Assembly: GCA_020726365.1 (NCBI GenBank)
Contig: DYSC01000003.1
Coordinates: forward strand, 1 to 37,057
DNA: 37,057 bases
Source: Porphyromonas sp.
GTDB taxonomy: Bacteria > Bacteroidota > Bacteroidia > Bacteroidales > Paludibacteraceae
Direction of reading: 5' to 3'
In this document: positions 1-37,057 of the stretch, piece by piece
Position numbering within the stretch: position 1 is the first letter of the stretch
Layout of the letters: each line of letters starts with the position of its first letter
Program-made: the position numbers and the translations under genes
Notes under the pieces: model-generated
The model's input: the letters and a program-made list of their open reading frames with translations, nothing else
Told to the model about the DNA's origin: nothing
Database searches by the model: none

Positions 1-19
1 AAACAATAAACAAAAAATA

Positions 20-106
20 AGTTGGTAACTTTACAAACCTTATAACTTTACAAACTTTACAAACCTTATAACTTTACAAACTTTATAACTTTACAAACTT
101 AAAACA
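20..106 (+). repeat. Tandem repeat (17-bp/9-bp units) immediately upstream of prfC
   Basis: Five TTACAAA cores at 31, 48, 57, 74 and 91 within the pattern ACTTTACAAACCTTATAACTTTACAAACTTTACAAAC... Confidence 0.85.
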
Positions 107-1681
107 ATGTCTTTAGATACAGAAATACAACGCCGTCGTACGTTTGCCATTATCAGTCACCCCGATGCGGGTAAAACCACACTTACCGAAAAACTATTGC
201 TTTTTGGTGGTGCTATACATGTGGCAGGTGCCGTAAAGTCGAACAAAATAAAAAAAACAGCTACTTCCGACTGGATGGAGATTGAAAAGCAACGTGGAAT
301 TTCGGTTGCCACGTCGGTTATGGGTTTTGAGTACCGCGATTATAAAATTAATATTCTCGATACGCCTGGTCACCAGGACTTTGCCGAAGATACTTACCGC
401 ACATTAACGGCTGTTGATAGCGTTATTATTGTGGTGGATACCGCCAAAGGGGTGGAAGCTCAAACGCGTAAACTGATGAGCGTTTGTCGTATGCGCAACA
501 CGCCGGTAATGATTTTTGTAAACAAAATGGACCGTGAAGGTAAAGATGCGTTCGACTTGCTCGACGAACTCGAGGCTGAATTGGGCATCAATGTTCGTCC
601 GTTGAGTTGGCCTGTTAATCAGGGATTTGCATTTAAAGGTGTGTATAATATTTACAAAGATAACCTCGAATTGTACACGCCTAACAAACAAACTATCAGC
701 GAATCGATTAAGGTAGAAGTTGATAGCCCTGAGTTGGACGAATTGGTTGGTGAGCGCGATGCTGCCAAACTACGCGAAGATATGGAGTTGATTCATGGCG
801 TTTACGACGATTTTGATACCGAAAAATATTTAGCAGGACAGTTGGCACCTGTTTTTTTTGGTAGCGCACTGAATACTTTTGGCGTGAAAGAGTTGTTGGA
901 TTGTTTTGTAGAAATTGCTCCTTCGCCACGCCCCATAATGACTCAGGAGCGCGAAGTAAATCCGTACGAAGAAGCTTTTTCGGGTTTTGTGTTTAAAATT
1001 CATGCCAACATGGACCCGAACCACCGAAGCTGTATTGCTTTTATAAAAATTTGCTCCGGCAAGTTTGAGCGAAATGTAAACTACAAGCACGTCCGTCATA
1101 ATAAAATGATGCGTTTCTCATCGCCCACTGCTTTTATGGCTCAGAAAAAAGAAACGGTTGACGAGGCTTATGCCGGCGATATTGTAGGTTTACCCGATAC
1201 CGGAACTTTTAAAATTGGCGATACACTTACAGGAGGCGAAAATCTGCATTTCAAAGGAATCCCGAGTTTTTCACCCGAAATGTTTAAGTATATCGAAAAT
1301 GCCGACCCAATGAAAACCAAACAATTGGACAAAGGCATCAATCAGTTGATGGACGAAGGTGTTGCGCAGCTGTTTCACAATCAGTACAATAATCGTAAAA
1401 TTATTGGCACAGTCGGACAACTCCAGTTTGAGGTTATTCAATACCGTTTGTTGCACGAATATGGTGCACAGTGTCGTTGGGAGCCTATTTCGCTCTACAA
1501 AGCTTGTTGGATTGAAAGTGATGATGCTGTTGAATTAGATAACTTCAAAAAACGTAAAGCGCAATATATGGCTGTGGATAAAGAAGGACGCGATGTTTTT
1601 TTAGCCGATTCGGGCTACGTACTGCAAATGGCGCAAAACGATTTTAAGAATATTCGATTCCATTTCTCTTCAGAGTTTTAA
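107..1681 (+). CDS. prfC: Peptide chain release factor 3 (RF3, translational GTPase)
   Basis: 524 aa ORF; P-loop [62 protein letters not shown]3-like length and order. Confidence 0.97.
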
Positions 1682-1805
1682 TTATGGTTTGAATGTTAAA
1701 TGAAAAACTGTTTGAAACAATTTATATAGTTGGTTTGTTTAAAAAATCAGATAAATTGATATGTTTTTTAAGTTCTCTCTCCTCCATGAGAGGGATAGAG
1801 TTAGG

Positions 1806-3947
1806 TCAAGCTATTACAAAATCCAATTGCTTTTTATCCAAATTAGCCCGAGCTACTTTTACAGTAATTTCGTCGCCCAATTGGTAGCGCTTGTGGTATC
1901 GACGACCAACGAGACAATAGTTTTTATCGTCGAAAGTGTAATAATCATCGTCCAAATCGCGTATAGGAATCATACCTTCGCATTTATTGGCAACAAGTTC
2001 TACATACACGCCCCATTCGGTAATGCCCGAAATTACGCCATCGAACACTTCACCAATATATGCCGCCATAAATTCTACCTGCTTGTACTTTATCGAAGCT
2101 CGCTCGGCATTCGAAGCCAATTGCTCCATGTCCGAACTGTGCTGACAGTATTCTTCGTATTCCTGTTGGTTTACATTTTTTCCACCCGAAATATATTTTT
2201 CGAGCAAACGATGCACCATCATATCAGGGTAACGACGAATGGGTGATGTGAAATGCGTATAAAAATCGAATGCTAATCCGTAATGTCCAATATTTTCTGT
2301 CGAATACACCGCTTTTGCCATAGAGCGAATAGCCAATGTCTCAATCAGATTTTGCTCTTTCTTACCTTGTACTTCGTCCAACAAATGATTAATGGACGAA
2401 GAAACCGCCGTATTTTTACCCGAAATTTTCAGGTTATAACCAAATCGTTTTATAAACTGTGAGAAATTTTGCAACTTATCGGGATTTGGCAAATCGTGAA
2501 TACGGTACACAAATGTTTTGGCTTTCAACCCTTTGCCTGGCTTGCCCACATGCGTAGCAGCCGTTTTATTTGCCAGCAACATAAATTCTTCAATCAGTTT
2601 GTTGGAATCTTTTTGTTCTTTGAAGAAAACTGACGTTGGTTTACCCTTATCGTCAATTTCGAACCTTACCTCTACCCTATCGAAAGCAATAGCACCCGAT
2701 GCAAAACGTTTTTCGCGCAGCATTTTAGCCATTTTATCCAACTGCAATATTTCTTCAGCAAAATCACCTTTACCTGTTTCAATCACTTGTTGTGCCTCTT
2801 CGTAAGTAAAACGGCGGTCGCTGCACGTAACTGTTTTGGCAATTTCGTATTTTTGAACTTCGGCATTGTCGTTCATTTCAAAAATAACCGAATAAGTTAG
2901 TTTTTCCTCATTAGGACGAAGCGAACAAATACCGTTCGACAGATGCTCCGGCAACATAGGAATGGTGCGATCGACCAAATAAACCGACGTAGCCCTTTCT
3001 TGTGCTTCGCGCTCGATAATACTTCCCTGTCGGACGTAATGCGTTACATCGGCAATATGAACACCCACTTCCCACAACCCATTCGGGAGCTTTCGCAGCG
3101 AAAGCGCATCGTCAAAATCTTTGGCATCGCGGGGGTCAATGGTAAATGTAGTAACTTTACGCATATCAATGCGTTTGGCAATTTCGGCAGGCGTAATGCC
3201 CGCATCCATTTTTTCGGCAGCAGCTTCTACATCAGCCGGATATTTATACGGCAAACCAAATTCCGCTAAAATAGCGTGCATTTCAACTGTGTTATCTCCT
3301 TTTTCGCCCAACACATCAATTACTTCACCGACAGGATTTTTGAGGTTAGGCTCCCACTCCATCAATTTCACAACAGCTTTCTGACCATTTTTACCGCCAT
3401 TAAGTTTTGCTTTTGGAATAAAAATATCAGTAGTGAGGGCTTTATTGTCCGATATTAAAAAGGCAAAATTATCCGATACCTGCAAAATACCAACAAAAGT
3501 ATCTTTGGCTCGCTTAATAATTTCAACAACCTCACCTTCGGGAGTCTGACTCTTACGTCGGGCATACAGAAATACTTTTACTTTATCGTTGAGTAATGCA
3601 TGGTTCGTTTTTCTTTCAGGAATAAACACCAATTCACCACCATCGTCGGGCAAAAGAAAAGTTTTAACTCCCTGTCGTTCAATAACTCCTGTAATATAAC
3701 CACCGCGCGAATTTACCTTAAATTTACCTCGCGCAATTTCGACCAAAAAATCCTCTTCCAAAAGCTCATAAAGCAATTGATTGATAAAAATTCGCTGCGA
3801 TTCGGATTTAATATTTAACAGAGATGAAATTTGTTTGTAATTGAAAGTACCTTCGGGTTGTTCGTTGAAGATATTGATAATACTGCGTACCAACTCCGAT
3901 TTGCGGGTGCGGGTGCTGCTGTTAGTTTTTTGTTTATTCTTTCTCAT
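1806..3947 (-). CDS. rnr: Ribonuclease R (RNB-family 3'-5' exoribonuclease)
   Basis: 713 aa; RNB catalytic motif TIDPRDAKDFDDALS, HIADVTHYV, HFTSPIRRYPDMMVHR, C-terminal S1 domain (GVISGITEWGVYVEL). Confidence 0.97.
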   Translation of the reverse strand: MRKNKQKTNSSTRTRKSELVRSIINIFNEQPEGTFNYKQISSLLNIKSESQRIFINQLLYELLEEDFLVEIARGKFKVNSRGGYITGVIERQGVKTFLLPDDGGELVFIPERKTNHALLNDKVKVFLYARRKSQTPEGEVVEIIKRAKDTFVGILQVSDNFAFLISDNKALTTDIFIPKAKLNGGKNGQKAVVKLMEWEPNLKNPVGEVIDVLGEKGDNTVEMHAILAEFGLPYKYPADVEAAAEKMDAGITPAEIAKRIDMRKVTTFTIDPRDAKDFDDALSLRKLPNGLWEVGVHIADVTHYVRQGSIIEREAQERATSVYLVDRTIPMLPEHLSNGICSLRPNEEKLTYSVIFEMNDNAEVQKYEIAKTVTCSDRRFTYEEAQQVIETGKGDFAEEILQLDKMAKMLREKRFASGAIAFDRVEVRFEIDDKGKPTSVFFKEQKDSNKLIEEFMLLANKTAATHVGKPGKGLKAKTFVYRIHDLPNPDKLQNFSQFIKRFGYNLKISGKNTAVSSSINHLLDEVQGKKEQNLIETLAIRSMAKAVYSTENIGHYGLAFDFYTHFTSPIRRYPDMMVHRLLEKYISGGKNVNQQEYEEYCQHSSDMEQLASNAERASIKYKQVEFMAAYIGEVFDGVISGITEWGVYVELVANKCEGMIPIRDLDDDYYTFDDKNYCLVGRRYHKRYQLGDEITVKVARANLDKKQLDFVIA

Positions 3948-3962
3948 ATTGATAAAGGTAGA

Positions 3963-4027
3963 AATTAAGAATTAAGAATTAGTTCATTATTTCATCACAT
4001 TGACTTATCATCACATCATCACATCAT
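3963..4027. repeat. Low-complexity direct repeats upstream of rnr
   Basis: ATTAAGAATTAAGAATTAG followed by CATCACAT...ATCATCACATCATCACATCAT. Confidence 0.75.
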
Positions 4028-5197
4028 TTACTTCCACACTATCTGTTTTGATTTTGATCCTATCCTGCCTAATGTTACCAAATACAGGCTTACAAGCGGT
4101 AAGTATATATCAAAAACAAATAAGGAGAGGAAATAGTTTCGACCACCGAAATGTTTCGATGACTTGTTGATTATAATTAACTGACTCACAGTCCGAACCA
4201 AAAATAAAGTTCCGACGGTAATCATCGATATTAAATTTCCAAAAATTAAAACTATAATAAAGGATAAATAAAACAAGCCACGCATGGCAGGCTCCAACGA
4301 AAGTCGGAATTTACTTTTTGCATTGTAAAACGATGAAACAGAGAGATGGCGTTCTTTTTGAAACATCCATTTGCGCAGTGTTTTGTTTGGTTCTGACCAT
4401 GTTACACTTTCGGGTGATATTTCCACCTTGGTATTGAACTTATTAGCAGCAGCATTCACCATTAAATCGTCGTCACCTGAGCGTAAATGTAGGTTCGAAG
4501 CAAAGCCTTTCATGCGGAAAAATACATCTTTGCGATAAGCCATATTTCGCCCTACACCCATATACGGTTTGCCTTTGAGCGCATAACCCAAATATTGCAA
4601 CGCAATGAATAGCGTATCGTAGGTTATTAAGCGATTAACAGCCGTTTTTTCTGTTAAATAAGGACCATAACCCAATACAAATTCCACTCCCTGATTAAAA
4701 TTACGTGCCATATTAGTAATCCACGCTTTGCTTTCGGGCATACAATCAGCATCCGAAAGCAATATCCAATCGTATTTGGCAGCTTTTATGCCAAGAGTAA
4801 GCGCTAATTTTTTGGTACTGAAGTTGGTAGCCCCATAAGGTACAAAAGTGGAGCGAAGTTTGGGATACACTTCTTTCATATTGGTCAATAAAAGCTCCGA
4901 ATCGTCGGTAGAACCATCGTTTACCACTATTATTTCGAATTCGGGATAATCCTGATCCAAAAAATACGGCAGAAATTTACGTAAATTGTCAGCTTCGTCG
5001 CGCGCACAAATAACCACCGACACTCCCGGCTGCGACGATTGAAGACCAGTGTTCGATTTTTTTAGTTTTCGTTGGTACGATAAAACGCCATTTATATAGC
5101 GAAAATAAAAATAAAGCTGATAGAAAAAGGCAATAAAAAACAAACCAAGTAAAATAAGCTCGAAAACGGTGAATTCGATATTGGCAATATACATCAT
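4028..5197 (-). CDS. Family 2 glycosyltransferase, membrane associated
   Basis: 389 aa; N-terminal TM, VSVVICARDEADNLRKFLPYFLDQDYPEFEIIVVNDGSTDDS, DADC, QKERH; C-terminal TM segments. Confidence 0.9.
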   Translation of the reverse strand: MMYIANIEFTVFELILLGLFFIAFFYQLYFYFRYINGVLSYQRKLKKSNTGLQSSQPGVSVVICARDEADNLRKFLPYFLDQDYPEFEIIVVNDGSTDDSELLLTNMKEVYPKLRSTFVPYGATNFSTKKLALTLGIKAAKYDWILLSDADCMPESKAWITNMARNFNQGVEFVLGYGPYLTEKTAVNRLITYDTLFIALQYLGYALKGKPYMGVGRNMAYRKDVFFRMKGFASNLHLRSGDDDLMVNAAANKFNTKVEISPESVTWSEPNKTLRKWMFQKERHLSVSSFYNAKSKFRLSLEPAMRGLFYLSFIIVLIFGNLISMITVGTLFLVRTVSQLIIINKSSKHFGGRNYFLSLFVFDIYLPLVSLYLVTLGRIGSKSKQIVWK

Positions 5198-5421
5198 AAG
5201 ATAGTATTATTCAATATGTTAATAGTATAATTAGTCATTGTTTTTACAAAAGCACAAAGGTAAGCATTTATTTTTACTTTTGTGGAATATAGCCTTGTGA
5301 GTTTATTAACAGTATGTAATAGTTGTAAAGGGAAATATAAATCAGGGTATCAATTTAATGTTCAAAAAATATTACCTTTGCAGGTCAAAACACAAATTGA
5401 TTTTTTCTCAAATTATTAATA

Positions 5422-6822
5422 ATGAAAGAATTTTTACAAGATAAAATATTTGAAATCATATCGCGTGTTGCCGATGAACAACAAAAAGAATGTTATGTGA
5501 TAGGAGGATTTGTGCGCGATATTTTTTTGAAACGACCATCCAAAGATATTGACGTAGTTATATTGGGGAGCGGTATTGAGCTTGCCGGATTTGTGGCGGC
5601 CGAATTGGGCAAAAAAGCAAAACTGACTGTTTTTAAGAACTTTGGAACTGCACAAATCAAATTTAAAGACCTCGAAGTTGAATTTGTGGGCGCCCGTAAA
5701 GAATCGTATATGCGCGATTCGCGTAAACCTATTGTAGAAGACGGAACGCTCGAAGACGACCAAAATCGCCGCGATTTCACCATCAACGCTATGGCCATTT
5801 GTTTGAATAAGAGTCGTTTTGGCGAGTTGGTCGATCCATTCAACAGCATGAACGACCTGAAAAACTTTGTTATTCGCACACCACTTAATCCCGATATTAC
5901 TTTTTCGGACGATCCGCTTCGCATGATGCGTGGCATACGTTTTTCGGCTCAGTTAGGTTTTTTTTTAGAGGAAAACACTTTCGATGCTATTGCCCGAAAC
6001 AAAGAACGCATTGGCATAATTTCGAGTGAACGTATTGCCGACGAATTAAACAAAATAATGATGTCGCGTAAACCTTCGGTAGGTTTTATTTTACTTGAAA
6101 AAACAGGCTTACTCGAATTGATTTTCCCTGAAGTATTAGCGCTCAAAGGAGCTGAAACCAAAGATGGCATAGGGCATAAAGATAATTTTTACCATACATT
6201 AGCTGTTTTAGACGGACTTTGCCAACATACTGATAATCTGTGGCTTCGCTGGGCTGCTTTGTTGCACGACATTGGCAAACCGCGCACCAAACGTTTTGAC
6301 CCTCGTTTAGGATGGACGTTTCATAACCATAATTTTGTAGGTGAAAAAATGATTCCGGAGATATTCAGACGATTGAAATTGCCTACAAACGAAAAAATGC
6401 GCTTTGTTCAGAAAATGGTAAACCTACACATGCGTCCCATTGTGCTTAGCGAGGAAGAAGTTACCGATTCGGCTGTACGACGTTTGCTTTTCGATGCGGG
6501 TGATGATATTGATGAATTAATGATGCTCTGTGAGGCTGATATCACGTCGAAAAATCAGGAAAAAGTAAAGCGTTTTAAATCTAATTTTCAACTTGTTCGT
6601 AAAAAATTAAAAGAAATTGAAGATAAGGATCGAGTTCGAAATTTTCAACCACCGGTGAGCGGTAAGGAAATTATGGAAACCTTTCAGCTTCCTGCCTGCG
6701 CTACTGTGGGCGATATTAAAATGCGGATAAAGGACGCTATTTTAGATGGAATAATACCGAACGAATACGATGCGGCAATAAAATATATGCACATAGTAGC
6801 AAAAGAAATGGGACTCGTTTAA
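5422..6822 (+). CDS. CCA tRNA nucleotidyltransferase / poly(A) polymerase family with HD domain
   Basis: 466 aa; YVIGGFVRDIFLKRPSKDIDVVILG, RRDFTINAMAI, DPLRMMRGIRFSAQLGF, LLHDIGKPRTKR HD motif. Confidence 0.94.
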   Translation: MKEFLQDKIFEIISRVADEQQKECYVIGGFVRDIFLKRPSKDIDVVILGSGIELAGFVAAELGKKAKLTVFKNFGTAQIKFKDLEVEFVGARKESYMRDSRKPIVEDGTLEDDQNRRDFTINAMAICLNKSRFGELVDPFNSMNDLKNFVIRTPLNPDITFSDDPLRMMRGIRFSAQLGFFLEENTFDAIARNKERIGIISSERIADELNKIMMSRKPSVGFILLEKTGLLELIFPEVLALKGAETKDGIGHKDNFYHTLAVLDGLCQHTDNLWLRWAALLHDIGKPRTKRFDPRLGWTFHNHNFVGEKMIPEIFRRLKLPTNEKMRFVQKMVNLHMRPIVLSEEEVTDSAVRRLLFDAGDDIDELMMLCEADITSKNQEKVKRFKSNFQLVRKKLKEIEDKDRVRNFQPPVSGKEIMETFQLPACATVGDIKMRIKDAILDGIIPNEYDAAIKYMHIVAKEMGLV

Positions 6823-6834
6823 GCCCCATTTTTT
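6807..6834 (+). terminator. Intrinsic terminator overlapping the CCA-transferase stop codon
   Basis: AATGGG (6807-6812) / CCCATT (6825-6830) stem followed by a T-rich run; stop codon lies in the loop. Confidence 0.65.
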
Positions 6835-6836
6835 AT

Positions 6837-7382
6837 TTATGTTTTTTTCGGATCGTATTTATATACTTCTTTGTAAAGCGTATTTTTAATTTGATTAAAA
6901 TGCTTATTGGTATAATGATAATCGTTGGACATAATGAGCATCGATATCATAGCCGAACCCCCTTCGTAGGGTGGCTGCATGTAAAAATTGGTAGTCATAT
7001 AAAATCCCAAACGTTCGTAAAAATGTATTCGCTGACTGGCAACTAACGAACGAGGCGTCTCGGTTTCGACAACCACCGGCAATTCGGTAGTCGCCAAAAA
7101 CTCTTTAATTACAGTTGTACCAATACCCCTGTTTCTAAAATCGGGATGAATGGCAAAATGCTCCACATACACAAACTTTTCGAATTTCCAATAATTAAGT
7201 AATCCTACAAACTCGCCTTCGGATTTTACCGAAAAACAATTAAAAGCAGGTTTTTTGTTGAAAACAGTTTCGGATCCTGCCCATGTTCTTCGTTGGTAAG
7301 ATGGGAATGCGCTGTTGTATAAATCGTATACTTCCTCAAAATTGGGGTCGTATACATTCTCTATTTTGTGTAAGCTTATCAT
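6837..7382 (-). CDS. GNAT-family N-acetyltransferase
   Basis: Likely start is the internal Met (MISLHKIENVYDP...) of the 6837..7421 ORF; acetyl-CoA loop HPDFRNRGIGTTVIKEFL. Confidence 0.85.
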   Translation of the reverse strand: MISLHKIENVYDPNFEEVYDLYNSAFPSYQRRTWAGSETVFNKKPAFNCFSVKSEGEFVGLLNYWKFEKFVYVEHFAIHPDFRNRGIGTTVIKEFLATTELPVVVETETPRSLVASQRIHFYERLGFYMTTNFYMQPPYEGGSAMISMLIMSNDYHYTNKHFNQIKNTLYKEVYKYDPKKT

Positions 7383-7511
7383 GGTGTATGTTTTTTGCAA
7401 CAAAAATACGATTTTATACAATTAAAAAAAATAATCAATGCCAAAAAACAATCATTAGAGATAAACTTATCGAATTTATTGGTGATAATGCTACAAAACG
7501 TATTAATTTTG

Positions 7512-7600
7512 CAGGTAGCCATGCACATGGGTTAAAGAAGAATGAGGAGGGCGAAAGAGGAAGGATTCCATGCTATTTTATACAATTTTATAGATAAACC
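7512..7600 (+). ncRNA. Candidate small RNA or leader transcript, unassigned
   Basis: TAATTTTG -7 element at 7504-7511 in a gene-free gap; TAGCcATG...CATGCTA closing arms around a purine-rich segment, followed by a T/A-rich tail. Confidence 0.3.
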
Positions 7601-7690
7601 GGACTTTGCTTAACGTTATTTCCGATTGTGCGTAGGGAAGTTTCTGTATTTAATTGTAATTTTGTAAGTTGAAAAAAAATAATGTAATAT

Positions 7691-8497
7691 ATGGATAAAT
7701 TGCGCTTTCAGAGTTTTGCAAGCGGTAGTAGTGGAAATTGTTATTATATAGGAAATGTATCGCAAGGAATTTTGATCGATGCCGGAATAGGAGTAAAGAC
7801 CATACGTAAATGTTTGAGAAATATTGGATTGGATTTTGAAAATATATTGGGTGTTTTTGTAACTCACGATCATGCCGATCATATTAAGTCGGTGGGTGTG
7901 TTGGGCGAAAAATACAATATACCTATCTATAGTACCGAATTGGTGCATCAAGGTATTGCACGCAACTATGGTGTAACCGAGAAATTATTTCAAAGTAAAC
8001 GTTTTATCGAAAAAAATAATGCTTTTACAATAGGTGATTTTACCGTTACGGCGTTTCTGGTATCGCACGATGCTACTGATAATGTGGGCTATACGGTTGA
8101 ATACAAAGGTAAACGATTTGTTTTTGCAACCGACTTAGGATATGTAGGGGAGGAGGCAGCTATGCATTTGGAACAGGCTAATTATATGGTGTTTGAGGCT
8201 AATTACGATGAGCAAATGCTCGATGGAGGCATGTATCCTCCGCATTTGAAATTGCGCATTAAAGCCGATACAGGACATCTTAGCAATACGCAGTGTGGTA
8301 TGTTTTTGGCTAAAACGTACAAAGAGCATTTGAAATATGTATTTTTATGCCATTTAAGTCGCGAAAATAATATGCCGGATATTGCATTTGAAACGGTAAA
8401 GAGCTTTTTAGACGATAAAAATATTGTTGTTGGTCAGGACGTTGAGTTGATTACTTTAAACAGATATATTCCTTCTGAATTATACATTTTCGATTGA
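7691..8497 (+). CDS. MBL-fold metallo-hydrolase (YycJ/WalJ-like)
   Basis: 268 aa; SFASGSSGNCYYIG, VTHDHADHIKSVG, FVFATDLGYV, FLCHLSRENNMPD. Confidence 0.92.
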   Translation: MDKLRFQSFASGSSGNCYYIGNVSQGILIDAGIGVKTIRKCLRNIGLDFENILGVFVTHDHADHIKSVGVLGEKYNIPIYSTELVHQGIARNYGVTEKLFQSKRFIEKNNAFTIGDFTVTAFLVSHDATDNVGYTVEYKGKRFVFATDLGYVGEEAAMHLEQANYMVFEANYDEQMLDGGMYPPHLKLRIKADTGHLSNTQCGMFLAKTYKEHLKYVFLCHLSRENNMPDIAFETVKSFLDDKNIVVGQDVELITLNRYIPSELYIFD

Positions 8498-8520
8498 TAA
8501 ATATTCAATTTTACGGATTT

Positions 8521-9243
8521 ATGGATGCCAAATTAGTAATTATCCCAACGTACAACGAAAAAGAAAACATCGAGAATATTATTCGGGCTGTTTTCAAATT
8601 GCCAGAATTATTTCACATTCTGATTATCGAAGACGGTTCGCCCGATGGTACAGCTGCCATTGTAATGCAGTTGCAGAAAGAGTTTGACGGTCAGCTTTTT
8701 ATGATCGAACGAAAGGGGAAACTCGGCTTAGGAACGGCTTATATTGCTGGTTTTAAATGGGCGTTGGCACATAATTACGATTATATTTTCGAAATGGATG
8801 CCGATTTTTCGCACAACCCAACCGATTTACCCAAACTCTATCGTGCCTGCTCGGAGCAGGGTGCCGATGTGGCTATCGGTTCGCGCTATGTGAGTGGGGT
8901 GAATGTGGTTAATTGGCCTATTGGCAGGGTGTTGATGTCGTATTTTGCTTCGAAATATGTGCGCTTTGTGCTTGGTATGAAAATTTCGGACACGACAGCT
9001 GGTTTTAAATGTTATCGGGCTAATGTATTGAAAACTATTGATTTGGATAAGATAAAATTCAAAGGATATGCTTTTCAGGTGGAGATGAAATTCACAGCCT
9101 ACAAATGTGGTTTTAAGTTGGTAGAAGTTCCGATTATCTTTATTAACAGAGAATTAGGAACATCGAAAATGAGTGGAGGAATATTTAGTGAAGCATTTTT
9201 GGGTGTTATTCAATTAAAAATATATAGTTGGTTCAAAAAATAA
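8521..9243 (+). CDS. Polyprenol monophosphomannose synthase / dolichol-phosphate mannosyltransferase-like GT2
   Basis: Likely start ATG 8521 (MDAKLVIIPTYNEKENIENII), IIEDGSPDGTA, EMDADFSHNP, TSKMSGGI. Confidence 0.92.
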   Translation: MDAKLVIIPTYNEKENIENIIRAVFKLPELFHILIIEDGSPDGTAAIVMQLQKEFDGQLFMIERKGKLGLGTAYIAGFKWALAHNYDYIFEMDADFSHNPTDLPKLYRACSEQGADVAIGSRYVSGVNVVNWPIGRVLMSYFASKYVRFVLGMKISDTTAGFKCYRANVLKTIDLDKIKFKGYAFQVEMKFTAYKCGFKLVEVPIIFINRELGTSKMSGGIFSEAFLGVIQLKIYSWFKK

Positions 9244-9250
9244 ACGTGAT

Positions 9251-9306
9251 GTCCCTACGGTACAACCCGTTTATTTTTTGATGCAGACACGGGCTACCCC
9301 TACGGT
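9251..9306. repeat. Short intergenic REP-like element between the GT2 and pyrC
   Basis: CCCTACGGT repeated directly at 9253 and 9298, enclosing AACCCGT ... ACGGG inverted arms. Confidence 0.55.
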
Positions 9307-9365
9307 GAAACTATTATTGTGTGGTGAAACCCTTATTAGTAAATTTCAATTTTTCTACTCACAAA

Positions 9366-10706
9366 ATGTTACTTATAAAAAACGCAACAATAATCAACGA
9401 AAACAGGACTTTTACAGGCTCTGTGTTGGTGGAGAACGAATACATTAAAGCCGTTTACGAAGGCGATGCGCCAATAGAAATAAATGGTTCGTTTACCACA
9501 GTTGATGGTACAGGTAAAATGCTAATTCCGGGAGTTATTGACGACCAAGTACATTTTCGTGAACCAGGCTTAACGCACAAAGGAAATATTTATAGTGAGT
9601 CGAAAGCTGCGGTGGCAGGTGGTGTAACTTCGTTTATGGAAATGCCCAATACCATGCCACTTACCACTACCATTGAGGCGCTCGAAGATAAATACAAACT
9701 TGGAGCAGAGAAGTCGTTTGCAAATTATTCGTTTTACATGGGCGCTACCAATTCCAATATAGATGAGTTGCGAAAGGTTGACATACGAAATGTCTGTGGT
9801 GTGAAGATTTTTATGGGTTCGTCGACAGGTAACATGTTGGTTGACAATAAAGAAACGTTGAGTAATATCTTTGCCGAAATACCCCTGCTGATAGCTACGC
9901 ACTGCGAAGATGAGGCTACCATTCAGGCTAATAAAGCGCGTTACAAAGCGCTACATGGCGACGATTTGCCCATACAGTTTCACCCGCTTATCCGCAATGC
10001 CGAAGCGTGTTATCGTTCGTCGTCTTTTGCGGTGGAATTGGCTACAAAATACAATGCCAGACTGCATGTATTGCATATTTCGAGCGCGATGGAAATGTCG
10101 CTTTTTGATAATAAAAATCCACTTCGCGAAAAAAATATTACTGCTGAGGTTTGTGTGCATCATTTGTGGTTTTCGGATAAAGATTATGCCACTTACGGCA
10201 ATCGCATTAAATGGAATCCGGCAATAAAAGCAGAAACCGACCGTTTGGCATTAATCGAAGCATTGAACAACGGAAAAATTGATGTAGTAGCCACCGACCA
10301 TGCGCCACACCTATTGCGCGAAAAAGAAGGCAATTGCCTCAAGGCAGTTTCGGGTGGTCCGCTTATTCAGCATTCGTTAGCTGCCATGTTGCAAATGGCT
10401 AAAAATGGCGTATTTACCTACGAAAAAGTAATTGATAAAATGTGTCATGCTACGGCCGAATTATACAGAGTAGAAAAACGTGGATATATTCGTCCGGGTT
10501 ATTTTGCTGATTTGGTGCTCGTTGACCCTAAAAAACAAACAACGGTTACTACCGATAACCTGCTTTATTTCTGTGGTTGGTCGCCATTCGAAGGAACTAC
10601 TTTCGATCATACAGTGATCAAAACATGGGTAAATGGCGAGTTGGTTTATAACGAAGGTGTAGTTGATGAAAATATTCGTGGTCGTAGATTGACCTTTAAT
10701 TTATAA
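9366..10706 (+). CDS. pyrC: Dihydroorotase (amidohydrolase family)
   Basis: Likely start at 9366 ([14 protein letters not shown]); [49 protein letters not shown]. Confidence 0.93.
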
Positions 10707-10717
10707 AACAAAATTAG

Positions 10718-11752
10718 ATGAATAAGATTTTAAAAAATAAAATTCGTGTAACGTTGTTTTTTACAATAAGTTTATTGTTAGTAAGTTGTGGAGCCAATAA
10801 AAAACCTACTAAAGCTGTGGAGTATATTCACAACGAGGGGAAAGCACAGGGAACTTATTATTCAGCTACTTATTTACAGCCCGAAGGCAAAGATTTGCAG
10901 GCGCAATTAGATATATTTTTCAACGAATTCAATCGTTCGCTTTCTACTTACGACCCCAACTCCTTGATTTCACGGATTAATCGAAACGATATAACTACAA
11001 TCGATACTTATTTTGAAACAGTTTTCACAGCTTCGCAAAAAGTGTCGGAAGCAACCGGTGGAGCTTTCGATATTACGGTGGCACCTCTTGTGAATGCTTG
11101 GGGTTTTGGATTTGGAAATCACGACCGTTCGAAAGAGCCTGATTTATCGAAACTTATGCCGCTTATTGGTTATCAAAAAGTAAGATTAGAAAATCGCCAA
11201 TTGGTAAAACAGAACAATGCTATTATGATAGATGTGAGTGCCATTGCTCAAGGATATTCGGCCGATTTAATAGCTGCTATTTTTGAAAAAAACGGTTGTG
11301 TGCATTACATGATTGATATTGGGGGCGAAATAGTTTGCAAAGGAAGCAATCCGAAAGGTAAAAACTGGCAAATTGGTATTGATAAACCGGTAGACGATTC
11401 GTTGAACGTTAGTGGCGAGCTGCAAACTATTGTAAGTATAACTAACAGAGCCATAACCACATCGGGTAACTATCGTCAGTTTTACGTGAAAGACGGCAAA
11501 AAATATGCACATACGATAAATCCAAAAACAGGTCGTCCGGTGAATCATAATTTGCTGAGTGCTACAGTAGTAGCTGCCGACTGTACTACTGCCGATGCCT
11601 ATGCAACCGCCTTTATGGTACTAGGAAAAGATAGTGCAATGGCTTTGTGTAAACGCACCCCCGACATGGATTGCTATTTGATTTATACCGACAAAAACGG
11701 AAAATATCAGGTTGCCCATACCGAAGGATTCAAAAAATACATGACAGAATAA
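10718..11752 (+). CDS. apbE: FAD:protein FMN transferase (ApbE family lipoprotein)
   Basis: Lipobox LLLVSCG; AQGTYYSATY, GGAFDITVAPLVNAWGFG, IDVSAIAQGYSAD, DIGGEIVCKG, TTSGNYRQFY, HTINPKTGRPV. Confidence 0.94.
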   Translation: MNKILKNKIRVTLFFTISLLLVSCGANKKPTKAVEYIHNEGKAQGTYYSATYLQPEGKDLQAQLDIFFNEFNRSLSTYDPNSLISRINRNDITTIDTYFETVFTASQKVSEATGGAFDITVAPLVNAWGFGFGNHDRSKEPDLSKLMPLIGYQKVRLENRQLVKQNNAIMIDVSAIAQGYSADLIAAIFEKNGCVHYMIDIGGEIVCKGSNPKGKNWQIGIDKPVDDSLNVSGELQTIVSITNRAITTSGNYRQFYVKDGKKYAHTINPKTGRPVNHNLLSATVVAADCTTADAYATAFMVLGKDSAMALCKRTPDMDCYLIYTDKNGKYQVAHTEGFKKYMTE

Positions 11753-11808
11753 GATTTTATTTTTTTATTACCAATATATTAACTACTTTTGCAGTCCGAA
11801 TTTTTTTT

Positions 11809-12612
11809 ATGAAACGAAACGCAATTATTCTTTTTTTCTCGGTTGTTTTATTTGCTTCGTGTGGTGAATATCAGAAGATTCTGAAAAGCACCGACCCTGA
11901 GTTGAAATACACCAAAGCAGTGGAATATTTTGATAAAAAGGATTACATGAGGGCTACAACTCTGTTCGACGAAATAGCGACCTATTTTAAAGGAACTGAA
12001 CGTTCGGAAACAATTTTGAATTATTTAGGTCAAGCTTATCTCGGACAGAAAGATTATTTTACGGCAAGTGAATATTTCAAGACTTACGTAAAGACTTATC
12101 CTAAAGGTAAATACATTGTGGGATCGAAGTTTATGATAGGTTACTGTTATTATTTAGATTCGCCCGATGCTCGATTGGATCAGACAGCCACGTTGGATGC
12201 AGTGAATGCCTTACAGGAATTTGTGGACGTATATCCTGAAAGTGAACGCGTGCCCGAGGCAATGAAATTGTTAGACGAATTGAACGATAAAATAGCTTAT
12301 AAATACTACTTAAATTCAAAATTGTATTATAATTTAGGTAATTATTTGGGAAACAATTACGAATCGGCAGTAATAACTGCTCAAAATGCGTTGAAACGTT
12401 TTCCTTCGAATAAATACAGCGAACAATTGTCGATGTTGATACTCGAAGCAAAATACGAGCAGGCTTTACAAAGTATAGAGGAAAAAAGATTAGACCGTTA
12501 TCGCGCAACCATTGATGAATATTTTAATTTTATCAATGAATATTCCGAAGGAAAATTGCGCAAGCAAGCCGATAAAATTTATAATGAATCGAAAAAAATA
12601 GTCAAAGAATAA
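11809..12612 (+). CDS. bamD: Outer membrane protein assembly factor BamD (lipoprotein)
   Basis: Start ATG 11809 (MKRNAIILFFSVVLFASCGEYQKILKSTDPELKYTKAVEYFDKKDY); TPR-like repeats; downstream of a TACTTTTG -7 element at 11784. Confidence 0.93.
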   Translation: MKRNAIILFFSVVLFASCGEYQKILKSTDPELKYTKAVEYFDKKDYMRATTLFDEIATYFKGTERSETILNYLGQAYLGQKDYFTASEYFKTYVKTYPKGKYIVGSKFMIGYCYYLDSPDARLDQTATLDAVNALQEFVDVYPESERVPEAMKLLDELNDKIAYKYYLNSKLYYNLGNYLGNNYESAVITAQNALKRFPSNKYSEQLSMLILEAKYEQALQSIEEKRLDRYRATIDEYFNFINEYSEGKLRKQADKIYNESKKIVKE

Positions 12613-12624
12613 ATATAAAAATTT

Positions 12625-12957
12625 ATGGAACATAAAAAAATGAATGTGCCTTCGAGTACTATTTCGCGTGATATGAATAGCATTAGCGAAAATGTAGGTA
12701 ATGTTTACGAAACTGTAAAAATTATCGCAAAACGCTCTAATCAGATTACTGCTGAAGTTAAAGTTGAATTAGATAAGAAATTGCAGGAGTTCTCGTCGTT
12801 AAACGAAAATATTGAAGAGGTTTTCGAAAATCGCGAGCAAATTGAAATATCACGTTTTTACGAAAAATTACCAAAACCAACCTTGGTAGCCACTCAGGAA
12901 TTTATTGAGGATAAAGTGTATTATCGCAATCCGATTAAGGATAACAAACTAAAGTAA
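12625..12957 (+). CDS. rpoZ: RNA polymerase omega subunit, Bacteroidetes type
   Basis: 110 aa; GNVYETVKIIAKRSNQI...EEVFENREQIEISRFYEKLPKPTLVATQEFIEDKVYYRNP, directly after bamD. Confidence 0.92.
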   Translation: MEHKKMNVPSSTISRDMNSISENVGNVYETVKIIAKRSNQITAEVKVELDKKLQEFSSLNENIEEVFENREQIEISRFYEKLPKPTLVATQEFIEDKVYYRNPIKDNKLK

Positions 12958-13101
12958 CTGATTTAAACATCAGGTTTACTAAAACTATTTGTAAAAGAGC
13001 ATCGTTATTTTAATATAACTTTGTTCTTTTATTTTTTTTATTGAACGAGTTTGCAAATTTTTATGTAAGTTTGTAGTACAAAAATTTTAAAGTTAATCGG
13101 T

Positions 13102-14298
13102 ATGCTACGAGGAAAGAAAATTATTTTAGGAATTACAGGCAGTATAGCAGCCTACAAGTCTGCAACGTTGGTACGCCTGCTGGTGAAGCAAGGAGCTAAA
13201 GTTAAAGTGATTATGACCCCACTTGCTAAGGAGTTTATTACGCCACTCACACTGGCAACATTATCGAATAATCCGATTTTGGTTGATTTTTTTAATCCCG
13301 AAAATGGAGATTGGAATAGTCATGTAGACTTGGGTTTGTGGGCAGATGCCTACATTATTGCCCCTGCTACTGCTAATACCATTGGCAAAATGGTAACTGG
13401 CGTTGCCGATAATCTGCTGCTAACTACCTATTTGTCGGCAAAATGCCCTGTGTTTATAGCTCCAGCCATGGATTTGGATATGTTTGCGCATCCAAGTACC
13501 AAACACAATTTACAAACACTGAAATCGTTTGGAAATAAGATAATTGAACCTACAGTTGGTCAGTTGGCAAGCGGACTCGAAGGCAAAGGTCGTATGGAAG
13601 AGCCCGAAAATATTGTGCGCTATATCGATGACTTTTTTACGCCGAAAAAAATGGCAGGTAAAAAAGTACTTATCACTGCCGGACCAACATACGAAAAGAT
13701 AGATCCGGTACGTTATATAGGTAATTTTTCGTCGGGTAAAATGGGATTTGCATTGGCTGAATCGTGTGCCCGACAAGGAGCTGAGGTTACACTTATAACG
13801 GGTCCCGTAAATTTAAGTGCGCGTCATCCTAATATTAGACGAATCGATGTAGATTCAGCCGAAGAGATGTACAAAGCTGTAATGAATCGCTTCTACAAAA
13901 TGGATGGAGCTATATTGTGTGCAGCTGTGGCTGATTTTACACCAATTCAGAAATTTGACTCGAAAATTAAGCGTGAAAAGCAGAATTTGATACTCGAACT
14001 AAAACCTACAAACGACATTGCAGCTGCAGTTGGAAAAATCAAAGGGGGCGAACAGTTTGTGGTTGGTTTTGCATTGGAATCGGATAACGAAGAACAAAAT
14101 GCTATTGGCAAAATGGAACGTAAAAACTTAGACTTCATTGTGTTGAATTCGTTACAAGACCACAATACAGGTTTTGGGTTCGATACAAACAAGGTGTCGA
14201 TTATTCATCGTTCGGGAATGAAAAAAAAATACGAATTGAAAAGTAAGTTGGATGTGGCTGATGATATTGTAAATGAGATAAATACATTGATTTTTTAA
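13102..14298 (+). CDS. coaBC: Bifunctional phosphopantothenoylcysteine decarboxylase/phosphopantothenate-cysteine ligase
   Basis: GKKIILGITGSIAAYKS, IAPATANTIGKMVTGVADNLL, APAMD, KKVLITAGPTYEKIDPVRYIGNFSSGKMG. Confidence 0.97.
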   Translation: MLRGKKIILGITGSIAAYKSATLVRLLVKQGAKVKVIMTPLAKEFITPLTLATLSNNPILVDFFNPENGDWNSHVDLGLWADAYIIAPATANTIGKMVTGVADNLLLTTYLSAKCPVFIAPAMDLDMFAHPSTKHNLQTLKSFGNKIIEPTVGQLASGLEGKGRMEEPENIVRYIDDFFTPKKMAGKKVLITAGPTYEKIDPVRYIGNFSSGKMGFALAESCARQGAEVTLITGPVNLSARHPNIRRIDVDSAEEMYKAVMNRFYKMDGAILCAAVADFTPIQKFDSKIKREKQNLILELKPTNDIAAAVGKIKGGEQFVVGFALESDNEEQNAIGKMERKNLDFIVLNSLQDHNTGFGFDTNKVSIIHRSGMKKKYELKSKLDVADDIVNEINTLIF

Positions 14299-14310
14299 TT
14301 GAATTAATAG

Positions 14311-15204
14311 ATGAGAAATATTGTTGCGGTAGTGTTGTTTTTGCTTCTTTCATTGCCATTTTATGCGCAGGAATTAAAATGCACGGTCAATATTAACTCC
14401 GATATGGTGCAGGGTACAAATAAATCGGTTTTTAACACCCTTCAGAAATCTGTTTCGGAGTTTATAAATACCCGTCGGTGGTCGGAAATGACATATAGTA
14501 ACGCCGAAAAAATAGAATGTAGCATGACCATTGTGGTTAAAAAAGTAGAAGGTGATGCTTTTACTGCTGATATTCAGGTACAATCGCGCCGACCGGTTTA
14601 CAATTCGTCGTACAACACCACGCTTTTCAACTTCAAGGATAATTATTTTACATTCGACTACAAAGAATTTGATCAGTTGGAAATGAACGAAAGTACCATT
14701 ACTTCGAATTTGACTGCTGTGTTGGCTTATTATGCCTATCTTATAATTGGTTACGACCTCGATTCGTACACCCGTTTGGGTGGAACGCCGTTTTTCGAAG
14801 CTGCCGAGCGAATTGTAAATCAAGCTCAGGCAGCAGATTTGGTAGGTTGGAAAGCTTTTGAAAGCACTAAAAACCGCTATGCGTTAGTAAACAACCTGAC
14901 CGACGAAGCATTTAAAAAATACCGGAGCTATTTTTACGAATATCACCGTATGGGATTGGACGAAATGTCGATAAATATGACCAATGCACGCGCCAAAATA
15001 GCTGCAGGACTGCCTTTGTTGCGCGAAGCAAACCGCGCGCGTCCTTCGGCTATTATTATAGCTTCGTTTCTTGATGCCAAAAACGATGAACTCATCAATA
15101 TCTTTTCGAAAGCGACCGACAAAGAGAAGAAAGAAGCGGTTGAAATTCTTATGGACGTAAATCCCACTCAAACTGAACGTTACGAGAAAATTTTGAAAAA
15201 TTAA
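14311..15204 (+). CDS. DUF4835 family secreted protein (PorD-like)
   Basis: 297 aa with signal peptide; ELKCTVNINSDMVQGTNKSVFNTLQKSVSEFINTRRWSE; position between coaBC and recN as commonly seen in Bacteroidetes. Confidence 0.82.
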   Translation: MRNIVAVVLFLLLSLPFYAQELKCTVNINSDMVQGTNKSVFNTLQKSVSEFINTRRWSEMTYSNAEKIECSMTIVVKKVEGDAFTADIQVQSRRPVYNSSYNTTLFNFKDNYFTFDYKEFDQLEMNESTITSNLTAVLAYYAYLIIGYDLDSYTRLGGTPFFEAAERIVNQAQAADLVGWKAFESTKNRYALVNNLTDEAFKKYRSYFYEYHRMGLDEMSINMTNARAKIAAGLPLLREANRARPSAIIIASFLDAKNDELINIFSKATDKEKKEAVEILMDVNPTQTERYEKILKN

Positions 15205-15207
15205 AAA

Positions 15208-16869
15208 ATGCTGACTTCGCTATACATTTCTAACTATGCTCTGATTTCGGAACTCGAAATAGATTTTGTAGCCGGATTTTCATCGATTACGGGTGAAACG
15301 GGAGCCGGCAAATCCATTATTATGGGAGCCTTGTCGCTTATATTGGGACAGCGTGCCGATACCAAAGCCATTAAGAATGACGCTGACAAATGCATTATTG
15401 AAGCTACTTTCGAAATTTCGGGATATACAAAGCTGGCTGCTTTTTTTGTCGAAAATGATATTGATAACACGGACTCGACCTGTCTGATTCGACGCGAACT
15501 GACTGGTGCCGGCAAATCGAGGGCTTTTATTAACGATACGCCTGTTTCGCTTGCTGTTTTACGCGATTTAACCGTGCAACTGATTGATATTCACTCACAA
15601 CACGATAATCTGCTTCTTGCCAATCCTACCTATCAGCTCGATGTGGTGGATACCATTGCACAAAATTCGGAATTGCTTAAAGCGTATTCTGCTGCATTCG
15701 GGCAATGGCAACAACTGCTTGCCGACTTGCGGAAGTTAGAGCAAAATGCAAAACGCTATTCTACGGAGTTGGATTATATTCAGTTTCAGTACAGTCAGCT
15801 AACGGAAGTGCGATTGCAGGAAACAGAACAGGAAGAGCTTGAAACAGAACAGGATACACTGTTACACGCCGAAGAGATTAAAATTGAATTGCTATCGTCG
15901 CAGCAACTGTTTGAAGAAGAAAAGGCAGTGTTGCCTATGCTCAAAGATATTTTAAATTCGGTTTCGAAAATTAAAAAATTTGTTCCCGAAGGCGATGCTT
16001 GGATGGAACGCTTGCAATCGGCTTATATCGACTTGAAAGATATTAATTCCGAACTTTCGGTTTTCGCCGATAGGGTGGAGAATAATCCCGAACGATTAGC
16101 ATTTGTCGAAAATCGCTTGAGTGAGTTATTTACCCTGCAAAAAAAATACAAAGTAAATACAGTTGCCGAACTGATTGACATTCGGGATGAATTTGAACTG
16201 CAATTGCAAAAAATTGAATCGTTCGATGAAGATATTCAATTGCTGCAAGTTGAAATTGATAAGGCGTTTGCAATTGTAAATGAACTATCCGAAAAATTGA
16301 CAGCATCGCGCCAACAGGTTGTAAATCCTATTGAACAGCATATGATTGGTAGTCTCACCGAACTCGGAATGCCTAATATTCAGTTTAAAGTGCAACTTAC
16401 TACCACCGATACATTTACTGTAAATGGTCAGAATGAAGTTCAATTTCTGTTTTCGGCCAATAAAAATCGTGAAGTGCAGCCCGTACAGTTGATAGCTTCG
16501 GGTGGAGAGGTGTCACGCTTAATGCTGTCGATTAAAGCATTAATAGCTAACAAATCCGATTTGCCAACCATAATTTTCGACGAAATAGATACCGGAGTTT
16601 CGGGCGAAATAGCTCACCGCATGGGCGAAATTATGCAGGAAATGGGCAGTAGTATGCAGGTGCTCACTATCACGCACTTACCACAAATAGCAGCCAAGAG
16701 TGCTGCTCAGTACCGCGTTTATAAAGACGATTCGGGCAAGCAAACGCAAACATTTATAGAAAAACTCAACACCGAGCAACGTATAAACGAAATAGCTCAA
16801 ATGTTGAGTGGTAAAAATTTATCTGAAATTTCGCTGCTTAATGCGAAAGAGTTATTAGGGCTTAACTAA
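15208..16869 (+). CDS. recN: DNA repair protein RecN
   Basis: MLTSLYISNYALISELEIDF, GETGAGKSIIMGALSLILGQRAD, Walker B region TIIFDEIDTGVSGEIAHRMG. Confidence 0.97.
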   Translation: MLTSLYISNYALISELEIDFVAGFSSITGETGAGKSIIMGALSLILGQRADTKAIKNDADKCIIEATFEISGYTKLAAFFVENDIDNTDSTCLIRRELTGAGKSRAFINDTPVSLAVLRDLTVQLIDIHSQHDNLLLANPTYQLDVVDTIAQNSELLKAYSAAFGQWQQLLADLRKLEQNAKRYSTELDYIQFQYSQLTEVRLQETEQEELETEQDTLLHAEEIKIELLSSQQLFEEEKAVLPMLKDILNSVSKIKKFVPEGDAWMERLQSAYIDLKDINSELSVFADRVENNPERLAFVENRLSELFTLQKKYKVNTVAELIDIRDEFELQLQKIESFDEDIQLLQVEIDKAFAIVNELSEKLTASRQQVVNPIEQHMIGSLTELGMPNIQFKVQLTTTDTFTVNGQNEVQFLFSANKNREVQPVQLIASGGEVSRLMLSIKALIANKSDLPTIIFDEIDTGVSGEIAHRMGEIMQEMGSSMQVLTITHLPQIAAKSAAQYRVYKDDSGKQTQTFIEKLNTEQRINEIAQMLSGKNLSEISLLNAKELLGLN

Positions 16870-17027
16870 TTCTTAATCCGGTTTTTCGACACCAATTCCA
16901 ACTACCCCCGAAACTTGCAACCAAGTCTGAAGTATCGTATCCATACCGCCATCTACACTTCTCCATTGAAAAATTACAAAGATAAATATTTGTTTAGAAT
17001 CTATAGTATCGATTACAAAAAATTACC

Positions 17028-17035
17028 TACCTTTG
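17028..17035 (+). promoter_or_regulatory. Bacteroidetes -7 element TACCTTTG preceding the cobalamin riboswitch
   Basis: Exact TAnnTTTG match about 6-8 nt before the inferred 5' end of the riboswitch. Confidence 0.65.
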
Positions 17036-17041
17036 TGCTCG

Positions 17042-17325
17042 CTTTGGTTTCGATTGCGTGTATCCATGCAACGAATTAAAAGGGAAACAGGTGTAATTCC
17101 TGTACAGTCCCGCTGCTGTAAGCTCCAACCTCACCCCTACCATCTCATTGATGAGAGTGAGAAAGAGAAAAATGTATTGAACAACACTTTGCCACTGTTT
17201 TTATAATGACAACAGACGGCGGACAACAGACAACAGTTTTTTAATCTGTCACCTGTGGTCTGTTCACCGTTGTCTTTAAAGACGGGAAGGCGTTCAATTA
17301 CCGGAGTAAGTCAGAAGACCTGCCA
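17042..17325 (+). promoter_or_regulatory. Cobalamin (B12) riboswitch with enlarged variable arms
   Basis: Conserved blocks: AATTAAAAGGGAAACAGGTGTAATTCCTGTACAGTCCCGCTGCTGTAAG (~17072-17120), GCCACTG (17191-17197), GGGAAGGC (17284-17291), GTAAGTCAGAAGACCTGCC (17306-17324); immediately upstream of a TonB receptor gene. Confidence 0.93.
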
Positions 17326-17455
17326 AACATAAAAAATTTCAGAAGCTTTCGAGGAAAAAGCGACGAAACATCAGCAAAAATAAATTCATTTTTGTCATTG
17401 TTAGGTCATTCCCAGAAGGCTATTTGAACGGTTTAAACGTCAAATAGTTTGTCAG

Positions 17456-19477
17456 GTGTCAATTAATCAAAAACGTAGTTTTAAAATAAGTGTTGTTTTG
17501 TTTGTGGCTTTTATGGTTACCAACCAACTATCGGCATGCTCTATTTACAAGGATACAACTTTAAACTACACTTTGCAAACTGTTGAAGTTCAGGGTACAA
17601 AAAGAAATGTTCTCCGATCATCAGTTCCACATCAACTTTTTAGTTCCGAACAAATAAGTAGATTAAATGCAGTAAATATTGCGGATGTAGTAAGTCGTTT
17701 TTCGGGTGTAACTCTTAAAGATTATGGAGGTGTAGGAGGGCAAAAAACTATTTCGGTGCGAGGCTTAGGTTCTTTGTACACGGGTGTTAGCTACGATGGT
17801 GTGATGATGAGCGATGTGCAGTCGGGACAGATTGACTTAGGGCGATTTTCGCTCGAAAATATTGGTGAAATTTCATTGTCAAATGGTCAACCGGACGATA
17901 TATTTCAGTCGGCGAGAACTTTTTCATCGGCAAGTGTGCTTTCTATTACTACTAAGCTACTTCCTTTCGACAGCACTAATCTTGTGGGCAAAGCAAGTAT
18001 TCGTTCAGGGTCATTCGGGTTGTTAAATCCTTCTGTGTTTTTGGGAAAGAATTTTGCTAAGAAAATTGCTTTCAATCTCTTGCTGGATGGAATGATGGCA
18101 CACGGTCGTTATAATTTTTTACAATACTATGGTACAACAGATAATAAATACGAAGAACTTTCAAGACAAAATAGTGATGTTCAGTCGTTTCGTACGGAGT
18201 TAAATTCGACTTATCGCGTTTCTGATAAGCAGAATATTTCATTCAAACTAAATTATTTTCTTTCAGAAAGAGGATTGCCTGGTGGTGTCGTTTTTTATAA
18301 CAATGTGATTTCAACACAGCGATTGTACGACGATGCCCTATTTGCACAAATGCATTATTTGAATAAATTATCAAACAAACTTCATTTTCAGGCTTTTGCA
18401 CGATATAATAAAACCTATAATAATTTTACCGAAACGGATAGCAAATATCAAGGGGGATATTTAGATGATAAATACCTTCAAAACGAGCTCTATTTTTCTA
18501 CTTCATTAAAATATAATATCAGCTCTTCATTCTCTTTTGCGGCAGCCACCGACTTATTTTACAATAATTTGAATATAAATTCGAATATTTATTTCAACGA
18601 TTTTGCTTTTCCTACTCGCTATACCGGATTAGGAAATATAGCTGCAAAGTATCTCACCAACCATTTATCAATTGCTGCAAACTTACTTTATACGCAAACT
18701 CACGAACTGGTAAAAGTAGGTAATTCGTCTCCCAATAGAACCAAATTTTCTCCTGCTATAAGTGTTTCATATAATCCATTTAATAATCAAGCGATTAGAC
18801 TAAGGGCATATTACAAAAATATATACCGATTGCCTACTTTTAATGATTTGTACTACCAGGAAATTGGAAACTCAAATTTACGCCCCGAAGATGCAAATCA
18901 ATGGAACTTGGGCGTAACGATAGGCAAAAAAAATATTCTGTTTTTCAGTACTTTAGAGTTCACTGCCGATGCCTATTATAATAAAATTACCGACAAAATT
19001 ATTGCCACTCCTCGCGATTTGTTTCACTGGAGCATGACAAACAGAGGAGAAGTAGAGGTACAAGGAATAGATATAACAATAAATGCGAACAAAGAATGGA
19101 ATAAAAATGCAATTCATTTTTTGAGTAATTATAGTTTCCAAAATGCAATTGACATGACCACAGGAACTGATAATTATGGTGAATTACTTCCTTATTCGCC
19201 AAAACACAAAAATTCGGCTACACTGTCGTATCAGCATAAATGGTGCGAAGTGGGTTACAATTTTCAATTAACAGGTATTCGTTGGGTAGGACAAATGACT
19301 AACAGGTATAATAAAATGGATGCTTATGATATTCATTCAGCTTTTGCCAACATTCATCTAAAACGTTGGGAATTAAAAACGGAGATTAATAACATTCTAA
19401 ATACGCAGTACGAGGTGGTGAAATTTTATCCAATGCCTCGAAGAAATTTCAGAATTACTTTGTCAATAAATATATAG
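17456..19477 (+). CDS. btuB: TonB-dependent outer membrane receptor, vitamin B12 (BtuB-like)
   Basis: 673 aa, GTG start; signal peptide; plug VEVQGTKRNVLRSSVPHQLFSSEQISRLNAVNIADVVSRFSGVTLKDYGGVGGQKTISVRGLGS; C-terminal RRNFRITLSINI; directly behind the cobalamin riboswitch. Confidence 0.92.
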   Translation: MSINQKRSFKISVVLFVAFMVTNQLSACSIYKDTTLNYTLQTVEVQGTKRNVLRSSVPHQLFSSEQISRLNAVNIADVVSRFSGVTLKDYGGVGGQKTISVRGLGSLYTGVSYDGVMMSDVQSGQIDLGRFSLENIGEISLSNGQPDDIFQSARTFSSASVLSITTKLLPFDSTNLVGKASIRSGSFGLLNPSVFLGKNFAKKIAFNLLLDGMMAHGRYNFLQYYGTTDNKYEELSRQNSDVQSFRTELNSTYRVSDKQNISFKLNYFLSERGLPGGVVFYNNVISTQRLYDDALFAQMHYLNKLSNKLHFQAFARYNKTYNNFTETDSKYQGGYLDDKYLQNELYFSTSLKYNISSSFSFAAATDLFYNNLNINSNIYFNDFAFPTRYTGLGNIAAKYLTNHLSIAANLLYTQTHELVKVGNSSPNRTKFSPAISVSYNPFNNQAIRLRAYYKNIYRLPTFNDLYYQEIGNSNLRPEDANQWNLGVTIGKKNILFFSTLEFTADAYYNKITDKIIATPRDLFHWSMTNRGEVEVQGIDITINANKEWNKNAIHFLSNYSFQNAIDMTTGTDNYGELLPYSPKHKNSATLSYQHKWCEVGYNFQLTGIRWVGQMTNRYNKMDAYDIHSAFANIHLKRWELKTEINNILNTQYEVVKFYPMPRRNFRITLSINI

Positions 19478-19580
19478 CCACCTAACCCCATGAAGGGGGA
19501 ACTAAATTAGTTTCGTATCTGAAAACAAATCAACAAAATATTTTTTAATTTTATTAATAATCAATAATTTACAAACAAAA

Positions 19581-20642
19581 ATGAAAACAAACAATTTTTT
19601 TCGGGCAATGCTAATTGCAGCATCATTACCTTTAGTATTAATCTCTTGCGACCCAAAAGAAGAAACTGAAACAGTTGAAGTTTCTACCGGACTTTTTGTA
19701 TTAGGACAAGGAAAGTTCCAAGGTAACAATGCAAATATTACTTATTTTGATTATGCTAATGGCTTTGCTTCAAATTACTTTTTCGAGGATAAAAACAATC
19801 GCGGACTTGGTGATACAGGGCAAGATATGATTCGCTACGGTTCCAAAATTTACATTGCTATGTATGGCTCTAATGTTATTGAGGTGATTAACTCAACAAC
19901 CGGCATTTCAATCGACACAATAAAAGTAATAGCACCACGCTATATGACTACGGGTAATGGTAAAATTTATGTTACTTTATACGGTGGAAAAGTAGCTCAA
20001 ATAGATACAATATCTATGAATACCGAAAAAACAGTGAATGTAGGACCTAACCCAGAGGGAATTGCACTTTACAACAATAAACTTTATGTGGCAAATAGTG
20101 GAGGTCTGCAAACTGTAAAGGACAGCACTATTTCAGTAATTGACATTGCCACATTTACCGAAACAAAAAAAATAAAAGTAAATCTAAATCCTGCGTCGGT
20201 AAAGGTTGATAGTTATGGCGATATTTATGTTAAATCGAATGGAAATTATGGTAATATTCAAGGTAAATTTCAACGTATTAATACTCAAACAGAAGCGGTT
20301 ACAGACATTAATATAACTGTGCAGGGATTTGATATTGTAGGAGATTATGCCTATATTTACAATTTTGAATACGATGCTTCGTGGCAAGTAGCCAATAAAA
20401 AATTAAAAATATATGATGTCAAAAATGAAGTCATAGTAACAGACAATTTTACAGGAACTTATGTTATTGAAAAAATTCCATACATAGTTGCTGCTGACCC
20501 GATTACCAACGATGTGTTTCTGGGAGTAACTGACTATGTAAACAATGGAAAAATGTATTGTTTCGATAAAGATGGTAAGTATAAATACAGTTTCACCACA
20601 GGAATAAATCCCGCTAAAGTGGTTTTTGTTACCAAAAAATAA
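19581..20642 (+). CDS. YncE-like/DUF5074 beta-propeller surface lipoprotein (BtuG-like)
   Basis: 353 aa; lipobox ISC followed by acidic DPKEETE; propeller-like repeats (VLGQGKFQGNNANITYFDY, NVIEVINSTTG, GPNPEGIALYNNKLYVANSGG); directly downstream of btuB. Confidence 0.83.
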   Translation: MKTNNFFRAMLIAASLPLVLISCDPKEETETVEVSTGLFVLGQGKFQGNNANITYFDYANGFASNYFFEDKNNRGLGDTGQDMIRYGSKIYIAMYGSNVIEVINSTTGISIDTIKVIAPRYMTTGNGKIYVTLYGGKVAQIDTISMNTEKTVNVGPNPEGIALYNNKLYVANSGGLQTVKDSTISVIDIATFTETKKIKVNLNPASVKVDSYGDIYVKSNGNYGNIQGKFQRINTQTEAVTDINITVQGFDIVGDYAYIYNFEYDASWQVANKKLKIYDVKNEVIVTDNFTGTYVIEKIPYIVAADPITNDVFLGVTDYVNNGKMYCFDKDGKYKYSFTTGINPAKVVFVTKK

Positions 20643-20739
20643 GGTTGACTTTTCTTGGAGAGAGAACTACTGTAGATGAGAGTACTGCCATACTTCTTGT
20701 TTACAGTAGTTTATATTATGATTTAAATAAAATAACGAA

Positions 20740-20961
20740 ATGATTTCCGAATTAAAGCCACCCATGTTTGTAGGCACAGGAAGCGATGTAGGCAAAAGTG
20801 TAATTACTTCCGCCTTTTGTCGTATTTTTAAGCAAGATGGTTATCATCCTGCACCTTTCAAGGCTCAAAACATGGCTTTAAATTCGTTTGCTACTCCCGA
20901 AGGATTGGAAATTGGACGTGCACAGGCAGTTCAAGCACGTCTATGGGCACTGGTTGGTTGA
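20740..20961 (+). pseudogene. cobQ: Truncated cobyric acid synthase (CobQ) N-terminus
   Basis: [59 protein letters not shown] matches the CobQ N-terminus; homology stops near 20937 and the frame closes at 20961. About 400 more residues are expected, and none follow before trkH. Confidence 0.87.
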
Positions 20962-21047
20962 CGTGCATTTCGGCAGTTGTTGCGCCCGCATTCACCTTGT
21001 CGCAGTGCGACAGTGAATACTCCCGCAAACCGCAGGATGCCCAGAGC
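20941..21047. repeat. GC-rich nested inverted-repeat element at the cobQ breakpoint
   Basis: Inner stem ATTCAC(ct)TGTCGCA-g-TGCGACAGTGAAT near 20988-21016; outer arms CTaTGGGCA (20941-20949) and TGCCCAgAG (~21038-21046); far more GC-rich than its flanks. Confidence 0.6.
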
Positions 21048-21602
21048 CTTAGTCGTTAGCGTTCATTGGAAAAAACCAGACATAGCTTTTTGAAATAACC
21101 TGTTTTCGGCTATCTTTTAGCGTAGGAACCTCAACTAAATTTAAAATACTGATTATTAGCACTTTAGTATTTTGGTGTTTGTTGATTGACATGTCTCTAT
21201 GATTACGGAATAATCTATAAAGATACTGAATTTCAATGAATTACTCAAATGTTTTAACACTTATTTTGTTGATTATCAGATATTTATTTCAGTTTATAAC
21301 GAATCGTTGTAAAATCGAACTTCAATTTAAATTTAATTTGCTTCGTTTGCCGTTCTTTATACCCATTTAGGGGCTTGGGGTGTTATTACAATTGATTTTA
21401 AGGATGATGTTTTCAATTTATGATGCTATAAATCTGCAAATATTATATATTTACTAAACGTATTTCGCAAAAATAAATTACTTTTGCACCGCCTTTAACG
21501 AGATATTTTTCAGGCTAATACTTCAAAAAATCATTTTATTACTCTTTGAGTATTTGAAACTCAACAATCGAGATATATAAATGATTTAGATACTTTATTC
21601 CA

Positions 21603-23072
21603 ATGACAAAAGAATTTAATTACAAGCTTGTTCTTCGGGTTATGGGCAGTTTGGCACTTGTCGAAAGTGTTTTATTGTTAGCCACTAGCATCATTCCACT
21701 AATTTATGGCGAAAATGATGCCCATTATTTTTTGACTGCATCACTCATAAGTTTTGCATTCTCGGGTACAGCCTTATTAATCGGCAAAAATCCACCAATA
21801 AATATTGGCAAACGTGAAGGTTCGGTAATTGTTACTTTTACATGGATAATATTCTCATTAATAGGGCTTTTACCATTCTGGATGAGTGGAAGTATTCCTT
21901 CGTTTATCAATGCATTTTTCGAAACTATATCGGGTTTTACCACTACAGGAGCTTCAATTCTGAATAATATCGAAGAACTCTCGCACGGCATGTTATTTTG
22001 GCGTAGCCTCACACATTGGGTTGGAGGATTGGGAATTATCGTTATCTCGTTGGCAATTCTTCCTGTTTTCAGCACAAGTGGAACACAGCTCTTTGGCTCC
22101 GAAGCTACAGGTCCAACCAAGGATAAAATTCACCCTAAAATCAGTGAAACAGCCAAACGCTTGTTTCTAATTTATATCATTCTTACTGCATCCGAAACCA
22201 TATTACTACTTTTTGGTGGCATGAATTTGTTCGATGCTGTAAATCATTCGTTTGCAACCATTGCAACTGGAGGTTTTTCGACTAAACAAGCAAGTATAGG
22301 ACATTGGGATTCGGCTTATATTCAGTACGTTATTTCTATTTTTATGATATTGTCGGGAATAAATTTCAGTTTATATTATTTCGGATTTAAAAATAAATTT
22401 GAAAAAGTCAGAGAAAACGAGGAATTGCGCTATTTTTTGATTGTATTATTCTCGTTCATTGTTATTGTAACGTTATCTCAAATTGATTTCTCAAGTCAAA
22501 TTGGTTTCTCGAATATAGAAAAAGCATGGCGCAATTCCATGTTTAGCGTTTCGTCGCTTATGACCACAACTGGGTTTGTTACAGTAGATTATATGTACTG
22601 GAAACCACTTACATGGGTTATATTACTCATCGTAATGCTTACAGGCGCATCGGCTGGCTCCACAAGTGGTGGTATAAAAATGATACGCGTTGTTATTTCG
22701 GCCAAAGCTTGTTATTACGAATTTAAACGACTGATTCATCCCAATGCCATAATACCTATTCGTTACAACGGTCATACTGTGCGCGAAGATATTCTGACCC
22801 GTGTTCTGGCTTTTACGCTTCTTTATTTGGTCGTTGCAGGTTTTGGTATTTTAGTGTTAGCAATTTCGGGAATGGGATTTCTGGAGTCGGTGGGTGGTAT
22901 GATTACCTGCCTCGGCGGTGTAGGTCCCGGACTTGGTTTGGTAGGTCCTGCTGGTAATTTTGCCGACATTCCCGAATTTAGCAAATGGTTTTTGTCGCTT
23001 ATGATGCTTGCCGGACGCTTGGAATTGTACACCGTTTTCCTATTATTTACACCGGCATTTTGGAAAAGATAA
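21603..23072 (+). CDS. trkH: Potassium uptake protein, TrkH family
   Basis: 489 aa; TISGFTTTGASIL, RSLTHWVGGLGIIVISLAILP, SFATIATGGFSTK, GASAGSTSGGIKMIR, GRLELYTVFLLFTPAFWKR. Confidence 0.95.
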   Translation: MTKEFNYKLVLRVMGSLALVESVLLLATSIIPLIYGENDAHYFLTASLISFAFSGTALLIGKNPPINIGKREGSVIVTFTWIIFSLIGLLPFWMSGSIPSFINAFFETISGFTTTGASILNNIEELSHGMLFWRSLTHWVGGLGIIVISLAILPVFSTSGTQLFGSEATGPTKDKIHPKISETAKRLFLIYIILTASETILLLFGGMNLFDAVNHSFATIATGGFSTKQASIGHWDSAYIQYVISIFMILSGINFSLYYFGFKNKFEKVRENEELRYFLIVLFSFIVIVTLSQIDFSSQIGFSNIEKAWRNSMFSVSSLMTTTGFVTVDYMYWKPLTWVILLIVMLTGASAGSTSGGIKMIRVVISAKACYYEFKRLIHPNAIIPIRYNGHTVREDILTRVLAFTLLYLVVAGFGILVLAISGMGFLESVGGMITCLGGVGPGLGLVGPAGNFADIPEFSKWFLSLMMLAGRLELYTVFLLFTPAFWKR

Positions 23073-23285
23073 GGAACTAAACTTTCGCACATGTATAATT
23101 CTGAATATCGAATTTCAAAATTTCATAATCTATTGATAATCAAATATATTGTTTTTTAGTTATTTAATTGTCAATCTTTTAATCACAAGCGAAAGTTGAA
23201 TTAATAAGAAAATAACCTCCCAATTTAACCCAATTATCAAAAGGAAATTACACCGCAACTCAGTCCAAAGTTTTAAAATAATCAC

Positions 23286-23293
23286 TATCTTTG
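23286..23293 (+). promoter_or_regulatory. Bacteroidetes -7 element TATCTTTG upstream of recF
   Basis: TAnnTTTG match 26 nt upstream of the recF ATG. Confidence 0.6.
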
Positions 23294-23319
23294 TGTCAAA
23301 ATAGTCTACCTTCAGCAAT

Positions 23320-24411
23320 ATGCGCATCGACTCCCTCAGTATACTGAATTACAAAAACATTCGTGAAGCCGAACTTACTTTTTCGCCTAAAATAAATTGT
23401 TTTATCGGCGATAACGGTATGGGCAAAACGAATATTCTCGATGCGCTTTATTTCCTTTCGTTTTGCAAAAGCTTTTCGAATGCTATCGACTCGCAGAATA
23501 TAGAGCACGAAGCCGATTTTTTTATGCTCAATGGTAGATACACTGTTAATGAAACAGTTGAAGAGATTTATTGCGGCATGAAGCGCAAGCAAAAAAAGCA
23601 ATTCAAACGCAATAAAAAAGAATACGAGCGTCTGTCGGGTCATATAGGACTTTTACCTTTAGTTATTATTTCGCCCGATGATGCTATACTCATTTCGGAA
23701 GGCAGCGATGAGCGCCGAAAATTTGTCGATGGTGTTATATCCCAATTTAACCATAGTTATTTACAACAACTTTTACAATATAATAATGCACTTCGCCAAC
23801 GTAATGCTTTGCTAAAAGTAGAGCAGAAAATTGATGTGTCGCTATTCGAAATTTGGGAAGAACAAATGGTACTTTATGGAACCTATATTTTTGAACAACG
23901 AAAAGCTTTTTTTGCCGAATTTGTCCCCATATTTCGCGACATTTATCATCGCATTTCGGGCGGACATGAAGCTATAGACTTGTTGTACCAATCGCAATAC
24001 GAAAATGCTGATATAAAAGAGTGCATGGTTCAAACCCGTGAACGCGATTTGATGTTGGGATATTCCACACAAGGCATACATAAGGATGAACTTGAAATGC
24101 ATCTCGACGGATTTCCTATCAAACGCGTTGGTTCGCAGGGACAAAATAAAACATATCTTGTTGCACTCAAATTGGCACAGCATTTCTTTTTGCAACGTGC
24201 ACACAAATTTCCACCCATACTCCTATTAGACGATATTTTTGATAAACTCGATTCGAAACGTGTTGAACGAATTCTTCAATTGGTATCGGGCGAAAACTTC
24301 GGACAAATATTTATTACCGACACCAATCGTGAGCACTTGGATAGCATTTTGTCAGAATTAGACAAAGATACCCGTATTTTCACTGTCGCCAATGGTATTT
24401 TTCGGCTTTAA
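23320..24411 (+). CDS. recF: DNA replication and repair protein RecF
   Basis: MRIDSLSILNYKNIREAELTFSPKINCFIGDNGMGKTNILDALYFLSFCKS; STQGIHKDELEMHLDGFPIKRVGSQGQNKTYLVALKLAQ; LLLDDIFDKLDSKR. Confidence 0.97.
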   Translation: MRIDSLSILNYKNIREAELTFSPKINCFIGDNGMGKTNILDALYFLSFCKSFSNAIDSQNIEHEADFFMLNGRYTVNETVEEIYCGMKRKQKKQFKRNKKEYERLSGHIGLLPLVIISPDDAILISEGSDERRKFVDGVISQFNHSYLQQLLQYNNALRQRNALLKVEQKIDVSLFEIWEEQMVLYGTYIFEQRKAFFAEFVPIFRDIYHRISGGHEAIDLLYQSQYENADIKECMVQTRERDLMLGYSTQGIHKDELEMHLDGFPIKRVGSQGQNKTYLVALKLAQHFFLQRAHKFPPILLLDDIFDKLDSKRVERILQLVSGENFGQIFITDTNREHLDSILSELDKDTRIFTVANGIFRL

Positions 24412-24720
24412 CGCTTACAATTTGATTTTGCATTTAACACTTTCCCAATTTGCAATCGTTTCAACTAATTTTCATCACACTGAATTATTTTATACACCTG
24501 AAAAATTTTTTGGAAAATTATTTCCCATATTTAAAATTTTAAATTATTGATAATCAAATTAATAAAAAAATTTTTGGGAAACTTTTTATTTTACAAAAAA
24601 AATATGTGTAAAAAACAGTTGTGTATTTAATAAATTTTGATTAAAATTGCATCCGCTTTCAGAAATAAAATCCAAAATTATAAATCACTCATATTAATCT
24701 TTTTAAGAAAAATTAAAACC

Positions 24721-27270
24721 GTGAACACCCGTACTTATTCACAAGAAGAAATTAAACAAGCATCGTTCGAATTTTTCAAAGGCGACGATTTGGCAGCAAG
24801 AGTCTGGTCAAATAAATATGCGTTGAAAGATTCGTATGGTAATGTTTATGAATTGACACCAGACGATATGCATCATCGTTTAGCCCGCGAAATTGCCCGA
24901 ATCGAAAGAAATTATCCAAATCCACTTACGGAGGATGAACTTTTTGAATTGTTTCGCAATTTCAAATACATTGTTCCACAAGGAAGCCCCATGACTGGTA
25001 TTGGAAACGAACATCAGATTGCATCACTGTCAAACTGTTTTGTTATTGGTTTCGACGGTGATTCCGACTCCTATGGTGCTATCATTAAAATCGACGAAGA
25101 GCAGGTACAATTAATGAAACGCCGTGGTGGTGTGGGGCACGATTTGTCGCACATTCGCCCCAAAGGTTCGCCCGTAAAAAATTCAGCGCTTACCTCAACA
25201 GGTATTGTGCCATTTATGGAACGCTACTCCAACTCAACACGCGAAGTTGCTCAAGATGGCCGCCGTGGTGCATTGATGTTGAGTGTATCCATCAAACATC
25301 CCGATTCGGAAACTTTTATCGATGCCAAAATGGAATCGGGTAAAGTTACCGGTGCAAACGTATCGGTAAAAATTGACGATGATTTTATGAAGGCTGTTAT
25401 GACAAATCAGCCTTACAAACAACAATACCCAACAAGTTCGGACAATCCTTGGTTTGTAAAAGAAGTGGATGCCAATATAATTTGGAAAAAAATTGTACAC
25501 AACGCATGGCAGTCGGCTGAACCGGGAATTTTATTTTGGGATACAATTATTCGCGAATCGGTGCCGGATTGTTATGCCGATTTAGGTTATAAAACGGTAT
25601 CAACGAATCCTTGTGGCGAAATTCCACTTTGTCCATACGATAGTTGTCGGTTGTTAGCCATTAATTTATATTCGTACGTGGTCAATCCATTTACAAAAGA
25701 TGCTTATTTTGATTTTGAGTTGTTTAATAAGCACTCGCAACTGGCTCAGCGCATCATGGACGACATTATCGACCTCGAAATGGAAAAAATTGATGCTATT
25801 ATTCAAAAAATTGATTCCGATCCGGAAGATGATGATATTAAATTAACCGAATATCAACTCTGGGAAAAAATTAAAACTAAAACGGGCGAAGGTCGTCGTA
25901 CTGGTGTAGGTACAACCGGCGAAGGTGATATGTTGGCAGCATTGGGGTTGCGTTATGGTACTGATGAAGCGACTGATTTTTCGGAAAATGTACACAAAAC
26001 CTTAGCACTTGCAGCTTACCGCTCATCGGTAACTATGGCTAAAGAACGTGGTGCTTTTAAGGTATTCGAAGCTAAACGGGAGGAAAACAATCCGTTTATT
26101 CAACGACTGAAAGAGGCTGACGAGGCTTTGTACAAAGATATGGTGAAATTTGGTCGACGCAATATTGCTTGTTTGACCATTGCCCCTACCGGTACAACAA
26201 GTATAATGACACAAACCACTTCGGGTATCGAACCGGTATTTATGCCTGTTTACACCCGTCGTCGGAAAGTTAATCCAAATGACAAAAATGTTCGCGTTGA
26301 TTTTATCGACGAAAATGGCGATTCATGGGAAGAATACGTGGTTTTCCACCACAAATTCGTTACATGGATGGAGGCAAACGGACATCCGACAGCAAAACAT
26401 TATACACAAGACGAAGTTGAAAAATTAGTACAGGAATCGCCTTACTACAAAGCCACTGCCAATGATGTGGACTGGTTGAAAAAGGTACAAATGCAGGGAA
26501 AAATTCAGAAATGGGTTGACCACTCAATTAGCGTAACCATCAACCTTCCAAACAATGTGGACGAAGAATTGGTCGGAAAATTGTACGAAGAAGCTTGGCG
26601 TGTTGGCTGTAAAGGTGTTACTGTATATCGCGATGGCTCACGCTCGGGAGTTTTGATTGCAGCAACTGACAAAAAAGAAGAAGCGAAAGACGGAAAAACA
26701 GTTTGCTTCCCTTATGATGAAGAACATTTTGTTCGCCCTAAAGAATTAGATTGCGACGTGGTTCGTTTCCAAAATGCAAAAGATAAATGGATCGCATTTG
26801 TCGGTTTGAAAGATGGAAAACCGTATGAAATTTTTACTGGTTTGGCCGACGACGAAGAAGGAATTCTGCTTCCTAAAACTGTAACTGAAGGTAGAATTAT
26901 TAAAACAGTTGACGAGAACGGAAATAAACGTTACGACTTCCAATTCCAAAATAAACGCGGTTACAAAACAACCGTAGAAGGATTATCGCACAAGTTCGAC
27001 AAAGAATATTGGAATTATGCCAAACTAATTTCTGGAGTGTTACGCTACGGAATGCCTATCGATCAGGTAATTAAATTGGTTGCCGGCTTGCAGCTTGACA
27101 GCGAATCTATCAACACATGGAAAGTAGGTGTGGAACGTGCACTGAAAAAATACATTCCGGATGGAACTCAGATTGCCGGTCAGGAATGTCCCAGCTGTGG
27201 ACAAAAAACGCTTGTTTATCAAGAAGGCTGCTTAACCTGCAAAAACTGCGGTTATTCAAAATGCGGCTGA
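24721..27270 (+). CDS. nrdJ: Adenosylcobalamin-dependent (class II) ribonucleoside-diphosphate reductase
   Basis: Likely GTG start at 24721 (VNTRTYSQEEIKQASFEFFKGDDLAARVW); STNPCGEIPLCPYDSC, TTGEGDMLAALGLRYG, APTGTTSIMTQTTSGIEPVF, C-terminal zinc-ribbon CPSCG...CKNCGYSKCG. Confidence 0.93.
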   Translation: MNTRTYSQEEIKQASFEFFKGDDLAARVWSNKYALKDSYGNVYELTPDDMHHRLAREIARIERNYPNPLTEDELFELFRNFKYIVPQGSPMTGIGNEHQIASLSNCFVIGFDGDSDSYGAIIKIDEEQVQLMKRRGGVGHDLSHIRPKGSPVKNSALTSTGIVPFMERYSNSTREVAQDGRRGALMLSVSIKHPDSETFIDAKMESGKVTGANVSVKIDDDFMKAVMTNQPYKQQYPTSSDNPWFVKEVDANIIWKKIVHNAWQSAEPGILFWDTIIRESVPDCYADLGYKTVSTNPCGEIPLCPYDSCRLLAINLYSYVVNPFTKDAYFDFELFNKHSQLAQRIMDDIIDLEMEKIDAIIQKIDSDPEDDDIKLTEYQLWEKIKTKTGEGRRTGVGTTGEGDMLAALGLRYGTDEATDFSENVHKTLALAAYRSSVTMAKERGAFKVFEAKREENNPFIQRLKEADEALYKDMVKFGRRNIACLTIAPTGTTSIMTQTTSGIEPVFMPVYTRRRKVNPNDKNVRVDFIDENGDSWEEYVVFHHKFVTWMEANGHPTAKHYTQDEVEKLVQESPYYKATANDVDWLKKVQMQGKIQKWVDHSISVTINLPNNVDEELVGKLYEEAWRVGCKGVTVYRDGSRSGVLIAATDKKEEAKDGKTVCFPYDEEHFVRPKELDCDVVRFQNAKDKWIAFVGLKDGKPYEIFTGLADDEEGILLPKTVTEGRIIKTVDENGNKRYDFQFQNKRGYKTTVEGLSHKFDKEYWNYAKLISGVLRYGMPIDQVIKLVAGLQLDSESINTWKVGVERALKKYIPDGTQIAGQECPSCGQKTLVYQEGCLTCKNCGYSKCG

Positions 27271-27292
27271 TAAATTCAAAATCAGTTTATAC

Positions 27293-27331
27293 AAAATACC
27301 CCTAAAGTAAAATATACTTTAGGGGTATTTT
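27293..27331. terminator. Strong bidirectional intrinsic terminator between nrdJ and yebC
   Basis: Perfect 17-bp inverted repeat AAAATACCCCTAAAGTA-aaata-TACTTTAGGGGTATTTT with A/T tails on both sides. Confidence 0.92.
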
Positions 27332-27350
27332 ATTGTTGATTTTTAAAATA

Positions 27351-28064
27351 CTATTCTACCATATTATGAAAAACATTTTGCACATCCTCGTCGTCTTCAA
27401 TTTTCTCCAACAACTTAGTTACCTGCGCTTTTTGCTCTTCGTTTAGTTCTTTCATATCGTTCGGAATACGTTCGAATTCGGCACTAAAAATTTCAAAACC
27501 GTTTTCTTCTAAATATTTTTGAATCGATGAATAAGACTGAAATTCGCCATAAAGAATAATTGAATCCTCATCTTCGACCAATTCGTCGACACCAAAATCG
27601 ATTAATTCGAGTTCCAAATCTTCGAGCGACACGCCATCTTTGGGAGCAATTTTGAAAACACATTTATGGTCGAAAAGAAATTGCAGACTACCCGAAGTAC
27701 CAAGCGAACCACCATGACGAGTTAAATAGCTACGGATATTAGCAACGGTTCGAGTCGGATTATCCGTTGCAGTTTCTATCACAATGGCTATTCCATTAGG
27801 ACCATAACCTTCGTATACCATTTCTTTGTAGTCGGCTTCATCTTTCGAAGTCGCTTTTTTAATTGCCCGCTCTACATTTTCCTTGGGCATATTTTCCTTT
27901 TTCGATTGCTGAATCAAAACCCTCAATCGGGGATTGGTATCCGGATCCGGTCCGCTCTCACGTGCGGTAATGGTAATTTGTTTTCCTAATTTTGTAAAAA
28001 CGCGGGCCATATTCCCCCAACGTTTCATCTTGGTTGCTTTACGATATTCAAACGCTCTTCCCAT
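27351..28064 (-). CDS. YebC/PmpR family (TACO1-like) protein
   Basis: MGRAFEYRKATKMKRWGNMARVFTKLGKQITITARESGPDPDTNPRLRVLIQQSKKENMPKENVERAIKKA; YEGYGPNGIAIVIE. Confidence 0.96.
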   Translation of the reverse strand: MGRAFEYRKATKMKRWGNMARVFTKLGKQITITARESGPDPDTNPRLRVLIQQSKKENMPKENVERAIKKATSKDEADYKEMVYEGYGPNGIAIVIETATDNPTRTVANIRSYLTRHGGSLGTSGSLQFLFDHKCVFKIAPKDGVSLEDLELELIDFGVDELVEDEDSIILYGEFQSYSSIQKYLEENGFEIFSAEFERIPNDMKELNEEQKAQVTKLLEKIEDDEDVQNVFHNMVE

Positions 28065-28223
28065 GACTTATTTTTATCTGATTATGCTGATTTACTACAA
28101 TTTAGTTTCGGAGTGCAAAAGTATTAAAATACAAGCACAAAACCATATTTAAACTGTAATTTTTTCATTTAAACTTTATTAAATGTACAATAAAATATGA
28201 AACCACTAAAGAACACAAAAGAA

Positions 28224-28417
28224 TCACATCGTATTTATCGCTTCTGCATTTAATCCAATATCGAGCATCTGCCACTTTCCTACGCTACTTCCAGCTTCGG
28301 GCAACAAAAACGACAGTTTTGGAAATTGAAATGTGAGAATTCAATGGAAGCAACAGGCTCATTTTTTATGGTCAATTCGTCGATAAGACGTATATTTTCC
28401 GCTGTAAATAATTTCAT
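28224..28417 (-). pseudogene. Degenerate NAD(P)H-hydrate epimerase (NnrE/YjeF N-terminal domain) fragment
   Basis: Manual translation: MKLFTAENIRLIDELTIKNEPVASIE (from 28417), then in another frame LTFQFPKLSFLLPEAGSSVGKWQMLDIGLNAEAINTM*. These look like the start and end of an NnrE domain with the middle deleted. Confidence 0.72.
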
Positions 28418-28628
28418 TTTATTCTACAATATTTTTTACAAATATAGTGAAGATAAAATGATTAATCTTTGAAAATACAACCAATTATATTTCTTTTTCT
28501 CCTTATATAAATTGGCGATTTTGAGTTGAAGTATGATGTAGTATATTTTAATTTTAAGCGCAAAAATAGGTTAAAATCATCGGTATCAGTGCCTTTGCAT
28601 TCATATAAAAAACAGTATAAATAATCCA

Positions 28629-29471
28629 CTACACATGCTTTTCGGCATGATACGACGACCGTACGAACGGGCCACTTTCGACGTGTTTAAACCCTTTTCC
28701 CAACGCAATTTTTTTGTATTCGGCAAATTTATCGGGGTTAATATAAGCACTAACCTGCGCATGTTTTCGCGAAGGTTGCATGTATTGACCAATAGTTAAA
28801 ACTCCGCAATTGTGGGCAATAGCATCGTCCATGAGTTGTAATACTTCTTCCTCCGTTTCGCCTAAGCCAAGCATAATTCCTGTTTTGGCAACAATGCCCT
28901 GCGAAGCAATATATTGCAATACTTTCAGGCTTGTGTCGTATTTTGCTTTGGTGCGGATAAGTGGCGTAATTCGGCGAACAGTTTCTAAATTATGCGAGAT
29001 AATGTTGGGCTTTTCGTTGATTACCAAATCAATTAAGTCTGTGTTTCCATCAAAATCGGGAATCAACACCTCTATTGTCGTTTCAGGATTCAAGCGTTTA
29101 ATTTCCGATATGGTGGCTGCCCAATGATTAGCTCCACCGTCGGGCAAATCGTCGCGGTCGACGGAAGTGATAACGGCATGTTTCAATTTCATTAACTGAA
29201 TTGATTTGGCCACATTCGTAGGCTCATTTTTGTCTAACGGTAATGGTCGGCCGGTTTTAGTATTGCAAAACTTACATGCTCTGGTACAAATATCGCCTCC
29301 TATCATCAGTGTTGCCGTTCCGCGGCTCCAACACTCGCTCTGATTCGGACAGCGACCGCTACTGCATATTGTGTGCAATCCGTACTTTTTTAAAACTGTA
29401 CTAACCTCTGAATAAGACGATTCGCTGTATATTTTGGTGCGTAACCACTCGGGCTTGCGTATAAATTCCAT
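28629..29471 (-). CDS. lipA: Lipoyl synthase (radical SAM)
   Basis: CSSGRCPNQSECWSRGTATLMIGGDICTRACKFCNTKTGRP (CX4CX5C and CX3CX2C clusters), SVDRDDLPDGGA, ETVRRITPLIR, VRSSYHAEK. Confidence 0.97.
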   Translation of the reverse strand: MEFIRKPEWLRTKIYSESSYSEVSTVLKKYGLHTICSSGRCPNQSECWSRGTATLMIGGDICTRACKFCNTKTGRPLPLDKNEPTNVAKSIQLMKLKHAVITSVDRDDLPDGGANHWAATISEIKRLNPETTIEVLIPDFDGNTDLIDLVINEKPNIISHNLETVRRITPLIRTKAKYDTSLKVLQYIASQGIVAKTGIMLGLGETEEEVLQLMDDAIAHNCGVLTIGQYMQPSRKHAQVSAYINPDKFAEYKKIALGKGFKHVESGPFVRSSYHAEKHV

Positions 29472-29607
29472 ATTTCTTGATTATTTAATTTTTTGTTGAA
29501 CAAAGATACTGCTTCTGTGTCGAAAAATAAAAAACACAACACATCTTACTTCATTGCTTTTATTGAACAATATTGTAAATTAGACTTATTCAGCCATTTA
29601 AATATTG

Positions 29608-29615
29608 TACCTTTG
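29608..29615 (+). promoter_or_regulatory. Bacteroidetes -7 element TACCTTTG upstream of the U32 gene
   Basis: TAnnTTTG match 26 nt before ATG 29641. Confidence 0.6.
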
Positions 29616-29640
29616 CTGGGCAAAAGTATAATATTTTACC

Positions 29641-31497
29641 ATGAATATTGAAAAATACATAAATACAGAATTACTCTCCCCTGCCAAAAATCTCGAATGT
29701 GGATTAGCTGCCATCAATCACGGTGCCGATGCGGTTTATATCGGTGCTTCGCAATTTGGTGCGCGCGCAGCAGCCGGAAATTCGCTCGAGGATATTGAAA
29801 CGTTAACTAATTATGCACATCGCTATCGGGCCAAAGTATTTGTAGCTCTTAATACAGTGCTAATCGACAATCAGTTAGCTGACGCCGAAAAATTAATTCA
29901 TGGTATTTACAATGCTGGAGCCGATGCACTTATTGTGCAGGATATGGGTATTCTGAAAATGAATCTTCCTCCTATTTCACTGCATGCCAGCACGCAAACC
30001 GATAATCGCACAGTAGAAAAAGTGAATTTTCTTCAAAATGCCGGTTTTTCGCGCGTAGTATTGGCGCGTGAACTTACGTTGCAGCAAATTACCGAAATAA
30101 AATCACAGACCGATATCGAACTCGAAGCCTTTGTACACGGCGCATTGTGTGTGAGCTACAGCGGACAATGTTACATGAGTCAGGCTATGTGCGGACGAAG
30201 TGCCAACCGCGGACAATGTGCGCAATATTGCCGTTTACCATATCAGTTATTAGATTCCGAAGGTAATATTTTAGTAAAAAACAAACATTTACTTTCGCTC
30301 AAAGATTTGGATTTATCGGAGCATCTCAAAGAAATGATGCAGGCAGGAATCATGTCGTTTAAAATTGAAGGACGACTGAAAGATGCTGATTATGTGAAGA
30401 ATATAACGGCTTATTATCGGAAAAAATTAGACAATATCCTCGAAGGAAATACAACTTACAAAAAATCATCTGTTGGAAAAACAACTTTCTTTTTCGAACC
30501 AAATCCCGAAAAAAGTTTTCGTCGCAGTGCAACCGATTACTTTTTGAACGAACGCCACAAAGGGATTTATCAACCCGAAACTCCCAAATCGCTTGGCGAA
30601 CCTATCGGCAAAGTTACGTATATCGGTCGTAGTTTTTTCAAAATGCAAAACGGGCAATTGCTAAACAATGGTGATGGACTTTGCTTTATCAACAAACAGG
30701 GAGACCTGACCGGATTTAGAGTGAACAGAGTGGAATTTCCCGCTCATAAAGGAGAGGGGCTATGGGTGAGGTGTTTCCCTGCAGATATGCCCCGCATGGA
30801 GGTAGGCGCATTTTTGTACCGAAATCAGGATCAGGCGTTCGACAAACTAATTGCTGGAAAAACGGCAGAACGTAAAATTTATATTGATATTATTTTTAAG
30901 GAAAACGAAAAAGGCTTTGAATTAGAAATTACGGATGCTGAAGGTATCCGAATAAAATATGCAGTTGAAGCCGAAAAACAACCTGCTCAAAAATCCGAAG
31001 CCGTAATTGAGAATATCAAAAATCAACTTTCGAAACTTGGAAGCACAATTTACGAGGCACGAGATATTGACATTCAAATCCGATCGCCTTGGTTTTTTCC
31101 TGCTTCACAACTAAGCGAATGGCGAAGAGTGGCTATAGAGCAATTTGACAGTAAACGAAACGAAACTTATAAGTGCGAATTGCCGGCTATTGCTAAAAAT
31201 ACAAATTTCCCGACTCAGAAACTAACCTATCTGGGAAATGTAACCAATAAATTAGCCGAAACTTTTTACAAAGAACACGGAGTTAACGAAATTCAGTGTG
31301 GCTTCGAGATTAAAGCGGAAGAAGGTGTAGCTCTAATGTTTACAAAACATTGCATAAAATACGAAATGGGATGGTGTCCGCGCGAGGGAAAAACTTTAGA
31401 ACTAAAAGAACCACTCTTTTTGAAAAACAACGACCAGCGTTACGAGTTGAGATTTGATTGCAATAAATGCGAAATGCACATTTTTGCTTCAAAATAA
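29641..31497 (+). CDS. U32 family peptidase / RlhA-TrhP-type RNA hydroxylation protein
   Basis: 618 aa; ELLSPAKNLECGLAAINHGADAVYIGASQFGARA; FVHGALCVSYSGQCYMSQAMCGRSANRGQCAQYCRLPYQL; SLKDL; KIEGRLKDADYV. Confidence 0.9.
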   Translation: MNIEKYINTELLSPAKNLECGLAAINHGADAVYIGASQFGARAAAGNSLEDIETLTNYAHRYRAKVFVALNTVLIDNQLADAEKLIHGIYNAGADALIVQDMGILKMNLPPISLHASTQTDNRTVEKVNFLQNAGFSRVVLARELTLQQITEIKSQTDIELEAFVHGALCVSYSGQCYMSQAMCGRSANRGQCAQYCRLPYQLLDSEGNILVKNKHLLSLKDLDLSEHLKEMMQAGIMSFKIEGRLKDADYVKNITAYYRKKLDNILEGNTTYKKSSVGKTTFFFEPNPEKSFRRSATDYFLNERHKGIYQPETPKSLGEPIGKVTYIGRSFFKMQNGQLLNNGDGLCFINKQGDLTGFRVNRVEFPAHKGEGLWVRCFPADMPRMEVGAFLYRNQDQAFDKLIAGKTAERKIYIDIIFKENEKGFELEITDAEGIRIKYAVEAEKQPAQKSEAVIENIKNQLSKLGSTIYEARDIDIQIRSPWFFPASQLSEWRRVAIEQFDSKRNETYKCELPAIAKNTNFPTQKLTYLGNVTNKLAETFYKEHGVNEIQCGFEIKAEEGVALMFTKHCIKYEMGWCPREGKTLELKEPLFLKNNDQRYELRFDCNKCEMHIFASK

Positions 31498-31511
31498 TAG
31501 AGTTAGATAAA

Positions 31512-31529
31512 TTTGTCATATTTTTGTAA
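31512..31529 (+). promoter_or_regulatory. Pho/OmpR-box-like 11-bp-phased direct repeat upstream of the response regulator
   Basis: TTTGTCA-TATT-TTTGTAA, starts exactly 11 bp apart; followed by palindrome ATTACATGTAAT (31535-31546). Confidence 0.5.
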
Positions 31530-31599
31530 CAGTTATTACATGTAATCGAAATAACAATGTAGTTCCTTTGTCGCAGAAATTAAACAAATTCAATTTATT

Positions 31600-32289
31600 A
31601 TGAAGCAATACCGAATTTTAGTGGTCGACGACGAAGAAGATTTATGCGAAATTCTTCAATTCAATCTCGAATCAGAAGGATTTACAGTTGATGTAGCCTA
31701 TTCGGCCGAAGAAGCACTGAAAAAAGATTTAACAGTTTATAACCTGTTGTTGCTCGATGTAATGATGGGTGAAACATCTGGTTTCAAAATGGCACGTATA
31801 GTTCGCGAAAACCCATTAACAGCCACTATACCCATAGTGTTTTTAACAGCAAAAGACACTGAAAACGATAAACTTACTGGCTTTACCATAGGTGCCGACG
31901 ATTATATTTCGAAACCATTTTCTATCCGCGAAGTAGTAGCACGCGTAAAAGCATTACTTAGAAGAATAAATATCAACAAACAACCCGAGATAGCATCCGA
32001 GGATCTTACTTATTTGGGACTTACCATGCAATTGAAAAACAAAAAAGTATTATTACAAGGGAAAGAAATAGCTTTTACAAAAAAAGAGTTTGAAATATTG
32101 AAGTTATTTTTAGAAAACCGCAACCGTGTTTTTACACGCGACGAAATGCTTACACGTGTTTGGTCCGACGAAGTAATAGTACTCGACCGTACCATTGATG
32201 TAAATATTACTCGCTTACGTAAAAAAATAGGTGATTATGGTAAAAATATTGTAACTCGCTTAGGGTATGGCTATTGCTTCGAAGAATAA
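31600..32289 (+). CDS. OmpR/PhoB-family response regulator
   Basis: Receiver domain ILVVDDEEDLCEILQFNLESEGF, LLLDVMMGETSG, FLTAKD, GADDYISKPF; winged-helix TKKEFEILKLFLENRNRVFTRDEMLTRVW. Confidence 0.93.
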   Translation: MKQYRILVVDDEEDLCEILQFNLESEGFTVDVAYSAEEALKKDLTVYNLLLLDVMMGETSGFKMARIVRENPLTATIPIVFLTAKDTENDKLTGFTIGADDYISKPFSIREVVARVKALLRRININKQPEIASEDLTYLGLTMQLKNKKVLLQGKEIAFTKKEFEILKLFLENRNRVFTRDEMLTRVWSDEVIVLDRTIDVNITRLRKKIGDYGKNIVTRLGYGYCFEE

Positions 32290-32306
32290 AATATAATTTT
32301 TTCCGA

Positions 32307-34034
32307 ATGACTTTAAATAAACGATTATTTCTGTACTTTTTCGGCACGTTTTTTTTGTTAACTGCGGCTATTACTTTTTTCCAATATCAACGTGAAAAAG
32401 AGTTCAGAACTGAGCAACTCGATCAGCTTTTAAGCACATACAACAATACCATTTGTAAATACATTCAGGAAAATAAAAATGCGATATCTTCTATAGATAA
32501 TTTAATCAAATATTTTCCGGATTCTACATTAAGAGTAACCTTAATAGATTTAAATGGAAATGTAATGTATGAGAACTCTGTAAAATATGGTACAATTCTC
32601 GAAAACCATGCACATAGACCAGAAATAATAAGCGCCTCGAAATATATAACAGGGAAGGCATTTCGCTTATCGGCTACAACAAATATTAATTATTATTATT
32701 TAGCTCACAAGCACGAACACTTTTATATTCGCACGGCTTTACCATACAATTTAAGCTTAAGTAACACACTAAAAGCGAATACATTATTTTTATATTTCGT
32801 AGCATTTATACTTTTAATAGCAGTAGTTGTATTATTTTATATTACAAAAAGCTTTACAAATTCGATAGATCGGCTATGGAAATTTACTGACCGTGTTGAA
32901 AAAGGTGAAAAAATAGACACTTCTATTCAATTTCCAAAAGACGAATTGGGCGATCTTAGTCGTAATATTGTGCAACTATATCGTACAATGGAAGAAGCAA
33001 AAGATGAAGTAAATCACGAACGCGAAAAATTAAGTAAACATATTCTTATATCGCAAGAAGGTTTGGGGTTTTTCTCAGCCAATAAAAAAGAGATACTCAC
33101 CAACCGCTATTTCATTCAGTATGCCAGTGTGTTAGCTGATTCGCAATTCGATAGCTCGGAAAAAATATTTGAACTTTTGGAATTTGCCGAAATAAATGAA
33201 TTTATAACTGAGAGTCTATTACACGAAAATCTAACCCGTAAACGAATTTTAGTTGAAAAAAACGGAAAGGTATTTAACATACGATGCATTGTATTTCAGG
33301 ATAATACTTTTGAAATTTCGATAAACGATATTACAGCGCAGGAACATGAAAATGAGCTAAAAAGACAGTTAACGCAAAATATTTCGCACGAACTGAAAAC
33401 ACCTGTAAGCAGTATTATGGGATATATGGAGTCAATTTTACAGAATCCCGACATTGATACCGATCGACAACGTTTTTACATCGAACGATCGTTTGTTCAA
33501 GCACAACGTCTTTCGGCGTTGTTGCAGGATATTTCTATTTTAAATAAAATAGAAGAGTCGAATCAGCTTTTCGAAAGAGAAAATTGCGATGTAGCACAAA
33601 CTATCAAAGATGTTATTAATGATGTTCAATTAGAAATTGAAGAGAAAGGTTTTACTATTATCCAAAACATTAGCAAACCATTGTTGATGGAAGGTAATCG
33701 TTCGTTACTTTATTCTGTATTCAGAAACCTTATAGACAATGCATTGAGTTATGCAGGCAACAACTTAACGTTGGAAATTAATTGTTATCGCGAAGATGGA
33801 TACTTTTATTATTTCTCCTTTTCGGACAATGGAATTGGAATTCCAGAAGAGTATTTAGGTAAAATTTTCGAACGTTTTTATCGTATCGACAAAGGGCGTA
33901 GCCGTAAACTTGGTGGTACCGGACTCGGACTATCAATAGTAAAAAATGCAGTACACTTTCACAAAGGAAATATATCAGCTAAAAACTCGTCTACCGGAGG
34001 ATTGATTTTTATATTTTCGCTGCGTAAATTCTAA
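32307..34034 (+). CDS. Membrane sensor histidine kinase (PhoR-like architecture)
   Basis: Two TM segments, HAMP-like linker, H-box QNISHELKTPVSSIMGYMESIL, N-box FRNLIDNALSYA, GTGLGLSIVKNAVHFHKG. Likely ATG at 32307. Confidence 0.92.
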   Translation: MTLNKRLFLYFFGTFFLLTAAITFFQYQREKEFRTEQLDQLLSTYNNTICKYIQENKNAISSIDNLIKYFPDSTLRVTLIDLNGNVMYENSVKYGTILENHAHRPEIISASKYITGKAFRLSATTNINYYYLAHKHEHFYIRTALPYNLSLSNTLKANTLFLYFVAFILLIAVVVLFYITKSFTNSIDRLWKFTDRVEKGEKIDTSIQFPKDELGDLSRNIVQLYRTMEEAKDEVNHEREKLSKHILISQEGLGFFSANKKEILTNRYFIQYASVLADSQFDSSEKIFELLEFAEINEFITESLLHENLTRKRILVEKNGKVFNIRCIVFQDNTFEISINDITAQEHENELKRQLTQNISHELKTPVSSIMGYMESILQNPDIDTDRQRFYIERSFVQAQRLSALLQDISILNKIEESNQLFERENCDVAQTIKDVINDVQLEIEEKGFTIIQNISKPLLMEGNRSLLYSVFRNLIDNALSYAGNNLTLEINCYREDGYFYYFSFSDNGIGIPEEYLGKIFERFYRIDKGRSRKLGGTGLGLSIVKNAVHFHKGNISAKNSSTGGLIFIFSLRKF

Positions 34035-34039
34035 AAAAA

Positions 34040-34067
34040 TAGCGAAGAACGTTACTTCTTCGCTATA
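34040..34067. terminator. Bidirectional intrinsic terminator between histidine kinase and DUF349 gene
   Basis: Perfect inverted repeat ATAGCGAAGAA-cgttac-TTCTTCGCTAT between convergent genes. Confidence 0.85.
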
Positions 34068-34090
34068 AACTATTCAATAGTAACTGCAAA

Positions 34091-35941
34091 CTAAATACTT
34101 TGATCAATAAGTTTTATTTTTTCTTCGATAAGCTTACTTTCGTCTTTAAGAGCTTCAATTTTGCGTTCCATTTCTTTAATTAGTCCGCCGCCTTTTTTGG
34201 ATGCTGAACTAAAAAATCCTATGTTATTTTCGTAAGTTGCAATTTCCGATTTCAGGTGTTCGTAAGCACGTACTAATTTTTCGCGTTCGCGGTAAAGTTT
34301 GTTTTCGCCTTTGGACGATATATCTTTCAAATTGTTTTTGAAATTATCCAATCGACGTTGCGACGCATCCACATTCAACACTTCGAATCGCATGTCAACA
34401 GCTTCGCGGTATTCTTTGTAAACCTTATCCTTTTCTTTGAAAGGCACATGTCCGATTGTATTCCATTCGGCCATAAATGCACGAAGAGTAGTAAGTGTTT
34501 CGGCAGCATTGCCCTCATTTTTAAGCGATTGAATTTTCTGTATCAACTCTTTCTTTTTCAACAAATTATCACCTTCAACACTTTTAGTACTCGATACACT
34601 TTTATTTTTTAACTCAAAGAAATAGTCGCAGGCAGTGATAAAACGTTTCCAAAGTTCGTCGGATATTTTTTTTGCAATCGGACCCGCCATTTTCCACTCT
34701 TTTTGTAACTGAATCAGTTTGTCGGTTGTATCTTTCCAATCGGTACTATCTTTCAAAGCCTCAGCTTGTTCGCACAATGCTTTCTTTTTATCTAAATTCT
34801 GATTTAAAACATTTTTTGATGCTTTATAAAATTCATTTTTAGCTGCAAAAAAAGCATCACAAACCGAACGATAACGCTCGAAAAGCTGTTGGTTTGTTTT
34901 TCGTGGAGCAAAACCCAGTGTTCGCCACTCTTCTTGCCAAGCAAGTATGGCTTGTGTGGCATCGTCCCAAGCTTTATATGTATTAAGCGTTTTATAATCA
35001 AACGCTTCAATTTTTTCACACAAAGCAGTTTTAACAGCTTGATTTTCTTCTTCAATCTGTCGTATTGAATCGAAATGACCCTGATGCTTTTTATTAATAA
35101 CACTCGAGGCTTCTTTGAAGCGGTTCCATATTTCATCGCGATGTTCGCGCGAAACAGGACCCAACTCGTGCCACTCAGCATGAAATTTTTGTAATTGCTG
35201 AAATGCCGATATAACATCCTCTACTTCGGCTAACCGCTCTGCGGCTTCACAAATCAGGGTTTTGGCTTCGAGGTTCTTTTTAAAATCGTATTCACGAAAC
35301 TCGTTGTTAATTTTAATTAAATCCCAAAATTTTTCCTGATAAATATTGTACTGCTTCCAAAGTGTTGTGGCAACCGTAACCGGCACATTACCAATGGATT
35401 TCCATTTCTGTTGCAGGTTTTTAAATTCGGTAATATGCGACGAAACGTCGTCGTTGCTTTCGACCAGATTTTTCATCTGTTCGAGAATATGCTGTTTTTG
35501 AAGCAGATTTTGTTCCTTTTCCTGTTCTAATTTAGCAATAAGAGCAGACTTACGGGCTTTATAATCGTTTAACAGTGATTTTAGCGTCGATTCGAGATCA
35601 TCGATCTGAGCTTTAAACTCAGTCTCTTCGCCTCCATTTTCCACAAACAATTTTTTCAGCTCTTCCAACTCACTTTTTTGTTTTTTGTAAAAAAGTTGTT
35701 TGATGGATTCTACATCTTCCTTAATTTGTTCAATTTCGCCATCAACCAACAATTTCAACGCATCCACCAGCTGCTGACGGCTGTGGTTAGAATAATCGGT
35801 TTTTATAATAATAGCCGCAGGTTCAGCAACCTCAGCAACCGATACTTCGGTAATTTCGGGTGTCGATGTAGTATCAATAACTTCGGTAACAGGTACTTCC
35901 GTTAAGTTTTCATTTTCCTTGTTCAAATCAAGTGAGCTCAT
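34091..35941 (-). CDS. DUF349 domain protein (multiple tandem repeats)
   Basis: Likely start at MSSLDLNKENENL (35941). Recurrent W.LG.VP/R..(x)n LW.R(F/Y)..A.D.FF units, e.g. QQKWKSIGNVPVTVATTLWKQYNIYQEKFWD, EWHELGPVSREHRDEIWNRFKEAS, EWRTLGFAPRKTNQQLFERYRSVCDAFF, EWKMAGPIAKKISDELWKRFITACDYFF, EWNTIGHVPFKEKDKVYKEYREAVDMRF. Confidence 0.87.
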   Translation of the reverse strand: MSSLDLNKENENLTEVPVTEVIDTTSTPEITEVSVAEVAEPAAIIIKTDYSNHSRQQLVDALKLLVDGEIEQIKEDVESIKQLFYKKQKSELEELKKLFVENGGEETEFKAQIDDLESTLKSLLNDYKARKSALIAKLEQEKEQNLLQKQHILEQMKNLVESNDDVSSHITEFKNLQQKWKSIGNVPVTVATTLWKQYNIYQEKFWDLIKINNEFREYDFKKNLEAKTLICEAAERLAEVEDVISAFQQLQKFHAEWHELGPVSREHRDEIWNRFKEASSVINKKHQGHFDSIRQIEEENQAVKTALCEKIEAFDYKTLNTYKAWDDATQAILAWQEEWRTLGFAPRKTNQQLFERYRSVCDAFFAAKNEFYKASKNVLNQNLDKKKALCEQAEALKDSTDWKDTTDKLIQLQKEWKMAGPIAKKISDELWKRFITACDYFFELKNKSVSSTKSVEGDNLLKKKELIQKIQSLKNEGNAAETLTTLRAFMAEWNTIGHVPFKEKDKVYKEYREAVDMRFEVLNVDASQRRLDNFKNNLKDISSKGENKLYREREKLVRAYEHLKSEIATYENNIGFFSSASKKGGGLIKEMERKIEALKDESKLIEEKIKLIDQSI

Positions 35942-36055
35942 TTTCAGGTATTTATAAATTATTTTTTGAAATGTGAATAAAAATAAGCACAAAAATAAGC
36001 TATTTTTTTTAATTATTTGCTTTTTTTAGCCCTACATTCAACATTTATAAGCATT

Positions 36056-36817
36056 TTATTCCAATATACGATGTGTTAAATAGGTATTAGCCTGTTGTTT
36101 GGGGTTAATCTGAATATCGTTGATACTTACATGGTCGGGACGAGTAACAATAAATTCGAGTGCATCAGCAATGTCCTCAGCATTTAAAGGTACAATTCCG
36201 GCATAAACAGCTTTGGCTTTTTGTTCATCGCCATGAAAGCGAACCACCGAAAATTCGGTTTCGACCATTCCCGGCGAAATGGAACTTACTTTGATACCGT
36301 GTTTTAACAAATCGAGTCGCAATCCTTTTGTAATGGCATTTACAGCATGTTTTGTGGCGCAATACACACTTCCGTTGGGATAAACCTCAATTCCGGCAAT
36401 GGATGAAATATTAACAATATGTCCCGCTTTCTTTTCTATCATCAGGGGTACAATGAGTTTTGTAATATAAAGCAAACCCTTTACGTTTGTATCAATCATT
36501 CGTTCATAATCATCCAAATCACTTTCGTCGAAGGGCGAAGCTCCGGCAGCTAATCCGGCATTATTGACCAATACATCAATTGATTGAAATTTTGCAGGTA
36601 ATGACTCAATGGCGTTTTTACATGCTTGGTTATCACGAACATCGAAACAAAGAGACAATACATCCACTCCGAATCCATTTTGTAAATTTTCGGCAAGTTC
36701 ATTTAATCGTTCTTCCCTGCGTCCGGTTATTATCAGATTGTATTTTAATTTAGCCAATCGGTATGCAAAGGCTTTTCCGAATCCGGAAGTTGTACCTGTA
36801 ATTAGTGCTGTTGCCAT
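36056..36817 (-). CDS. SDR family NAD(P)-dependent oxidoreductase (YdfG-like)
   Basis: TGTTSGFGKAFAYRLA, VNNAGLAAG, NISSIAGIEVYPNGSVYCATKHA, ISPGMVETEFS. Confidence 0.95.
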   Translation of the reverse strand: MATALITGTTSGFGKAFAYRLAKLKYNLIITGRREERLNELAENLQNGFGVDVLSLCFDVRDNQACKNAIESLPAKFQSIDVLVNNAGLAAGASPFDESDLDDYERMIDTNVKGLLYITKLIVPLMIEKKAGHIVNISSIAGIEVYPNGSVYCATKHAVNAITKGLRLDLLKHGIKVSSISPGMVETEFSVVRFHGDEQKAKAVYAGIVPLNAEDIADALEFIVTRPDHVSINDIQINPKQQANTYLTHRILE

Positions 36818-36980
36818 TTTATGAAAAAAAATGCTTTAAAAGCTTAGTTGAATAAAGTGCAAATATATTAAACTTTTAATTATAAACCGAAATATAACTT
36901 ACTTGCATTAAAAATAAGCAAACAAAATAAATACGCTAAAACATAACAAAAAAATACTAACACAACAAAAAACACATTAC

Positions 36981-37020
36981 ACTGTTACATTTTTGTAATA
37001 TCTTTGTAATATCTTTGTAA
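36981..37020 (+). promoter_or_regulatory. 11-bp-phased direct repeat array (Pho/OmpR-box-like) upstream of the next gene
   Basis: ACTGTTA (36981), TTTGTAA (36992), TTTGTAA (37003), TTTGTAA (37014): four copies at exact 11-bp spacing. Confidence 0.6.
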
Positions 37021-37057
37021 TGTTTTATTAATGTACATAAAATTTTTATTGAATACA

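Follow-up and report, generated by a model that had tools for sequence, protein, structure and literature searches.

Where do the oversized arms of a cobalamin riboswitch come from, and how can its core remain intact around them? The question is raised by a 37,057-nt stretch of DNA from Porphyromonas sp. (GCA_020726365.1, contig DYSC01000003.1; hereafter the window), in which a first-pass annotation had placed such a riboswitch at 17042-17325. Rfam cmscan matched the full-length cobalamin riboswitch model RF00174 (model 1-189) at 17028-17341 of the forward strand, with 75.9 bits against a gathering score of 31.5 and an E-value of 3.8 × 10−17. The identity thus stood, while the Rfam boundaries were slightly wider. 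A search of the 2.39 Mb draft genome returned this single RF00174 match. The conserved blocks described in the annotation as intact were all found in place: CTGTAA (17116-17121), which forms the 5′ border of the accessory region, GCCACTG (17191-17197), GGGAAGGC (17284-17291), and the 3′ core of the aptamer, AGTCAGAAGACCTGCC (17309-17324), the last being aligned to the Rfam consensus. This conservation of the core suggests that 17028-17341 is a working aptamer. Between the blocks, 133 nt of the region holding the two arms, here called sites A and B, was left by Rfam as one unaligned local end. The closing helix of the accessory region would be formed by CTCC (17123-17126) and GGAG (17303-17306), a pairing that is absent from the minimum free energy (MFE) fold and is taken from the Rfam consensus. 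The helix below site B, between TTGAAC (17177-17182) and GTTCAA (17292-17297), is present in the MFE fold, and 90 of 94 relatives could form a 6-bp helix at this place, using 38 different pairs of sequences.

Downstream of the aptamer, at 17456-19477 of the same strand, lies the gene of a BtuB-like TonB-dependent receptor (PF00593, E-value 1.7 × 10−31; PF07715, E-value 2.6 × 10−12), which is probably the gene regulated by the riboswitch. The gene directly 3′ of it (19581-20642, forward strand) encodes a beta-propeller lipoprotein of the YncE family, the best solved relative of which in a phmmer search was PDB 8blw_B, "YncE family protein", with an E-value of 1.2 × 10−48. We take this lipoprotein to be BtuG-like, and the two genes look like a two-gene B12 uptake unit. 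Cobalamin-related genes are thus found downstream, and the arrangement fits a riboswitch that precedes a btuB-btuG type B12-uptake operon, as judged from the predicted products. At the start of the window, at 26-100, a tandem array of TAACTTTACAAACCTTA-like units with a period of 17/26 was seen.

Site A is bordered by CTGTAAGCTCC on one side and by the helix strand TTGAAC on the other, and its filler occupies 17127-17167 of the forward strand. The sequence, CCTCACCCCTACCATCTCATTGATGAGAGTGAGAAAGAG, gave an MFE of −8.8 kcal/mol as compared to −4.7 kcal/mol for shuffled sequences (z −2.1), with 5 of the 200 shuffles folding equally well. The hairpin that had been noticed in the first arm (~17118-17190) is therefore real. 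When the pattern CCTCACCCCNACCNTCTC was searched with at most two mismatches, 41 matches were obtained in the own genome and only one with the reversed control, so that the copy number of this CCTCACCCC family is well above the control. The family was found in 40 of the 48 genomes of the genus Paludibacter, where the copies sampled were palindromic and rich in GC, with the structure CCTCACCCCAACCCTCTCC-loop-GGAGAGGG. Being short, palindromic, and present in tens of copies per genome, the filler of site A resembles the intergenic palindromes of the REP/MITE type.

Site B is an 86-nt hairpin that fills the loop between GCCACTG and GGGAAGGC (17198-17283, forward strand). Here the annotation had reported an imperfect inverted repeat, which is borne out by an MFE of −25.9 kcal/mol versus −15.6 kcal/mol for shuffled sequences (z −3.3; none of 200 shuffles as good), but it had missed that both arms are tandem repeats with a period of seven. 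The left arm (17208-17236) reads GACAACA-GACGGCG-GACAACA-GACAACA-G, for which Tandem Repeats Finder gave a period of 7 and 4.1 copies, that is, essentially (GACAACA)4. The right arm (17246-17274) is a heptad array as well, CTGTCAC-CTGTGGT-CTGTTCA-CCGTTGT-C, imperfectly complementary to the left one. Identity at lag 7 across the loop was 0.456 compared to 0.254 in shuffled loops, a value reached by none of 2000 shuffles. When the whole aptamer was folded in silico, 98% of the bases that were paired in site B had their partner inside it. The duplex between the own left and right arms has an energy of −28.1 kcal/mol, whereas the mean with right arms of other species was −11.6 kcal/mol.

This filler is not confined to the riboswitch either. 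The array pattern, with at most two mismatches, had 19 matches in the own genome, some of them overlapping and the riboswitch array included; the other 18 GACAACA-array matches, again partly overlapping, fall at about a dozen other places. The reversed-pattern control was set aside for GACAACA, since GACAACAG is almost identical when read backwards and the control is uninformative. The array is dispersed in the relatives as well. These genome statistics rest on pattern searches and samples, and the 237-kb sample of the own genome was partly picked for contigs with matches, which overstates the density. At the dispersed places in the own genome mostly one-sided direct arrays were found, and a partner that beat all shuffled flanks was present for 3 of 12; the riboswitch array formed the strongest hairpin. 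The proposal that both arms resemble dispersed intergenic repeats is thus confirmed for site A and site B alike, as each has copies elsewhere in the same genome. In a genome of another family of the order (G057), the GACAACA pattern had 47 matches against 5 for the reversed pattern, while the two counts were similar to each other in the Paludibacter genomes; this could be a different repeat.

RF00174 was present in 46 of the 48 Paludibacter genomes, which are mostly metagenome assemblies. Altogether 97 Paludibacter cobalamin riboswitches, the present one and 96 relatives, were compared, and the conserved blocks allowed 94 of these to be divided into their segments. Site B was empty (7-18 nt) in 27 of the 94 and filled (36-103 nt) in 67, while an empty site A measures about 29-34 nt and a filled one mostly 56-85 nt. 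Among the 57 site-B loops of at least 60 nt, identity at lag 7 was 0.476 as compared to 0.277 after shuffling (z 29); lags 14 and 21 were also raised, and no other lag was comparable. A lag-7 identity of at least 0.40 was seen in 43 of the 57 loops, from 27 genomes. The heptads themselves differ. Flavours of site B include GACAACA, CAGTTGA, CAGTGAA paired with CTGATAA, CAGTTAT, and AGAAATT, in addition to CCTCC/GGAGG palindromes, and site A carries its own set, with the flavours of the two sites, assigned by simple motif rules, combining freely. Left and right arms paired with −18.1 kcal/mol, compared to −8.7 kcal/mol with a shuffled right arm (p = 5 × 10−13). Swapping right arms between species lowered the pairing only slightly overall (p = 0.07), and strict coevolution of the two arms, expected from the swap test, was not supported. 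The thiamine pyrophosphate (TPP) riboswitches of the genus were used for comparison, and all 43 matches, most of which score below the Rfam cut-off, measured 94-100 nt with none enlarged. Enlargement is therefore not general to riboswitches, and a general effect of this kind was rejected.

We consider it likely that this is an ordinary cobalamin riboswitch, the two P6 accessory loops of which are permissive for the small repeats of the genome and have repeatedly been filled, emptied, and refilled. The P6 accessory region of cobalamin riboswitches is known to be variable (PMC9600662), so the arms could instead be ordinary variable stems kept by selection on the RNA, their likeness to dispersed repeats being incidental. 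The position of both sites in this region agrees with such an origin, as do the non-repeat stems found at these sites in some relatives, for example L135-L137 and L141. Nevertheless, we regard it as very unlikely. Against it stand the copies of the site-A family across the genome (41 versus 1), the 7-nt periodicity (z 29), and the flavour of the filler, which goes with the genome and not with the aptamer core. The exchange of whole fillers between sister genes and the occurrence of a CAGTGAA/CTGATAA composite both inside and outside riboswitches, described below, also disfavor it.

Replication slippage could also have extended short seeds into the heptad arms at the site itself, in which case site B would have expanded locally instead of receiving an insertion. 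A 400-kb part of P. propionicigenes (G016, one contig) contained 19 period-7 arrays as compared to 0-3 for other periods, so that period 7 alone was clearly enriched, and the variation in arm length is set by repeat number; both observations agree with slippage. On the other hand, the heptads of the left arm differ from those of the right arm and are partly complementary to them, and this composite is also found outside riboswitches. Sister loci also show replacement by unrelated flavours, and GC-rich palindromes occupy the same sites. Growth in place as the source of the arms is thus possible, if on the unlikely side. In the same P. propionicigenes genome, composite heptad hairpins with CAGTGAA on the left and CTGATAA on the right flank a tRNA on both sides (L351 ~1730-2100; G016:C1:193500-193900). 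Such tRNA-flanking hairpins were seen at three places of this genome, in surroundings that look like ribosomal-operon spacer.

The turnover of the fillers was assessed on a tree of 43 downstream BtuB-like proteins. On this maximum likelihood tree, which was quickly made and has many weak forks, at least 24 changes of site-B class and at least 22 changes of site-A class were required. Individual pairs illustrate the point. The sister genes L187 and L177 have common flanks while both fillers differ. In L118 (G005) site B is empty, GCCACTG-GTTATTC-GGGAAGGC, and in L132 (G007) an 85-nt heptad hairpin sits flush between the same flanks. No target-site duplication was evident by eye at the empty and filled relatives compared, and no transposase was identified. 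Both sites are empty in some riboswitches and filled in others, and close relatives can carry unrelated fillers, so that the proposal of repeats inserted into tolerant loops fits. It holds in large part: repeated acquisition, replacement, and expansion of heptad hairpins are seen at site B, and the route may be transposition, recombination, or slippage.

The flavour found in a riboswitch tracks the flavour found elsewhere in the genome, for CAGTGAA with a Fisher p of 0.0013 and for CAGTTGA at a borderline p of 0.054. The strict composite CAGTNAACAGT-loop-CTGATANCTGAT was present in 6 of the 48 genomes and absent from the reversed control. All six carrier genomes have this CAGTNAA/CTGATAA composite in a cobalamin riboswitch, and four of them have it elsewhere too; within riboswitches, the (CAGTGAA)n-loop-(CTGATAA)n composite occurs in both orientations. 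Fillers are also more alike within a genome than between genomes (p = 0.015), which would be expected if their main route of spread were recombination or gene conversion between the riboswitch paralogues of one genome, and not transfer from dispersed copies. Two genomes, G001 and G064, each with one flavour in several riboswitches, are in line with this. The cores, however, are no more similar within genomes (0.297 versus 0.337), most such genomes have matching arrays outside riboswitches, and the draft genome of the window contains a single RF00174 match. Spread among paralogues as the main route appears unlikely to us.

The permissive-loop explanation, which we prefer, can be put as a series of steps. 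Both loops belong to the P6 accessory region, which is variable and lies apart from the core that binds the ligand; site A takes a palindrome of roughly 40 nt, and site B takes a hairpin of heptanucleotide arrays. The loops may tolerate inserts by pointing away from the ligand site. Fillers would reach them by insertion or recombination, and slippage could afterwards make them longer or shorter, 7 nt at a time. Inserts that pair with the core would be removed by purifying selection, so that self-folding hairpins remain, and around these the aptamer may still fold, bind B12, and repress the operon. Two-sided hairpins are seen more consistently among the copies in riboswitches than among the dispersed arrays, which suggests that only self-folding inserts are tolerated in the riboswitch loops. 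A bolder interpretation is that the cobalamin riboswitch loops are a preferred, and not merely tolerant, target of a heptad-hairpin element moving in one piece, with arms that are exchanged rapidly in evolution and possibly tune the switch. It is put forward because the strict composite is present in a riboswitch in each of its six carrier genomes, and we consider it quite unlikely.

Heptanucleotide repeats within structured RNAs have precedents. Vioque (1997, as cited in PMC2858038) reportedly described the STRR heptanucleotide repeats in the RNase P RNA of heterocystous cyanobacteria, where they are said to lie in a dispensable part. The likeness is that of heptad repeats within a structured RNA, but there the RNA is RNase P RNA and the hosts are Cyanobacteria. 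A closer parallel is the P6b element of the tRNA-Leu(UAA) group I intron of Nostoc, in which a hairpin is formed by the pairing of degenerate heptanucleotide repeats (PMC3488679) and replacement of the repeat classes has happened several times independently (PMC4476775). As in these Class I and II repeats, paired heptads at site B form a hairpin at the periphery of a structured RNA, and its left and right heptads pair autonomously in silico (z −3.3, 98% internal pairs). The Nostoc element differs in being part of an intron and not of a riboswitch, in its cyanobacterial host, and in the heptads used. Compared with other members of RF00174, the present riboswitch has the same core, the same order of conserved blocks, and the same place upstream of a btuB-like gene, but its two accessory sites are built of genome-dispersed repeats with fast turnover. 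No report of heptad or dispersed repeats in riboswitches was found in the open-access literature.

Another family of heptads, the TAACTGA direct repeats, has been listed in five Bacteroidetes as well, and its direct arrays lie mostly just before start codons (MacGregor 2015, PMC4679880). In several related riboswitches, the CTGATAA arm is the same heptad in another phase, but in these relatives it is one arm of a two-sided hairpin inside the aptamer. Tandem TAACTGA units are absent from the arm in the window, which uses GACAACA; arms of the TAACTGA type occur in relatives only. A post-transcriptional regulator has been proposed for the repeats of Beggiatoaceae (PMC4679880), and by analogy the heptad arrays could bind an RNA- or DNA-binding protein as a second layer of control, for which the CTGATAA arms speak. 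Many riboswitches before the same kind of gene nevertheless have no heptads. We rank protein binding as a minor alternative, and a highly improbable one, since the flavour is not kept even between sister genes.

Heptad arms at site B were also observed outside Paludibacter, in other families of Bacteroidales: in G183 (L340, L341, and L342, with L340 apparently of period 8) and in G238 (L346). In L348 (G112), likewise outside Paludibacter, a 123-nt arm at site A contains AAAGTTCATAAAGTTCATAAAGTTGAAAGTTG repeats and appears to be a repeat filler. The phenomenon of heptad arms thus seems to be wider than Paludibacter, yet rarer outside this genus. The listed riboswitches of Bacteroidales are mostly near 175-220 nt in length, a list that leans to short arms because it is biased to high scores.

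With these findings, the heptad hairpin in structured RNA, previously seen in introns and RNase P RNA, is extended to riboswitches and to Bacteroidota. Nearly a hundred B12 riboswitches with one core and two loops of 7 to ~100 nt of unrelated sequence amount to a natural mutagenesis series. This series lets one ask how peripheral domains are gained by structured RNAs and whether the switch is tuned by its P6 accessory region. It can also be used to study the spread and persistence of degenerate heptanucleotide repeats, which are known mainly from cyanobacteria.
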